Part shown: positions 1-64,000 of the stretch, piece by piece | How positions within the stretch are numbered: the stretch's first letter is position 1 | Layout: the number at the start of each line of letters is the position of its first letter | Source of the DNA: Bacillus sp. ISL-45 | Lineage (GTDB): Bacteria > Bacillota > Bacilli > Bacillales > Cytobacillaceae | Assembly: GCF_018613195.1 (NCBI RefSeq) | Contig: NZ_JAGGQQ010000001.1 | Coordinates: 1 to 64,000, forward strand | Reading direction: 5' to 3' | Length of the DNA: 64,000 nt | Notes under the pieces: generated by a model | Seen by the model: only the letters and a program-made list of their open reading frames with translations | What the model was told of the DNA's origin: nothing | Databases searched by the model: none | Program-made: the position numbers and the translations under genes

Positions 1-345
1 CATTAATATGGACTTGACTTTTCCCGGCACCTGTTTAGGCACTGAAACGAGGTTCCGTTTCCTTTCAAGCTTTCCCGGCACCTGTTTGGGCACTGAAACA
101 AGATTTCCGTTCCCTTTCAAACCTTTCCGGCACCTGTTTGGGCACTGAAACAAGATTTCCGTTCCCTTTTAAGCTTTTCCGGCACCTGTTTTGGGCAATG
201 AAACGAGGTTTCCGTTTCCTTTTAAGCTTCCCGGCACCTGTTTGGGCACTGAAACAAGGTTTCCGTTTCCTTTTAAGCTTTCCCGTTACCTGTTTGGGCA
301 CTAAAATGAGATTTCGGTTACGGTTTAAGCTTCCCCGAGACCCTG
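1..345. repeat. Tandem array of about 51-bp units
   Basis: Six to seven imperfect copies of a unit containing GGCACCTGTTTGGGCACTGA, a purine/pyrimidine-skewed GTTTCCGTTTCC stretch and AAGCTT. Copies begin near 27, 78, 130, 181, 232 and 284. The last ones are more diverged (GTTACCTG). The array runs off the left edge. A reading frame on the minus strand through the array is only the translated repeat. No gene is seen before position 393. Confidence 0.9.
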
Positions 346-392
346 TTTGAGAAGATTCTCCCCCCCATTTGTAATTAAACCCCAATCGGCTA

Positions 393-950
393 TTAGATCG
401 GCAAGCTTGCAATCAGGCTGTTATACACTTTTACCGCAAGATAAATAATACCCAGCACGAGCGTACTCCAGAGGATGACCTGGAAGAACACTGTTCCAAT
501 CAGTCCTGCCGCTGTGAGCTTGGGGCTGATTTTATAAACAAAGTAAATGAAATAGACCATAGTTGCCAATAAAAATATGGACCCTATCCCAGTGAAGCTG
601 AAGAAGCTGGCCAGTGCTGCGATTCCGCCAGCAAAGTAAACAATGGCTCCTTTTCGGATCAGTTTCAGGCTCTCTCCTTCATGGTCCCTAGAAAATAATA
701 AAAGGCTGACCTCATTGATGGTATCGGCAATCAGCTTCAAAGCCGCGAATACCATGAAATAGACCACCATCAGCAAAGCCAGCAAGGATAGCTTAATTCC
801 GGTATCTGAAAAGAATTCCAGCATCCCATCGTAAATCCCGGCATTTTTCAGGATGGAGATTAACTCGATTTCCGTTCGCAAAGACAGGGCCAGGCTGAAC
901 ATAATAATCGACAGTAGCGGAAAGTAGCCTGTTAAGTATGGGTTTCTCAT
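393..950 (-). CDS. yufK: YufK-like DUF5366 membrane protein
   Basis: A 185-residue hydrophobic protein with about five predicted membrane segments (residues about 10-30, 55-80, 100-120, 125-145, 155-180). The N-terminus MRNPYLTGYFPLLS and its position just upstream of and divergent from mrp match YufK of B. subtilis, a protein of unknown function (family assignment from memory). I chose the ATG at 950. A GTG at 962 is an alternative four codons longer, and neither has a strong ribosome-binding site. The gene lies alone, convergent with nothing, beside the repeat array. Confidence 0.6.
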   Translation of the reverse strand: MRNPYLTGYFPLLSIIMFSLALSLRTEIELISILKNAGIYDGMLEFFSDTGIKLSLLALLMVVYFMVFAALKLIADTINEVSLLLFSRDHEGESLKLIRKGAIVYFAGGIAALASFFSFTGIGSIFLLATMVYFIYFVYKISPKLTAAGLIGTVFFQVILWSTLVLGIIYLAVKVYNSLIASLPI

Positions 951-1144
951 AGAACAATTCACTCAATTCTTTCATTTCCTGCTTCTCATTATGAAAGAAA
1001 TTATAGTGACCGGCAACAAGAATATGAACCGTAATCCTCCCAGAGCTAACCAGCAGAAAAATCCCACAAGAAAAAAGCCCCTTTTCAGGAACTTTAATTT
1101 TTTTTGAAACCTTTTTGTATCTTGTCCGTATAAAAAGGTTGGTG

Positions 1145-1348
1145 TTACTGCGGAACAATCCGGACGTATTCTCTTGAACCAAATGGTACATAAGTGGCTG
1201 TTTCAACCTCGTCCATATCTGATTGCTGGATTTCCAGCACTCCAGGTCCTTTATTTGACAACTCTTTTTCATCGTTTTGATCGAGAATCATGAACCCCGT
1301 GAACAAACTCAGGAATATCCCAACGCATACAATCAGCTTTCGGGCCAT
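1145..1348 (-). CDS. Small signal-anchored peptide, unknown
   Basis: A 67-residue protein with an N-terminal hydrophobic segment (residues about 4-20, after MARK) and a polar acidic tail containing DQNDEKEL and SDMDEVETA. This suggests a membrane-anchored or exported small protein. The start is supported by an AGGGGGGAT ribosome-binding site seven bases upstream. A convergent possible stem (AACCTTTTT at about 1109 with AAAAAGGTT at about 1131) lies just past the stop. I do not recognise the family. It is divergent from the mrp operon. Confidence 0.6.
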   Translation of the reverse strand: MARKLIVCVGIFLSLFTGFMILDQNDEKELSNKGPGVLEIQQSDMDEVETATYVPFGSREYVRIVPQ

Positions 1349-1497
1349 GGCTTATCCCCCCTATTCACTGTTAGTATGCAAAAAGAATCATGATTTTATT
1401 CAGCAAAGGATAAAACCTTGATTTTTCAAGGTCGATGACATGCATCGCCAACTTTTTTACGATATAATTTTCACATCAGTGAGTTGGAGGCATGAAC

Positions 1498-1551
1498 TTG
1501 GTTAAATTGGCAAAAAATATAATGTTAAGCCATGAATATGGAATTAAATAA
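1498..1551 (+). CDS. Possible leader ORF before mrpA
   Basis: A TTG-initiated 17-codon frame (MVKLAKNIMLSHEYGIK) begins seven bases after a GGAGG at 1486-1490. An in-frame ATG three codons earlier (1492) is too close to that GGAGG to use it. Its TAA at 1549-1551 directly abuts the GGAGG of mrpA. That geometry would fit translational coupling or a leader peptide. It is too short for composition to test coding, so this is only a candidate. Confidence 0.3.
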   Translation: MVKLAKNIMLSHEYGIK

Positions 1552-1565
1552 GGAGGTATTATCTT

Positions 1566-3983
1566 TTGTCTTTACTTCACCTTGCAGTTTTATCACCGCT
1601 TTTACTCGCGATCTTAATTCCATTTTTACATAAGTATTTCAAGAGTATCCATACGGGCTGGTTCCTGCTGCCGCTTCCGGCCGTGCTGTTTGCCTATTTC
1701 CTGCAGTTCATCAGCACAACAGGACATGGCGGGACGGTTATGGAGACCGTACCCTGGATTTCTTCGCTTGGAATTGATTTCACGTTAAAAGTTGACGGCC
1801 TTGGGCTATTGTTCGCCCTGCTGATCACTGGAATCGGCGCATTGGTTGTCCTGTATTCGATTTATTATCTAAATCCGGACAAAGAGAAGCTGAATACTTT
1901 CTATGTCTACCTGCTTTTGTTCATGGGCGCGATGCTCGGAGTCGTTTTGTCGGACAACCTGATTGTGCTCTATACTTTCTGGGAATTGACCAGTTTTTCG
2001 TCTTTCTTGCTGATTGGCTACTGGAACCATCGTGAACGATCTCGCTACGGTGCGCAAAAATCGATGCTAATCACCGTTTTCGGAGGATTATCGATGCTCG
2101 GGGGCATCCTGATGCTGTATATCATCACAGGGACCTTCAGCATTACAGAAACAATCGAAATGTCCAATGAAGTCGTGAACCACCCTTTATTTACCGCGAC
2201 ACTGATTCTGTTCTTGCTGGGGGCTTTTACAAAATCAGCTCAGTTCCCATTCCACATCTGGCTTCCTGATGCAATGGAAGCACCAACGCCGGTCAGTGCG
2301 TACCTGCACTCTGCGACGATGGTAAAAGCGGGAATCTATCTTGTTGCCCGTATGACTCCTGTGTTCGCACATTCAGGCACCTGGGTCTGGCTCGTTGCCG
2401 GAGTTGGAGTGATTACATTATTCTGGGGTTCGTTCTCAGCGGTAAAACAAACGGATTTAAAAGCGATTCTTGCTTTTTCGACTGTCAGCCAGCTCGGAAT
2501 GATCATGTCGCTTCTTGGCGCGGGTGCCGCTGCGCTGCATTATGGCACAATTGAAAATGGCTATTATATCGTTGCCGTCACTGCCGCAGTGTTTCACCTG
2601 ATCAACCACGCAACTTTTAAAGGAAGCCTGTTCATGGTAACAGGGATCATTGATCATGAAACGGGTACAAGGGATATACGCAAGCTTGGCGGATTGATGA
2701 ATTTCATGCCGATCACCTTCACGCTTGCGATCATCGGCACTTTTTCCATGGCCGGGATTCCGCCGTTCAACGGGTTCCTGAGCAAGGAAATGTTTTTCAC
2801 TGGCATGCTGCGTGTAGCAGAAATGGATATTTTCAATATGGACACATGGGGCATCCTGTTCCCAATCATTGCCTGGACAGCAAGTGTTTTCACATTCCTG
2901 TACAGCATGATGTACGTCTTCAAGACCTTCATGGGCAAATATCAGCCTGAGAAATTGGAAAAGAAACCGCATGAGGCACCAATCGGCATGCTGATTTCAC
3001 CGGTTATCCTGGCTTCACTTGTGATCATTTTCGGTATTTTCCCGAACGTCCTGTCTCATAACATCATTTCGCCGGCAATGGGATCGATCCTGCCATCACT
3101 GCTCGAAAGCGGGGAAGGATTCGATGTCCATATCTCTCACTGGCACGGGCCGACTGCTGAATTGTTCATGACAATTGGTGTTATCACATTCGGGTTATTG
3201 CTCTATAAGTTCATGCCTAAATGGGCAGGAATTTATAGCAAGCTTCCATCACGCATGTCATTCAATCGTTTCTATGACCGAGGCCTTGAACTCATGGAGC
3301 TGACATCAAGAAACATCACAAAGTCGTACATGACCGGATTTATACGGTCATATCTCGTTTATATTTTTTCATTCTTTATTTTGGCTCTGGCTTCGACACT
3401 GATCTTCAAGAACGCATTCAAACTGGATTTGAGCAGTGTCGCACCAATTCACTTTTTTGAAGTTGTGCTTGTTCTGATCATGGCCGTATCCGCAATTACC
3501 ATCTTGTTTGCCAAATCAAGGCTGACTTCCATCATCCTGCTTGGTGCGGTTGGCTATACGGTAGCACTCTTTTTCGTCCTGTTCAGGGCGCCTGATCTTG
3601 CACTTACACAGCTGGTCATTGAGACTGTATCTGTTTCACTGTTCCTTCTGGCGTTTTATCACCTGCCGCAAATCAGGAGAGATGAAGAGAGAATCCGGTT
3701 CAGGGCTGCTAATGCACTGATCTCGATTGGTGTAGGGGCGATTGTGACGATGATTGCCTTATCTGCCCACAGCAATAAGATCTTCGGCTCCATTTCAGAG
3801 TATTATGTTGAAAATACTTATAAAAAAGCCGGCGGTGAAAATATGGTCAACGTCATCCTCGTTGATTTCCGCGGCTTCGATACAATGTTTGAAATTGCCG
3901 TTCTTGGCATTGCTGCACTTGGTATTTTTGCGATGATCAAGCTTCGGCTGACAAGGGGGAGAGAACTTGATGAAAACAAATGA
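1566..3983 (+). CDS. mrpA: Mrp Na+/H+ antiporter subunit A
   Basis: Largest subunit (805 residues, family about 800) of the multisubunit cation/proton antiporter that exports Na+ in exchange for H+ and supports alkali and salt tolerance. Residues about 60-460 are the NuoL/MrpA-type proton-channel domain, with conserved LYTFWELTSFSSFLLIG and HSATMVKAGIYL stretches. Residues about 590-800 are the C-terminal MrpB-like domain containing FRAPDLALTQLVIE. Start is TTG 1566 behind AAGGAGG at 1551-1557. It overlaps mrpB by 14 bases and opens the mrpABCDEFG operon. Confidence 0.97.
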   Translation: MSLLHLAVLSPLLLAILIPFLHKYFKSIHTGWFLLPLPAVLFAYFLQFISTTGHGGTVMETVPWISSLGIDFTLKVDGLGLLFALLITGIGALVVLYSIYYLNPDKEKLNTFYVYLLLFMGAMLGVVLSDNLIVLYTFWELTSFSSFLLIGYWNHRERSRYGAQKSMLITVFGGLSMLGGILMLYIITGTFSITETIEMSNEVVNHPLFTATLILFLLGAFTKSAQFPFHIWLPDAMEAPTPVSAYLHSATMVKAGIYLVARMTPVFAHSGTWVWLVAGVGVITLFWGSFSAVKQTDLKAILAFSTVSQLGMIMSLLGAGAAALHYGTIENGYYIVAVTAAVFHLINHATFKGSLFMVTGIIDHETGTRDIRKLGGLMNFMPITFTLAIIGTFSMAGIPPFNGFLSKEMFFTGMLRVAEMDIFNMDTWGILFPIIAWTASVFTFLYSMMYVFKTFMGKYQPEKLEKKPHEAPIGMLISPVILASLVIIFGIFPNVLSHNIISPAMGSILPSLLESGEGFDVHISHWHGPTAELFMTIGVITFGLLLYKFMPKWAGIYSKLPSRMSFNRFYDRGLELMELTSRNITKSYMTGFIRSYLVYIFSFFILALASTLIFKNAFKLDLSSVAPIHFFEVVLVLIMAVSAITILFAKSRLTSIILLGAVGYTVALFFVLFRAPDLALTQLVIETVSVSLFLLAFYHLPQIRRDEERIRFRAANALISIGVGAIVTMIALSAHSNKIFGSISEYYVENTYKKAGGENMVNVILVDFRGFDTMFEIAVLGIAALGIFAMIKLRLTRGRELDENK

Positions 3984-4392
3984 TATCATCCTCCAGACTG
4001 TTACAAAGTTCGTCCTGTTCGTCATCATCCTGTTCTCAATCCACCTGTTTTTCGCAGGCCATTATTATCCGGGCGGTGGGTTCATCGGCGGATTGATGAC
4101 GTCTGGAGCAATTGTATTGCTTTTACTGGCATTCGATATCAAGACTGTCAAAATGATTTTGCCGTTTGATTATATTAAAGTTGTCGCTGTCGGTCTGCTC
4201 ATTGCGATTGGAACAGGTGCTGGTGCGTTATTTTTCAATATGCCGTTCCTGACACATGCATTTACTTACGCTTATTTGCCGCTCCTCGGCAAGACATCTT
4301 TACATACAGCGGTATTGTTTGATACAGGGGTCTTCCTTGTCGTCATTGGTGTGACAATGACCATTATTCAAACGATTGGAGAGAGCGAATAA
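3970..4392 (+). CDS. mrpB: Mrp antiporter subunit B
   Basis: A 140-residue, four-helix membrane subunit of the Mrp complex. It has the conserved [13 protein letters not shown] motif near residue 30 that marks the MnhB/MrpB family. The start overlaps the end of mrpA. ATG 3970 is preferred, with TTG 3967 just before it; both are served by the AGGGGGAG at 3956-3963. The gene ends in an ATAATGG junction where its stop overlaps the start of mrpC by one base. Confidence 0.96.
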
Positions 4393-4733
4393 TGGAAATC
4401 TTAATGGCTTTTCTAATTGGAATTTTATTTATGACAGCCACTTACCTCATGCTTTCAAAAAGCTTGCTCAGGATCATTATTGGGACAGGGCTGTTAAGTC
4501 ACGGTGCCCACCTTCTCCTGCTGACAATGGGAGGCTTAAAAAGAGGTGCGGCCCCGCTCCTGGGAGAGCATGCCCCATCCTATGCCGATCCGCTGCCACA
4601 GGCACTGATCCTGACAGCGATCGTCATCAGCTTTGGTGTTACAGCATTCTTCCTGGTTGTGGCCTACCGTGCCTACCAGGAGCTTGGAACTGATAATATG
4701 GATCGCTTGAGAGGAAAGGAAGGACATGAATAA
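4392..4733 (+). CDS. mrpC: Mrp antiporter subunit C (NuoK-like)
   Basis: A 113-residue protein with three membrane segments, homologous to NuoK of complex I. The [13 protein letters not shown] segment (residues about 36-48) and [18 protein letters not shown] (about 65-82) are family signatures. The latter carries the [10 protein letters not shown] helix found in both MrpC and NuoK. Start ATG 4392 overlaps the mrpB stop and the end overlaps mrpD by eight bases, as expected for a stoichiometric complex. Confidence 0.96.
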
Positions 4734-6207
4734 TCTAATCATATTACCCATCTTGATTCCTCTGATTACAGGGGTTGTACTTATTTTTTTCACTAAAAAC
4801 ATCATGGCCCAGCGATGGATTTCAGCGATAAGCGCACTGCTCACGATAGTGGTTTCCTTCATGCTGGCTAACCATGTTTATCGGAATGGCATCCAGACGA
4901 TGAATCTCAGTAACTGGGAAGCACCATACGGCATCACGCTTGTATCGGATATGCTTTCTGCCCTGCTTGTATTGACGACAAGTATCATCGCATTTGCAGC
5001 GTTGTTTTACTCCTTCAAATCCATAGGAGAAGATCGTGAAAGATTTTTCTATTATCCAGTCGTCAACTTTTTGATTGTCGGGGTTAATGGAGCCTTTACT
5101 ACGGGTGATATTTTCAACTTGTTTGTATTCTTCGAAGTGATGCTGATGTCATCATATGTATTGATTGTGTTGGGCGGAACCAAAATCCAGCTCCGAGAAT
5201 CGATTAAATACATACTCGTGAACGTTATTTCATCTGCCTTGTTCGTCATCGCTGTCGCCTATTTGTATTCAGTGGTAGGGACGCTGAATATGGCGCATAT
5301 TTCCGTAAGGCTCAGCGAGGTCGGAAGCGCAGGGATCATAACAGTTATTGCCGTCCTGTTCCTTATTGTCTTCGGACTGAAAGGCGCGATCTTCCCGCTT
5401 TATTTCTGGCTGCCAGGATCGTATTACGCGCCGCCAGCACCTGTCATGGCGCTGTTCGGGGCATTGCTGACCAAGGTTGGCGTATACTCGATCACCAGAA
5501 CCTATACATTATTCTTTTACCATGATGTCGGCTATACACATCAATTGCTGCAAGTCCTCGCTATCATGACGATCATTGCCGGGGTAATTGGGGCACTGGC
5601 TTATACTGATATCAAAAAAATCATTATCTATAACATCATCGTTGCCGTCGGTGTCATCTTATTCGGGGTATCCGTCCTGACACCTGAATCTCTCACTGGA
5701 TCGATTTTTTACCTGATCCACGACATGAACATTAAGGCGACACTGTTCCTGTTGATTGGGATTATCATCGTGATAACCGGGACGAGCGACCTTGAGAAAA
5801 TCAGCGGACTGATCAACAGATACCCTGCACTTGGGTGGACATTCTTCATTGCTACAGCCGCACTTGCCGGCATTCCGCCGCTCAGCGGTTTCGCAGGCAA
5901 ATTGATGGTTGTGCGCTCTGGATTTGAAGCTGAAAGTTATATTGGTTCCTTCGTTGTACTGATGTCGAGCTTGCTTGTCCTGTTTTCAGTCATGAGGATT
6001 TTTATAAGAGGCTTCTGGGGAACACCAAGAGCCTATAAGAATGAGGAAAAAGCACCTGTAAAATGGCTGCTCGTTGCCCCTGCAATTTTAACTGTGTTCG
6101 CTGTGTTATACGGCTTCGGAACCGAGGCTATTTATCCGGTTATTTCAACAGCCGCCGAAACGCTTGCCAATCCGGAAATCTACATCAATGCTGTTTTAAA
6201 GGAGTGA
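4726..6207 (+). CDS. mrpD: Mrp antiporter subunit D (NuoN/NuoM-like)
   Basis: A 493-residue polytopic subunit, the second ion-channel-type component of the Mrp antiporter. It shows the family segments [20 protein letters not shown] (about 123-142), [21 protein letters not shown] (about 222-242) and [12 protein letters not shown] (about 381-392). The acidic residue in FFEVML and the lysine-bearing ALLTKVGVY helix are the usual charged residues of the proton path. The length is normal. It is followed six bases later by mrpE. Confidence 0.96.
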
Positions 6208-6213
6208 TGAGCT

Positions 6214-6690
6214 ATGGCTTTTCAAATCTTGCTGAATTTCATTCTGGCCTTTGTCTGGATGTTCCTTAAGACATCCTACTCCCCGGCCTCCTTTTTTGTC
6301 GGGTATTTCTTCGGCCTGCTCATCATTTATATTTTCCGGCGCTTCTTCACTTCCCGCTTCTATTTATTGAGGGTAGTGGCCGTATTGAACTTGATTTATA
6401 TTTTCACTCTGGAACTGATCCTTTCAAATATTTCCGTTTTAAAGGCAGTACTTAGGCCAAAGCTTAATATCAAGCCTGGCATCTTCGCCTTCCCGACAGA
6501 ATTGAAGGAAGACTGGGAAATTACGATGCTCGCAAACCTGATCACTTTGACTCCTGGAACGCTTGTCGTCGATGTTTCACCTGACAACAGGATATTGTAT
6601 GTTCATGCGATGGATATCAGTGATGCGGATGAAGCAATCCAGAGTATCAAAAATACGTTTGAAAAAGCGATTATGGAGGTGAGCCGATAA
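6214..6690 (+). CDS. mrpE: Mrp antiporter subunit E
   Basis: A 158-residue subunit with two to three N-terminal membrane helices and a cytoplasmic tail. The conserved LANLITLTPGTLVVDVS (about 105-121) and LYVHAMDIS (about 129-137) stretches identify MrpE/MnhE. MrpE has no complex I homologue and is needed for assembly of the active complex (family knowledge). The GGAGTGATGAGCT before ATG 6214 provides the ribosome-binding site. Its stop overlaps the mrpF start. Confidence 0.95.
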   Translation: MAFQILLNFILAFVWMFLKTSYSPASFFVGYFFGLLIIYIFRRFFTSRFYLLRVVAVLNLIYIFTLELILSNISVLKAVLRPKLNIKPGIFAFPTELKEDWEITMLANLITLTPGTLVVDVSPDNRILYVHAMDISDADEAIQSIKNTFEKAIMEVSR

Positions 6691-6980
6691 TGTTTGAAGC
6701 GGTTTTATGGGTTTCAGTTACCTTCATATCACTTTCGATGATCGGTCTTATTTATCGAGTGATCAAGGGCCCAACCGTAGCAGACCGGGTAGTGGCCCTC
6801 GACGCAATCGGCATAAGCCTAGTTTCTGTGATTGCTTTAGTATCAGTTGTTCTTGAAACCAGTGCTTTCCTTGATATCATCCTGCTGATTGGGATCCTGG
6901 CATTCATCGGAACAGTTGCCTTTTCAAAATTCCTTGAGAAGGGAGTAATCATGGAATATGACAGAAATAGAGATCGTTAA
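6690..6980 (+). CDS. mrpF: Mrp antiporter subunit F
   Basis: A 96-residue, three-helix subunit. The motif GPTVADRVVALDAIG (about residues 27-41) is the hallmark of MrpF/MnhF, which also relate to bile acid/H+ antiporter components. Length matches the family (about 94). It starts on the base ending mrpE and overlaps mrpG by 23 bases. Confidence 0.95.
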   Translation: MFEAVLWVSVTFISLSMIGLIYRVIKGPTVADRVVALDAIGISLVSVIALVSVVLETSAFLDIILLIGILAFIGTVAFSKFLEKGVIMEYDRNRDR

Positions 6981-7329
6981 GTTTTTTGCTGGCTTGTTCA
7001 TCCTGTTCGGAGCATTTCTAAGCCTTGTGACTGCTTTTGGTCTGATCAGACTTCCAGACGTTTATACAAGGACCCACGCAGCATCGAAAAGTGCCACTAT
7101 GGGAGTGATGCTCGTATTGCTGGGCACCTTTCTTTACTTCTGGTTGATTGAACATCATTTCAATTCCCGTTTATTGCTCGGGGTAGCATTCATTTTCCTC
7201 ACTTCTCCTGTTGCAGGGCATTTGATCGCAAGAGCTGCCTATAACAGCGGGGTCAAGCTATCAGACCGCACTGTCCAGGACGACCTTGCAAAAGCACGGA
7301 AAGCTATGAAAGCTAAAGAATTGAAATAA
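6958..7329 (+). CDS. mrpG: Mrp antiporter subunit G
   Basis: Last subunit of the Mrp complex, 123 residues with three membrane segments. GLIRLPDVYTRTHAASKSATMG (about 29-50) is the MrpG/MnhG signature. It overlaps mrpF and is followed by a strong intrinsic terminator at 7342-7374, which defines the operon end. In B. subtilis the com quorum-sensing genes lie between here and yuxO. They are absent in this window. Confidence 0.95.
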   Translation: MTEIEIVKFFAGLFILFGAFLSLVTAFGLIRLPDVYTRTHAASKSATMGVMLVLLGTFLYFWLIEHHFNSRLLLGVAFIFLTSPVAGHLIARAAYNSGVKLSDRTVQDDLAKARKAMKAKELK

Positions 7330-7341
7330 TTTAGATAAAAG

Positions 7342-7374
7342 GTCATCAGGTATATCCACCTGATGGCTTTTTTT
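7342..7374 (+). terminator. Terminator of the mrp operon
   Basis: TCATCAGGT and ACCTGATGG form a stem around a six-base loop, followed by a run of seven T. It lies 13 bases past the mrpG stop. Confidence 0.9.
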
Positions 7375-7477
7375 GTCCATGTAAAATTCAATTTTTATCC
7401 ATACCAACCAAAGGATTAGTCACGTATAGTTAAGATATGATTAGGATTCCTGTTTTGCGGAATGGAGGTTAAGTGTT

Positions 7478-8629
7478 ATGAACGATGCAAGAATCTCAAT
7501 TGTCGGCGGCGGAATCAGCGGGTTAAGCACAGCAATCGCACTGCAAAGAAATGGAATATATGTGGAGGTGTATGAAAAAGAAAAAAATGCACATGAACCT
7601 GATACCGGAATCATCCTAAGCGGCAATGCCATTCGAGCCTTCTATATTATGGGATTGGGACCCGAATTGCGTGCAGGCGGATTAGATGCTGACGGCTGTT
7701 TGCTTAAATCCGATTCGGGCAGTACCATCGCCGAATTCGACTATCACGCACCATCCCATATCCCAAATTACCTGTTCATCCACCGTTCAGAACTTCATAG
7801 AATTTTGACAGATGCACTCCTTCCTGGATCTCTCCACTTTGAAAAGCATATGATTGATTTTAAACACGGTGATGCATTGACATTATTTTTCGAAGATGGC
7901 ACCAGTATAGAATCTGACTATCTTATCAGCTGCGACGGTGCTGCCTCAAAAACTCGGAGAAAACTGTTCCCGAATAGCAGCCTGGTTTATTCAGGTTTCT
8001 CCTGCTGGAGAGGCATCTTGGATGATCCGCCAATACAGGTGCATGACTACACTGAAACATGGGGGGCAAGGGGAAGATTTGGGATTGCCCCGTTAACAGA
8101 TAATCAGGTGTTTTGGTATGCATTGAAAAAATCCTCTACAGAAAACAGCGACATGAGCGAATGGTCCCCTATCGATTTATTGTTCAACTTTTTTTACTAC
8201 CATCAACCAATACAGGAAATACTGGAAAATACTTCCCACGACCAGATCATTTACGATAATTTATATGAATTGCAACCTTTAACACCGATTCATAAAGGTA
8301 ATATCCTATTGCTCGGTGATTCTGCACACGCATCCATGCCCAATATAGGCCAGGGCGCATCACAGGCTGCTGAAGATGCTGTATATCTGGCAAAATGGAT
8401 CAGCATGGAAGAAACAATTGATCAGGCATTTATAAAGTATGAAGTACACAGGCAGGAGCGTATGAAGGTAGTTAAAGACGAAATGAAAATTTATGGGTTG
8501 GCAGCGCGGATTGATTTCCCCGTCCTTTGCTCAATCCGGAACAAATTACTCCAGATGACGCCGGCTGCCTTTCATAACGAGAAGCTGAGGAGGGTGTTTG
8601 AAATAGAAGAAGATATGGATGCATTGTGA
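7478..8629 (+). CDS. FAD-dependent monooxygenase
   Basis: A 383-residue single-component flavoprotein monooxygenase of the PHBH/UbiH superfamily. It has the N-terminal dinucleotide-binding GGGISGLS (residues about 10-17), the mid-protein DG motif CDGAASKTR (about 152-160) and the C-terminal FAD ribityl motif LLGDSAHASMPNIGQGASQA (about 282-301). These families hydroxylate aromatic or urate-like substrates with NAD(P)H and O2. The substrate here cannot be read from sequence. Start ATG 7478 follows GGAGG at 7463-7467. It stands alone, bounded by the mrp terminator and a repeat array. Confidence 0.85.
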   Translation: MNDARISIVGGGISGLSTAIALQRNGIYVEVYEKEKNAHEPDTGIILSGNAIRAFYIMGLGPELRAGGLDADGCLLKSDSGSTIAEFDYHAPSHIPNYLFIHRSELHRILTDALLPGSLHFEKHMIDFKHGDALTLFFEDGTSIESDYLISCDGAASKTRRKLFPNSSLVYSGFSCWRGILDDPPIQVHDYTETWGARGRFGIAPLTDNQVFWYALKKSSTENSDMSEWSPIDLLFNFFYYHQPIQEILENTSHDQIIYDNLYELQPLTPIHKGNILLLGDSAHASMPNIGQGASQAAEDAVYLAKWISMEETIDQAFIKYEVHRQERMKVVKDEMKIYGLAARIDFPVLCSIRNKLLQMTPAAFHNEKLRRVFEIEEDMDAL

Positions 8630-8636
8630 TGGGAAT

Positions 8637-9250
8637 GACTTTTGACAACTTTCCTTGATTTCCTATGAAAGCTGTCTGAACTTGGGCTCACTTCTGACAG
8701 GTTTTCTTTGTTTCCTGTGAAAGCTGTCTGTACTTGGGGTTACTTCTGACAGCTTTTCCTCTTCAAAAACTAAACCTGTCACAATCACGGCTGTTTCTTG
8801 ACAGCTTTTCCTATTCCCACCCCAAACCTGTCAAAATAATCACTTTTTCTTGACAGCTTTTCCCCTTCACGAGCCAAACCTGTCATAATAACGGCTGTTT
8901 CTTGACAGCTTTTCCTCTTTACACCCTAAACTTGTCACAATACCGGTTTCTTGACAGCTTTTCCCCTTCACGAGCCAAACTTGTCATAATAACGGCTGTT
9001 TCTTGACAGCTTTGCTCCTCCCCAAGCCAAACCTGTCACAATAACCTCCTTTTCTTGACAGCTTTTCCCCTTCACGAGTCAAACCTGTCACAATAACCTC
9101 CTTTTCTTGACAGCTTTTCCCCTTCACGAGTCAAACCTGTCACAATTACCCCATTTTCCTGACAGCTTTTCCCTTTCACAAGCCAAACCTGTCACAATAA
9201 CCTCCTTTTCTTGACAGCTTTGCTCCTCCCCAAGCCAAACCTGTCACAAT
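8637..9250. repeat. 12-unit hairpin tandem array (TGACAG/CTGTCA family)
   Basis: About 12 copies of a roughly 51-bp unit with core TTCTTGACAGCTTTTCC, a variable middle, then AAACCTGTCACAATAAC. Within each unit TGACAGcTTT and AAAcCTGTCA are complementary, so each copy can fold as a hairpin with a loop of about 15 bases. Middle segments recur in types, for example CCTTCACGAG and GCTCCTCCCCAAG. The array fills the whole space between two convergent genes. The same unit occurs at 36335-36637 and 57590-57925. Confidence 0.92.
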
Positions 9251-9307
9251 CACCAAGCGATAATCATTTACTTTCTGCACTCTTCCTTTCAAAACCTGAC
9301 CAAATGC

Positions 9308-9331
9308 AAAAACCAGCCAATTTGGCTGGTT
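9308..9331 (-). terminator. Terminator of yuxO
   Basis: AACCAGCC AAT TTGGCTGGTT forms a short-loop stem that is followed on the minus strand by TTTTTGC. It touches the stop codon of the thioesterase gene. Confidence 0.8.
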
Positions 9332-9717
9332 CATTTCCTTCGTTTTATCACGGCGATTGTACATCTTGAAATGCAAACAAGGTTTTCTTCTTCATCGGTG
9401 ATTTTTATATCCCAAACCATTGTTGTTTTTCCTTGGTGGAGGACAGTACCGACAGCTGTTACCAGGCCGTCCTTTTTTGCCTTGATATGGTTTGCGTTGA
9501 TTTCAAGGCCGACCACTACTTCGTTTTCCTTGTCGACTAGTTCGAATGCTCCAACGCTGGCGACCGTCTCTGCAAGTGCGACAGAGGCTCCTCCGTGCAG
9601 CAAACCGAATGGCTGCCTCGTTCGTTCATCGACAGGCATTGTAGCGACTACTTTCCCTTTCTGCAGCTCGGTTATTTCTATTCCCAGTGATCCAAGAAGT
9701 GTGTTGTTAAGTTCCAA
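9331..9717 (-). CDS. yuxO: Hotdog-fold thioesterase, YuxO type
   Basis: A 128-residue hotdog thioesterase of the PaaI/MenI group. The signature RQPFGLLHGGASVALAETVAS (about residues 33-53) carries the conserved His-Gly-Gly and catalytic Glu. Close relatives hydrolyse 1,4-dihydroxy-2-naphthoyl-CoA in menaquinone synthesis, which is the likely role here. The start is set at TTG 9717 because AAGGAGG lies eight bases upstream of it; a longer frame to 9747 would place that site inside the gene. Its position after mrp matches B. subtilis yuxO. Confidence 0.85.
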   Translation of the reverse strand: MELNNTLLGSLGIEITELQKGKVVATMPVDERTRQPFGLLHGGASVALAETVASVGAFELVDKENEVVVGLEINANHIKAKKDGLVTAVGTVLHQGKTTMVWDIKITDEEENLVCISRCTIAVIKRRK

Positions 9718-9820
9718 TCTTATTACCTCCTTATATTTGGCAAACAATTTACTATCAAGAACAGGAAAAACTATTATTGTCCTTCACAAAAGGACGCATC
9801 ATAAAAATGAGGTGATCCAT

Positions 9821-10003
9821 ATGAACCGAGTTCGTGAAGGCATGATTCCTGCGGTGCTAGGAACGGCTGTAACAGCAGCGGGCTACGCTATGAAACAAAA
9901 TCGCAAAATCGATAAGATGGTTTCCAACACCATATTTGGTTTCGGGTTAGCCCATATTGTTCTGGGAGCCATTGACCTGGTTGAACACCGGAATGAGTTT
10001 TAG
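9821..10003 (+). CDS. Small two-helix hypothetical protein
   Basis: A 60-residue protein with two hydrophobic stretches (about 9-22 and 38-52) separated by a basic KQNRKIDK linker, likely a small membrane hairpin. ATG 9821 is preceded by GAGGTGATCC, a good ribosome-binding site, and this decides the start. A longer in-frame reading from 9371 crosses yuxO and is not credible. I do not recognise the function. It is divergent from yuxO. Confidence 0.65.
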   Translation: MNRVREGMIPAVLGTAVTAAGYAMKQNRKIDKMVSNTIFGFGLAHIVLGAIDLVEHRNEF

Positions 10004-10019
10004 CCTGCCAATTAGGATA

Positions 10020-10315
10020 CCCGGCATATCATTGCAATGACTGCTTTGTTGGAATGCGGCTTTTGAGCCACCTTTCCAAATGAATACACTCTTCAGGAGG
10101 CGGCTATTTTTGGCTGCCTCTCCTGATGAATACCCTCTTCAGGAAGACGGCTATTTTGGCTGCCTCTCCTGATGAATCCCCCTCATCAGCAGCAGCTATT
10201 TTGGCTGCCTCTCCTGATGAATCCCCCTCATCAGCAGCAGCTATTTTGGCTGTCTCTCCTGAAGAATCCCCTCATCAGCAATCAGCTATTTTGACTGCCT
10301 TTCCTGAAGGATAAC
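10020..10315. repeat. 45-bp tandem array
   Basis: About five copies of a 45-bp unit containing GCTATTTTGGCTGCCTCTCC and TGATGAATCCCCCTCATCAG, the latter a self-complementary CTGATGA...TCATCAG hairpin. The 45-bp period is a multiple of three, so a frame at 10126-10314 reads as a 15-residue repeat. It has no ribosome-binding site and I do not call it a gene. The array ends inside the 3' end of the dedA-like gene. Confidence 0.85.
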
Positions 10316-10918
10316 TTCTTCAGTTCCAATCGCGGCCTTTATTTTTCTCCGGCGCAGGACGAAAATGAAAGTTATAATGGCGAGAGCAAGGATCACCAAC
10401 CAGACTTCTTTGTTGTACTTCATGACAATGTCCATTTTATCTCCAAATAGATAGCCTAGGACAAAAATGATGGAGACCCACACGAAGGCGCCACTATAGG
10501 CAAAAATGGCAAAGGTTTTAAACGGAAGCCTGCTGAAGCCATAGAGCAAAGGCACCAAATATCGGACTCCCGGGGCAAAACAGCTCAACGACAATGAAAA
10601 AGCATGGTACTTCTCCATTAGCTTTATCGCAGACTCAATCGAATTCGCGAACCGTTTCTTTTTTTCCAATAACCGCAGCACTCTTCTCCCTATGATTCTT
10701 CCCAGTGAATAGCTGGAGGTAAAGGCTGCAGAAATCCCCATGTATGTAACCAAAAATGCAAGGACTGGATTCAATGCCCCTTTAGCCGAAGCGAGTCCTA
10801 CAGTCATCAGAATAACCTCATTGGGAACTGGAATGACGAATACTCCGAACCATAGCCACAAAAACAAGCCCAAATAGCCATTATCTTCAATTATATTGAT
10901 AACCAGCTCCAGATCCAT
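10286..10918 (-). CDS. DedA-family membrane protein
   Basis: A 210-residue DedA/SNARE-associated family protein with about five membrane segments. It has the conserved GVFVIPVPNEVILMTVG (about 25-41) and FAPGVRYLVPLLYGFSR (about 114-130). The Arg in PGVR corresponds to the essential arginine of the family. Members act as flippases for undecaprenyl phosphate or other lipids and influence membrane potential. The exact lipid is not inferable here. The last residues fall at the edge of the 45-bp repeat array, so the C-terminus may be repeat-derived. Confidence 0.85.
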   Translation of the reverse strand: MDLELVINIIEDNGYLGLFLWLWFGVFVIPVPNEVILMTVGLASAKGALNPVLAFLVTYMGISAAFTSSYSLGRIIGRRVLRLLEKKKRFANSIESAIKLMEKYHAFSLSLSCFAPGVRYLVPLLYGFSRLPFKTFAIFAYSGAFVWVSIIFVLGYLFGDKMDIVMKYNKEVWLVILALAIITFIFVLRRRKIKAAIGTEEVILQERQSK

Positions 10919-11120
10919 GGGTCACCCCTCCATCCCACCTTGGTCCGATTCTATTTCACAATAGAAGTTAATATGTATAACAATTCTCCTTTCGTCCTTA
11001 TTTCACCTCTTTTTTTCCTATTTTGCAGTGCTTTAGCTTTTCTCTTCTTCATACTTGAGGACTTATGTTCATACATTGAAAAAGGTCGAAAACTTACCCG
11101 TTAGGAAGGGGAAGCTGCTA

Positions 11121-11468
11121 ATGCATTGTTTATTTTTTCATAAAAAGCATGCCAGGAATGTTAAAGCTCGTCCATATCCGGAAGTGAATGCAACACTGTT
11201 CAAAACTTCAGCAAAAAAAGCCATTTCTTTGATGGAAGACGCCAATCTCGTGATGACTAAAATAACTTCATCCACTTCTTTTTCCAGTGATTTAATGGCT
11301 GCCGCACAGCAATCTCAGCAAAATGAAGTAGAAAGATTGATCCACTCAACCGGGATTAAGAAGAAACCAAAAATCAAGTTTAACCCGGATGGTCTCACGA
11401 TGAATTTCGTGGATTATGCAGGAGACAAAGAATGCTGCCATATCATCACGCAGCTGAGATGGGAATGA
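11121..11468 (+). CDS. Hypothetical protein, possibly YuzC-like
   Basis: A 115-residue soluble protein. A helical region with RPYPEVNATLFKTSAKKA (about residues 17-34) is followed by a C-terminal KIKFNPDGLTMNF strand segment. I recall Bacillus proteins with this layout (YuzC, reported in the inner spore coat), but the link is weak. ATG 11121 is chosen because AGGAAGGGGAAG lies just upstream. An ATG-less extension to 11055 is possible. The position near yuxO also fits yuzC. Confidence 0.6.
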   Translation: MHCLFFHKKHARNVKARPYPEVNATLFKTSAKKAISLMEDANLVMTKITSSTSFSSDLMAAAQQSQQNEVERLIHSTGIKKKPKIKFNPDGLTMNFVDYAGDKECCHIITQLRWE

Positions 11469-11483
11469 GGAATCTTAAAAAAT

Positions 11484-11509
11484 GCCGCTGTTTCTAAACA
11501 GCGGCGATG
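11484..11509 (-). terminator. Terminator of the Gly/Tyr-rich gene
   Basis: GCCGCTGTTT with a complementary AAACAGCGGC forms a tight stem, followed on the minus strand by ATTTTTTAAG. Confidence 0.75.
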
Positions 11510-11526
11510 TTAATTGGTTTCTGCAT

Positions 11527-11721
11527 TTAATAATAAAACGGATATCCATAGCCGTATCCATAGCCGTATGGCGGGAATCCGCCGTATCCATAGCCATATG
11601 GACGCGGATATAATAGGGCGCTGCCTAACAGTCCTCCGAGTACTCCTCCAATAAACGGACCTCCAAAGCCATAACCAAAGCCAAATGGGCGTCTTCCACC
11701 ATAGAATGGTCTTCTATACAT
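11527..11721 (-). CDS. Gly/Tyr-rich small protein
   Basis: A 64-residue low-complexity protein made almost entirely of Gly, Tyr, Pro and Phe, with YGYGYG runs, a central hydrophobic GGVLGGLLGSALL segment and an RR-rich start. The composition resembles small spore-coat or surface glycine-tyrosine proteins, but no function is assigned. ATG 11721 is preceded by GGGAGGTAG. It has its own terminator at 11484-11509. Expression in the mother cell during sporulation is a guess. Confidence 0.65.
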   Translation of the reverse strand: MYRRPFYGGRRPFGFGYGFGGPFIGGVLGGLLGSALLYPRPYGYGYGGFPPYGYGYGYGYPFYY

Positions 11722-11815
11722 CAAGCTACCTCCCTCATATATTTGCCTACATTACTTCATATGCAAACATAGAGGCTATTGAATGGGCGTTTGTCCATTA
11801 GATTAGAAAAAAAGC

Positions 11816-12412
11816 CTAATCCCAGGTCATCCGCTGTTCCTTCCATGGATCTCCATACATATGGTAACCATTTTCTTCCCAGAAACCGGGCCTGTTTTCA
11901 GAGACGAACTCAATGCCTCTGATCCATTTCGCGCTCTTCCAAAAGTACAGATGGGGAATCACGGCTCTCAATGGATAGCCATGTTCCGGGGTTAGCTCCT
12001 CCCCGTTATGGGAATGGGCAAGCAGGCTCGTTTCCTTAAGAAAATCCCCAATCGGAAGATTCGTCGTCCAATTTTCCTCAGCATGGAGAATGACATATTT
12101 AGCACTTTCGACCGGCCCGGCCAGCCTGGCTAACTCCTTGGCGGCAATCCCTTCCCACACATTATCCAGCTTCGACCAGCCAGTCACACAATGAATGTCG
12201 TTGCCGGATGTCATTTGCGGCAACGCCATTATATCCTTATATCGTAAAATTACTTCTTTTTCTACAAGACCAAAAATCTTCAAGCTCCACTCTTCCAGGT
12301 TCTTATAATACGGCACATTGCCATAATGCAGGACAGGAAAAGAGGTTGTGACATTTTGGTTCGGCGGGACTCTGTCCGATGGGCCCTTTTTACGCGTTTT
12401 TCCGAAATACAT
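11816..12412 (-). CDS. yuiH: Sulfite oxidase-like molybdopterin protein YuiH
   Basis: A 198-residue cytoplasmic member of the sulfite oxidase/YedY molybdopterin-binding fold. The HCVTGWSK motif (about residues 74-81) supplies the cysteine that ligates molybdenum. HGYPLRAVIPHLYFWKSAKWI (about 144-164) is the conserved pterin-contact region. Only the catalytic domain is present, with no heme or dimerisation domain. The natural substrate of YuiH is unknown. It corresponds to B. subtilis yuiH, next to yuiF as here. Confidence 0.88.
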   Translation of the reverse strand: MYFGKTRKKGPSDRVPPNQNVTTSFPVLHYGNVPYYKNLEEWSLKIFGLVEKEVILRYKDIMALPQMTSGNDIHCVTGWSKLDNVWEGIAAKELARLAGPVESAKYVILHAEENWTTNLPIGDFLKETSLLAHSHNGEELTPEHGYPLRAVIPHLYFWKSAKWIRGIEFVSENRPGFWEENGYHMYGDPWKEQRMTWD

Positions 12413-12429
12413 GTTTGATCACCCCTTTT

Positions 12430-12505
12430 TATCAGATAAGAAGGCTGTTTTCGTAACGATTGTTGTTAAAATCCTAAAGCAGATTTTAACTTGTATAAAT
12501 CTCTT
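12430..12505 (-). repeat. Partial copy of dispersed element (see 18905)
   Basis: Upstream of yuiH. On the minus strand it contains GGATTTTAACAACA and ACGAAAACAGCCTT, nearly identical to 19055-19115. It is the 3' portion of that longer element. Confidence 0.7.
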
Positions 12506-12555
12506 AGATGCGCTTTTCTTATTATCCTACCGAATTTCCTTTTTAAAATAAACAA

Positions 12556-12584
12556 AGCCGCCCTGCCCAAAGAGCAAGACGGCT
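12556..12584 (-). terminator. Terminator of yuiF
   Basis: An 11-pair stem (AGCCGTCTTGC with GCAGGGCGGCT, some G-U pairs) is followed on the minus strand by TTTGTTTATTTT. Confidence 0.8.
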
Positions 12585-12597
12585 ATATTTTTCCGAA

Positions 12598-13911
12598 CTA
12601 TAAAACCATTGCAGCAATCCAGCCGAAAATGATCAACGGAATATTATAGTGAACGAATGTTGGGACAACCGTGTCCCAGATGTGGTTGTGCTGAGTATCA
12701 GCATTCAAACCGGCTGTCGGACCAAGTGTACTGTCAGATGCAGGTGAACCTGCGTCACCAAGTGCAGCAGCTGTTCCAACAATCGCAATCGTTGCCATCG
12801 GGCTGAAACCGAGTTGAAGGCTTAGCGGTACAAATATCGTAGCGATAATTGGAATCGTAGAGAAAGAAGAACCGATCCCCATTGTAACCAGCAGTCCGAC
12901 AATAAGCATCGCCAACGCACCAAGGGCCTTATTATTTCCAATCGCGTCAGCAGCCTGCGCTACCAGCGTTTCAACGTGTCCGGTTTCCTTCAGGACATCA
13001 GCGAAACCGAAAGCAGCAAGCATGACGAATCCGATGAATGCCATCATCTTCATGCCTTCTGTTAAAAGATTGTCGGCTTCACGCCACTTGATTGCTCCAC
13101 TCGCATATACAACAAGGATACCAGCCAGCGCGCCGATAATCATCGAACCATAGTAAAGCTGGGCAGCAAGCGCAGCAACAATCGCAACAATGGAGAAAAT
13201 AATCCCGACTTTGGAATACTCGCTTTTTTCTACCTGGACTACTTGATAATCCTGATAGATTCTAGGCTTTCGGTAAGATACAAAAATGGCGATCAGCAAT
13301 CCAACAACAAGACCAGCAACTGGCAGCATCATTGCTGTCGGGATATCGCCCATATCGATTTCCATTCCACTTTCAGCCATGTTCGTTGCCAGGATATCGT
13401 GGAAAATACCTCCGAATCCCACTGGCAGCAAAATATAAGGCGCCGTCAGGCCGAATGTCAATACAGAAGCAATTAACCGGCGATCTATTTTCAGTTCGTT
13501 GAAGATAATCAACAACGGCGGAATCAAAATTGGAATAAACGCGATGTGAATCGGAATTAAGTTTTGTGAGAAGATCGCCATCATTAAAATCAGGATGACA
13601 ATAATCGCTTTAGAATAAGTTTTGGCTTTCGACTCTCCGTTTTTGCCAATCATGCCGACCATCCAGTCAACAATCAGATTGGGCAAGCCTGTCTTGGAAA
13701 TAGCGACAGCAAATCCTCCAAGCAGCGCGTAACTAAGCGCAACCTCTGCACTGCCTCCAAGGCCTCCGGTAAAAACCTCAATCGTTTTCTCTATACTCAA
13801 GCCGCCTGTCAGCCCGCCGATCAGCGCTCCCGCAATCAATGCCAAAACAACGTTGACACGAAGCAGGCTCAGGATCAGCATCGCCAGGACAGCAATAATA
13901 ACTGCATTCAT
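12598..13911 (-). CDS. yuiF: YuiF-type Na+/H+ antiporter-family transporter
   Basis: A 437-residue polytopic protein with about 11 membrane segments. It is related to the NhaC/ArsB-type ion transporter superfamily and equivalent to B. subtilis YuiF. Conserved stretches include [17 protein letters not shown] (about 353-369) and [19 protein letters not shown] (about 391-409), the latter typical of the Na+/H+ antiporter domain. Substrate is uncertain: either Na+/H+ or an amino acid. ATG 13911 follows GAGGAGAAC. Single-gene unit with its own terminator. Confidence 0.85.
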
Positions 13912-14084
13912 TAGGAGTTCTCCTCTCGATGATAATGTGTGTTTTACTTTAGTTTGGTAAATTGGTAGAGAATTAAAATGACAAATATTAAATTATCATA
14001 GATTTGTTTTTGGTGTCAATGGTTTGTTTGAAGTTAGTATTTGGAAACATGGGCAGGAATGAGGGGATTCCGGGCCGCAATAAA

Positions 14085-14118
14085 AAACCCCCGAGCCGCA
14101 TGATCAGCTTCAGGGGTG
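14085..14118 (-). terminator. Terminator of pepA
   Basis: On the minus strand ACCCCTGAAGC and GCGGCTCGGGGGT form an imperfect stem followed by TTTTTTATTG. Confidence 0.75.
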
Positions 14119-14128
14119 TTAAATCTGG

Positions 14129-15649
14129 TTATTCTCTATCTGCTGCTGTCTCGAATCTTTCGACAAGCAATGCCAGTGTGCGGGCCATGACGCCGGTTGC
14201 GCCTGCTGGTCCCAGGTCATATTCTTTGCTGGTTGTCGCTGTCCCGGCGATATCCAGGTGCACCCATGGAGTGCCTTCTGCGAATTCGCCGACAAAAGCT
14301 CCTCCCATGATGGCATGGCCTTCAGGGCCTGGGGAATTATTCAGGTCAGCGATTTTGCTGCCCCGGACACGTTCTATGTCCCGCTCGAACAACGGCAGGC
14401 GCCAGATTGGCTCACCTGATTCATAAGAAGCCTCCAGCACTTGTTCAAAAAACTCTTCGTTGTTCGTCAATGCTCCCGATGTATGCAGTCCTAACGCGGT
14501 AATGACACCGCCTGTCAGAGTTGCGATATCCACCAGATAGTCCGCACCGTGATGCTTCGCGTATGTCATTGCGTCTGCTAGGACGAGGCGTCCTTCCGCA
14601 TCTGTGTTCAATACTTCAATTGTTTTTCCGCTCATGGACGTAATCACGTCATCCGGCTTGAATGCTGTACCCGAGATCATATTGTCTGTAGACGGAATCA
14701 CCGCTACAACGTTTTGCTCCGGCTTCAGTTCCCCGATAATTTCCATTGCGCCAAGCACCGCTGCCGCACCGCCCATATCAGACTTCATGCCGACGATGCC
14801 AGCCTTCGTTTTGATTGAGTAACCGCCTGTGTCGAACGTAATACCCTTGCCGACAAGGCCAATTACATCCTTCCACTCTTCTTTTCCCTGATACTTCAGG
14901 ACAATCATTTTCGGCGGCTGTGAAGATCCCTGGTTGACGGCAAGCAGCGCGCCCATTCCCAGCTTCTCCATTTCTTCTTTTTCCAAAATTTCTGCTTCGA
15001 ATTCATATTTCTCTGCCAGCTTCAGCGCATATTCAGCCATGTCTGTCGCAGTCAAAAGGTTGCCCGGCGTATTTACAAGCGTTCGTGCCGAATTTGTTCC
15101 TTTTCCAAAAACATAGCCAACCTCAACTGCTGCTTCCACTTCGCCCTCTTCGTCTGCGCTGTAGATTGTCAGGCTTTCGATCCGCTTTTCAGGCTCGTTT
15201 GATTTTTGTTTGTAGCCTGCGAATTCATATGCAGCCATCGGGAATGCTTCCCCTAAAGCATGCGCCGCGTCGTTAAGCTCAACCTTCTCGCTTGTAAAAG
15301 TATCTAAAAGCACGGCTGCTTCCGTCCATTTTTCCTTCTTAGCACTCTTGAACAAACGGCCAAACGCGTCCCTCAATGTTTCGAAATTATATTCCTTTTC
15401 ATGTCCAAGTCCGACGAAATATACTTTTTTCGCACCAATTTTACCGAAAGTATGTATCTTGGAAACTGCCTTTTTCTTAGTTGAAATATCCCCGCTTTTC
15501 ACAAGTTCAGTCAGCTGTCCGTCAAAAAGCTGGTCGGCTTCTGCCATGGTGCCTTCAAAGCCGGACGGCTTGTTGAACAAACCAATAACCAGACAATCAT
15601 GGCTGTTTGAAAATTTAAATTGATCATTTACTTTAAACAAAGAATTCAC
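14129..15649 (-). CDS. pepA: Leucyl aminopeptidase (M17)
   Basis: A 506-residue cytosolic M17 aminopeptidase that removes N-terminal residues from peptides using two metal ions. Conserved catalytic segments are [14 protein letters not shown] (about 262-275), [11 protein letters not shown] (about 282-292) and the family signature NTDAEGRL (about 345-352), which supplies metal-binding Asp and Glu. The N-terminal 150 residues are the macro-like hexamerisation domain. Corresponds to B. subtilis yuiE. Monocistronic with a terminator. Confidence 0.95.
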
Positions 15650-15757
15650 CCCTACAGATTGATAAGTTCATTATATCGAAACTCTTGAAATATTTCGACT
15701 TCCTAATCTTACTGACTGGGTACAATCTTAAATTTATGATCATGATGCAGTACAATT

Positions 15758-16144
15758 TCAATCTTCAAGATACAAATACAAAACCGGAAGCACTGGCAGC
15801 ATCGTAACTTCCTCATATGCAACCCGGTCCAGATCCGCCGGGAATGTACCCAGGCACTCTTCGATGAAGGGATAGACCATCTCTAAATTCAGTCCCCAGT
15901 ATACCGGACGGTACGTTTGCAGATAGTCGTGGGCTGCCTGCATCATCAGCCGTGCTCCCTTCACATTTCCATAGCTGTAGTGGTAAATTGCGACACTCAT
16001 CTGCAGCAGGCCTTTTAAAAATAGATTGCCTTTATCCGTCATCCACATATCTTCAAGCAAGTCATGGCAGGTATAATAGTCTCCTTCGTTGAACTTAATA
16101 AAGAACTCGTAATACTCAACAGGGTAGTCCGTCAAATTCTTCAC
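15758..16144 (-). CDS. DUF309 family protein
   Basis: A 128-residue soluble helical protein of the DUF309 family. FNEGDYYTCHDLLEDMWM (about residues 18-35) is the defining motif with its conserved Asp-His and Glu-Trp. GLLQMSVAIYHYSYGN follows. Function is unknown; the conserved polar residues suggest a metal or hydrolase-like site. The C-terminus is longer than in minimal DUF309 proteins. Stands between pepA and yuiD with no clear operon partner. Confidence 0.85.
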   Translation of the reverse strand: MKNLTDYPVEYYEFFIKFNEGDYYTCHDLLEDMWMTDKGNLFLKGLLQMSVAIYHYSYGNVKGARLMMQAAHDYLQTYRPVYWGLNLEMVYPFIEECLGTFPADLDRVAYEEVTMLPVLPVLYLYLED

Positions 16145-16259
16145 CTCAATCCTGAAGTATAAAAACTATTTTATCAGACCTTTAAAATTTGCTGTAATGT
16201 TATAATTGAACTTGGGTATTACTTAAAAAGGTACTTTTATATATATAGGGGGAACAGCT

Positions 16260-16733
16260 ATGGAATTATTTTCGAATTTCCCATTATGGGCTTCACTTGC
16301 TGCGATTTTTTTCGCCCAGTTCGTAAAGGTCCCGATTCAATATATTGCAACGAGGAAAATCGACTGGTCGCTTTTGACAAGTACAGGGGGAATGCCAAGT
16401 TCCCACTCTGCTGCGGTTACAGCATTGGCGACAGGTGTGGCGCTTGAAACCGGGCTGGAATCAGCCGTTTTCGCAGTTGCCGCTGTGTTTGCGATTATCA
16501 CGATGTTTGACGCATCTGGCGTCCGCAGGCAGGCGGGGGAGCAGGCCATCGTCTTGAACCAGCTCGTGGCTGATTTCGGCCGGTTCGCCCAGGAGGCAAA
16601 GGGCTGGCAGGATAAGCCTGAAAAAGAGAAACAGAAAGAATTGAAAGAATTGCTCGGCCACAAGCCAATCGAAGTATTTTTCGGCGGGCTGACAGGTGTA
16701 ATATTGACATTACTTCTTCACTATTTCCTTTAA
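16260..16733 (+). CDS. yuiD: YuiD, divergent PAP2 family protein
   Basis: A 157-residue membrane protein of the DUF212/divergent phosphatidic-acid-phosphatase group, with three to four helices. GGMPSSHSAAVTALATG (about 43-59) retains the PSSH phosphatase motif. MFDASGVRRQAGEQA (about 81-95) retains the DxxxVRR part. The normal PAP2 third motif is altered, so enzymatic activity is not assured. ATG 16260 follows GGGGGAACAGCT. Matches B. subtilis yuiD in this neighbourhood. Confidence 0.9.
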   Translation: MELFSNFPLWASLAAIFFAQFVKVPIQYIATRKIDWSLLTSTGGMPSSHSAAVTALATGVALETGLESAVFAVAAVFAIITMFDASGVRRQAGEQAIVLNQLVADFGRFAQEAKGWQDKPEKEKQKELKELLGHKPIEVFFGGLTGVILTLLLHYFL

Positions 16734-16769
16734 GACTTGATGGAATTAGATTAAAAGCAGGTGAATCAA

Positions 16770-17537
16770 TTGAGAGTTATATCATTATGTCCCAGCAATA
16801 CAGAAATCATGGAATTCCTTGGGCTGACGAATCTCCTCGTCGGTGTCGATGATTTTTCAGACTGGCCTGAATCGGTAAAATCACTGCCTCAGCTCGGACC
16901 AGACCTATCGATTAATCTTGACCTCGTCGAGGAATTGAAGCCAGACCTCGTCCTTGCGTCTTTAAGCGTTCCTGGAATGGAAAAGAATATTGAAGGTTTG
17001 GCGGCACGCAATATTCCACATATCATACTGAACCCGCAATCGCTGGCGGATATCGAAAACGATATGATCAAAACCGCCAATGCCCTGAACGTTCCAGAAC
17101 GCGGCCGGGAAGCCGCTGGACAGTTCAGGAGCAGACTGGAGAACATCAAGCAAAAAGCAGCCAGTGCCCGCCAGAGACCAAAGCTTTACTGGGAATGGTG
17201 GCCCAAGCCGGTATTTACTCCCGGAAGCATCAACTGGCTGACAGAAGTGTCCGAGGCTGCCGGTGCTGAAAATATTTTCAAGGACGTTGAACTCGCAAGC
17301 GTGCAGACGGACTGGGATGATGTGAAATCGCGAAACCCGGATTACATCTGTGTCGCCTGGGTCGGCGTCAGGAAGCAAAAGGTGAAGAAAGAATTGATCA
17401 TCAACAGGCCCGGATGGGAAGAACTTGAAGCTGTCAGAAACGACAGGATCCTGATTCTCGAAGAAGAGCTATATTGCCGTCCCTCCCCAAGGCTCCTCGA
17501 TGGCCTGGAAAAACTGCATCATCTCATTCATGCGTAA
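16770..17537 (+). CDS. BtuF/FepB-like cobalamin-binding protein, no signal peptide
   Basis: A 255-residue periplasmic-binding-fold protein of the vitamin B12/iron-siderophore receptor family. It begins directly with the first strand (MRVISLCPSNTEI), then has the LGPDLSINLDLVEELKPDLVLAS segment and a WEWWPKPVFTPG region characteristic of annotated cobalamin-binding proteins. There is no signal peptide or lipobox, so it should be cytoplasmic, unlike transport receptors. TTG 16770 is chosen because AGGTGA lies five bases upstream; a GTG at 16761 overlaps that site. No transporter genes are adjacent. Confidence 0.75.
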   Translation: MRVISLCPSNTEIMEFLGLTNLLVGVDDFSDWPESVKSLPQLGPDLSINLDLVEELKPDLVLASLSVPGMEKNIEGLAARNIPHIILNPQSLADIENDMIKTANALNVPERGREAAGQFRSRLENIKQKAASARQRPKLYWEWWPKPVFTPGSINWLTEVSEAAGAENIFKDVELASVQTDWDDVKSRNPDYICVAWVGVRKQKVKKELIINRPGWEELEAVRNDRILILEEELYCRPSPRLLDGLEKLHHLIHA

Positions 17538-17557
17538 TATCATCAAATCAATAAAAA

Positions 17558-17582
17558 GGCACTTTCCACGGAGGAAAGTGCC
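17558..17582. terminator. Bidirectional terminator
   Basis: GGCACTTTCC and GGAAAGTGCC form a stem with flanking A and T tracts. It serves both the cobalamin-binding-like gene and the convergent yuiC. Confidence 0.85.
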
Positions 17583-17590
17583 TAAACTTT

Positions 17591-18301
17591 TTATGATTTT
17601 TTGCCGCCTGTATATTGCTGGCGGAAAACCTGCATGGATTCATTCTCGTTAAGGGCCTTTAAATCAGCTTCTGTCAGCTTTCCGTTGCCCATCTCAATGA
17701 CATATACATCCAATGTCTTCTTGCCCCACTGCTCGTATACATCCTTTACCGTATCATAATAAAGGTCAACTTTATTCCCCTTGATTGCGCCGCCTTTATC
17801 GGCAACCACACCGAATCCGTATCCCGGAATGAACAGGATTGTCCCGATCGGGAATACGTTAAGATCAGCTGCGACAGTTGAATACAAGTCACGCTTCACT
17901 TTTACACCAGAATAAGTAATTCCATACCCTGGATGCCCAGGATTTTTTCCAGTGGATTCAACCCCTGCTGTATACCCTGTTGCAACGATTTTCTTGGTCG
18001 GGTATTGCGACCAGTTCAATGACTCCTCAAGGGTGGGCTGCGTCCCAGCTACCTTTTCACTCGAAGAAATCTTTGTTGTAAAATCGGATATTTTTTTCAA
18101 AAACTTAAAAGCGAGTCCCATGGATTTCTTTTTATGATCTATAATTGAGTTTTCCTCTTGTGGTAATCCTGCACTATCAAAAACGTATGTAGAAACAGTA
18201 GAAGCTTCCACTCCCGATATCGAATGAAAAGTAGAAGTTATAGCAGCAAAAAATAATACCACCATTGCTGAGCGTTTTGCCCACATTTTTAAAATATTCA
18301 T
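17591..18301 (-). CDS. yuiC: 3D-domain murein-active protein YuiC
   Basis: A 236-residue exported protein with an N-terminal hydrophobic signal segment ([17 protein letters not shown], about 9-25) and a C-terminal 3D domain (about 120-215). The three conserved aspartates lie in [20 protein letters not shown] and KTLDVYVIE. YuiC has an MltA-like double-psi barrel and belongs to the stationary-phase-survival muralytic proteins. ATG 18301 is chosen over upstream frames because GGGAGGAG lies ten bases before it. Upstream is AT-rich with no further gene. Confidence 0.88.
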
Positions 18302-18467
18302 AAAATTTTTCACTCCTCCCAAAACTATTAATTTCCCAACAAAACAAGAAATATTCCAAAAGGAGCAAAAAAGTGACAAAAGTCCTATTTACACTTCCAA
18401 TAAAAGTAAAATATTACTGATACTTAGTTATAGTATCCAACAACTAGACCGATTTCATGCATATAAA

Positions 18468-18493
18468 AAAACCTCCAAATTTTTGAAGGTTTT
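18468..18493 (-). terminator. Terminator of yuiB
   Basis: AAACCTCCAAA and TTTGAAGGTTT form a stem flanked by A6 and T6 tracts just after the yuiB stop. Confidence 0.8.
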
Positions 18494-18498
18494 TTCTA

Positions 18499-18819
18499 TC
18501 AGAACATTTGATATCCTTTTTTTCGCAAAAGCCTTATGACTATACCAGCTAAAATGGCACCTGCCAAACCGCTGCTTAGGATCAGTACGTCGGCCATTGC
18601 CAATTGTGTAAGCCGCTTTCCGAGATCACTGAATGCTTCACCGCTATTCCTGAAATAGTCGATAAACGGATACTTATCAATTATGAAAATCGCAATTAAT
18701 GGATAAACTACCGCCATGATCCATGACATCCTCAGCAGCATATTCAATAAAAAGCCAATCCCGAAGAACAGGACAAAAAACAATAACATCGAAATGATCA
18801 GTGTGACAACCGTCATCAT
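18499..18819 (-). CDS. yuiB: YuiB membrane protein
   Basis: A 106-residue membrane protein with three hydrophobic segments (about 3-25, 32-48, 76-97) and a short basic tail. Size and synteny next to yuiA and yuiC match B. subtilis YuiB, whose function is unknown. A GGGGGGAT ribosome-binding site lies before tandem ATG codons at 18819 and 18816; either could be the start. Confidence 0.8.
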   Translation of the reverse strand: MMTVVTLIISMLLFFVLFFGIGFLLNMLLRMSWIMAVVYPLIAIFIIDKYPFIDYFRNSGEAFSDLGKRLTQLAMADVLILSSGLAGAILAGIVIRLLRKKGYQMF

Positions 18820-18904
18820 GCCTATATCCCCCCATTAAACATCATTTCTAGTTTACTGTTTGTCCGTTTTCGAGTCAATGGAATGGTGTAAGTCTCATGA
18901 TTTT

Positions 18905-19125
18905 AGGCAAGGCTCTTTTCTCAAACTTTGTTGCTATTGACTACAAAATAGGATTGTATTACCTAAGTTTCTTTACAAAATTAAAGCTTATTATGAGAAA
19001 AGAGCTTGCAAACTTAGTACCGACATACAAAATGACTTTACATCACGTTAAAATCGGCTTTAGGATTTTAACAACACTCTTTACGAAAACAGCCTTGGAC
19101 AAAAAGAAAAACCCCGCATTCTGCG
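18905..19125. repeat. Dispersed noncoding element, full copy
   Basis: The stretch between yuiB and yuiA. GCAAGGCTCTTTTCTCA (18907) is complementary to TGAGAAAAGAGCTTGC (18994) apart from one bulged base. The right part (19050-19110) recurs inverted at 12430-12505. An 86-codon plus-strand frame runs through it without a ribosome-binding site and is rejected as a gene. Confidence 0.65.
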
Positions 19126-19148
19126 AAGGTCCAAGATGCAGTGCCTTA

Positions 19149-19271
19149 TTATTTTGATTTGCCGGATCCGCTGCAGCATGTGCATGTTTCTGAACCGCCA
19201 AGCAACAGTTGGAAATAGCCTTTACCTGAGCAATATGGACATTCCTTTGAATCGTGTGTGTGCATTTTCAT
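19149..19271 (-). CDS. yuiA: YuiA small zinc-ribbon-like protein
   Basis: A 40-residue protein with two CxxC-type pairs in a DnaJ-like layout: CPYCSGKGY near residue 11 and CTCCSGSG near residue 30. They are separated by QLLLGGSE. This is the YuiA pattern, and the position beside yuiB and yumB agrees with B. subtilis. Probably binds one zinc ion. The ribosome-binding site GGAGAGG lies seven bases before ATG 19271. Function is unknown. Confidence 0.85.
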   Translation of the reverse strand: MKMHTHDSKECPYCSGKGYFQLLLGGSETCTCCSGSGKSK

Positions 19272-19426
19272 TTATGAACCTCTCCTTTTATTATTGAATT
19301 TTCTGATAATATATCAGACATTCTCTAATTTTGAAAAGGTTCAAATTTGACCAAAAAACCACATTGAAAACGGATACATCATCTATTTTCTTTAAATATC
19401 TGTCACTATCTTAAAATTTCAGAAAA

Positions 19427-19909
19427 TTATAAAAATAATTGATATGCACTATAATGAAATTGCTCTCCGGGATTCAATCCAACCTGTCCGGGGACAACTT
19501 GATTGATTGGTTTGCTTAAGAGATAGTGCAGGAGCAGCGATGTAGCGGGGTCCGCTTTCAGTTGTTCAGGCAGTATGAATCTCGCATCATACAACTCACT
19601 TTCTTCAACTTTTACCTTTTGATCTGTCAATGGTGCCAGCAGAAAAACGAGCATATTATCGCTGATAGATTCCCGGATCACTCCGGTCCGCAGGCCTAGG
19701 AGCCCAGCAACCGTACATTCTATACCTGTTTCTTCATATACTTCCCTGAGTACCGCCTGATCGGCTGTTTCCCCTTCATCTACAAAGCCTGCCGGCAGCG
19801 ACCAGCTGCCTTTTAAGCCGCCATACCGCTTTTTGACGACCAGCCAGCGCCCATCCTCTGAAATCACAACTCCGGCCACACCAAGCCATACATTTTCACG
19901 TTTCCCCAT
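19427..19909 (-). CDS. Nudix hydrolase
   Basis: A 160-residue Nudix hydrolase, cleaving a nucleoside diphosphate linked to another moiety with Mg2+. The Nudix box GFVDEGETADQAVLREVYEE is complete (about residues 42-61), preceded by GSWSLPAG. Substrate cannot be told from sequence. ATG 19909 is chosen since GGATGGGGA lies just upstream; an ATG at 19921 is also in frame. A longer frame to 20044 overlaps the yumB region and is less likely. Confidence 0.88.
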   Translation of the reverse strand: MGKRENVWLGVAGVVISEDGRWLVVKKRYGGLKGSWSLPAGFVDEGETADQAVLREVYEETGIECTVAGLLGLRTGVIRESISDNMLVFLLAPLTDQKVKVEESELYDARFILPEQLKADPATSLLLHYLLSKPINQVVPGQVGLNPGEQFHYSAYQLFL

Positions 19910-20050
19910 TCCATTCCCCATCCTATTGCTAGTTTGTACTATTATTGTAACCTGCCAGGCGGGATTCGTCAGGGTATCCGTCCGCGTGTGCAAGACTCGC
20001 ATGAACATGAAAAAAACAGACCCCCTTAGGAGCCTGTTTCCCATTATCTA

Positions 20051-21268
20051 TTATAGAATGTTGAATTTACCTTTTTTAAGAACCATTGAAGGACCGCCGA
20101 TCATGTAAAGCGCTCGGTTATCGATCATTTTTTTCATGAAGGAAGCTTTCGTGCCGACCATTTTTTTGCCAAATGCAACGCCGATTGCGTCATCTTCTCC
20201 AAGTGAACATACTGTTCCCTTGATATCCGGAGTGAAGGTTTCAAGCTCTGATTTGCCGCGGACTAGAGCTGTAAGATTCCTTGCACAAACTTCACCCTGC
20301 TGCATTGCGATTTGTGCCGTCGGTGGATATGGACGATTGATTTCTTCATTGATGATCAATGAGCAGTCACCGACAATAAATACATCTTCTGAACCTGGCA
20401 GGCGAAGGTCCGGCTGGACTTTCACACGGCCGCGCATTGCTTCAATTCCTGATTTTTCAATGACAGAGTTTCCACGGACACCCGCAGCCCAAACCACTGT
20501 TCCAGCTTTGATTTCTTCGACTTCTTCTTCTCCTTTGGCAACGACAATGCCTTCTGGAGTCGCTTCTTTGATGGCTGTACCGATGCGGAATTCCACACCT
20601 TTTTTCTCGAGCTGGGCAACCGCATAGTTCACTAGCTCAGGATCGAATCCAGGAAGAACCATTGGCGCAGCTTCGACACATACGATTTTCACCTTATGGT
20701 AGTCTACATCATATTCACGGCAAAGTTCCGGAACTCGGTTTGTCAGTTCACCAAGGAACTCGATTCCTGTGAAGCCTGCACCGCCAACGACGATTGTCAG
20801 GCGCTCATCTTTCTTTTCCGCTTCAGTATTATAAGTTGCGAATTGGTACTCGATATGCTCACGGATTTGTCTGGCTGAGTTGACATTGACGATAGAGAAA
20901 GCATGCTCTTTCAAGCCTTTAATACCAAAAGTTTCAGGTTCAGCACCAAGGGCGATGACTAGGTAATCATAGACGACGTCACCACTATCAAGGATTACTC
21001 GCTTTTCCTCCAGCTTGATTTCTTCAACAGAACCCTGGACGAACTCAACTTTATGGCGATCGATTACATCACGTACATCATAACGGACTTTGTCATGGTG
21101 CAAAGTTCCTGCTGATGCTTCATGCAGCCATGTAGTTTCATAGTGGTAATCATTTTTGTTGATAAGGACAATGTCAGCTTCGTTTACTCCTACAGCTTTT
21201 TGTAAACGGGTAGCTGTCATTAATCCCCCGTATCCTGCTCCTAAAATTACGATCTTTGGCTTTCTCAA
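20051..21268 (-). CDS. yumB: Type II NADH dehydrogenase-like YumB
   Basis: A 405-residue membrane-associated flavoprotein of the NDH-2 family, which passes electrons from NADH to menaquinone without proton pumping. FAD-binding GAGYGGL (about 10-16), NAD-binding [11 protein letters not shown] (about 160-170), the conserved WAAGVRG (about 265) and the FAD motif [10 protein letters not shown] (about 296-305) are all present. TTG 21268 is preferred with AAAGGTGG upstream; a GTG at 21283 is an alternative. A Rex-like operator lies upstream at 21346-21366. Confidence 0.92.
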
Positions 21269-21345
21269 AGTGATCACTTCCACCTTTTTAAAATATTTTT
21301 GTCGATGGGCTCATCTCTATCTGCCGCCATCTTTTTCCGGATAAG

Positions 21346-21366
21346 TTTGTGATATTATTCACTAAA
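21346..21366. promoter_or_regulatory. Putative Rex operator of yumB
   Basis: TTGTGA-TATTAT-TCACTA is an imperfect palindrome close to the Rex consensus (TTGTGAANNNNTTCACAA) known from NADH-responsive control of ndh and cyd genes. It lies about 80 bases before yumB, an NDH-2-type gene. The rest of 21269-21641 holds no gene that I can see. Confidence 0.5.
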
Positions 21367-21641
21367 GTGTTCAAAAAAATGTCCTAAAAATGTCACAAAA
21401 TCTTAACATTATTGCCTACCATCCATCTTATTCTTTTTGCGCCGCATTTTCAAGCGATAGAGTTAACTTGGAAATATTCAGAAAATAGTCTGATTTCACT
21501 ATTTTTTAGTCATGAAAAGGGATTTTTCTATGAAATATATTGTTCCACAAGGAATCTTCTATTATGATTAGGAGTTTATTTTTTTGTTTTATGGTATTAT
21601 AAAAATTGGAGCAATTTTACTACATGTGAGGGGGATATGGA

Positions 21642-22637
21642 GTGAAAGAAGATCAAAAAGTTTATGACATCACGATTATCGGCGGGGGGCCTGCTGGTCT
21701 GTTCACTGCTTTCTACGGCGGAATGAGACAAGCATCTGTAAAGATTATTGAAAGTTTGCCACAATTAGGCGGGCAATTGTCAGCACTTTATCCTGAAAAG
21801 TACATATATGATGTTGCCGGTTTTCCAAAAGTCCGTGCCCAGGAGCTGATCAACAACCTGAAGGAGCAAATGGCGAAATTCGAGCCTGCTACTGCTCTTG
21901 AGCAGTCAGTTGAAAAGTTGGAAAAACTGGAAGATGGAACAATTAAGCTTACTACTGATAAAGAAGTTCATTATACAAAAACAGTCATCATTACAGCAGG
22001 AAACGGTGCATTCCAGCCTCGCAGACTTGAACTTGAAAGCGCTGCCCAATATGAAGGCAAAAACCTGCACTATTTTATCGACGACTTAAATCAATTCGCT
22101 GGCCAAAAGGTTGCCGTATTAGGCGGTGGGGATTCAGCCGTTGACTGGGCATTAATGCTTGAGCCAATCGCTGAACAAGTAACCATCGTCCACCGCCGCG
22201 ATAAGTTCCGCGCCCATGAGCACAGTGTTGAGAACCTGCAAAACTCAAAGGTTGATATCAAGACTCCTTATGTGCCAACAGAGCTTATTGGCGATGGCAA
22301 TGCAATCAGCCAAATTGTTCTTAAGGACGCAAATAGCGATGATACTGTAGCCGTTGACGTTGACGCAGTCATCTGTAACTTCGGATTCGTTTCATCTCTT
22401 GGACCAATCAAGGAATGGGGCCTTGAAATCGAAAAGAACTCTATCGTCGTCAACTCGAAAATGGAGACGAATATCCCGGGCGTTTATGCTGCAGGCGACA
22501 TCTGCACATATGAAGGGAAAGTCAAGCTGATCGCAACAGGATTCGGTGAAGCTCCGACAGCTGTCAACAACGCAAAATCCTATATGGATCCAAAAGCGAA
22601 GACACAGCCGCTTCACAGTTCATCGATGTTTAAATAA
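21642..22637 (+). CDS. yumC: Ferredoxin-NADP+ reductase type 2, YumC
   Basis: A 331-residue thioredoxin-reductase-like ferredoxin/flavodoxin-NADP+ reductase. FAD site [16 protein letters not shown] (about 14-29), NADP site [14 protein letters not shown] (about 163-176), then [14 protein letters not shown] (about 281-294). No CxxC redox cysteines are present, which separates it from thioredoxin reductases. Supplies or collects electrons via ferredoxin or flavodoxin. GTG 21642 follows GAGGGGGAT. Monocistronic, ending before a dispersed repeat and terminator. Confidence 0.95.
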
Positions 22638-22644
22638 ATTGAAA

Positions 22645-22760
22645 TGCGCAAGCGCCTTGGTCAGCCCCGACAAGCGCTGGAGGCCCTGACAGTGAAGTCG
22701 TTCTTTGACTTCATTGGCAGGACCGAAGCGACTCGAGGGGCTAGGCGCTGGAGCTAGACA
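22645..22760 (+). repeat. GC-rich dispersed element, copy 1 (116 bp)
   Basis: Starts GCGCAAGCGCCTTGGTCAGC and ends GGGGCTAGGCGCTGGAGCTAGAC. The ends pair: AGCGCC with GGCGCT and AGCCCC with GGGGCT. Inside, TGAAGTC...GACTTCA forms a second hairpin. Lies between convergent yumC and erpA-like genes. Other copies are at 23223, 33282, 38392, 39851 and 40993. Confidence 0.88.
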
Positions 22761-22802
22761 CTAATCTAAGTGTGAAAGTTTATATTTCTCTTTGTGCTAA
22801 AA

Positions 22803-22830
22803 AAGCAAGGTCCGAATGTGGACCTTGCTT
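22803..22830. terminator. Bidirectional terminator
   Basis: AAGCAAGGTCC and GGACCTTGCTT form a perfect 11-bp stem with flanking A and T tracts, between yumC and the convergent yutM. Confidence 0.9.
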
Positions 22831-22835
22831 TTTGT

Positions 22836-23198
22836 TTAACACTCTTCAGGTGTTCCTTCACGAGTTGCCGTTTTGAAACTAGAACCACAGCCGCATGATG
22901 CGATCGCGTTCGGGTTGTCAATCGTAAAGCCGCCGCCCATCAAAGACTGCTTATAGCTGATCTTCGTCCCGTTCAGGACTGGTGCGCTTTCCTTATCAAC
23001 AAGGATTTTGATGCCATGCTGCTCCAGCTGAGTGTCGCCTTCTTCCACTTCATGGGCGAAACCCATGCCGTAAGAAAGGCCGCTGCAGCCGCCGCCTTTT
23101 ACAGAAACGCGAAGGTAAGCGTCTTCCGTCTCGTTTTGTTTCATCATATCTTTAACCTGCAATGCAGCTTCTTCAGTAAGAATCACAATATTGTCCAC
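22836..23198 (-). CDS. yutM: HesB/IscA-type Fe-S insertion protein (ErpA-like YutM)
   Basis: A 120-residue A-type Fe-S carrier that delivers clusters to apoproteins. The three conserved cysteines are in GGGCSGLSYGM (Cys about 38) and the C-terminal CGCGSSF (about 102-108). Full length for the family. Together with YutI, YuzD and Suf in this window it belongs to the Fe-S supply set. Good GGAGGTTTTATC ribosome-binding site upstream of the 23198 start. Confidence 0.92.
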   Translation of the reverse strand: MDNIVILTEEAALQVKDMMKQNETEDAYLRVSVKGGGCSGLSYGMGFAHEVEEGDTQLEQHGIKILVDKESAPVLNGTKISYKQSLMGGGFTIDNPNAIASCGCGSSFKTATREGTPEEC

Positions 23199-23222
23199 GA
23201 TAAAACCTCCTTGATCCCTATT

Positions 23223-23462
23223 TGTCCAGCTTCAGCGCCTAGCCCCTCGAGTCGCTTGTCTAGTGTCACCTCCTAGAAACTCCGAAACTTCAACTCCGCC
23301 GGCAGAAGCAAAAAGCGCTTCTTTGTCGGAGTCTTCAGTTTCTGCGTTTCTGGACAGTCGGCTATACTTTTCGATTTCGGTCCGCCCAATGAAGTCAAAG
23401 AACGACTTCACCGGCCGGACCTCCAGCGCTTGTCGGGGCTGACCAAGGCACTTACGCTTTTC
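23223..23462 (-). repeat. GC-rich dispersed element, copy 2 with internal insertion
   Basis: Minus-strand copy whose two ends match copy 1 but which is interrupted after GTCGCTT by about 110-130 bp (23257-23375). The insert is itself an imperfect inverted repeat: GAAACTCCGAAACTTCAACTCC against the complement of GGAGTCTTCAGTTTCTGCG. It fills the divergent intergenic space between yutM and the DUF2225 gene. No gene is seen here. Confidence 0.8.
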
Positions 23463-23599
23463 TTATAGTATATACAGCATTTTTCCAATCCTCAACCAAT
23501 CAAGCCGAAAAAGAATGATCTTCATATTTTTCCACCGGAAAACCAATTTTACTGGTATAATATACCCATAATCTATAGGGAATTGGGCAGGTGACGAAA

Positions 23600-24295
23600 A
23601 TGACTCAAATAGAACCGCTCTATGATAAAAAGTACACATGCGCAATGTGCGAGAATTCCTTCACTACCAAGAAGGTTCGCTCGCGTTTTGTTAAAGTCCT
23701 CAGCTTTGATACTGATTTTGCCCCTCTGTATGCCGATGGTTTTGAAAACCCCAACTTTTACTATATCAATGTCTGTCCTGACTGTGGCTATTCCTTTACC
23801 GACGACTTCAGCAGTTATTTTCCGCCAGGCGCTAAACAAGTCATTCAGGATAAAATCTGCAATCAGTGGGTGCCGCACGACTATGGTGCAGAGCGGACAA
23901 GCCAGGATGCATTGAATACTTTTAAACTTGCAGCTTACAGCTCGATGCTAAAAAAGGAGAAGCATATCGTTTCCGCCGGGTTGTATATAAGACTTGCCTG
24001 GCTGTATCGCTCAACCGAAAACCTCGATCAGGAATTGCGCTTTTTAAAACTCGCACTTAAGGAATATACTAATTCGTACAGTACCGGAGACTATAAAGGA
24101 ACCCAAGTTTCAGAGCTGCGGCTAATGTACCTGATTGGCGAACTCTCAAGAAGGATTGGCCTTACTCAGGACGCAGTCCGCTTTTTCTCAAAAGTAATCG
24201 AAAAGCAGAGGCAGTCAGTTGAACCGCAGATCATCCAGCTGGCAAAGGATCGCTGGCAGGAGATGCGTGAAGATAAAGTCGTTTCGGGCAGCTAG
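23600..24295 (+). CDS. DUF2225 zinc-ribbon/TPR-like protein
   Basis: A 231-residue DUF2225 protein. The N-terminus has two CxxC pairs (CAMCENSF at about 13-16, CPDCGYSF at about 55-58) that should bind zinc. The rest is helical, with TPR-like pairs (about 100-220). ATG 23600 is chosen because AGGTGA lies six bases upstream; a GTG at 23591 overlaps it. Function unknown. Its terminator at 24321-24350 is shared with convergent yuzB. Confidence 0.85.
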   Translation: MTQIEPLYDKKYTCAMCENSFTTKKVRSRFVKVLSFDTDFAPLYADGFENPNFYYINVCPDCGYSFTDDFSSYFPPGAKQVIQDKICNQWVPHDYGAERTSQDALNTFKLAAYSSMLKKEKHIVSAGLYIRLAWLYRSTENLDQELRFLKLALKEYTNSYSTGDYKGTQVSELRLMYLIGELSRRIGLTQDAVRFFSKVIEKQRQSVEPQIIQLAKDRWQEMREDKVVSGS

Positions 24296-24320
24296 GCCCT
24301 GCCCTGCTCACATGAAAAAA

Positions 24321-24350
24321 GGCTGGCGATGGTCCGAAACCATGCCAGCC
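24321..24350. terminator. Bidirectional terminator
   Basis: GGCTGGCGATGGT and ACCATGCCAGCC form a long stem with one bulge and a CCGAA loop, flanked by A6 and T-rich sequence. Confidence 0.85.
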
Positions 24351-24360
24351 TATTTCTATA

Positions 24361-24600
24361 TTAAAACATCGGATTCTCGTCCAAATATTTATAAATATTT
24401 TCTACCAGCTCTTCAGGAGTATCTCCCACTACCGGATCCCCGTTTACAAGCGCGAACATGGACTGGGCGCATTTTCCGCAGTAACCAAGGCAGCCGTATT
24501 CAATGACATCCAGATCGTAATCCTTCTCCAGCTCCGCCCTGGCTTTTTGCGAACCGCTCGCTAGATTGCTGATACAAAATTCAATGATTGGCTTAATCAT
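24361..24600 (-). CDS. yuzB: YuzB, DUF1450 family
   Basis: A 79-residue protein of the DUF1450 family with conserved cysteines in EFCISNL (near residue 7) and [20 protein letters not shown] (about 35-54). This CxxxCxxC layout suggests a thioredoxin-like Fe-S or metal site. ATG 24600 is chosen because AGAGAGGTGA lies five bases upstream; a GTG at 24609 overlaps it. Synteny next to yutJ agrees with B. subtilis. Function unknown. Confidence 0.88.
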
Positions 24601-24685
24601 TTGTTTCACCTCTCTACTAATTTTTAATCGTAACCTTTTTCAGGAAAATCGTCAATTTCCCCGGCTTACGGCATCCATAAAATTG

Positions 24686-24714
24686 TTGTTATTTTGTCAC
24701 AATTTCGTTATACT
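24686..24714 (+). promoter_or_regulatory. Putative sigma-A promoter of yutJ
   Basis: TTGTTA, a 17-base spacer and TATACT lie about 135 bases before yutJ. Confidence 0.5.
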
Positions 24715-24847
24715 TTTTATGGTGATTTATTGAACATAAAAATATTGCAGAATAATTTCGAAAAATGTATCCGTTTACGGATTTTGTAGAACGAGTTGTA
24801 GAAACTTCATTAACTGTCTTTCGAAGAGTTAAAAAGGGGAAATTCAC

Positions 24848-25915
24848 ATGAAAAATCTCGTTATTCTAGGCGGCGGCTATGGCGGCATGCGTGTCCTTAA
24901 TAAATTGCTGCCGAATGATCTGCCGGAAGATGTATCGATCACTCTGATTGACCGTGTTCCTTACCACTGTTTAAAAACAGAATACTATGCCCTGGCCGCA
25001 GGTACGATTTCAGACCAGCACATCCGGGTAGCCTTTCCTGAGCACCCCCGCCTTCAATTAAAATTTGCCGAAGTCACTGCCGTCAATCTCGAGGATCAAA
25101 AGGTTGAGCTGCAAGGAGATGAGTCCGTTCAATTTGATGACCTTATTATCGGACTTGGCTGTGAAGATAAATATCATAATGTTCCAGGAGCTGACCAGTT
25201 CACATACAGTATCCAATCAATCGAAAAATCCCGCGCAACCTATCAGGCACTGAACAATTTGCCAGCAGGTTCCACCGTTTCAATCGTCGGCGCTGGATTA
25301 AGCGGGGTTGAGCTTGCAAGTGAATTGGCTGAAAGCCGCAAAGACCTGAAAATTAAACTTTTTGACCGCGGCAACCATATCTTGTCTGCCTTTTCTGAAC
25401 GCCTGAGCACGTATGTCGAAAATTGGTTCGATAATCATAATGTTGAGATCATCAACAACGCGAATATCACGGAAGTACAGAAAAATGTACTCTATAACCA
25501 CGATGAACCGATTGTTTGCGACGCGATCGTATGGACGGCCGGAATTCAGGCGAATCGACTTGTACGTGAGATGGACGTCGAGAAAGATAGCATGGGCCGG
25601 GCAATGGTAACACTGCAACATAATCTGCCAGGCTATGAAAATGTATATATCGTCGGAGACTGCGCGAGCCTTCCACACGCACCAAGCGCCCAGCTTGCTG
25701 AAGGCCAGGCAGAACAAATCGTCCAGGTACTGCAAAAACGCTGGAAGGGTGAAGAGCCGCCTGAATCATTCCCGCCGATCAAGCTGAAAGGCGTCATCGG
25801 TTCACTCGGCAAAAAGCACGGCTTCGGCCTTGTCGCCGAACGCCCGATAACAGGCCGCGTCGCACGCTTGCTGAAGTCAGGTATTTTATGGATGTATAAA
25901 TATCATAATGGTTGA
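24848..25915 (+). CDS. yutJ: NDH-2-like flavoprotein YutJ
   Basis: A 355-residue pyridine-nucleotide flavoprotein related to type II NADH dehydrogenases. VILGGGYGGMRVLNKL (about 4-19) binds FAD, SIVGAGLSGVELASEL (about 147-162) binds NAD(P)H, and ENVYIVGDCASLPH (about 267-280) is the FAD-ribityl motif. It is about 50 residues shorter than YumB, mainly at the C-terminus where membrane contact occurs in NDH-2. Quinone reduction is therefore less certain. RBS AAAAGGGGAAATTCAC precedes ATG 24848. Confidence 0.88.
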   Translation: MKNLVILGGGYGGMRVLNKLLPNDLPEDVSITLIDRVPYHCLKTEYYALAAGTISDQHIRVAFPEHPRLQLKFAEVTAVNLEDQKVELQGDESVQFDDLIIGLGCEDKYHNVPGADQFTYSIQSIEKSRATYQALNNLPAGSTVSIVGAGLSGVELASELAESRKDLKIKLFDRGNHILSAFSERLSTYVENWFDNHNVEIINNANITEVQKNVLYNHDEPIVCDAIVWTAGIQANRLVREMDVEKDSMGRAMVTLQHNLPGYENVYIVGDCASLPHAPSAQLAEGQAEQIVQVLQKRWKGEEPPESFPPIKLKGVIGSLGKKHGFGLVAERPITGRVARLLKSGILWMYKYHNG

Positions 25916-25924
25916 TCATTTTTG

Positions 25925-25949
25925 AACCGGGCGAAGTGCCCGGTTTTTT
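25925..25949 (+). terminator. Terminator of yutJ
   Basis: AACCGGGC GAAGT GCCCGGTT followed by TTTT; it lies nine bases past the stop. Confidence 0.9.
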
Positions 25950-25974
25950 AATTCAAACGAAAACTTAAAATTGG

Positions 25975-26110
25975 TAAAAATCGAGTAAAATTTCCAATTC
26001 GCTATAAAAATCAAATTTCCGCTATATAATCTTAAAAGTCGCTATAAAAATCATTTTTCCGCTATATAATCTTAAAAGTCGCTATAAAAAGAAGATTTTC
26101 GCTACTTAAA
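25975..26110. repeat. About 40-bp AT-rich tandem array
   Basis: Three to four copies of a unit GTCGCTATAAAAATCATTTT-TCCGCTATATAATCTTAAAA. Internal GCTATA half-units repeat twice per copy. Lies between yutJ and yuzD; several TATAAT-like words occur by composition. Confidence 0.85.
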
Positions 26111-26185
26111 GAAGTCGTGATTTTCATCATAAATCTTCTCAAAAAGAGAGAAAAGCACACCCCATTTCGGAATGCTTTTAACAGA

Positions 26186-26512
26186 TTAAGCCGGAACGTA
26201 CCCATATTTCTCTAATTCTGCGTAAATTGTTTTCAATTTCGGGTTTCCTTCGCCCACAATCTTGCCTTCGAGCAGGACGACAGGGTAAAACATGTCTTCT
26301 TCGATTACTTTTTCGGCAAATTCCTTTTTATCTTCCTCTGCTGGAGGGTTGTGGATATCAACATAAACAATTTTAAATGGCTGGTCTGCGTATTTGCGGC
26401 CGATCGCGGCTTCAAGCCATTCATATGTTTCTTTTGAGGATGGCAGGTTCACACAGCTTGGGCATAACACTTCTGCACCGTAAACGACGATTTCTACCTC
26501 TTTACGTTCCAT
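26186..26512 (-). CDS. yuzD: YuzD, DUF1462 thioredoxin-fold protein
   Basis: A 108-residue thioredoxin-like protein of the DUF1462/YuzD family. CPSC occurs near residue 17 in GAEVLCPSCVNLPSSKETYEW, followed by the FYPVVLLEGKIVGEG strand with its cis-proline (about 77-91). Full family length. ATG 26512 has GGGGGT upstream. Divergent from the NifU-type yutI, as in B. subtilis, suggesting a link to Fe-S or redox work; function is unproven. Confidence 0.85.
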   Translation of the reverse strand: MERKEVEIVVYGAEVLCPSCVNLPSSKETYEWLEAAIGRKYADQPFKIVYVDIHNPPAEEDKKEFAEKVIEEDMFYPVVLLEGKIVGEGNPKLKTIYAELEKYGYVPA

Positions 26513-26663
26513 TATCAATTACCCCCTGTTATTTTCTTTTATTTTACTATACGATGAAATAGATGCATAAGGAAAAAACTGTGTTCACTGGTTTTTCAGT
26601 TTATTGGATAGATTTTTCCGGCCGATAAGATTATAATAAGTATTATGAAAGGAGTCGATTTGC

Positions 26664-26900
26664 ATGACTGAACAGCAAATGTTTGAGCAAGTACAGGAAG
26701 TATTAGATAAATTGCGCCCATTCCTTCTTCGCGATGGCGGAGACTGTGAACTAGTTGATATTGAGGATGGCATTGTTAAACTTCGCCTGCTTGGTGCATG
26801 CGGAAGCTGCCCGAGCTCCACAATCACGCTTAAGGCTGGAATTGAACGCGCACTTTTAGAAGAAGTACCTGGTGTTGTTGAGGTTGAACAGGTATTCTAA
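26664..26900 (+). CDS. yutI: NifU-type Fe-S scaffold YutI
   Basis: A 78-residue stand-alone NifU C-terminal (Nfu) domain. [20 protein letters not shown] (about 15-34) and the cluster-binding [16 protein letters not shown] (about 43-58, CxxC) are complete. Such Nfu proteins carry [4Fe-4S] clusters to targets such as lipoyl synthase and aconitase. GGAGTCG precedes ATG 26664. Monocistronic with a strong terminator. Confidence 0.94.
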
Positions 26901-26912
26901 TTAACCAATAAT

Positions 26913-26952
26913 AAAGCGGTTTTGCCTGTGGATGGCAAAACCGCTTTTTTTT
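26913..26952. terminator. Terminator of yutI (also facing thrB)
   Basis: AAAGCGGTTTTGCC and GGCAAAACCGCTTT form a perfect 14-bp stem followed by T6. Confidence 0.9.
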
Positions 26953-26986
26953 AAGGCTCTTTTTTAAAAACAGATTCAAATAATCA

Positions 26987-27922
26987 TCACCTAAATGATG
27001 ACCTGCAGCCTTCTTGATCAATCTGCAGGCTGAAAATTTCCATCCCCGTTAGATGATGCCTCAGTTTGTCTGCAACTTCTTCCCCTTTTCCGGGCTGTGC
27101 CAGGCAGAGGAGTGATGGCCCCGCCCCGCTCAGTGCTGCGCCGAATGCTCCTGATTGAATTACTTTTACATAAACTTCTTCATAAAATGGCACAAGTGCT
27201 TTCCTATACGGCTGATGGAATAAATCAGCTCCCATCATCCTGCCTGCGAGAGCCCAATTTTGAGTCATCAGTGCAGCAAGCAGCTGGTTAGCAACAGCAC
27301 TTGCCTGGACACTTCGCTGAAATTCCATCACAGCCGGGAGGACATCACGTGAAGCTTCTGTCAGCAGCTCCTGTTTAGGGACGACCAGCACTGGGTCAAA
27401 CTGTATCTGGTCGAGAACGGTTAAATCAACCTCATCTCCAATTTGACTGCCTACTACGACGCCTCCGAACAGACTCGCTCCTGCATTGTCAGGGTGGCCT
27501 TCAAACCCGGAAGCGACCGCCAATTTTTCATAACGTGTCAATTGCAAACCGCAAAATTCATTGGCCAGTTCGACTCCAGCGACGATGGCTGCTGCGCTGG
27601 AACCAAGTCCCCTCGCAAGCGGAATCTCGCTTTTCACTGAGATATGGAGCGAAGGCATTTCTTGCTTGTACATCTCAGCCGTTTTGATCGCAATCTGGCA
27701 AATAAAATTTTGTTCATCACCAGGAAAACCTGTTAAGGAATCGGATAAGGGAACAACCGCCCATTTTCCGCTTATTTCAGCTTGAACTTCCATATAGAGA
27801 TTCAAAGCGACGCCGAGGGAGTCAAAACCAGGGCCCAGGTTCGCTGAGCTGGCCGGAACTTTTACACATAAAGCTCTTCCTCTGCCTACCCCGGCAGCTA
27901 ATGGCTCCTCGACTCCCTTCAT
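26987..27922 (-). CDS. thrB: Homoserine kinase
   Basis: A 311-residue GHMP kinase that phosphorylates homoserine, the step before threonine synthase. The N-terminal [15 protein letters not shown] (about 23-37), the ATP-binding [16 protein letters not shown] (about 101-116) and the C-terminal [12 protein letters not shown] (about 262-273) are the three GHMP motifs. It overlaps the thrC stop by four bases (ATGA) with GAGGAGTGG upstream. The gene is last in hom-thrC-thrB, matching B. subtilis. Confidence 0.95.
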
Positions 27923-28980
27923 TGCCGGACCACTCCTCTGATATAGTCACTGACGATGCTCTCGTCATTTGGAAGCAGCACCGGCGAAATCGAGCTGATG
28001 TCAATCGCTGTTGAAGGGTCCTTCAAACCATTTCCGGTAAGCACAGCAACGATTCGGGAGCCTTGCGGTATTTCGCCCCGTTGTAAAAGCTTATGGATAC
28101 CGGCAAGCGATGCGCAGGATCCTGGCTCAGCGAAAATCCCTTCAGTGCTCGCCAGTTTGCTGTATGCTTGTAGTATTTCGTCATCTGAGACGAAATCGAT
28201 TTTTCCTTCAGATTCATCACGGGCTGAAACGGCGAGATCCCAGCTTGCCGGGTTGCCAATGCGGATTGCCGTCGCAATCGTCTCCGGCTGTTCAATCGGC
28301 TGCCCCTTGACAATTGCGGCTGCCCCTTCCGCCTCAAAACCGAACATCCGCGGCAAACCAGTGCGCTTACTGGCATCGTATTCTTTGAAGCCTTTCCAAT
28401 AGGCACTAATATTCCCGGCATTTCCTACTGGAATCGCGAGGATATCAGGTGCGCCGCCTAGCTGGTCACAAATTTCAAAGGCAGCTGTTTTTTGCCCCTC
28501 AAGTCGGTAAGGGTTGACTGAATTTACGAGGGTCACAGGTTCTGTTTCACTGATCGCCCTGACCATTTTCAATGCTTCATCAAAGTTTCCTTCAATCGAA
28601 ACGATGCTTGCGCCATACATCACCGCCTGGGCGAGTTTACCCATTGCGATTTTTCCATCAGGGATAACGATGATGGCCCTTAACCCGGCCCTTGCCGCAT
28701 AAGCTGCCGCGGAGGCGGAAGTATTGCCTGTGGAGGCGCATATGACAGTGTCACTGCCTGCCTCCTTGGCCTTGGCGACTGCCATGACCATCCCTCTATC
28801 TTTGAATGAGCCGGTAGGATTTACTCCTTCTACCTTTACATATAGTTCGATACCCCACTCCTCTGACAGCTGGTCGAGCCTGATCAGCGGGGTATTGCCT
28901 TCATGGAGAGTGAGCAATGGTGTTTCATCATTGACCGGCAAGTATTCACGATATTCACTCAAAAGACCTCGCCATCTCAT
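27919..28980 (-). CDS. thrC: Threonine synthase
   Basis: A 353-residue PLP enzyme converting O-phosphohomoserine to threonine. The PLP lysine is in [11 protein letters not shown] (about 55-65). The phosphate-binding loop is [15 protein letters not shown] (about 83-97), and [15 protein letters not shown] (about 182-196) lines the cofactor. It is the short bacterial form. Its start overlaps the hom stop (TAATG). Confidence 0.95.
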
Positions 28981-30275
28981 TAGCTGACACTTCCTTCGAC
29001 CCTGTATGAACTTTTGACGTCCTTCACAACCCTCAGGTCACGCAGTTCCATTAAAATATTCTGGTAATCCCTCAAAGAAGCCTGATGTGTAACGACCACA
29101 ATTTCCGCAAGTTCCTTTTCCTTCAAAGGCATCTGGAGGATTTTTTCAAAGCTGACGCCATGGCTCGCGAATAGAGAGGTGATTTCCGAGAATACACCCA
29201 CTTCGTCATGAACATGGAGACGCAGGAAGTACTTTGAATTCACTTCTCCATCATCCTTCAGCTGCTTCTCATACTGCGGAGTGACAAAAGAATTGCCATT
29301 TACTCCAAGGCGCATATTTTTGACGACGCCAACAAGGTCCGAGACCACTGCAGTGGCGGTTGGCAAGCTTCCAGCTCCAGGACCGTAAAACATGGTCTCC
29401 CCAACTGCTTCTCCATAGACATATACCGCATTGTATTCATTATTGACAGATGCAAGCGGGTGCGATGAAGGCAGCAGTGCCGGCTCTACACAAACCTCTA
29501 CTTTATCACCTTCACGAACCGCGATGCCGAGCAGTTTCATCGTATAGCCCAGCTGTTTCGCATATTGCAGGTCTTCCTCGGTTACAGAAGTTATTCCTTT
29601 GAATTTGACATCATCCAGATCAATCTTCATCGAAAACCCTAATGTGGCCATGATCGCCATTTTCCGCGCCGCATCCAGTCCTTCTACGTCAGATGCAGGG
29701 TTTGACTCCGCGTACCCAAGCTGCTGTGCTTCTTTTAACACGCTATCATATGCCAGTCCCTCCTGGCTCATCTTCGTTAAAATGTAGTTTGTTGTGCCAT
29801 TCACAATTCCCATCATCTTTGTGATTCTGTCAGATGCAAGACCATCTACCAGACTTCGCAAAATCGGGATTCCTCCGGCGACGCTCGCTTCAAAAAAGAG
29901 ATCGCAGCCATTTTCATTGGCAACTGTTAAAAGCTCGGAACCATGGACAGCCATCAAATCCTTGTTTGCCGTCACAATATTCTTTTTGCTCCTTAATGCC
30001 TGTAGCAAATGTTCCCGAGTATCCTCAATGCCTCCCATCACCTCGATGACTACCTCAATCTCCGGGTCTTCCATAATATCTGCTGGATTCACCGTCAGGA
30101 GAGAAGGATCCACTTTAACCGATCTTTCTTTTTCAACATCCTGAACAAGGATTTTCTTGACTTTAATGGGACACCCAACCTGGTGCATTAATTTATCCTG
30201 GTGGTTTTCAATAATCCTGACCACACCTGAACCTACTGTTCCTAAACCTAGAAGTCCAACCGAGATTGCCTGCAT
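28980..30275 (-). CDS. hom: Homoserine dehydrogenase
   Basis: A 431-residue NAD(P)H-dependent reductase of aspartate semialdehyde. [15 protein letters not shown] (about 7-21) binds the cofactor. The catalytic core includes [10 protein letters not shown] (about 100-109) and [14 protein letters not shown] (about 158-171). A C-terminal ACT domain (about 350-425) provides allosteric control, normally by threonine. ATG 30275 is chosen for the GAGGGGAAG site upstream and the family start. First gene of the threonine operon; no riboswitch or T-box is visible before it. Confidence 0.95.
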
Positions 30276-30445
30276 TTTCTCTTCCCCTCTCTTATGTCTA
30301 CACTGAATGTACACTTGTATTTGTATAGTAGACATTATAAAGACCAAAAACAGCTTTTACAAGGAATATTTAGGATGCTTTTCCTGTGTAAACGCTTAAC
30401 CCTATGGTGCTGTAAGAATAAAAAATTCTAAAGATTGTGATAAAA

Positions 30446-30475
30446 AAATCCTTCCCGTTTATAAGGGAAGGATTT
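30446..30475 (-). terminator. Terminator of the 2-hydroxyacid dehydrogenase gene
   Basis: AAATCCTTCCC and GGGAAGGATTT form a perfect 11-bp stem followed on the minus strand by TTTT. Confidence 0.9.
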
Positions 30476-30482
30476 GAAGGTA

Positions 30483-31457
30483 TTAGAGAACTTCTTTATT
30501 GACGATTGTCTTCGGACTGTCTCCTGTCAGTACCGCTTTCACATTTGTGCAGCACAGCTTGATCATGGTTGTCCTCGTTTCGGTGCTTGCGCTGCCAATG
30601 TGCGGGATCGCAGTCACGTTTGGCAGTTCGAGTAAAGGATGCTCGGAGGAAATAGGTTCTTTTTCAAAGACATCGAGACCTGCACCTGCAATCTCACCAT
30701 TCTTAAGTGCATCATATAATGCCTGCTCGTCTACAACCGGCCCGCGGCCTGCATTAATGAAAATCGCGTTTTGTTTCATTTTTGCGAAGACATCGGCTGT
30801 AAAAAGATTTCTCGTTTCCGGCGTCAATGGAGCGAGAGACACAACAAAATCAGATTTTGCTGTAAGATCTTCGAGAGAACTGTAGACAGCGCCCAATTCT
30901 TTTTCAGCTTCGTGTTTGCGGGAGCGGTTGTGGTAAAGGATTTCCATGCCAAAGCCTTTAGCCCTGCGTGCGACTGCTTCACCAATTTTACCCATGCCGA
31001 CAATCCCGATAGTCTTTCCAAACACATCATGCCCGGCAAGCAGGTACGGGCTCCAGCCACCCCACTTGCCATCCTTTATATATTCCGCTGCTTCAACAAT
31101 CCGCCTGGCTGAAGCCATCAACAAAGCAAAAGTAAGGTCTGCTGTTGTCTCAGTCAGCACATCCGGCGTGTTCGTCACGATGATTCCGCGCTTTGTGGCT
31201 GCTTCAAGGTCAATATTGTCAAAACCAACTGCCAGATTGGCGACTACTTTTAGACTCTTTCCTGCAGACAACACTTCCACGTCGACTTTGTCAGAAAGCA
31301 TTGTAATTAAAGCACTGGCTCTTTGGGCTTCTTTTAAAATTACTTCCCTTGGGGCAGGGATATCTTCATGATCCCACATTTTCACCTCAAAAAGCTCAGT
31401 GAGATCAGCAATCGTTTCTTCAGGCAATTTCCTGGTGATATAAACATACGGCTTCAT
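30483..31457 (-). CDS. D-2-hydroxyacid dehydrogenase (glyoxylate reductase type)
   Basis: A 324-residue NAD(P)-dependent D-isomer 2-hydroxyacid dehydrogenase. Rossmann motif GIVGMGKIGEAVARRAKGFG (about 151-170), substrate-binding VVANLAVGFDNID (about 72-84), and the catalytic Arg, Glu and His in INAGRGPVVDE, DVFEKEP and IPHIGSAS. The sequence resembles glyoxylate/hydroxypyruvate reductases (GyaR/YvcT type); exact substrate uncertain. Monocistronic, between hom and yutH. Confidence 0.9.
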   Translation of the reverse strand: MKPYVYITRKLPEETIADLTELFEVKMWDHEDIPAPREVILKEAQRASALITMLSDKVDVEVLSAGKSLKVVANLAVGFDNIDLEAATKRGIIVTNTPDVLTETTADLTFALLMASARRIVEAAEYIKDGKWGGWSPYLLAGHDVFGKTIGIVGMGKIGEAVARRAKGFGMEILYHNRSRKHEAEKELGAVYSSLEDLTAKSDFVVSLAPLTPETRNLFTADVFAKMKQNAIFINAGRGPVVDEQALYDALKNGEIAGAGLDVFEKEPISSEHPLLELPNVTAIPHIGSASTETRTTMIKLCCTNVKAVLTGDSPKTIVNKEVL

Positions 31458-31543
31458 AATCTAACTCCTTTTGAAAGCGTTTAATATTGTAGAATAACTT
31501 CATTCTACCATAAAATCACACTTTCTTAAGGAGGAAAGCTCGG

Positions 31544-32551
31544 TTACCTTAATAGCCAATCGACTCCCGGAAGTTTTGCCGCTTTTACAGGTGCGTCACT
31601 AAGCTGATAAAAATGGCTCAAAAATCGCTCATGATCACTGCTTTGATTCAAATACTTCCGCAACCGGTCTTCGAGCTGGCGTTTCGTCTGTTCCGATTGG
31701 GTAATATAATAATTTTCAACTGTCTCATAATAATGGAGAGGGAATAGCAATCTGGCGTAAAGCAGCCGCCACGAAAAAGGCGACAGCATCGTCAGGGATT
31801 GGTACTCAGCCAGGAAGTTCTTGATCTCCGGCTGACTCGTCTGGATATTGGCAAAATAACGGTCCCTGACCCATTCAGCGAGGTCCCGGCTTGCATGGTC
31901 AAATACCCATTCAAAAGGATTTTTGACAAAATAGTCTCCTCTCCAGACCGTGTTAGTAAAGCGCTCATGGCAGACAGTGCCATGGTCAGTCCTTGTCGGC
32001 TTATCATCAATCTCTGTATCAGCGAGATATTGAATGGCATTTTCAGACAGCCCCATGTAATATGGAAAAGATTCCATAAACATTTTTTCAAAGTCGTTCT
32101 CCGGTTCAGTGTAAAGCTTTCCGCTCCAAACCTTCTCCATTTGGTCGAGCCGCTTTTCCCACAGCTGTTTCCATTGTCCCACCCGGCTCATGCTTTCCAC
32201 CTTGAAGGGGATTTGCCGGCCTCTTGCATGAAATTTAGCCAATTTCCTGCCTGTTTTCATTTTCCCTGGCATCGGGATGGCCCTGTTCAATAACACGCAG
32301 TATTTCCGGCCCTCCCAGTCACAAATTTGCTTTCCTTCCTTATCTGCAAGAAGCATCGACACATTACGGTCCCCAGACTTCTGCATATGCTCAGCAATCC
32401 TCGCCAGCTCGCTTATCTCTTGCTCTTTCGCCCCATTAGCGTCCATAATCAGATAAAGCCCTTCATTATGCTTATATCCATGATATCTTCCAAGAGATAC
32501 TTCTGAATCTGCCGAAATCCCATATACTTCTTTTAACATCTTTTGAAACAT
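31544..32551 (-). CDS. yutH: Spore coat-associated protein YutH (CotS-related)
   Basis: A 335-residue member of the CotS/YutH kinase-like family found in the spore coat. It has an aminoglycoside-phosphotransferase-like layout, with GKMKTGRKLAKFHARG (about 94-109) and a degenerate catalytic region around DHGTVCHERFTNTVW (about 199-213). Active-site residues are not clearly those of an active kinase. Located in the coat, expressed late in the mother cell (family knowledge). Gene order with yutG and yutF matches B. subtilis. Confidence 0.88.
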   Translation of the reverse strand: MFQKMLKEVYGISADSEVSLGRYHGYKHNEGLYLIMDANGAKEQEISELARIAEHMQKSGDRNVSMLLADKEGKQICDWEGRKYCVLLNRAIPMPGKMKTGRKLAKFHARGRQIPFKVESMSRVGQWKQLWEKRLDQMEKVWSGKLYTEPENDFEKMFMESFPYYMGLSENAIQYLADTEIDDKPTRTDHGTVCHERFTNTVWRGDYFVKNPFEWVFDHASRDLAEWVRDRYFANIQTSQPEIKNFLAEYQSLTMLSPFSWRLLYARLLFPLHYYETVENYYITQSEQTKRQLEDRLRKYLNQSSDHERFLSHFYQLSDAPVKAAKLPGVDWLLR

Positions 32552-32767
32552 ATTAGCACCTCATTTCCAAGCCACTCTTTTACAAATATATGTATTGGAT
32601 TGTAAAACTTGATTGAACTTTATAATGAATAAGCGGCTCCATTAAGGAAATGATTTAAAGGAATGAATTCTTTCACTAAAACGGATTAAGCGGAATATTT
32701 TAGGTTAAATAGGATAATGAGTATTGAGTATGAGTATGCTGCAATCAAAAATAGAAAGGTGATGCAG

Positions 32768-33277
32768 ATGTTAGAAAAGAAACGCGCCATCCATATGACA
32801 GAGGAAACTGCCCGAAAGTGGCTCCATGAACGTGGGGTTGAAATAGAAGATATCGCCAATCTCGTCTATTTCCTGCAGGAAAAGTACCACCCGAACCTGC
32901 AAATGGAGGACTGTATCGAAAACGTAGAACGAGTCCTCTCCAAACGTGAGGTTCAGAATGCGATTTTGACAGGAATCCAGCTGGATATCCTCGCAGAGCA
33001 AAAGAAGCTTGGCGAACCGCTGCAATCAATTATTGAAACAGACGAAAGTTTGTACGGCGTCGATGAAATCCTCGCATTTTCAATCGTAAATATATATGGA
33101 TCGATCGGTTTCACGAATTATGGATTCATTGATAAAGCGAAACCAGGCATTCTGGAAAAGCTTAATGACAAGGAAGCATCCGGAAAATGCCATACTTTCC
33201 TCGATGATATCGTGGGGGCTGTTGCGGCAGCAGCATCAAGCCGACTGGCGCACCGAGCGGCGAATGTAGAGGATTAA
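32768..33277 (+). CDS. yutG: Phosphatidylglycerophosphatase A-related protein YutG
   Basis: A 169-residue protein of the PgpA/YutG family. The C-terminal GKCHTFLDDIVGAVAAAASSRL carries the conserved acidic DD pair. The N-terminal half is a helical regulatory-type region (TARKWLHERGVEIEDIANLVYFLQ, about 12-35). Unlike Gram-negative PgpA it lacks obvious membrane helices. ATG 32768 is chosen for AAAGGTG six bases upstream; ATG 32762 and a frame to 32717 are alternatives. Confidence 0.82.
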   Translation: MLEKKRAIHMTEETARKWLHERGVEIEDIANLVYFLQEKYHPNLQMEDCIENVERVLSKREVQNAILTGIQLDILAEQKKLGEPLQSIIETDESLYGVDEILAFSIVNIYGSIGFTNYGFIDKAKPGILEKLNDKEASGKCHTFLDDIVGAVAAAASSRLAHRAANVED

Positions 33278-33281
33278 ATGA

Positions 33282-33399
33282 AAAGCGCAAGCGCCTTGGT
33301 CAGCCCCGACAACCGCTGGAGGGCCGACCGGTGAAGTCGTTCTTTGACTTCATTGGGCGGACCGAAGCGACTCGAGGGGCTAGGCGCTGGAGCTAGACA
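33282..33399 (+). repeat. GC-rich dispersed element, copy 3
   Basis: A 118-bp copy, about 90% identical by eye to copy 1, immediately after the yutG stop and before the shared terminator. Confidence 0.88.
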
Positions 33400-33436
33400 G
33401 TAGTCCTAGTATAAAAAGTTAACTTTATAATTTTTA

Positions 33437-33475
33437 AAAAGGGACTTGATACCGAATACGGCTCAAGTCCCTTTT
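33437..33475. terminator. Bidirectional terminator yutG/yutF
   Basis: AAAAGGGACTTGA and TCAAGTCCCTTTT form a 13-bp stem followed by a T run. Confidence 0.9.
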
Positions 33476-33478
33476 TTT

Positions 33479-34243
33479 TCATACTTCCCAATCGTCCAGC
33501 GAATCCACTGTATAGGTTGGCATTTCTTGATACCCTTTAAGAAGTTCCTTCGTTGTTACCCCTGTGTGGACGAGGAGTGTGTCCATCCCTGCCCTCATGC
33601 CTGCAAGGATGTCGGTATCATAGTAATCCCCGACCATAAGAGTCTCCTCTTTCTTTGTACCAAGTACCTTTAAAGCCTGTTCCATGATCACTGATTCCGG
33701 CTTTCCAATAAAAATTGGATCTGTTTGTGTAGAAACAGCAATTACGGAAGTCAGCGAACCGTTCCCCGGAAGCAAGCCTCGTTCAGTCGGAATGGCAATG
33801 TCCCCATTTGTCGAAATGAAGGTTGCCCCGTTCCTGACCGCAAGACAGCCTACAGCCAGCTTTTCATATGTAATGCCGCGGTCGATTCCGGAAACAACGA
33901 AATCAGCATCTTCTCCGGCAAATTTCAATCCCTTTTCCTGGATTGCCGTCTGGATTCCCTCTTCACCAATCACATATACCGTCGCATCATTTTTTTGCTC
34001 ATAAATATAGTTGGCCGTTGCCTGGCTTGTCGTGAAAACTTGCTCCTCAGTCGTTGGGATATCAAAGCCACGGAGCTTTTCCGCCACCTGTGACGGTGTG
34101 CGTGATGAATTATTCGTTACAAATAAATACGGGATTTCAGCTTCAATCAGCCTTTTTATAAAATCAGAAGCGGCTTCGATGCGCTCTGAACCTCGATACA
34201 TTGTTCCATCTAAATCAATTAAATAACCTTTATACTTTTTCAT
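33479..34243 (-). CDS. yutF: HAD-superfamily phosphatase YutF
   Basis: A 254-residue class IIA HAD phosphatase (NagD/p-nitrophenylphosphatase type). Motif I LIDLDGTMYRG (about 8-18), motif II VTNNSSRTP (about 41-49), the motif III lysine in IGKPESVIMEQAL (about 176-188) and motif IV VGDYYDTDILAG (about 202-213) are present. Probable substrates are sugar or nucleotide phosphates. ATG 34243 with AGGAG eight bases upstream; a TTG three codons earlier is less likely. Confidence 0.92.
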   Translation of the reverse strand: MKKYKGYLIDLDGTMYRGSERIEAASDFIKRLIEAEIPYLFVTNNSSRTPSQVAEKLRGFDIPTTEEQVFTTSQATANYIYEQKNDATVYVIGEEGIQTAIQEKGLKFAGEDADFVVSGIDRGITYEKLAVGCLAVRNGATFISTNGDIAIPTERGLLPGNGSLTSVIAVSTQTDPIFIGKPESVIMEQALKVLGTKKEETLMVGDYYDTDILAGMRAGMDTLLVHTGVTTKELLKGYQEMPTYTVDSLDDWEV

Positions 34244-34370
34244 GGTGATCACTCCTAATTATATCGTTCCCATCTTGTTTAAAAACGAATACTCCTATTT
34301 TATAAAAGCCAGGCAGCAAGTGCAAAGGACAAAGCTCACTGTTCACCTTTCAAAGGACAATAAACATAAA

Positions 34371-34394
34371 AGAGACCGCAATATAACGGTCTCT
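34371..34394 (-). terminator. Terminator of yutE
   Basis: AGAGACCG and CGGTCTCT form an 8-bp stem followed by TTTTATG on the minus strand. Confidence 0.8.
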
Positions 34395-34404
34395 TCTGTC
34401 ATAT

Positions 34405-34842
34405 TTACTTTTTAAAAGCGGAAACCGGTCCTAGTTCATTCGTAAGGTACTCTCTCACTTTTTCCGAAAAAAGCTTGAGATGAGGAAGCTCAGATTTGAA
34501 GTTTTCAATCAGGCTGGCATGGTCCACGGCAGTGTACTGCTGGACAAGCATCTTCCGAAAAAGGACGATTTTTTTCAATCCTGCGCTCATTTCCTTCGTA
34601 ACCACTTTTTCATCATCCAAAATATCAATGATGTCTTCATAGCTTCCCGGGTCGCGCATGATGAAGCCATCAATCATCGCGTTTCCCACATCGAGAACAG
34701 CTTCAATCATCGTATGCGCTGAACGCTCGAGGGCTGATTTTTCCATTGGCGTTTCCCATGGCCCATTGCTTTCGAAAAAGTCGATTTGCCTGTCTAAAAA
34801 CTGCAATGTTTCTTCAATTTGTTCCCTGTCGACAAAGTACAT
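34405..34842 (-). CDS. yutE: YutE, DUF86/HepT-like protein
   Basis: A 145-residue all-helical protein of the DUF86/HepT family, whose members include the RNase or AMPylation-target toxins of HepT-MntA modules. The normal active motif is R-x4-6-H (usually RNxLVHxY). Here the segment reads RKMLVQQYTAVDH, so the His is Gln and no MntA nucleotidyltransferase gene is adjacent. It is thus more likely a housekeeping paralog than a toxin. The ATG 34842 start has GAGGTGATAT upstream. Confidence 0.85.
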   Translation of the reverse strand: MYFVDREQIEETLQFLDRQIDFFESNGPWETPMEKSALERSAHTMIEAVLDVGNAMIDGFIMRDPGSYEDIIDILDDEKVVTKEMSAGLKKIVLFRKMLVQQYTAVDHASLIENFKSELPHLKLFSEKVREYLTNELGPVSAFKK

Positions 34843-34863
34843 TCCATATCACCTCATAAGATG

Positions 34864-36153
34864 CTAGACGGTTTTCAGTAATCCGGGGCGGGCATAAAAA
34901 TACCCCTGTGCCAGTTCTACTTTATTCCTAGAGAGAACAGATGCTTCGTGTTCATTTTCGATCCCTTCGGCAATGACGGTGGACCCTGCTTCCCTGGCAA
35001 CAAGCAGCAGACCTTTCAGCATCGACTCCTTAACAGAGTTCTTATCAATATTCTCGATGACGGAACGGTCGATCTTAATGACATCTGGCATGATTTCACT
35101 GATCGTATTCAAGCTGGCATATCCTGCTCCAGTATCATCAACCGCTATTTTGATTCCCATTCCTCTTAAGACCTTTATATTATAAATAAAATTCTCGATT
35201 CCCTCAATCGAGTCCCTCTCGGTGATTTCCAACGTGATCTGATTCGGCTGGATGCTTTCAAATGATTGCATCAGATTTTTCAGGTCCCGGATGAATCTGG
35301 AATTCCCGAGGGTAATCGGCGTGAAATTAATGAAAATATCATCACGGCAGCCAGTCGACGTGATTTGCTCAAGCGTTTTTCTCAGCACAATCATTTCCAG
35401 GTCATACAGCATATTTGTCTGCCGGGCAACGGAAAATAGCTGCAATGGACTCTCAAGCTCCGTTCCCTCAGGCCCTCTGGTCAGCATCTCCCAGGCGCGG
35501 ATTTCCTTTGTGGCGACGTCTATGATAGGCTGCGCTAAAAGCTTGATATTTTGCTCCGCAATAATTCTTCTCATTTCATAGACCATTTCATTGAATTCAG
35601 TTTGGATTCGTTTCTCGGCCATCGCAAAAGCTTGCTGGTGTGCCTTTAAGACAGCACCATGAATGGAACCAACCGATTTATCGATAAAAATAAATCCGGT
35701 ATCAAAGGCAGGCTGGACAGTAGGGTGCTCAAGGAAAATCCTGCTTTCCGCTTCTCTGAGGATTTTCTTCATTTTCGCATCGATTTCGGAGATACAGTAC
35801 CTGTTATGGTCAATCCGCATGAACAGGCTCAGGCTGTCGCTAAAGTAATCATGCAGGACAATCATGTCCTCTTTATCGATTTCCTTTTCGATCACCGCTT
35901 TGAAATGCCGTTTCAAAGACTGATGAAACTTCCAGTTCTCCTCACCAAGCTGTGAAGCAAGGTCCTGATGATTCTTGATCGTGTATGCGATAACAGCAAC
36001 TTCAAATCCATTATTAAAAGCCTTCTTCACCCCAGATACGACAGGATCCCTCAAAATGAACTGCGGAGGGTAATAACAAATTGATGAATGAGGCAACATT
36101 ATTTTCCCCCAACCAAGCAGGTTGTCTAATATGCTAGTAACACGGCGGGCCAT
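34864..36153 (-). CDS. EAL-domain c-di-GMP phosphodiesterase with degenerate GGDEF
   Basis: A 429-residue cytoplasmic protein. The C-terminal EAL domain (about 190-425) keeps the catalytic set: Glu in AWEMLTRG, Asn in FINFTP, Glu in LEITERD, DD in AVDDTGAGYASL, Lys in IKIDRSV, Glu in AEGIE and Gln in LAQGYFYARP. It should therefore hydrolyse c-di-GMP. The N-terminal 170 residues look like a degenerate GGDEF with no intact motif. ATG 36153 is chosen since AGAGG precedes it and an extended -10 (TGGTACAAT) sits over the longer frame's start. Confidence 0.85.
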   Translation of the reverse strand: MARRVTSILDNLLGWGKIMLPHSSICYYPPQFILRDPVVSGVKKAFNNGFEVAVIAYTIKNHQDLASQLGEENWKFHQSLKRHFKAVIEKEIDKEDMIVLHDYFSDSLSLFMRIDHNRYCISEIDAKMKKILREAESRIFLEHPTVQPAFDTGFIFIDKSVGSIHGAVLKAHQQAFAMAEKRIQTEFNEMVYEMRRIIAEQNIKLLAQPIIDVATKEIRAWEMLTRGPEGTELESPLQLFSVARQTNMLYDLEMIVLRKTLEQITSTGCRDDIFINFTPITLGNSRFIRDLKNLMQSFESIQPNQITLEITERDSIEGIENFIYNIKVLRGMGIKIAVDDTGAGYASLNTISEIMPDVIKIDRSVIENIDKNSVKESMLKGLLLVAREAGSTVIAEGIENEHEASVLSRNKVELAQGYFYARPGLLKTV

Positions 36154-36194
36154 AGGTTTCAATCCTCTCAGAAGATCGCTAGAACTTTTTCTTA

Positions 36195-36205
36195 ATTGTA
36201 CCATA
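36195..36205 (-). promoter_or_regulatory. Extended -10 promoter element of the EAL gene
   Basis: Minus-strand TGGTACAAT fits the TGnTATAAT extended -10 pattern, about 40 bases before ATG 36153. The -35 is weak. It overlaps the start of the longer open frame. Confidence 0.4.
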
Positions 36206-36329
36206 TTTAGCTAAATTAGACCTTTTTTACTAGAGAGTTATTTCGAAATATTTTTACTTCTTTTTTATAGTGCAAATGTGGGTAAAGGGTGGGGTGTATT
36301 GTTGTTTTATTTAAAGCTGATGTGAGTCC

Positions 36330-36637
36330 AGGATGATCTTGACAGGTTTTCCTGGTTTCCTTTCAAACCTGTCACGATTACGGCTTTTTCTTGACAGCTT
36401 TTACTGCTTTCCTTTCAAACCTGTCACGATTACGGCTTTTTCTTGACAGCTTTTACTGCTTTCCTTTCAAACCTGTCACGATTACGGCTTTTTCTTGACA
36501 GCTTTTCCTCTTTTCCTTTCAAACCTGTCACGATTACGGTTTTTTCTTGACAGCTTTTCCCCTTTTCACACCAAACCTGTCTTAAGTTGGGCTTTCTTTT
36601 GACAGCTTTTCCTCATAACCAGCCATAGCTGTCAGGA
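36330..36637. repeat. Six-unit hairpin tandem array (same family as 8637)
   Basis: About six 51-bp units of TTCTTGACAGCTTTT...TTTCAAACCTGTCACGATTACGGC. Three central copies are almost identical (CTGCTTTCC middle). The last unit ends in a diverged CATAGCTGTCAGG. It lies between divergent genes (EAL protein and glpX), so the family is not limited to gene ends. Confidence 0.92.
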
Positions 36638-36749
36638 TTTGAACTTGCCATGTAAAATGACAAAAAATCCTCTGAAAAATTCAGAAATCGGGATTTTTCT
36701 GGTAAGATTGTTGTTGAGTGAGATGCTGTCGATAATGGAGGAGAATCAT

Positions 36750-37719
36750 TTGGAACGCGAATTGGCACTTGAAATTGTAAGGGTTACGGAGGCTGCTGCG
36801 CTGGCATCTGCACAGTGGATGGGCCGCGGCAAGAAAAATGAAGCGGATGATGCAGCCACAACGGCCATGCGCAGAATGTTCGATTCAGTCAATATGGATG
36901 GGATTGTCGTCATTGGTGAAGGGGAATTGGATGAGGCTCCAATGCTTTATATAGGTGAAAGGCTTGGCACTAGGATGGGCCCAAAAGTCGACATTGCGGT
37001 GGACCCGCTGGAAGGGACGAATATCGTCGCCAAGGGTCATAATAATGCAATGGCCGTAATAGCGGTCGCAGATAAAGGCACCCTTCTTCATGCACCAGAC
37101 ATGTACATGCAAAAAATCGCGGTCGGCAAAAGTGCAGCTGGCAAAATCAGTCTTGATGACCCAATTGAGAAGACGATCGAAATCGTAGCCGAAGCCAACA
37201 ATAAACGAATCCAGGATTTAACGGTCATCATTCAGGAACGTGACCGCCATGATGACCTTATTGAACGTGTCAGGCAAAAAGGCGCCAGAGTGAAGCTGTT
37301 CGGCGATGGCGATGTAGGTGTTGTCGATTGCGACCGCCCTGCCCCATACAGGTGTCGACCTTTTTGTAGGAACAGGCGGTGCGCCTGAGGGAGTCATCTC
37401 GGCGGCAGCCATTAAAGCTCTTGGCGGCGATATGCAGGCAAGGCTAGTTCCGCAGACGATTGAGGAAGAAGAGCGCTGCATCGCAATGGGATTGAAGGAT
37501 CCAAGACAATTGCTGATGCTTGATGACCTTGTTTCCGGAGACGATGCGATTTTTGCTGCGACAGGCGTTTCGAGCGGTGAATTGCTCGACGGAGTTCGCT
37601 TCCTTGGCGGAGATCTTGTTGAAACCCACTCCATTGTTATGCGTTCAAAAACCAAGACAGTCCGTTACATCACAGCACACCATCATCTTGAACATAAGCC
37701 GCATTTAGTGATGGTTTAG
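36750..37719 (+). pseudogene. glpX: Class II fructose-1,6-bisphosphatase with a one-base frameshift
   Basis: Class II (GlpX/YwjI-type) fructose-1,6-bisphosphatase of gluconeogenesis, in two frames. Frame one (TTG 36750 after GGAGGAG) runs [20 protein letters not shown]... through [36 protein letters not shown] and DPLEGTN to FGDGDV at 37316. Frame two resumes at 37318 as [26 protein letters not shown] and continues to the family end at 37719. Dropping one G at 37317-37318 joins both into 322 residues, exactly family length. Everything else is intact, so this is either a recent mutation or a base-call error. Without correction, translation stops at 37388. Confidence 0.88.
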
Positions 37720-37747
37720 CAGGAATTACATATCTAGGAGGATCACG

Positions 37748-38014
37748 ATGACTGAACAATTTTTTTTATACGATGAAACCGAAGAAACAAAAACGCGTTA
37801 TGTAAGCTTTGTAGGCGAGAACCAGCGCTTTGATCTTGCCATTATGCAGACTGGCCGATATTATGGCAAAAGCATCGTGATGGATATCCAGGGAAGCCGA
37901 TTTGCCATCCTCGGCCAGGATGATCTCGATGAAGAAGGGTATCTCGAATTTGCTTACAATCTTTCTGAAGAAGACGCAGAGGAACTTCGCTCTTTCCTGC
38001 GGCCAATTCTTTAA
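37748..38014 (+). CDS. DUF3055 family protein
   Basis: An 88-residue acidic soluble protein with FLYDETEETKTRYVSFVGENQ at the start, a DLAIMQTGRYYGKS central region and an Asp/Glu-rich end. The pattern of a GK(S/P) segment followed by two hydrophobic strands matches DUF3055 proteins of Bacillaceae. Function unknown. AGGAGGATCACG precedes ATG 37748. It follows glpX by 28 bases and may share its transcript. Confidence 0.75.
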   Translation: MTEQFFLYDETEETKTRYVSFVGENQRFDLAIMQTGRYYGKSIVMDIQGSRFAILGQDDLDEEGYLEFAYNLSEEDAEELRSFLRPIL

Positions 38015-38092
38015 CTTTGGAACGAACTGTTTGTTTGATTTGTCTTTAGTAAGAAATACTAAAAACATATCAAGCAAAAGAAGGTGAGTTCT

Positions 38093-38380
38093 ATGAGCAA
38101 GGAAGACAGTGAAAAGTACTCTGATTTTTCGAATGTAGAAAAGCAGCGCAACTATGTAACGGCTGAAGACTATCCAGAAGGTCCATATGGTTCACCGTTC
38201 AGGAAAGATGAACCTGTAGAAGGCAAAAGCACGCCGTGGCGTGAAGGGCAGCGGTCCTACAGTAACTTCAACTATGAGTTCAAGTCCCTTCATCAGGGAA
38301 CTCCACGGAAAGAAGCGGGCGCCCACCCAACCCATGATGACCCGAATGAAAGTGAACAGCCGCCGTATAGCGATTTATAA
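38093..38380 (+). CDS. Conserved small cytosolic protein
   Basis: A 95-residue polar, proline- and glycine-rich protein without hydrophobic segments, with YSDFSNVEKQRNYVTAEDYPEGPYGSP at the start and AGAHPTHDDPNE near the end. It looks largely unstructured. It resembles a protein annotated only as 'cytosolic protein' in many Bacillus genomes (from memory). ATG 38093 is chosen for AAGGTGAG upstream. Function unknown. Confidence 0.75.
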   Translation: MSKEDSEKYSDFSNVEKQRNYVTAEDYPEGPYGSPFRKDEPVEGKSTPWREGQRSYSNFNYEFKSLHQGTPRKEAGAHPTHDDPNESEQPPYSDL

Positions 38381-38391
38381 GAACGAACAGA

Positions 38392-38558
38392 AAGCGCAAG
38401 CGCCTCGTTAAGCCCCGACAAGCGCTGCCCGCCTATGACGCCACGTCCTGTGGCTGGCGGGTCTAGCATCATGTGCCTCGGAGGGCCTGACAGTGAAGTC
38501 GTTCTTTGACTTCATTGGCAGGACCGAAGCGACTCGAGGGGCTAGGCGCTGGAGCTGG
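38392..38558 (+). repeat. GC-rich dispersed element, copy 4 with inserted hairpin
   Basis: A 167-bp copy in which about 55 bp are added after AAGCGCTG. The insert contains its own hairpin (CCCGCC...GGCGGG with inner GCCAC/GTGGC, about 38428-38461). Lies between convergent genes. Confidence 0.85.
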
Positions 38559-38621
38559 ATTAAGAAAACTTCAGAGAGTTATCCACAACTCAATAACTTT
38601 TATAAATTCCTTAACCACAAG

Positions 38622-38653
38622 AAATGCTCCAATCATGTTGATTGGAGCATTTT
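38622..38653. terminator. Bidirectional terminator at yutD
   Basis: AAATGCTCCAATCA and TGATTGGAGCATTT form a 14-bp stem with a three-base loop and a T run on the plus strand. Confidence 0.88.
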
Positions 38654-38665
38654 TTCATTCTTTCT

Positions 38666-38956
38666 TTATATATCCTGGGCTTGTTTCGCGACCTTCTTGA
38701 CGACGAAATAGGCACAGCCAAAATTGCAATACTCATATAAGTACTCGCTGACGGTACTGATTTTCGTATCGAAAGTTGACTTCTGGTTTTGATCATCGAA
38801 AAAGCCTCTTAACCGAAGCTGTCCGTACCCCCAGTCCCCAACAATATAGTCGTATTTCGTCAATATCTCGCTGTATCTGGCGCGAAAGGCTTCCTCATTA
38901 AAGCCGTCCCTGCTTTCATCCACTATTTCATAGCATAGATTATTGATGCAAATCAT
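38666..38956 (-). CDS. yutD: YutD, DUF1027 family
   Basis: A 96-residue protein of the DUF1027/YutD family. The conserved DGFNEEAFRARYSEILTKYDYIVGDWGYGQLRL covers about residues 17-49, and there is a cysteine-containing CNFGCAYFVVKK end. Function unknown, although the family is widespread in Firmicutes. ATG 38956 is chosen because GAGGTGGA lies upstream; a GTG at 38968 sits on that site. Order with the lipoprotein and lipA genes follows B. subtilis yutD-yutC-lipA. Confidence 0.9.
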   Translation of the reverse strand: MICINNLCYEIVDESRDGFNEEAFRARYSEILTKYDYIVGDWGYGQLRLRGFFDDQNQKSTFDTKISTVSEYLYEYCNFGCAYFVVKKVAKQAQDI

Positions 38957-39090
38957 CGGTAGGTCCACCTCTTTTTCCGTAACAATCTGTCTTTATCCTT
39001 AGCTTTTCTTAATTATAACTTATTCCCCATCAATTACTAAGCAAAAAAAATAATTTCAGAGCCATTCTAATGATTAGGGGGTGTTTTTAA

Positions 39091-39789
39091 TTGAAAAAAG
39101 CATTAATGGCTCTTGGCATCTGGGGAACCGTGGCTATGACGGGTTGTGCAGGCGGTGACGATAACGCGTCACCAGCAGGCCGTGATGGCGGAGCTGGAAT
39201 CTACCAGCAAAGCGGTAACACACTGAATGTAAACGATCAGCGTCCAGACTTATACAATGAAGGTGGACGCAAAGGAATGCAAAACAGAAGCGAGGACTTC
39301 GGGTATGTGCGCCATCAAAGAACAGGAGTGATGGGCGCCGATAATGGGCAAAACGCATACCAGGCAATCGACCGCGAGCAAATTGCGGACATGATCAGCA
39401 GATTTAGCTTGATGGCCCAAAATGTGGATGATGTATCTACACTCGTGACGGATGAAGAAGTGCTGATTGTATACGCAACAGATTCTCAAAATCGCAACGA
39501 GACAGCTGACCAGGTGAAGCGTATGGCAATGTCAGTCGTACCGCGCTGGTTCCATGTGTACGTATCAGATGATACCACTCTGCGCAATGAAGTCGAAAAC
39601 TTTGCTTCACTTGATACCGATAACCGTGATGTCGATGAGTTAGTTGATGGAGTGGTTAAACAAATGCTTAAATCTCCTCAAGGCCGCGATATGAGCACTG
39701 GTGAAAATGCGAATGGCGAAGCCAAGGGTGAATTGAACGAAGAAACGGACAAAGACGATCTTTCTAGACAGATGCAACAAGGAAAATAA
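39091..39789 (+). CDS. yutC: YhcN/YlaJ-family sporulation lipoprotein
   Basis: A 232-residue lipoprotein. The signal MKKALMALGIWGTVAMTGC ends at a lipobox (MTGC, Cys19), so the mature protein should be lipid-anchored. The C-terminal YhcN/YlaJ domain (about 90-200) has IADMISRFSLMAQNVDDVSTLVTDEEVL and WFHVYVSDD. Family members localise to the forespore membrane and affect spore outgrowth. TTG 39091 follows TAGGGGGTG. The tail is very acidic and polar. Confidence 0.88.
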   Translation: MKKALMALGIWGTVAMTGCAGGDDNASPAGRDGGAGIYQQSGNTLNVNDQRPDLYNEGGRKGMQNRSEDFGYVRHQRTGVMGADNGQNAYQAIDREQIADMISRFSLMAQNVDDVSTLVTDEEVLIVYATDSQNRNETADQVKRMAMSVVPRWFHVYVSDDTTLRNEVENFASLDTDNRDVDELVDGVVKQMLKSPQGRDMSTGENANGEAKGELNEETDKDDLSRQMQQGK

Positions 39790-39792
39790 TGA

Positions 39793-39826
39793 AAAGAGTT
39801 CAGCATGGATGCTGAACTCTTTTTTA
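39793..39826. terminator. Terminator of the spore lipoprotein gene
   Basis: AAGAGTTCAGCA and TGCTGAACTCTT form a 12-bp stem with a TGGA loop followed by T5. Confidence 0.9.
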
Positions 39827-39850
39827 GGTTTTCAAAAAACGAATATTAGT

Positions 39851-39897
39851 GTCTAGCTCCAGCGCTTGTAAGGGCTGACCAAGACGCTTGCGCTTTT
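39851..39897 (-). repeat. GC-rich dispersed element, copy 5 (47-bp short form)
   Basis: Minus-strand AGCGCAAGCGTCTTGGTCAGC joins directly to AAGCGCTGGAGCTAGAC. It is the two ends of the element with the whole middle missing. Located just past the lipA stop. Confidence 0.8.
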
Positions 39898-39900
39898 CAA

Positions 39901-40815
39901 TTACGCCTGCTGGGCTTCCTGCTCCGCAAGCTGCTGTCTGTGCTTTGCTGCAGAGTTGACCTGTTCGTCGGCATGGTAGGATGAACGGACAAGAGGACCA
40001 GCTTCACAATGGCTGAAGCCTTTCTTGAGCGCTAATTCCCTAAGCTCGGCAAACTCATCAGGATGATAGTATTTTTGAACCTCAAGATGCTTCTTGGAAG
40101 GCTGCAGGTATTGACCAAGCGTAAGAATGTCCACATTGTTGGCACGTAAATCGTCCATCGCTTCAATTAACTCTTCCTTGGTTTCACCCAGTCCAACCAT
40201 GATGCTGGATTTCGTAGGAATATCTGGCTGCATTTCTTTTGCACGGCGCAAAAACTCCAGTGAACGCTCGTAAGTTGCGCGGGCACGGATTCTTGGCGTC
40301 AGGCTTCTAACAGTTTCGATGTTATGGTTCAGGATATCTGGACGTGCATCCATAAGTGTTTTCAGGTTCTCCTCAACTCCGCCCATATCTGAAGGCAATA
40401 CTTCAATTGAGGTGAACGGATTTTTCTCGCGGATTGCTCTAACCGTCTCGGCAAAAACAGCTGCTCCCCCATCCTTCAGGTCATCACGGGCAACAGCCGT
40501 TACGACGACATGCTTCAGATTCATAAGTGTCACGGATTCCGCCACTCTTTCTGGCTCCTGCCAGTCAAGCTCAGTTGGAAGGCCCGTTTTTACAGCACAA
40601 AAACGGCATGCACGCGTACATACATCCCCGAGGATCATGAAGGTAGCCGTCCGTCTAACAGCCCAGCACTCGTGTATGTTTGGACATTTGGCTTCTTCAC
40701 AAACAGTATGTAAATTTTTCTCGCGCATCATCTTTTTTAAGCCAGTATAGTTTTCATTCGTATTTAACTTTATTTTCAGCCAGTCAGGCTTTCTCTGTAC
40801 CTCTTTTTTGCTCAT
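39901..40815 (-). CDS. lipA: Lipoyl synthase
   Basis: A 304-residue radical-SAM enzyme that inserts two sulfurs into octanoyl-protein to form lipoate. The auxiliary-cluster cysteines are in [13 protein letters not shown] (about 39-51) and the SAM-cluster CxxxCxxC in CTRACRFC (about 66-73). The C-terminal RSSYHADE supplies the conserved Ser ligand. Its second cluster is consumed each turnover, linking it to Suf and Nfu supply. ATG 40815 after GGAGTG. Gln/Ala-rich tail. Confidence 0.96.
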
Positions 40816-40992
40816 TATTTTCACTCCATTCCTGCTGCATTACATCAAGAACACCATGTAAAAATACAGGCCGGTATACAGCTTCTGATGTCACTTTAAC
40901 ACAATGAAAAACTATCGACAAGTACGATAGCTTTGCGATTACCATTATTTGATATTTATGAAAAATCCCCATCATCGCAAACTATAACAAGA

Positions 40993-41159
40993 AAAGCGGA
41001 TGCGCCTTGGTCAGCCCCCCATGCGCTGGAGGGCCGACGGTGAAGATGTTCTTTGACTTCATTGGGCGGACCGAAGCGTCTCGAGGGGCTAGGCGCTGGA
41101 GCTAGACAAAAAAAAGCGGATGCGCTGGCTTTTATCAAAATGAAGCGCTGGCGCTGGAA
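40993..41159 (+). repeat. GC-rich dispersed element, copy 6 plus adjoining short copy
   Basis: A diverged full-length copy (40993-41107, GCGGATGCGCCTTGGTCAGC start) is followed directly by a 46-bp abbreviated version (41114-41159). They fill the divergent gap between lipA and the M23 peptidase gene. Confidence 0.8.
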
Positions 41160-41194
41160 ATTAACGGGATCCATATCCTGAAGGGAGGATTACG

Positions 41195-42193
41195 GTGAAA
41201 TTCCTTAAAGCAGTTATCGTTCTTTTTTTACTTTCCCCGGTCCTGTTAAATGATAATGCATATGCAGCTGAGCAGGATCAAGAAGATGTTTACAAAAAAA
41301 GAATGGAACTCTATACAAAAGTTGAAGCGGTCAGCCAGATTCCCTGGTACTACATTGCTGCGGTGGACCAATATGAGCGGAATGTCCGCCAGGCAAGAAA
41401 AGATTTACCAAAGGCGGAAGGAATAGCCGGGATTTATTTTAAGCCGGAAGAATGGGCAGGACTCCTGAACCCTGATGTTGAAGATGACAATCCCGTTTCC
41501 ATTCAATTTTTCAATGGAATTGGGTTTGATGGGAATGGTGATGGCAAAGCAAGTTTGAGGGATGACGAGGACGTACTCCAGGCTTTTGCCCAATACTTGC
41601 TTTCATATGGTACAGACCATGAAAACTTAAAAATTGGGCTGTGGAACTACTATAAGCGTGATAAAACTGTTGGTATCATTATTGGAAAAGCGATGATTTA
41701 CAAGCATTTTGGACGTTTAGACCTTGATACTCATGCCTTTCCTATGCCACTAAGAAGCAATCACAGCTATAACAATACCTGGGGTGACGCCCGCGGCTGG
41801 GGTGGCAGAAGGATCCATGAAGGAACAGATATTTTTGCTGGCTATGGAGTGCCTGTACGTGCGACAGGGTATGGCATCGTGGAAATGAAAGGCTGGAACA
41901 AGTATGGCGGATGGCGTGTCGGAATCCGAGATATCAATAATACCTATCATTACTATGCCCACTTGAGCGGTTTCGCGAAAGACCTTAAAGTTGGGCAAAT
42001 CGTCGAACCAGGCACAGTCATTGGCGGTGTCGGCAGCTCGGGGTATGGCCCTCCAGGAACTAGCGGAAAATTCCCTCCCCACCTGCATTATGGCATGTAC
42101 AAGGACAATGGATATACTGAATGGTCCTTTGACCCATACCCACATCTTAAATCATGGGCAAGGCAGGAGAGGGCAAGGCTCAAGAAAAAGTAA
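41195..42193 (+). CDS. yunA: Secreted M23 metallopeptidase YunA
   Basis: A 332-residue exported murein peptidase. A cleavable signal (VKFLKAVIVLFLLSPVLLNDNAYAAE, cut near AYA-AE at about 25) is followed by a helical region. A C-terminal LytM/M23 domain (about 180-325) has zinc ligands in RRIHEGTDIFAG (HxxxD) and PHLHYGM (HxH). Acts on cell-wall peptides outside the membrane. GTG 41195 follows GGGAGGATTACG. B. subtilis yunA is in the same place after lipA. Confidence 0.92.
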   Translation: MKFLKAVIVLFLLSPVLLNDNAYAAEQDQEDVYKKRMELYTKVEAVSQIPWYYIAAVDQYERNVRQARKDLPKAEGIAGIYFKPEEWAGLLNPDVEDDNPVSIQFFNGIGFDGNGDGKASLRDDEDVLQAFAQYLLSYGTDHENLKIGLWNYYKRDKTVGIIIGKAMIYKHFGRLDLDTHAFPMPLRSNHSYNNTWGDARGWGGRRIHEGTDIFAGYGVPVRATGYGIVEMKGWNKYGGWRVGIRDINNTYHYYAHLSGFAKDLKVGQIVEPGTVIGGVGSSGYGPPGTSGKFPPHLHYGMYKDNGYTEWSFDPYPHLKSWARQERARLKKK

Positions 42194-42199
42194 GCATTC

Positions 42200-42229
42200 A
42201 AAAAGGCCAACCATTTCGGTTGGCCTTTC
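42200..42229. terminator. Bidirectional terminator yunA/metS
   Basis: AAAGGCCAACC and GGTTGGCCTTT form an 11-bp stem with a five-base loop. It lies between yunA and the convergent transporter operon. Confidence 0.85.
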
Positions 42230-42233
42230 CATT

Positions 42234-42335
42234 TTATGAACGGGCTTTCTTGACAGCATACAAAACACTCGCTGCAAGTCCTCCCCAAATAATGACCATA
42301 CCCACAACCATCATTGCTAATGCGCTAGCATCCAT
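42234..42335 (-). CDS. metS: MetS-like 33-residue transporter subunit
   Basis: A 33-residue single-helix peptide (MDASALAMMVVGMVIIWGGL...VKKARS) overlapping the NSS transporter stop by one base (TAATG), so it is translationally coupled. It fits the MetS/MtrB family of small subunits of methionine/alanine-importing NSS transporters, where the small partner is required for uptake (MetPS of Corynebacterium). The basic tail suggests an N-out, C-in orientation. Too small for routine gene calling. Confidence 0.85.
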   Translation of the reverse strand: MDASALAMMVVGMVIIWGGLAASVLYAVKKARS

Positions 42336-43846
42336 TATTTAGAAACCCCCTTGTCTTGTGGAACTTCATAAAGTGCTGCATCCCACTTCTTTGCTTTTGC
42401 AAAAATAAACCCGACTAAAATCGCACCGATTGCGACAAACCATCCGAAGTAGACGTTGAACATAACCGGATAACCGCCATAGCTAGTTTTAATATCTGTC
42501 ATGATGTTCATGACCATCATGATACCCAGAACGATTGGAGTGATGTATTTCAAAGAAATGACCCACCAGCTGCCAAGGCGAATATCAGAGATGGCATCAG
42601 CATGGTTTTGCAAGTTGTTCAGTTCTTTTGCTACCCATACAATGAAGACTACTTCTACCAGACCAGCTAGAGCAACACCATAGTTATTGATGAAGGCATC
42701 CGCTGTATCAAGGAAATTCAAGCCGCCCTGTGTCGCGAACAGGATGGAGATCAAGGCAGACAAACCGCCGCCGATTGCAACAGCCTTTGTACGGGAAACA
42801 TTGAATTTATCCTGTACACCGGCAACATAAGTTTCAACGATTGAAATCAATGAAGAAAGTCCTGCCAGTGTCAAGCTTACGAAGAACAGTACTCCGAATG
42901 CCGCACTGAACGCCGGCAATTCATTGATGATCTGCGGGAATACTGCGAATGCAAGGATTACACCTTTGCTTACTACTTGGTCAATTGGCTGACCTGACTG
43001 CATGGCCATGAAGCCCAATGCTGCGAATACTCCGATACCAGCAAGCAACTCAAAAGAAGAGTTAGCAAAAGCGGTAATGAATGCGTTGTTTGTAATATCA
43101 GATTTCTTAGGAAGATAACTTGAATATGTGATCATAATTGCAAATGCAATGGATAAACTGAAGAAAATCTGTCCATATGCCGCAACCCATACTTTACCAT
43201 TAAAGATCTGGCTCCAGTCTGGCTTGAAGAATGCGTTGACGCCATCGATTGCTCCATCCAGAGTTAAAGCGCGAACGACAATCACAAAGAATAAAATAAC
43301 AAGTGCAGGAATAAAAACCTTGTTCGCAACTTCAATACCTTTCTTTACTCCCTTGAACAAAATACCAAGAGTGATGACCCAGACAATGACCAATGGAAGG
43401 AATACACCAGGTACGATACTTCCAACCTGGCCAGCGTCAACTACTTTTAAATAGTCACCGACAAGGAAAGTCAGCGGGTCGTCTCCCCATTGCTTGCTTA
43501 GCGAGAAATAAGCGTAAGACATAGCCCATGCGATAATTACTGCATAATAAGTCGAGATGACAAAAGAAACGGCAAGCTGCCACCAGCCAATCCACTCGGC
43601 ACCTTTACGCATCCTGAAGTAGCTTAATGGTGCAGAACCACGGTATTTATGGCCAATCGTGAATTCCAATATCAAAATTGGAATACCAGCTGTCAGAAGT
43701 GCAAACAAGTATGGGAAGAAGAATGCTCCCCCGCCATTTTCATAAGCTACTCCCGGGAAACGCCAAATATTTCCCAACCCTACTGCCGACCCTACTGCGG
43801 CAAGAATAAATCCTGCTCTCGATCCCCACTGTGGACGATTTTCCAT
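42335..43846 (-). CDS. metP: Sodium:neurotransmitter-type symporter (MetP-like)
   Basis: A 503-residue Na+-coupled amino acid importer of the NSS (LeuT) family with about 12 helices. The N-terminal signature GSAVGLGNIWRFPGVAYENGG (about 16-36) lines the sodium and substrate sites, and the unwound helix-6 region is AFAVFPQIINELPAF. Pairing with a MetS peptide suggests methionine or other neutral amino acids, but this is inference. ATG 43846 follows AAGGGGG. No riboswitch precedes it. Confidence 0.88.
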   Translation of the reverse strand: MENRPQWGSRAGFILAAVGSAVGLGNIWRFPGVAYENGGGAFFFPYLFALLTAGIPILILEFTIGHKYRGSAPLSYFRMRKGAEWIGWWQLAVSFVISTYYAVIIAWAMSYAYFSLSKQWGDDPLTFLVGDYLKVVDAGQVGSIVPGVFLPLVIVWVITLGILFKGVKKGIEVANKVFIPALVILFFVIVVRALTLDGAIDGVNAFFKPDWSQIFNGKVWVAAYGQIFFSLSIAFAIMITYSSYLPKKSDITNNAFITAFANSSFELLAGIGVFAALGFMAMQSGQPIDQVVSKGVILAFAVFPQIINELPAFSAAFGVLFFVSLTLAGLSSLISIVETYVAGVQDKFNVSRTKAVAIGGGLSALISILFATQGGLNFLDTADAFINNYGVALAGLVEVVFIVWVAKELNNLQNHADAISDIRLGSWWVISLKYITPIVLGIMMVMNIMTDIKTSYGGYPVMFNVYFGWFVAIGAILVGFIFAKAKKWDAALYEVPQDKGVSK

Positions 43847-44066
43847 TTTTAATCCCCCTTACCTTCTAATCACCTGGAAAATGTTGATAATTAGAAAGTT
43901 TTATATTTTCAGATTATTTAGTCTAGGAATAGTATAGCTAGTTTTTAATTGCTTGTCAAAATATTATTTGAGTCATAATAAAATTTTTTTCAAAATAATT
44001 TCCCAACTATACCAAAACACCCTATTAATTAGGATTCTATTCCCCCTTTCTTAAAAATATGAAAAA

Positions 44067-44089
44067 GGCTGTCTGAGAGTCAGACAGCC
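44067..44089 (-). terminator. Terminator of the lysine transporter gene
   Basis: GGCTGTCTGA and TCAGACAGCC form a perfect 10-bp stem with a three-base loop, followed by TTTTTC on the minus strand. Confidence 0.88.
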
Positions 44090-44095
44090 ATAACA

Positions 44096-45682
44096 TTATT
44101 CTGCTAGATTTTCTTTTAGCACTTCTTCCTGGGTTGTCCTGCTTCCGAAAATGAAAGCAAAAGCAATAAGCAAAATTGCCACAGCTGCAAGTGCACCCAC
44201 CGTGCTTCCAGTGAAACCAATGATCAGGAATCCGACAGATGAAATCGCCGCAGAAATCAAAGCGTACGGAAGCTGGGTCATGACATGGTCTAAGTGATGT
44301 GAGCCAGCCCCAGTGGATGACAGGATCGTCGTATCGGAGATTGGTGAACAGTGGTCACCAAAAACCGCACCCGCCAATACAGCCGCCAACGCTGGCAGCA
44401 TCATGGTGATATCAGCTGCAGCTGCGATATCCCCTGCAATTGGCAGCAGGATGCCGAATGATCCCCATGAAGTTCCTGTTGAGAAAGCCATGATTCCAGC
44501 TACTAGGAATAGCAGGAACGGCAGAAATGAGATATTGATATTCGAGCTTTCAACAATACCAGCAAGATATTTGCCAGTTTCAAGTCTTCCAATCAAATCA
44601 ACAATGACCCATGCGAAGATCAGAATATAAATAGCCGGAAGCATGGATTTAATGCCCTCAACCATTCCTTTTCCAAATACACTGGCATTGACGCCTTTTA
44701 AGACAACTGCCTGTCTCACAAAGAGAATCAACGCGACAGCAAGGCCAAGCAATCCGCCAGTTACGAGAGACTTAGTAACATCTGTATTTTCAAAAATACC
44801 GAAAATGGTTACTTCACCTTCAACAGCGCTTGCGCCAGTCCAAAGCATCATGCCAACTGTTCCAGCAACAAGGGCAACAATCGGCCATACAAGGTCTCCA
44901 ACTGTCCCTTTTGTGCTTGTAGGCAGGTCATCCTTCAGTTCGCCAGGTACAGGCTTGTCCTGAGGAACGACAATTCCTTCCATGATTGCACGCTCTTCAT
45001 GCTTTTTCATAGGTCCAATTTCGATGTTTCGAAGAGCTACGATAAAGACCATTGCTAATGCTGCAAGTGCGTAGAAGTTCATTGGCACAATTTGCATGAA
45101 TCCTGAGAACGCACTATATTCATTAACACCGTGGGCAGCAAGGATTGTACCGATCAAAGCAATGATGTATGCACCCCAGCTGGAAATCGGTGAGATGACA
45201 CACATAGGCGCTGAGGTTGAATCGATGATATAAGCAAGCTTGGCACGTGAAACTTTCTGTCGGTCTGTGATCGGACGTGTAATTTGGCCGACTGCCAGAG
45301 CATTGAAATAATCATCAATGAAAATTATTACTCCCAAAAATGCGCCGACAAGCTGTGCTCCGACTCTTGTTTTCACACGCTTCATCGCCCATTCGCCGAA
45401 CGCACGGCTACCGCCTGAAATGGAAATGAACGCAGTGATTGTACCCAATAATAATAAGAAAAGGATGATGTACAGGCTATATGTGTTCAATTCCCCATCA
45501 GCGACAACGATTCCTTTAGCCGCGTCCCACATAATAGCAAATGTTTCTGCGATATTAAAGTCAGCCAGCAAAAAAGCAGCTGCGACGATGCCGGTCCCCA
45601 AGGACAACAGCACTCGCCTTGTGATTACTACCATTAAGATTGCCACTAATGGCGGCAGCAATGAAAAAATTGTGTTTTCCAT
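44096..45682 (-). CDS. lysW: NhaC-superfamily transporter, probable lysine permease (LysW type)
   Basis: A 528-residue polytopic protein of the NhaC antiporter superfamily with about 12 helices. Family segments include VISPISSWGAYIIALIG, FSTGTSWGSFGILLPI and GAVFGDHCSPISDTTILSST (about 440-459). General annotation would be Na+/H+ antiporter. A lysine riboswitch directly upstream argues that it imports lysine, as proposed for the LysW subgroup by comparative genomics. ATG 45682 follows AAGGAGGAG. Single-gene unit with its own terminator. Confidence 0.85.
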   Translation of the reverse strand: MENTIFSLLPPLVAILMVVITRRVLLSLGTGIVAAAFLLADFNIAETFAIMWDAAKGIVVADGELNTYSLYIILFLLLLGTITAFISISGGSRAFGEWAMKRVKTRVGAQLVGAFLGVIIFIDDYFNALAVGQITRPITDRQKVSRAKLAYIIDSTSAPMCVISPISSWGAYIIALIGTILAAHGVNEYSAFSGFMQIVPMNFYALAALAMVFIVALRNIEIGPMKKHEERAIMEGIVVPQDKPVPGELKDDLPTSTKGTVGDLVWPIVALVAGTVGMMLWTGASAVEGEVTIFGIFENTDVTKSLVTGGLLGLAVALILFVRQAVVLKGVNASVFGKGMVEGIKSMLPAIYILIFAWVIVDLIGRLETGKYLAGIVESSNINISFLPFLLFLVAGIMAFSTGTSWGSFGILLPIAGDIAAAADITMMLPALAAVLAGAVFGDHCSPISDTTILSSTGAGSHHLDHVMTQLPYALISAAISSVGFLIIGFTGSTVGALAAVAILLIAFAFIFGSRTTQEEVLKENLAE

Positions 45683-45762
45683 TCTTTCTTTCTCCTCCTT
45701 GTTTTTGACAGGGGGAAACTTTTACATGAAAAGAGTTTAGTTACTTTCTTTTAAAAAAATAC

Positions 45763-46012
45763 AAAAAAGGGCAACGATAGAGAACATTCTATCGCTGCCC
45801 TTAATAAGCAACTAGTGTCTCCATCACGATCTGTAGCTCCCCATTATGGATTTATCTCCATAATGACAGTGATACTCTTGTTCAAAGTATCCCCAGCAAT
45901 AAAAAATGTGACTCACTTATTATTGCTTCGGCAAAATTCCCTTTGAGCTGTGATCAACGTTGTCATCCTCACACAGCTTACTCATGAACCCTGCGCCTCT
46001 ACCCCATCGGAA
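45763..46012 (-). ncRNA. Lysine riboswitch (L-box) with terminator
   Basis: Reading the minus strand: GGGGTAGAGGCGCAGG...GAGTAAGC, then GGGAATTTTGCCGAAGCAAT, later TTATTGCTGGGGA, and GGGGAGCTACAGATC near the 3' end. These are the conserved L-box blocks in the right order. A terminator follows (45769-45800, a 13-bp stem GGGCAGCGATAGA/TCTATCGTTGCCC with one G-U, then TTTTTTG), giving lysine-induced termination before the NhaC-family gene. Confidence 0.92.
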
Positions 46013-46075
46013 TGATGTGGTTTATTATTCAATTGATTTTATAATATAACAATATCGTTAATTTGACAACTGTTT

Positions 46076-46834
46076 TTATTCTCCAGGAAGCTGGATGGCT
46101 GGTGATGTATCTCCGCCGCCATTGTAGAACTGGGGAACTTTTCCTGGGTAGTAGAAGCTGCCAATTGGAATATTTTCCTGCACAGTCGCAATTTCGGTCG
46201 CGAAAGGAATGATGATCTGTACGTTTACTTTGACTCTGACCGAAACATTGATCAGTGTATTGTTGATTCCATGTTCTTCTGTCTCCCACACGACATCGGC
46301 TGTCACATCGCCAATCGCATTGAATTTCACTGGAACTCTCGGCCCCATATTGCCTAGTAGTGCATTATTGGTGGCCTGGCCCAAAGGAACATAATAGATG
46401 ATCCCAGCTTCCCTGTCTTCTTCGTCGGTAACAAGCTCGACATCAGATAGCATCTCAAGCGAGGTGAGATTCCCTCTTTCCGCTTCCTTCAGGTTCATTT
46501 GCACAATATTAGTCGTTTCTGCTTTTACCCTGTTGATGATTTCAGTATTGAATTTCACTACAGTGGTCGTTCCGCCATCGACAGGGACGAATTCTATGAC
46601 CTTATCAATATCCATCCCGCTGGCGATTTTTTTATTGATGGCCTTGTTGATCACCAAGGTGGCAATCTTCCTTGTCTGGGATTCTGCGTACTTCATCAAT
46701 GTGGGCTCGAGCCCTTTATCTATAATCCACAATCCTCCTGCTGTTGAAAAGGAAAAAAAGACGAATGTCAGCAGGAATACATACCTGAAAGGCAAGGGCC
46801 CTTTCCGAGGCAGCCGCCGGCCGAATTTTGCCAA
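46076..46834 (-). CDS. yunB: Sporulation protein YunB
   Basis: A 252-residue protein with one N-terminal membrane helix (about 19-38) and an extracytoplasmic domain, matching YunB, needed for normal spore development in B. subtilis (sigma-E regulon). Conserved EPTLMKYAESQTRKIATLVINKAI (about 43-66) and FNAIGDVTADVVWETEEHGINNTLI (about 167-191) are visible. The start is TTG 46834 with GAGGGGGGA six bases upstream; that site is buried in a hairpin (46841-46879). Confidence 0.9.
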   Translation of the reverse strand: MAKFGRRLPRKGPLPFRYVFLLTFVFFSFSTAGGLWIIDKGLEPTLMKYAESQTRKIATLVINKAINKKIASGMDIDKVIEFVPVDGGTTTVVKFNTEIINRVKAETTNIVQMNLKEAERGNLTSLEMLSDVELVTDEEDREAGIIYYVPLGQATNNALLGNMGPRVPVKFNAIGDVTADVVWETEEHGINNTLINVSVRVKVNVQIIIPFATEIATVQENIPIGSFYYPGKVPQFYNGGGDTSPAIQLPGE

Positions 46835-46840
46835 AACAAA

Positions 46841-46879
46841 TCCCCCCTCTAAAGCTATATGTATGCTTCAAAGGGGGGA
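46841..46879 (-). promoter_or_regulatory. Hairpin over the yunB ribosome-binding site
   Basis: On the minus strand TCCCCCCTTTGAAGC pairs fully with GCTTTAGAGGGGGGA (15 pairs, two G-U, nine-base loop). The 3' arm contains yunB's ribosome-binding site, and TTTGTTTT follows. It could act as the terminator of the HD-GYP gene ending 57 bases upstream, as a translational block on yunB, or as both. Confidence 0.7.
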
Positions 46880-46935
46880 ACTAGCCTAAAAACTTGTTCT
46901 AATACTGCTTGGACTATCCAATCAGCAAACTTAAA

Positions 46936-48045
46936 TCAATGATTATTAGCGTAATCATATTTAATGATCGTATCGCAGCTGACAATCATTAAAGATAGAT
47001 GTGATTGTAAATCAAGATTATACGGCGTGATTTTTCGGCCGCTTTCCTCCAAAATGCGGACAACAGGCCGCTCACTCAAGCCGGGATTCTGTTCGGCCAC
47101 AACTCCCTTGCGTCCATCACTCAGGATGACTGTCAAACCGACCGGATAGATCGCCACAGCCCTTCGGAAGGCGTCGACCACTTTCGGATCAAACAGGCTG
47201 CCTGAGCCTGAATAAAGTATTTCAAGTCCTTCATGCGGCAGCATGGCAGGTCTGTAAACACGATTGGACGTAACCGCATCAAACACATCTGCCACACCAA
47301 GTATTTTACCGAATAAGTGGATTTCATCCTCTTTCAATCCACGGGGATACCCGGCACCATTCAATCGTTCATGATGCTGGTATGCACAATGGGCGACAAT
47401 CAGCGAAACAGTCGGGATATTCCTTAGAAGCTCAAAGCCATCCTCTGCATGGGCCTTAATAATCTGGAACTCTTCCGCAGTCAGCTTGCCTGGCTTCGAT
47501 AAAATGTCCTCAGGCACTTTCATTTTCCCAACATCATGCAAAATTGCTCCCAGCCCAAGCTGTTCCAATTCCTTTGGGGGCAGTTTCATTTCTATTCCAA
47601 TCGCAAGAGCGTAGAGTGTTACATTCAGGGAATGCGAAAAGATATAATGGTCATGAATGAATACATCAGAAAGCAGGTTTAAAAGCTCCTTGCTGTTGTT
47701 CAGTTCATCAAGCAAAGCAACAACCAGCTTCTTGAATTTCCTCGCCGATTTTTCGAGTACGAAGGTTTGCGATATCTTTGAATCCAGCTGAATCTGCTTG
47801 AACGTTTCACCTATCGTCATGACCGCATTGATCCGCAGGTCATCTGATATCGAATTTTTCACGATAATATCTTCAGTATCAGGATCCTTTATATAAATAT
47901 AATCAATCCCAAACTCTTCAAGCCGATTCAGAATCTTCCGCTCGAGCCGCGCACCCACATTAAGCAGGATTTGGCCCTTGTCATTATAGATGGCTTTCCC
48001 GAGTAAAGCCCCTTCCTCTACCGATGTGGTGGCTACGAGTCTCAT
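46936..48045 (-). CDS. HD-GYP phosphodiesterase
   Basis: A 369-residue cytoplasmic protein with a C-terminal HD-GYP domain (about 125-300). ILHDVGKMKVPEDIL carries the HD pair, followed by further His residues and HHERLNGAGYPRGLK (HHE and GYP motifs, with Asn in place of the usual Asp before GxGYP). The N-terminal 60 residues form a small domain typical of Bacillus HD-GYP proteins. Such enzymes hydrolyse c-di-GMP or related dinucleotides. ATG 48045 has only a weak GTGGGAAT upstream; a longer frame to 48153 lacks any site. Confidence 0.88.
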   Translation of the reverse strand: MRLVATTSVEEGALLGKAIYNDKGQILLNVGARLERKILNRLEEFGIDYIYIKDPDTEDIIVKNSISDDLRINAVMTIGETFKQIQLDSKISQTFVLEKSARKFKKLVVALLDELNNSKELLNLLSDVFIHDHYIFSHSLNVTLYALAIGIEMKLPPKELEQLGLGAILHDVGKMKVPEDILSKPGKLTAEEFQIIKAHAEDGFELLRNIPTVSLIVAHCAYQHHERLNGAGYPRGLKEDEIHLFGKILGVADVFDAVTSNRVYRPAMLPHEGLEILYSGSGSLFDPKVVDAFRRAVAIYPVGLTVILSDGRKGVVAEQNPGLSERPVVRILEESGRKITPYNLDLQSHLSLMIVSCDTIIKYDYANNH

Positions 48046-48275
48046 GTCTATTCCCACTTTATCTGTTAGTTGGTGTTGGCTAATTCCGCCGATAACTTTC
48101 GAAAAAAAAGAAAATTTTACATAAAACGACAATATTTCCTTATATTCTATCACAATAATTATTTGAATGGTGATACCTTTTGTTTTTCGAATTGGGAAAA
48201 AAGCAGTTCAGTTAATATATCGGATAGGGATATTCATTCTTAACAAATGCCACAATATATTCATATAAATACGCA

Positions 48276-48305
48276 AAAAGACAGCCTGCTCGGGCTGTCT
48301 TTTTA
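48276..48305. terminator. Terminator of yunC
   Basis: AAAAAGACAGCC and GGGCTGTCTTTTT form a long stem with a short loop and T-rich ends in both directions. Confidence 0.88.
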
Positions 48306-48605
48306 ATTCATGAGCAATAATGCTTCTTTGCCGATCATACCTTTTGTTGCGCCAAGATTCTCCGCTTCATAGGTAACGGACTCCAGCGGGGCTTCAAGCA
48401 ATTCATCAATCGTTTTTACCCCAACCGCCCTGCCGGCAATAACCTTCCTGCCCTTTAGTTTTTCATTGAGAAGTGCGACATCCAGAGCTCCGCACATAAT
48501 GTATCCTTTATCTCCTGTAACGACAAGCAGGTTTGTCTTTGGCAGTTTTACAGAAATGCATAAAAATGTCCTGCCTTCTATTTCTATAGGTGACATGTCG
48601 ATCAT
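48303..48605 (-). CDS. yunC: YunC, DUF1805 family
   Basis: A 100-residue DUF1805 protein equivalent to YunC. Alternating strands with LLVVTGDKGYIMCGALDVALLNEK (about 26-49) and the conserved GRAVGVKTIDELLEAPLESVT (about 58-78). Known only structurally; function unknown. ATG 48605 is chosen for GAAGGAGGGAG upstream. A 24-residue longer frame would bury that site. Confidence 0.9.
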   Translation of the reverse strand: MIDMSPIEIEGRTFLCISVKLPKTNLLVVTGDKGYIMCGALDVALLNEKLKGRKVIAGRAVGVKTIDELLEAPLESVTYEAENLGATKGMIGKEALLLMN

Positions 48606-48725
48606 GATTACAACTCCCTCCTTCAATCCCAATAACACTCTATGAAGGAGAGGGGAAAAGCGTGATATCTTGATCACATAATGGTGAAAATTGATGAGAA
48701 TTTCTGCTCATACAAAAACAGCCTT

Positions 48726-50096
48726 TTAATAAGACGCCAGCTTCCACTCAAGCAAATTTCGAAGGAATTCAGGAAGCCAATATCGTTTTTCCTCAGCACG
48801 CTGGATTTCCGGGAAGAAGCGGCCGAATGTGAACATATCAGGAATGGCCAGTGTATAGTGTTCCTTAGGGTTTATCAGCTTTCCATTGATGAGAACCTGC
48901 TGCACATTCCCTTTTTGCTGAAACTTGATACCATCGTACTCCATGATCCCCATGACGGTGCCGCGGAAGCCGAGACCCTTTATCTGCAGATGGGGCCATT
49001 TTTCATCCCTGGTCTGCAGGAGTACTTCTTTTAACTCTGCTCCTGACATCCTGATCGTACAAGGATTGATTGGATGGGGACAGATCTCCAGCAAGTCGAA
49101 TTTCGTGACTTCTCCCCGGTTCAGGCCTTTAAGGATCATGCCGGCATTCATGAAAGCGCAATCGGCATCGCACCATTCTCGTAATGCCTGAGTGAGCATC
49201 TTTGTTAGCTCTGAATGCTGCAGTGGGTCTGCCTTTAATTCTTGTGGCAGAGATGCAACACTTTCTGCCATCAGCCTTTTGCCTTCGAGAAAATACCCTT
49301 CTGCCATTGCTTTTTCGCCTTGAGCCTGATCTGCCTCATTCATATCATAAAGAACGGCACTCCTGTGTAAAATCCGCTTTGTTTTTTCATCCAGCTTCAG
49401 GGTTACATGACCGGTATAGTACCCAAACTTCCCTGCTCCCGCCAGCAAGCTGGAGCCCACTTCCTTGCCCTCATGTAAAATGTGGTGGGTATGGCCGCCA
49501 AGAATGACATCAATCTCCGGAAACTTCGCGGCAATCAGTTCATCATCATGTATCCCTAGATGTGACAGGAGAATAATAATGTCGGTTTCATCTCTCAGTT
49601 GGTCGATGCATTTTTCCAGCTCATCAATCGGGTCATTCAGCTTCCAGCCCAGCTGTGCATAAAACCGTGCAAAATTCACTGTGACGCCAATAACACCGAT
49701 CCTCGTTCCTTTGCTGCTTATGTATACATGATATGGCTTCGCCCACGCCGGTCTGTTTCCATCCTGTTTATAAAGATTCGCAACCAGCAGTTCGAAACTT
49801 TTTTCAAGGTACATCGAATCCAGATCCTCGAAAGGAAGAGTGATGCCTTCGTTATTCCCTATCGTCGCTGCATCGTACCCCGCTTCGTTCAGAAGGCGGC
49901 AATTCGCCTTTCCCCTAGTCGCATCAGATAAAGGGTGCCAGCGGTCCATATGGTCGCCGATATCGAACACAAGAACCTCATCACCGGCTTCTTCATGCCA
50001 GCGTCGACGCTCGGTCACAAGCTTATGGATGCTTGGCCAGTGCTCCAAATGGCTATGCAAATCATTCGTATGGTAAATATGAATAACTTCTTCCAT
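48726..50096 (-). CDS. yunD: 5'-nucleotidase-family phosphoesterase YunD
   Basis: A 456-residue bifunctional UDP-sugar hydrolase/5'-nucleotidase-type enzyme. The metallophosphatase motifs are in YHTNDLHSHLEHW (about 8-20), DIGDHMDRW (about 45-53), IGNNEG (NE in place of NHE, about 80-85), LLSHLGIHDD and LGGHTHH (about 199-205). The C-terminal nucleotidase domain follows from about 290. No signal peptide, so it is cytoplasmic, unlike UshA. Gene order agrees with B. subtilis yunD. Confidence 0.9.
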   Translation of the reverse strand: MEEVIHIYHTNDLHSHLEHWPSIHKLVTERRRWHEEAGDEVLVFDIGDHMDRWHPLSDATRGKANCRLLNEAGYDAATIGNNEGITLPFEDLDSMYLEKSFELLVANLYKQDGNRPAWAKPYHVYISSKGTRIGVIGVTVNFARFYAQLGWKLNDPIDELEKCIDQLRDETDIIILLSHLGIHDDELIAAKFPEIDVILGGHTHHILHEGKEVGSSLLAGAGKFGYYTGHVTLKLDEKTKRILHRSAVLYDMNEADQAQGEKAMAEGYFLEGKRLMAESVASLPQELKADPLQHSELTKMLTQALREWCDADCAFMNAGMILKGLNRGEVTKFDLLEICPHPINPCTIRMSGAELKEVLLQTRDEKWPHLQIKGLGFRGTVMGIMEYDGIKFQQKGNVQQVLINGKLINPKEHYTLAIPDMFTFGRFFPEIQRAEEKRYWLPEFLRNLLEWKLASY

Positions 50097-50162
50097 CTAA
50101 CCATCCATCCTCTTTTTAAAATGAAGTGCCCCCCTGCATGGTGCCAGGAGGGTGCAAATTAT

Positions 50163-51011
50163 CTAAAACAAATCAAGCTGCCTTGGGTTTAACCCTTCAT
50201 ATTCGATATCCAACAGCTCGACCATCTGTTTAGCATTATCCGCAGCATCCCCGCCGGAATTGTTGTTGAACAATGCGAAAACCTGGGAAGTACTCTCGTT
50301 CAGCTTTTTCAGGTGATCTGACCATTCCTGTAATTCTGCCTGATTATAGCGATATAGATAGCGAACCTCGCGCCAGTCCTCGCCTTTCCCTTTCTTGTTC
50401 CAGCCATGGACATTGCGGCCATGAAAGCGGACTAGTACCTTATCATTGGAAGTGGATTCGAGAACTGTAGGAATGGAGCCCTCCCCTGCTTGCGGTTCAT
50501 CGCAAATGCTGTGGATCCATTTTTCCTTTCTCATAAACTCCAGTGTCTTCTCGCGCATTTCATCTCTGAACCATGATTGGTTGCGGAACTCGAGCGCACA
50601 ATCGATATCCCCCATTTGGTCGCGACACCAGCGCAAATAATCGACATTCTCCTTGCGCAGGTCAAACCACGGCGGAAACTGGAAAAGCGTCATCGCATGC
50701 TTATTCGACTCAAGATAAGGCTGGAGCGACTCTTTGTACGCATTGAACATCTCATGTTTATCAGTAAAAGGAATTTCGCCGCGCTGATGCCCGGTCATTC
50801 CCTGGTACGCTTTTACGATGAACTGAAAATTGTCTGGTGTATCCTCTACCCATTTCGCGGCATTCCTCACAGGCTGCACAGCGTAAAAAGAGGCATCGAC
50901 CTCAACTGCAGGAAAGTGGCTGGAGTACTCCTTCAGTTTATCACGCGGTGAAACCTTGCCTTCATATAAACTGTCATGGTCCCCCCAGCCCGTTAAGCCA
51001 ACAATAATCAT
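50163..51011 (-). CDS. yunF: YunF, DUF72 family
   Basis: A 282-residue TIM-barrel-like DUF72 protein. It begins MIIVGLTGWGDHDSLY, continues with FPAVEVDASFYAVQP (about 34-48) and FIVKAYQGMTGHQRG, and later has VRFHGRNVHGWNKKG and FALFNNNSGGDAADNA. Conserved acids and aromatics suggest a glycosidase-like or endonuclease-like fold, but no activity is established. ATG 51011 follows GGAGGTGCACAG. It is 66 bases before yunD and may be co-transcribed with it. Confidence 0.88.
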   Translation of the reverse strand: MIIVGLTGWGDHDSLYEGKVSPRDKLKEYSSHFPAVEVDASFYAVQPVRNAAKWVEDTPDNFQFIVKAYQGMTGHQRGEIPFTDKHEMFNAYKESLQPYLESNKHAMTLFQFPPWFDLRKENVDYLRWCRDQMGDIDCALEFRNQSWFRDEMREKTLEFMRKEKWIHSICDEPQAGEGSIPTVLESTSNDKVLVRFHGRNVHGWNKKGKGEDWREVRYLYRYNQAELQEWSDHLKKLNESTSQVFALFNNNSGGDAADNAKQMVELLDIEYEGLNPRQLDLF

Positions 51012-51194
51012 CTGTGCACCTCCATTTTAGTTTCATGATAGCATATTTCCCCACAATTGAAATGGAGAAACAACCTGGGGTCCGCCATTAAAGGGAATAT
51101 TGCATTTTGTTATCGATTGATGGCAGATTGTTTTGCATAATTGCCCGTTAGGCTGCGTTTTATATTAAAAAATCACATTAATCTCATGAAAATC

Positions 51195-51460
51195 GAGGTG
51201 GATTGTACTAAGAATTGAAACTATTGTACAAGAAATTGATTGATTTGCATCGAAAAGTGAATTTTTTGTACAAGAAATTGATTTTCACCAGGAAGTTGAA
51301 ACTATTGTACAAGAATTTGATTGATTTGCATCGAAAAGTGAAACTACAGCACAAGAAATTGATTGATTTGCATCAAAAGTCGTATTTTATTGTAAAAGTA
51401 TTTGATTGATCTTCACCAAAAGTTGAATCTATTGGACAAGAAATTGATTGATTACACCAA
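51195..51460. repeat. 42-bp AT-rich tandem array
   Basis: About six imperfect copies of TTGTACAAGAAATTGATTGA followed by TTTGCATCGAAAAGTGAAACTA. A 64-codon plus frame (51215-51409) is the translated repeat without a ribosome-binding site. Between yunF and the suf operon. Confidence 0.88.
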
Positions 51461-51718
51461 AATCTAACGAAATTGCACTGAATTCCTTTTTATGTGGTAA
51501 TTCACCGCTTGATTTTGAAGCTAAGTAACGAGCTGGAAAAATTATTCTCCTAATCAAAGGGCTTAATCTCCCAAACTTATCGCATATTTATTCCGTTCAA
51601 TTCAATAATCTCCCACTAATCATCATTAATCTTTCCAAAGTACACGATAATCGTGCCGTCTTCCTATTTATGTAAAAAAATCACGAGCTTATACTGCTGT
51701 TTTTAAAAAGAACAAAAA
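51461..51718. other. Intergenic stretch, nothing recognised
   Basis: AT-rich sequence between the 42-bp array and the suf terminator. I see no coding frame with a ribosome-binding site and no clear repeat. Confidence 0.5.
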
Positions 51719-51745
51719 AATCCACCTGCCATAAGCAGGTGGATT
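51719..51745 (-). terminator. Terminator of the suf operon
   Basis: AATCCACCTGC and GCAGGTGGATT form an 11-bp stem, followed on the minus strand by TTTTTTGTTC. Confidence 0.9.
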
Positions 51746-51761
51746 CCAGTATCTATCATTA

Positions 51762-53159
51762 TTAACCGATAGAACCTTCCATTTCGAACTTGATCAGGCG
51801 GTTCATTTCGACAGCGTATTCCATTGGCAATTCTTTTGTGAATGGCTCGATGAAGCCCATTACAATCATTTCTGTTGCTTCTTCTTCGGAGACTCCACGG
51901 CTCATCAGGTAGAACAATTGCTCTTCTGAAACCTTGGAAACCTTCGCTTCGTGCTCAAGAGAAATGTTGTCGTTCAGGATTTCATTGTATGGAATCGTGT
52001 CTGAAGTAGACTTGTTATCCATGATCAGCGTATCGCACTCAATGTTTGAGCGGGCGCCGTCGGCTTTGCGTCCGAAGTGGACGATACCGCGGTATGTTAC
52101 TTTTCCGCCCTGCTTTGAGATCGATTTTGATACGATGGTTGATGATGTGTTTGGCGCAAGGTGGATCATTTTCGCACCTGCATCCTGGTGCTGGCCTTTA
52201 CCAGCGATTGCGATTGATAGTGTCATACCGCGTGCGCCTTCACCCTTGAGGATGACTGCCGGGTATTTCATTGTCAGCTTGGAGCCGATGTTGCCATCGA
52301 TCCATTCCATTGTCGCGTTCGCTTCACAGACCGCACGCTTTGTAACAAGGTTGAAGACGTTGTTTGCCCAGTTCTGGATGGTTGTATAGCGGCAATATGC
52401 GTCCTTTTTGATGATGATTTCAACGACCGCACTGTGAAGCGAGTTCGTTGTGTAAACAGGAGCTGTACATCCTTCAACATAGTGTACGTGCGCGCCTTCA
52501 TCAACGATGATCAGTGTACGCTCGAACTGGCCCATGTTTTCAGAGTTGATGCGGAAATACGCCTGAAGTGGAGTATCCACTTTGATGCCCTTTGGAACAT
52601 AGATGAAAGATCCGCCAGACCAGACCGCAGAGTTCAATGCTGAAAACTTGTTGTCTGTTGGAGGGATGACTTTCCCGAAATGCTCACGGAAAATGTCTTC
52701 ATTTTCTTTCAAAGCAGAATCTGTGTCCTTAAAGACAATTCCAAGGTCTTCAAGTTCTTCCTTCATGTTGTGGTATACAACCTCTGATTCGTACTGCGCA
52801 GAAACACCGGCAAGGTATTTTTGCTCAGCTTCAGGGATTCCAAGCTTGTCAAACGTCTGCTTGATTTCATCTGGAACTTCATCCCATGATTTTTCAGAGC
52901 GCTCAGAAGGTTTTACATAGTAAGTGATTTCATCAAAATTTAATGAAGCCATGTCGCCGCCCCATTGAGGCATTGGCATATTGTAGAAGTGCTCCAATGA
53001 TTTTAAACGGAAGTCCAGCATCCACTGGGGCTCTTCCTTCATTTTTGAAATTTCTTCAACGATTTCACGCGTCAGGCCGCGCTTAGACCGGAAGATGGAA
53101 ACGTCTTTATCGGAAAATCCGTACTTATAATCACCGATCTCTGGCATTTTTTTAGCCAT
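51762..53159 (-). CDS. sufB: SufB, Fe-S scaffold subunit
   Basis: A 465-residue subunit of the SufBCD scaffold on which Fe-S clusters are built. The beta-helix core has [18 protein letters not shown] (about 180-197), [12 protein letters not shown] (about 225-236, with the conserved Cys) and the C-terminal [21 protein letters not shown] (about 423-443). Full family length. Last gene of sufC-sufD-sufS-sufU-sufB, 113 bases after sufU. Confidence 0.97.
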
Positions 53160-53272
53160 CGTCGAATTCCTCCATTCTTAAAGCAAGGAAACCAGGTTTC
53201 CTGCTTTGTAGTTGTTCGCTGCAGGCCAATCCCCTGCAGCCCTTTCGGAAAAAATCATCAGATGATGATTTC

Positions 53273-56245
<2,973 letters not shown>

Positions 56246-56263
56246 TATAAATCCCCCCAACGC

Positions 56264-57049
56264 TTAAGCTTCTTGCCCAACTGTTTCGTCTTCGATGCCC
56301 AGTTCTTGTTTAATCCAGTCGTATCCTTCTGCTTCTAAGCGCTGTGCAAGTTCTGGTCCACCAGACTTAACAATGCGGCCCTGCATCATAACATGAACAT
56401 AGTCAGGAGTGATGTAGTCAAGAAGGCGCTGGTAGTGAGTGATAATCAAGCAGCCGAAATCTTCGCCGCGCATTTGGTTGATTCCTTTAGAAACAACCTT
56501 CAATGCATCGATATCAAGACCTGAGTCGATTTCGTCAAGGATTGCAATTTTTGGTTCAAGCATCATCAATTGTAGAATCTCGTTACGCTTCTTCTCGCCG
56601 CCGGAGAAACCTTCGTTAAGATAACGCTGTGCCATATCCAGATCCATCTCTAGGAATTCCATTTGCTTATCCATCTTGCGGATGAACTTCATAAGTGAAA
56701 TTTCATTTCCTTCGCCAAGACGGCTGTTCAGAGCAGAACGCAAGAAGTCAGCATTCGTTACACCGCTGATTTCGCTTGGATATTGCATCGCAAGGAAAAG
56801 ACCAGCACGAGCTCTTTCATCAACTTCCATTTCCAGAACATCTTCGCCATCTAAAGTTACGGAACCGTTTGTTACTTCATATTTCGGGTGACCCATGATT
56901 GCAGAAGACAAAGTGGATTTACCAGTACCGTTTGGTCCCATGATCGCATGGATTTCTCCACCCTTTACTTCGATGTCCACACCTTTTAATATCTGCTTGC
57001 CTTCAATCTCAACTTGAAGGTCCTTAATTGATAATACAGATCCTGCCAT
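56264..57049 (-). CDS. sufC: SufC ATPase
   Basis: A 261-residue ABC-type ATPase that energises the SufBCD scaffold. Walker A GPNGTGKST (about 37-45), signature FSGGEKKRNE (about 150-159), Walker B AILDEIDSGLD (about 172-182) and the switch His in LIITHYQRLL. Soluble, with no membrane partner. First gene of the operon, with GGAGGTAATATT before ATG 57049. Confidence 0.97.
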   Translation of the reverse strand: MAGSVLSIKDLQVEIEGKQILKGVDIEVKGGEIHAIMGPNGTGKSTLSSAIMGHPKYEVTNGSVTLDGEDVLEMEVDERARAGLFLAMQYPSEISGVTNADFLRSALNSRLGEGNEISLMKFIRKMDKQMEFLEMDLDMAQRYLNEGFSGGEKKRNEILQLMMLEPKIAILDEIDSGLDIDALKVVSKGINQMRGEDFGCLIITHYQRLLDYITPDYVHVMMQGRIVKSGGPELAQRLEAEGYDWIKQELGIEDETVGQEA

Positions 57050-57114
57050 AATATTACCTCCGTCAATATAGAAAAGATTTTAAGCCGACTATTGCCGTCT
57101 TTAGCTCTATTCTC

Positions 57115-57143
57115 ATTTTATTCTCATTACAATCTTATAACAA
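57115..57143 (-). promoter_or_regulatory. Putative sigma-A promoter of suf
   Basis: Minus-strand TTGTTA, a 17-base spacer and TAAAAT, about 70 bases before sufC. The spacer and -10 carry a repeated ATGAGAATA word, possibly an operator; no exact Fur or PerR box is seen. Confidence 0.45.
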
Positions 57144-57217
57144 ATGAAAAGTGTTAGCAACACTTTAGAAGTGGAAAGAAATACAACGAACCCCGCAGAT
57201 TTTTGTCAAACCCCCAT

Positions 57218-57358
57218 TGATTTTTGGCTCATGCCGAGTGGGAAGGAAACGACCGAGCAAATTCATTTGCTCGCAGCGTTTCATTTCCACTCGGCAGCTT
57301 TTCAGCCGTGGATGAAAAGCAAGTGAAGCGGCAGCTTCACGATGTGAGCCAAAAATCA
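57218..57358. repeat. Four-way-junction inverted repeat element (141 bp)
   Basis: A perfect 14-bp outer stem (TGATTTTTGGCTCA at 57218, TGAGCCAAAAATCA at 57345) encloses three consecutive hairpins: 57232-57296 (10-bp base TGCCGAGTGG, extended stem, apex CGAGCAAA/TTTGCTCG), 57297-57320 (GCTTTTCA/TGAAAAGC) and 57323-57340 (GTGAAGC/GCTTCAC). Both strands fold equally well. No gene is visible here. Confidence 0.85.
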
Positions 57359-57426
57359 GCAGAAACCCTGACATACACCCTATTCTGCAGATGGACCTCC
57401 TAGTCTTCTTTTCACTTCCCCCACCC

Positions 57427-57450
57427 CGCCATTCAGCTTGCTGAATGGCG
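57427..57450. repeat. Perfect 10-bp hairpin
   Basis: CGCCATTCAG-CTTG-CTGAATGGCG, with no T tract on either side, so it is not a standard terminator. It lies 70 bases from the four-way-junction element. Confidence 0.75.
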
Positions 57451-57584
57451 ACAGGACACGACGACATAACACCATTTCATTTTAACAGAACAAGCAATTT
57501 AAAGTCGGGATATCCGCTCAAAGCTTGTACATCATTTTATTTTTCACCTTCTGTTATAAAAAAATGTACTCCGAAGCTGAAGTA

Positions 57585-57930
57585 ACTCCTTCTTCTGACA
57601 GCCTATCCCTTTTGGACCCCAAACCTGTCTGAAGTTACCTCGACTTCTGACAGCTTTTCGTCTTTTGGCACCGAACCTGTCTGAACTTCCCCTTACTTCT
57701 GACAGCTTTTTCTCTTTTAGCACCAAACCTGTCACAATAACAGTTTTTTCTTGACAGCTTTTCCCTCTAACACCTCAAACCTGTCACAATAACGGTTTTT
57801 TCTTGACAGCTTTTCGTCCTTACACCTCGAACCTGTCACGATAACGGCTTTTTCTTGACAGCTTTTCGTCCTGACACCTAGAACCTGTCACGATAACTGC
57901 TTGATCTTGACAACTCTTAACCTAACACCT
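57585..57930. repeat. Seven-unit hairpin tandem array (same family as 8637)
   Basis: Seven units of about 49 bp: TTCTTGACAGCTTTTCGTCC...CTCGAACCTGTCACGATAACGG. The first three end CCTGTCTGAA and have CTTCTGACAGC starts, the same variant as the first units at 8.6 kb and likely an older subtype. The last unit is degenerate (GACAACTCTTAACC). Confidence 0.9.
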
Positions 57931-58019
57931 CAAACCGCTCTGAATATCATCTTGATAAGGACAAATCTCTGTAGTGTTTTCAATTCCACCTTAATGTTAA
58001 CCACAACAAATAATAAAGA

Positions 58020-58044
58020 AACCAGTGCATCATTCACACTGGTT
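58020..58044 (-). terminator. Terminator after small ORF
   Basis: AACCAGTG and CACTGGTT form an 8-bp stem with a nine-base loop, followed by TCTTTATTATTTG on the minus strand. Confidence 0.6.
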
Positions 58045-58080
58045 CCCAAAGAGTTTCTTCTATATAATATATTCTCTCGC

Positions 58081-58233
58081 TTACGAGTGGACTTTTCTGT
58101 CCAGGTCTGCGACCATCCGTTGGCTTTTGATATAATCTCTTTCGCGTTTTCTTTCGACTTCCATTCTTGCGTCATGGTTCATGCTGTATACCTCGTAACT
58201 AATTCCATGAGCTCCATGCATTGCTTTTTCCAT
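58081..58233 (-). CDS. Small charged ORF, possible gene remnant
   Basis: A 50-residue frame with MEKAMHGAHGISYEVYSMNH and a highly charged EVERKRERDYIKSQRMVADLDRK end. It has only a weak site upstream (CAAGTG), but a terminator 37 bases downstream suggests transcription. The sequence reads like natural protein rather than noise. It may be the C-terminal remnant of a longer gene, because coding-like sequence continues upstream with stops. Family not recognised. The rest of 57931-58497 shows nothing else. Confidence 0.35.
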   Translation of the reverse strand: MEKAMHGAHGISYEVYSMNHDARMEVERKRERDYIKSQRMVADLDRKVHS

Positions 58234-58497
58234 TTCACTTGTGTAGTTCAGTTTGAGCTGACTAATAGTGAATCATCCCTTCGGTTTTTCGCTTTAATAA
58301 GCGTTTTTTTGATAATGCAATCTTAACACCTTTTATTTACCACTATCAAAGCGGTTAAAACCGTTAATTTTTGGATGTAATGGAATATGGCGGCCTAACG
58401 CGACTTCACCTCTGTCATTCTTAGAATACTGGCAATATCCTCCCAATTGAAGCCTTTCCTGTTATTTAACAGCCATTTGAACTGAATTTAACAGTTT

Positions 58498-58869
58498 TTA
58501 CTGCTTCAAAGTATTCAGTTCGGACATTGCTTCCTGGACGAGTGTCACGGCCTGGCTCATTGCTGCGCCGCCGCCAAATGCAGCTGTAACTCCAACCGCC
58601 TCCAGAATTTGCTCCTCGGACGCCCCCTGATCAAGGCATCCTTTCAAATGGTAGATAATGCAATATTCATCCTGGGAATACAAAGAAATCCCAAGTGCAA
58701 TCAATTGTTTTTCTTTTTGCGTCAAGGTTCCTTCCTGAAAACATACTTCCGTGAATGCATTATAGTGGCTTGCAAGCTCCGGCATTTTTTGCGTGAAAAT
58801 GCCCAATCCTTGCTTATATTCATGAAGAGCTGCTTCTGTTGAATTCCGGGGTTCATAATGATGCTCCAT
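58498..58869 (-). CDS. yurZ: Carboxymuconolactone decarboxylase-family protein YurZ
   Basis: A 123-residue CMD/AhpD-fold protein. [34 protein letters not shown] (about 50-83) carries the conserved Glu, Cys and His of the family, with CxxxH rather than the AhpD CxxC pair. [18 protein letters not shown] ends the domain. Probably a peroxide-related or ring-opening activity; function unproven. ATG 58869 after GGAGTGG. Position between suf and metNIQ is exactly that of B. subtilis yurZ. Confidence 0.88.
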
Positions 58870-58941
58870 TGTTTCCACTCCAATCTGCTTTTTTCTCGGT
58901 TAGTATGTTAATTTTCCTGGCCCGTTATGCGGCAAAAAGAA

Positions 58942-58966
58942 AAAGCAGGCTGCCCGCCTGCTTTTT
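58942..58966 (-). terminator. Terminator of metNIQ
   Basis: AAAGCAGGC and GCCTGCTTT form a 9-bp stem, followed by TTCTTTTTG on the minus strand. Confidence 0.88.
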
Positions 58967-58973
58967 TTAGGAG

Positions 58974-59813
58974 TTATTCTTTTACTGGTACGACTGCACC
59001 TTCATATTTTTCAAGGATGAAGTCCTGGATTTCTTTTGAATGAAGCACTTCAACCAGCGCCTTGATTGCTGGCTTGTCGGCATCTCCTTCACGTACAGCA
59101 ATTACGTTTACATAAGGAGAATCGCTCTCCTCGATTGCGATAGAATCCTTTAGAGGGTTCAAACCAGCGTCAATTGCATAGTTGGAGTTGATCAATACTG
59201 CGTCGCCTTCACCATTGTTGAAGATCTGCGGAAGCATTGCTGCTTCATACTCTGTATCAAACTTTAGTTCTTTAGGATTTTCTGCAATATCATCAATTGT
59301 AGCTGTTACTTTTTCTACGCCTTCTTCAAGGGTGATCAATCCCTCTTTTTCAAGCATTGTCAAAATACGGCCATGGTCTGCTACTGAGCTGCTCATAATG
59401 ATGTGCGCACCCTTTGGCAGATCATCCAGTGTAGTATGTTCCTGGGAATATATACCGATAGGCTCGATGTGGATGCCGCCAGCATTTTCAAACTTATAGC
59501 CATGTTCAGCCATTTGTGACTCAAGGTAAGGGATATGCTGGAAGTAGTTAGCATCTAGCTCACCTGAATCAAGGGCCTGGTTTGGCACAACATAGTCATT
59601 GAATGTCTTGATTTCCATCTCGTAACCTTTTTCTTCAAGTAATGCTTTTGCTTCTTCCAGAATTTCTGCGTGAGGTACGTTTGAAGCACCTACGACGATT
59701 TTTTTGCTTTCTTCCTTGCCGCCTTCTCCTCCAGTGTTTTCCTCAGAAGTTCCGCAAGCTGCAAGTCCCGCTGTTAAAATTAGTGCTAACAGTGCTAATA
59801 ACCATTTTTTCAT
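58974..59813 (-). CDS. metQ: Methionine ABC transporter lipoprotein
   Basis: A 279-residue substrate-binding lipoprotein (NlpA family) capturing methionine. Signal MKKWLLALLALILTAGLAAC ends at lipobox LAAC (Cys20). The mature domain has VGASNVPHAEILEEAK (about 42-57) and FNDYVVPNQALDSGELDANYFQH (about 75-97), both typical of MetQ. Third gene of metN-metI-metQ, 14 bases after metI. Confidence 0.95.
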   Translation of the reverse strand: MKKWLLALLALILTAGLAACGTSEENTGGEGGKEESKKIVVGASNVPHAEILEEAKALLEEKGYEMEIKTFNDYVVPNQALDSGELDANYFQHIPYLESQMAEHGYKFENAGGIHIEPIGIYSQEHTTLDDLPKGAHIIMSSSVADHGRILTMLEKEGLITLEEGVEKVTATIDDIAENPKELKFDTEYEAAMLPQIFNNGEGDAVLINSNYAIDAGLNPLKDSIAIEESDSPYVNVIAVREGDADKPAIKALVEVLHSKEIQDFILEKYEGAVVPVKE

Positions 59814-59827
59814 TTCAATTCTCTCCT

Positions 59828-60496
59828 TTATCTCTTATCTAATTTTCTAGTGAAGAAATCCCCTGCAAACTGGATTATAAACACAATTATCAAAATAATG
59901 ATGGTGGCCATCAAGGTGACATCATTCCGGCTTCTCTGGAAACCTTCAAGGTATGCCAGGTTCCCAAGTCCGCCTGCGCCGATGACTCCGGCCATCGCAG
60001 TGTAACTGACCAGCGCGATTGCCGTCACTGTAATACCGGAAACCAATGCTGGCATCGATTCCGGCAGCAGCACCTTCCAGATGATCGTTGTCGTCTTGGC
60101 CCCCATAGACTTTGCTGCTTCAATGACCCCTTTATCAATCTCACGCAAGCCAATTTCAACCATCCTTGCGTAAAATGGAGCCGATCCAATGATCAGTGCA
60201 GGCAATGCAGCGTTTTCCCCGATCATCGAGCCCACGATGACCTTTGTAAAAGGAATCAATAGGACGATTAAAATAATGAATGGGATCGATCTGAAAATAT
60301 TAACAATTGCGCTCAATACTAAATTGACCGGTTTGTTTTCCCAAATATTGCCCTTAGATGTCAAAAACAGCAGCAGTCCCAGGATTGCTCCAAGGATGAA
60401 AGTAGCCACAACGGAAATGGCACTCATGTATAGTGTCTCAACTGTCGCTTCCCACATTCTGTCCCAGTTGACATTCGGAAACAATGTCTCAGCCAT
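59828..60496 (-). CDS. metI: Methionine ABC transporter permease
   Basis: A 222-residue membrane permease with five helices. The EAA coupling motif reads EIDKGVIEAAKSMGAKTTTIIWKVLLPES (about 117-145), and GAGGLGNLAYLEGF (about 178-191) is conserved in MetI. Called metP in B. subtilis nomenclature. ATG 60496 overlaps the metN stop by eight bases, with GGAGGTGA in the end of metN. Confidence 0.95.
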   Translation of the reverse strand: MAETLFPNVNWDRMWEATVETLYMSAISVVATFILGAILGLLLFLTSKGNIWENKPVNLVLSAIVNIFRSIPFIILIVLLIPFTKVIVGSMIGENAALPALIIGSAPFYARMVEIGLREIDKGVIEAAKSMGAKTTTIIWKVLLPESMPALVSGITVTAIALVSYTAMAGVIGAGGLGNLAYLEGFQRSRNDVTLMATIIILIIVFIIQFAGDFFTRKLDKR

Positions 60497-61514
60497 TCGA
60501 AATCACCTCCACGCCGACTTCATGCTGGCCGATATACTCTATTGCCCGGGCTACTTCGCCCTCTTCACCATCAAGATGGATGAACAAGGTTCCATATGAA
60601 CCATTTTGTGTCTGCGAAATTTTACCCTGGACAATATTGACCGTTATTGAAAACTTACGGATCAAGTTGGTGATCAGCGGCTGTTCGGTCCCTTCACCTA
60701 CGAATGTCAGCTGGATAACACGACCATGTGGATATCGCTCAAGTAAGTGGTCAACTGTTTCCTTTGTTTCCTCCGGTTCTGTCACCTGCTGGACGAATCT
60801 TTTCGTGATTGGCTGCTGTGGATTCTTGAATACTTCCAAAACAGGTCCTGTTTCAACAACCTTTCCGCCTTCCATTACGGCGACACGGTGACAGATTTTC
60901 CTGATAACGTGCATTTCATGAGTGATCAGGACAATCGTAAGACCGAGCCTTTTATTAATATCAACAAGGAGATCAAGAATCTGGTCAGTCGTCTGCGGAT
61001 CAAGTGCTGACGTTGCTTCATCCCCAAGCAGTACCTTAGGATTATTGGCAAGCGCCCTGGCGATTCCGACCCTTTGCTTCTGACCGCCGCTCAACTGGGA
61101 AGGATAGGCATCTCCCCGGCCCTCGAGACCTACAAGTGTGATTAACTCTTTTACCCGTTTCTCTCTCTCAGCACTTGGAACTCCTGCAATTTCAAGCGGG
61201 AACGCGATATTCTCTGCCACTGTTCTTGACCAGAGCAGGTTGAAATGCTGGAAAATCATGCTGATTTCCTGGCGGGCCTTGCGCAGTTCTGCTCCCTTAA
61301 TCCTGGAAACTTCCTTGCCGGCTACAACTACAGAACCTGATGTCGGGATCTCCAGCCCATTCAGCATTCGAATCAAAGTACTTTTACCGGCACCACTGTA
61401 GCCGATGACTCCGTAGATTTCTCCTTCCTTGACTTCAAGGTTGACATCATCGACTGCCTTAACCTCTCCCTTGTTGGAAGGATAAATCTTTCTGGCATTT
61501 TTTATTGTAATCAA
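60489..61514 (-). CDS. metN: Methionine ABC transporter ATPase
   Basis: A 341-residue ATPase. Walker A GYSGAGKST (about 38-46), signature LSGGQKQR (about 140-147), Walker B VLLGDEATSALD (about 160-171), and a C-terminal NIL/ACT-type domain (about 265-340) that senses methionine and inhibits transport in homologues. TTG 61514 is chosen because AGAGGGGGAG lies just upstream and gives exactly the family length; a longer ATG frame to 61547 buries that site. Controlled by the SAM-I riboswitch upstream. Confidence 0.96.
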   Translation of the reverse strand: MITIKNARKIYPSNKGEVKAVDDVNLEVKEGEIYGVIGYSGAGKSTLIRMLNGLEIPTSGSVVVAGKEVSRIKGAELRKARQEISMIFQHFNLLWSRTVAENIAFPLEIAGVPSAEREKRVKELITLVGLEGRGDAYPSQLSGGQKQRVGIARALANNPKVLLGDEATSALDPQTTDQILDLLVDINKRLGLTIVLITHEMHVIRKICHRVAVMEGGKVVETGPVLEVFKNPQQPITKRFVQQVTEPEETKETVDHLLERYPHGRVIQLTFVGEGTEQPLITNLIRKFSITVNIVQGKISQTQNGSYGTLFIHLDGEEGEVARAIEYIGQHEVGVEVISNG

Positions 61515-61745
61515 TTGACTCCCCCTCTTTGCATCCGAGTATTCCACACTTATTAAAACCGTTAAATTTCCCTAAAAATAAGAAGGTTATCAATCTAGTT
61601 TCCCATTCCCTAACCGAAAAAATTCAAACTCAGTAAAATCGGGCAATAGGCTCTTATCCTTAACGGGAAAGTTGTGCTCTTGTGATAAAATCTTTTCGGA
61701 CATGCTTTTTGGCTATAACTTTTTAGCATTTATTCGAAAAGAACA

Positions 61746-61914
61746 AAATAAAAGCCTTCCTGCAAGTGAGCAGAAAGGCATAGTAATAGTGGATTCCTTT
61801 CTCTCATCTGTCAAAGCGATCGCTTTGCGTGAATTGGCACCATTTCAGCAAGCAATGCTTACTGACGGTTGCCGGGCTTCATAGGGCACTTCCCTCCACC
61901 TCTCTTGATAAGAG
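61746..61914 (-). ncRNA. SAM-I riboswitch (S-box) of metNIQ
   Basis: Minus strand: CTCTTATCAAGAGAGGTGGA, GGGAAGTGCCCTATGAAGCC, CGGCAACC, a variable P3-P4 region with AATGGTGCCAATTC, and GATGAGAG closing P1. The terminator is at 61754-61779 (GCCTTTCTGC with GCAGGAAGGC, then TTTTATTTTG). High SAM should terminate transcription. Confidence 0.95.
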
Positions 61915-62025
61915 CACGCTATTAAATTATCTAATCGGTTTTAAGTTACGAGTGTGATTGTAGCACGGAGTAAAAAAGTGTGTCAATAAAATTATTTTCA
62001 AATATTTTCTGGAAGGTTATGGATT

Positions 62026-63342
62026 TCAAATTTTAGCCGGGACTCCAGGTACTCCGGTCGCTTTTTCGATCGCCTGCTCCAGGTCTTCAATGATGTCCTC
62101 AACGTTTTCAATCCCCACTGACAGGCGGATTAAATCTTCAGGAACCCCAGCTGCTTTAAGGCCTTCTGAGTCCAGTTGCTGATGGGTTGTGCTTGCAGGA
62201 TGGATAATCAGACTTTTTGCGTCGCCGACGTTCGCGACATGGGACCATAATTCTAATGAGTTGATCAGCTTTGCTCCGGCTTCCCTGCCGCCTTCAATTC
62301 CAAAAATGACTACTGCCCCGGCTCCCTTTGGAAGATAACGATCTGCCAATTCTTTGTCAGGATGTGACTCATGACCTGGATAGCTGACCCATGTAACAGC
62401 AGGATGGGACTCAAGGTAACCTACGATTTTACGGGTATTGGCGATATGCTCCTTCATGCGGACATGCAAAGTTTCTATGCCAAGATTGAATTGGAACGCA
62501 CTCTGCGGACTGATTGCCGGTCCAAGGTCACGCAAAAGCTGTACTCTTGCCTTTACGATATAGGCGGCAGCACCGATTGCTTCACTGTAGACAATGTTAT
62601 GGTAGCTGTTGTCCGGCTCATTGAAGCCTGGGAATTTAGGAGACTTCCAATCAAAGTTTCCTCCATCCACAATAATCCCGCCCATGACTGTCCCATTTCC
62701 TAATAGCCACTTGGTTGCCGAGTGGACGACGATATCTGCGCCATGTTCAATTGGCCGGCATAGATATGGTGTTGCAAATGTGTTATCGATGATCAGCGGA
62801 ACACCTGCTTCGTGAGCAACTTCGGCCACAGCTTCAATATCCAGAACCCTGAGACTTGGATTGCCGATTGTTTCTGCATAGACTGCTTTTGTTTTTGGAG
62901 TGATCGCCTTTCGGAAATTTTCAGGATCAACAGAATCAACTAAGTGAACTTTTATTCCATACTTTGGAAGGGTGACAGCAAATAGATTGTATGTGCCCCC
63001 ATATAGATTAGCGGCTGCGACAATCTCATCACCCGCATGCGCAATGTTCAGGATGGCCATCGTGATGGCAGACATCCCGCTTGATAAAGCGAGCGCACCT
63101 ACACCGCCTTCAAGCAAAGCCACTTTTTCTTCCAGGGCAGTAACAGTCGGATTATGTATCCTTGAATAAATATAACCCGGTTCTTTAAGTGCAAATAAAT
63201 CTGCTGCATGTTCTGTGTTTTCGAATTGGAATGCATTGCTCGAATAAATTGGTACTGCCCTTGCTCCGGTCACCGGGTCTGGTGACTGGCCGCCATGTAC
63301 CCCCAGCGTTTCTATCCTGTAAGTCTTTTGCTCATTAGTCAT
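62026..63342 (-). CDS. metY: O-acetylhomoserine sulfhydrylase-type PLP enzyme
   Basis: A 438-residue Cys/Met-metabolism PLP enzyme. [25 protein letters not shown] (about 53-77) and the PLP lysine in [20 protein letters not shown] (about 203-222) are typical, as is the long form of O-acetylhomoserine (thiol)-lyase, which makes homocysteine directly from sulfide. ATG 63342 follows TTGGAGAG; ATG 63348 is an alternative. The SAM-I riboswitch upstream supports a methionine role. Confidence 0.92.
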
Positions 63343-63378
63343 CTCCATCTCTCCAATCTAAATAATTTATCTGAAAAA

Positions 63379-63523
63379 ACAAAAACCCTCTTCCTAAGAA
63401 GAGGGTCATTTATCATCTCTCCTTATCTTTTCAGAGCAAAAACTCTGCTGGAATTAGCACCGTGTTTCACAACCGGTTGCCGGGCTTCATGGGGCCAGTC
63501 CCTCCGCCTCTCTGGATAAGAAT
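63379..63523 (-). ncRNA. SAM-I riboswitch (S-box) of metY
   Basis: Minus strand: TTCTTATCCAGAGAGGCGGA, GGGACTGGCCCCATGAAGCC, CGGCAACC, then a P3-P4 region ending GTGCTAATTCC and GATAAGGAGA closing P1. Terminator at 63385-63406 (ACCCTCTTCT with AGGAAGAGGGT), followed by TTTTTGTTTTTTC. Confidence 0.95.
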
Positions 63524-63608
63524 ATTCAATTTCGTTTTTACTGCGTTAAAGTGATAATAGCACGTCACAAATTACCAGTCAATATATTTAGATTATTCAG
63601 ATATAAAT

Positions 63609-63947
63609 TTATACACGAACTGGTCCCGCAAGATAAAATAACGATTCCAAAACCAATTGGGCGCGAAAAGGACAATCAGTTGTAAAATAATTCATCTTTA
63701 TTCCTTGCAGCAATTTAAGATTCCCATCAAATAAATGCTCAAAATACGCATTCATCCCCGAGATCGTTGCAGTTTTTCCCGTATCCATGCAGGGATCACA
63801 GCGGGCAACCCTGCCATCCTTAAAAGACATGTAGTATGTGTTACCCTCTGCTTCTATTTTTAAGATTAAATCCAGTTTTTTTACTAGTTGCAGAATATGC
63901 TCCTTGTTGGGAATCTCATTTACAAACCTGTCTATTCGTTCTTGCAT
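63609..63947 (-). CDS. yusD: SCP2-like protein, YusD type
   Basis: A 112-residue soluble protein with LDLILKIEAEGNTYYMSFKDGRVARC and MDTGKTATISGMNAYFEHLFDG, a pattern like small SCP2/sterol-carrier-fold proteins. Its position beside the methionine transporter region fits B. subtilis YusD. Ligand unknown. ATG 63947 is chosen with GAGGGAG upstream; an ATG at 63965 is too close to that site. Confidence 0.7.
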   Translation of the reverse strand: MQERIDRFVNEIPNKEHILQLVKKLDLILKIEAEGNTYYMSFKDGRVARCDPCMDTGKTATISGMNAYFEHLFDGNLKLLQGIKMNYFTTDCPFRAQLVLESLFYLAGPVRV

Positions 63948-64000
63948 TCCGATCAACTCCCTCATATTACATATTCCTTGTAATTAGGGAAAAACCTGTT

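Follow-up and report, generated by a model that had tools for sequence, protein, structure and literature searches.

The known octamers of the AIMS, KOPS and SpoIIIE systems carry more purines on the leading strand. In the excerpts of each source on which we draw, GAGAAGGG is given as the SpoIIIE recognition octamer of B. subtilis (PMC5869595), AIMS are described as octamers that rise in abundance toward the terminus (PMC5993296), the orientation of IS200/IS605 elements is described as following replication (PMC5371812), REP/RAYT hairpins are said to carry a GT[AG]G guide (GTAG or GTGG) at their foot (PMC6006769), and for the E. coli intrastrand triplex motif no strand bias is reported (PMC4666352).

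The arrays described here, which we call F1, resemble each of these systems in part. Their orientation, like that of AIMS, KOPS and SpoIIIE sequences, follows the replichore, but they are built of tandem 52-bp palindromic units, are uniform along the arms of the complete related genome G011 and nearly lack the known octamer. As with REP, BIME and REPIN sequences with their RAYT, and with IS200/IS605 ends, they are intergenic, multicopy, imperfect palindromes tied to the lagging-strand template; unlike them, they have no GT[AG]G guide and no consistent Y1 gene, keep a strict tandem pitch and occupy sites shared between species. Bacterial minisatellites (VNTR) are likewise tandem and change copy number in place, but F1 is replication-polar, combines conserved arms with free loops and has a pitch that recurs in unrelated units. 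Bacterial intrastrand triplex repeats, as far as the excerpts of PMC4666352 go, are also intergenic and structure-forming, whereas F1 is strand-biased and has arms that form plain inverted repeats flanking a loop. Our search of the open-access literature, which took in the top entries of long result lists, found no paper on such arrays.

F1 arrays in the window

The window, a stretch of 64,000 nucleotides from Bacillus sp. ISL-45, contains three F1 arrays (Table 1). The original prediction placed about 12 copies of a roughly 51-bp unit at the first of these, array A. Cutting at TTGACAGCTTT indeed yields 12 units from 8642, but the pitch is 52 bp (10 of 11 steps, the remaining one being 49 bp). 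TRF divides the array into two overlapping rows of period 52 (8638-8760, score 176; 8747-9254, score 610) and gives scores of 395 for array B and of 180 and 237 for array C. The same stem had been noticed at 36.3 and 57.6 kb, and the three copies had been said to lie in convergent, divergent and tandem gene contexts; both statements are borne out by the arrays found there.

Table 1. Positions of arrays and neighbouring genes in the window, and of related sites in genome G011
Feature	Position	Strand	Remarks
F1 array A	8642..9262	+	12 units, 52-bp pitch, one step of 49; convergent, FAD-binding (+) / 4HBT thioesterase (-)
F1 array B	36339..36640	+	6 units; divergent, EAL-domain gene (-) / glpX-like gene (+)
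F1 array C	57595..57930	+	6 units and a degenerate 7th; tandem, minus-strand ORFs either side
Left neighbour of array A	7478..8629	+	FAD-binding (PF01494) protein
Right neighbour of array A	9331..9747	-	4HBT thioesterase (PF03061); anchor for orthologous sites
Other 52-bp array, unit TTTCCCGGCACCTGTTTGGG...	20..349		pyrimidine-rich on + like F1, purine 0.39
45-bp array	10080..10307		each unit has two hairpins; plus strand pyrimidine-rich (purine 0.39)
20/40-bp array (CGCTATAAAAATC...)	25999-26104		purine near 0.49 on +
42-bp array (TATTGTACAAGAAATTGATTG...)	51216-51453		purine-rich on + (0.55), opposite to F1
Orthologous place of array B in G011	4034.5 kb		
Orthologous place of array C in G011	4055.6 kb		
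G011 array flanked by lagging-strand genes	446790		not F1
G011 array flanked by lagging-strand genes	954176		
G011 array flanked by lagging-strand genes	1554362		
G011 array flanked by lagging-strand genes	2045107		
G011 array flanked by lagging-strand genes	3636910		
G011 array flanked by lagging-strand genes	3638758		

Each 52-bp unit runs from TTGACAGCTTT through a variable 15-nt loop to AAACCTGTC and ends in a junction. The junction, 18 nt from CTGTC to the next TGACAG, occurs in two types, A (approximately ACAATAACGGCTTTTTCT) and B (approximately TGAACTTGGGCTCACTTC), with type B lying toward array ends (units 1-2 in arrays A and C, unit 5/6 in array B). In an alignment of 22 window units the arms, TGACAG..CTGTC together with TTT..AAA, are nearly invariant while the loops vary, which agrees with the earlier description of conserved stems and variable loops. 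That description had TGACAGcTTT pairing with AAAcCTGTCA, and here it holds for the arms but fails at the position beside TGACAG, which is a conserved C.C mismatch, unpaired in 20 of the 21 distinct window units.

An Rfam search of the window placed no model at any array; the only matches were three riboswitches elsewhere, one for lysine (45826-46009) and two for SAM (61801-61914 and 63420-63522). A plasmid or phage origin of F1 was rejected because none of 72,556 plasmid records and none of 50,697 phage records matches the array A region (8640-9262) at E 1e-5, a set that may omit records close to the genome of the window. The glpX-like gene to the right of array B (36639-37719) seems split: a 249-aa ORF covers profile positions 1-188 of 307 and is followed by a second ORF at 37318, and a frameshift or an assembly error is possible.

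A family of dozens of loci in one genus

A covariance model built from the window units was used to search for F1 elsewhere. The best window units, themselves part of the model, score E ~1e-16 in the genome, and units at loci that took no part in its construction reach 4e-14 (contig C24) and 7e-14 (contig C3), values that make chance resemblance untenable. The 4.6-Mb genome from which the window comes contains at least 160 unit matches, and G011 at least 33 arrays; each genome search scored up to 150 candidate places (30 or 49 in the large searches), which makes array totals per genome lower bounds. Unit matches were grouped into arrays by eye. F1 is a genus-wide family of dozens of loci. The genome search thus confirms the proposed family and enlarges it; array A had been cast as the founder of a family of three loci, a role that does not fit dozens of loci shared between species.

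At E 1e-4, matches are present in 18 of the 21 genomes of the genus. With stricter filters and E 1e-6, a family-wide search finds F1 in 17 of 193 genomes, all belonging to one genus among 25, and an order-wide draw finds it in 3 of 120 genomes, again in the same genus alone among 73. A pattern scan of named genomes (at least 80 loci) recovered the units in Mesobacillus boroniphilus, M. selenatarsenatis and Bacillus sp. ISL-37, ISL-41 and ISL-55, as well as in records filed as Cytobacillus oceanisediminis 2691 and as Chryseobacterium sp. ISL-80. The genus carrying F1 is most likely Mesobacillus. The label of the Chryseobacterium sp. ISL-80 contigs that bear F1 units (JAGGQZ01; loci L064, L066 and others) is probably wrong.

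Orientation follows the replichore

The orientation of F1 follows the replichore. The rule is obeyed by 32 of 33 arrays in G011, 26 of 27 in G007 and 17 of 18 in G020, in each case among the matches listed, and by all 14 arrays among the best 51 matches in G003. Pooled over these four complete genomes, 89 of the 92 listed arrays comply, a total that is not one of independent cases since many of the arrays are the same ancestral sites in several genomes. The terminus was located in each genome by a dif-like site; in G020 this site is independent of the arrays, and the origin was taken from the array flip itself. Next to the G003 array at 4.69 Mb the DNA is positively skewed, which implies that the contig start of this genome is not the origin.

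The pattern is best illustrated by G011, sampled as 40 stretches, each 20 kb long (25 chosen around arrays, 15 elsewhere), that contain the 33 arrays. The listed units are all on the minus strand between 229 and 2312 kb and all on the plus strand between 2909 and 4777 kb. The sign of GC skew flips from the stretch at 2.50 Mb to that at 2.55 Mb, and the dif-like site is at 2.557 Mb. The single G011 exception, at 2452 kb and hence near dif, reads mostly in the opposite direction with low scores. The other exceptions are a lone unit at 525.9 kb in G007 and an array at 2873 kb in G020. At the G011 site (locus L154, 2452.5-2453.3 kb) there is a 15-unit F1-like array that gives low-scoring hits in both directions, most of them contrary to the rule, and it could mark a place where fork direction varies.

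Two further sets of loci give the same picture. First, on every contig of the window's own genome with two or more listed arrays, the arrays share one strand, the sole departure being a weak hit on the other strand (C23:180868, E 0.0012). Second, comparison of strand with local 8-kb skew at the 80 named loci gives 73 agreements and 7 disagreements; five of the latter have a skew within 0.014 of zero, and the remaining two (L112 and L118) do not. From the observed polarity and standard fork geometry, the purine-rich strand is the lagging-strand template in nearly all F1 arrays. This link to the fork, the decisive property of the family, could not be seen from one window.

Gene strand and base composition do not account for polarity

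In the same stretches, genes show a strand bias far weaker than the polarity of the arrays, which is independent of gene strand and stable between species. Within the G011 stretches, 41 arrays with a period of 50-54 or 102-105 bp lie in 14 convergent, 6 divergent and 21 tandem contexts, as judged from crude longest-ORF calls of at least 90 aa. Six of them are flanked on both sides by lagging-strand genes (Table 1), and all six, five of which are F1, still obey the replichore; an explanation by gene strand was therefore rejected.

Transcription could nevertheless be involved in another way: a C/T-rich RNA made head-on to replication might serve as a loading site for Rho and so stop antisense transcription. 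Such a role would suit both the lagging-sense composition of F1 (0.27 C, 0.37 T and 0.15 G) and the occurrence of arrays between genes in every context, but the fixed 52-bp pitch and the palindromic arms are left unexplained, and the arms would structure the RNA. We regard this as distinctly improbable.

Base composition was compared over the G011 stretches outside the terminus region (2.44-2.68 Mb), as were the motif counts below. The purine fraction in the leading sense is 0.645 for F1 and 0.628 for other arrays of the same pitch, against 0.522 for other intergenic DNA. It exceeds 0.5 in 39 of 40 arrays versus 69% of 193 intergenic stretches of at least 150 bp, and reaches 0.6 in 33 of the 40 versus 3% of those stretches. 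Leading-sense GC and AT skews are 0.28 and 0.29 in F1, compared with 0.08 and 0.02 in the remaining intergenic DNA. The motif GTCACAATAA, which holds 6 purines in 10 on the lagging sense and so opposes the purine bias of the arrays, is fixed in strand in 47 of 47 cases, all 32 left-arm copies being on plus and all 15 right-arm copies on minus. The shorter GTCACGA is less strictly fixed, with plus-to-minus counts of 16:2 and 0:8 on the two arms. The GTCACAATAA counts, together with the intergenic controls, led us to reject composition alone as the cause of polarity.

Folding and evolution of the stem

The two strands of F1 differ in predicted folding. When the first window unit is folded as a DNA dimer, the purine strand gives -17.5 kcal/mol (z -5.7) and the complement -6.1 (z -1.1); the corresponding values are -14.8 (z -5.0) and -6.8 (z -1.5) for the second window array, and -11.5 (z -2.6) and -5.2 (z -0.4) for one array of G011. 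The asymmetry fits the presence of C.C on the pyrimidine strand, and hence G.G on the other, in 121 of 138 array consensi, a set collected in the pyrimidine-rich orientation with a pattern that fixes GACAG, CTGTC and their spacing and drops units with indels, and in which some loci appear twice under different ids. TTT and AAA beside the arms, which the pattern does not demand, are retained while the loops diverge. For a second stem across the junction, matched pairs exceed shuffles at several columns (e.g. 107 versus 96.0, sd 2.3), the rows being related to one another. Of 21 units chosen as representative, 17 have one or both strands folding at z -2.6 or below; the four that do not rise clearly above shuffles are those of window 20-349, window 51 kb, G021 212k and G033 507k.

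Selection on structure had been suggested, with compensatory changes in the stem as its expected trace. In the 21 distinct window units none of the 10 pairs of the main stem is altered on both sides, so this part of the suggestion gains no support. A main stem that lacks compensatory change and conserves its mismatch also led us to reject a reading of F1 as structured RNA.

A conserved asymmetric base fits sequence recognition better than hairpin stability, and this brings in a serious rival, even if one we think rather unlikely: that the arrays are bound as duplex DNA by a directional chromosome protein (SMC, a nucleoid protein directed by the fork, or a translocase such as SpoIIIE/SftA), with units on the same face of the helix and a polarity that points a motor to the terminus. 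The near-strict polarity of F1, a five-turn pitch that recurs in unrelated units and the intergenic spread of arrays over the whole chromosome all speak for this reading. Against it, several unrelated stems in one genome would require several proteins. Clusters of the SpoIIIE octamer were rejected, since GAGAAGGG occurs once in 16,295 array bases, and so were terminus-graded AIMS, since the 35 known G011 arrays, an incomplete set, lie uniformly between ori and dif (KS p 0.75, with 10, 7, 10 and 8 arrays in the four quartiles), without the gradient that defines AIMS.

Inheritance in place and change of copy number

F1 arrays are inherited in place between two species, with change of copy number. 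This is supported in two ways. First, all ten arrays of the window's genome that were compared with G011 have an array at the orthologous place, with matches longer than the array itself. Copy number has changed: a site at 11.9 kb of contig C24 has one intact unit, against about 13 at its G011 counterpart. Second, an array lies beside the thioesterase gene in 15 of the 20 genomes that have this gene, 13 being detected by TRF, each with a 52-bp row, and those of G001 and G008 by reading 2-3 units; it is absent from this site in G004, G012, G017, G018 and G019, and in G017 the neighbourhood differs too.

The unit sequences are nearest to those of the orthologous G011 array for five of eight arrays (8.6 kb and 36 kb of the window, C24:42k, C26:10k and C12:297k). 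For the other three (57 kb, C3:229k and C17:46k) they are not, and some exchange between loci is thus possible. Copying of whole units, the other half of the earlier suggestion, is upheld within a locus by the difference between one and about 13 units.

Changing copy number at orthologous sites, and unit sequences nearest to the same locus in those five cases, are what ordinary slippage minisatellites would show, with a mutational strand bias supplying purine-rich DNA in the leading sense. Yet array skews lie far above those of other intergenic DNA, GTCACAATAA is fixed in strand, TTT and AAA beside the arms are maintained despite loop divergence, and a pitch of 51-54 bp is common to unrelated arrays. 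We hold the minisatellite reading to be very improbable, and the original view that more than simple slippage is needed is supported.

Recent mobility was sought at the ten sites compared with G011 and none was found, a result compatible with older insertion. The arrays might be relics of single-strand transposition, in which a REP/RAYT- or IS200/IS605-like Y1 transposase inserted hairpins in the lagging-strand template and tandem amplification followed. The many dispersed palindromic copies suit this idea, as does the orientation of IS200/IS605 elements with replication, described in the excerpts of PMC5371812. Strong matches to IS200-like transposases, a control for lagging-template insertion, obey the same rule, being on the leading strand in 6 of 6 cases in G007 and 3 of 3 in G005 (a count that excludes four copies of the draft genome G004). 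A RAYT or Y1 transposase was, however, rejected as the driver because its presence and absence do not match those of the arrays: two of the 18 F1-bearing genomes (G016 and G020, each with about 150 unit matches) have no Y1_Tnp (PF01797) match, and two of the three genomes without F1 matches do have one. Moreover, the GT[AG]G guide expected at the hairpin foot, as defined in the excerpts of PMC6006769, is missing from the unit consensus as read by eye, and the sites common to two species show no recent movement. We consider such an origin improbable.

A proposed replication-polar element

We give about an even chance to the reading that F1 arrays are cis-acting, replication-polar DNA elements whose function or generation depends on fork direction, and which are made or read on the lagging-strand template. 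In nearly every array that template is the strand reading GACAGGTTT, a purine-rich loop and AAAGCTGTC in the leading sense. Transiently single-stranded behind the fork, it could form successive hairpins, one in every 52 bp, and the complementary strand is predicted to do so poorly in the window units, consistent with its conserved C.C mismatch. A pitch of 52 bp is close to five helical turns, so that each unit would show the same face in duplex DNA. Their seeding at many intergenic places may go back to an ancestor within the genus, after which the arrays would have been inherited in place, with units gained and lost inside them while arms, pitch and polarity were retained. Both the formation of hairpins at the fork and their being read or made there by a protein or by the replication machinery are inferred from these features.

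An element made or read on a single-stranded purine strand would account for gene-independent polarity, for the single foldable strand of F1 and for the same rule among IS200-like matches. Reading on the lagging template does not by itself yield the 52-bp pitch. The five-turn spacing hints at a protein that contacts the duplex from one side, and conservation of the mismatch hints at sequence recognition. If the arrays are functional, they offer direct access to the way in which noncoding DNA encodes fork direction or lets it be read; if they are a by-product, they point to a replication-coupled route to palindromic arrays of fixed pitch.

Other arrays of similar pitch

F1 is accompanied by arrays of similar pitch and unrelated sequence. 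TRF finds units of 51-54 bp in G011 with other palindromic stems, among them CCGATAG..CTATCGG, ATAGACATTT..AAATGTCTAT, GTACCCTTAT..ATAAGGGTAC and TGACGGACA..TGTCCGTCA. Among arrays of at least 120 bp, a period of 51-54 bp or its double is found in 6 of the 7 from 300 kb of G011 (the 15 non-targeted stretches), 3 of 11 in 600 kb of G021 (another genus), 2 of 4 in 600 kb of G033 (a third genus) and 2 of 2, both in G018, in 220 kb of G012, G018 and G019 together; 160 kb of G031 contain no arrays of this length of any period. In the window, the array at 20-349 folds no better than shuffles (z +1.8 and +1.3).

Polarity extends to many of these arrays. All five from G021 and G033 lean toward purine in the leading sense (0.62, 0.53, 0.68 and 0.65, and 0.47 on a minus-skew arm), two of them slightly, and in G018 one of the two same-pitch arrays, of a non-F1 family, opposes the rule (purine 0.38 at skew +0.07). 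In most other same-pitch families the palindromes are nearly perfect and the two strands fold about equally well, an exception being G011 3118k. As these symmetric families mostly share the purine polarity, hairpin asymmetry alone is insufficient to explain it.

It is possible, and we put it forward tentatively, that the tandem 51-54-bp arrays, with their five-turn pitch and many unrelated, mostly palindromic units, make up a general and so far undescribed kind of chromosome element shared by these Bacillaceae-like genera. In it the purine-rich strand would be the lagging template, and sequence would be free while architecture and polarity are fixed. The chromosome would then carry fork direction as a structural code, one that is written or read where the lagging template is single-stranded. 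This reading is attractive, and outside the genus it draws on few arrays, five of 51-54-bp pitch that each have four copies or more. In G012, a genome without F1 matches, contig C98 (locus L220) has a region with many 21/42-bp repeats (CATAATCTCCCGAT...), corresponding to two and four helical turns.
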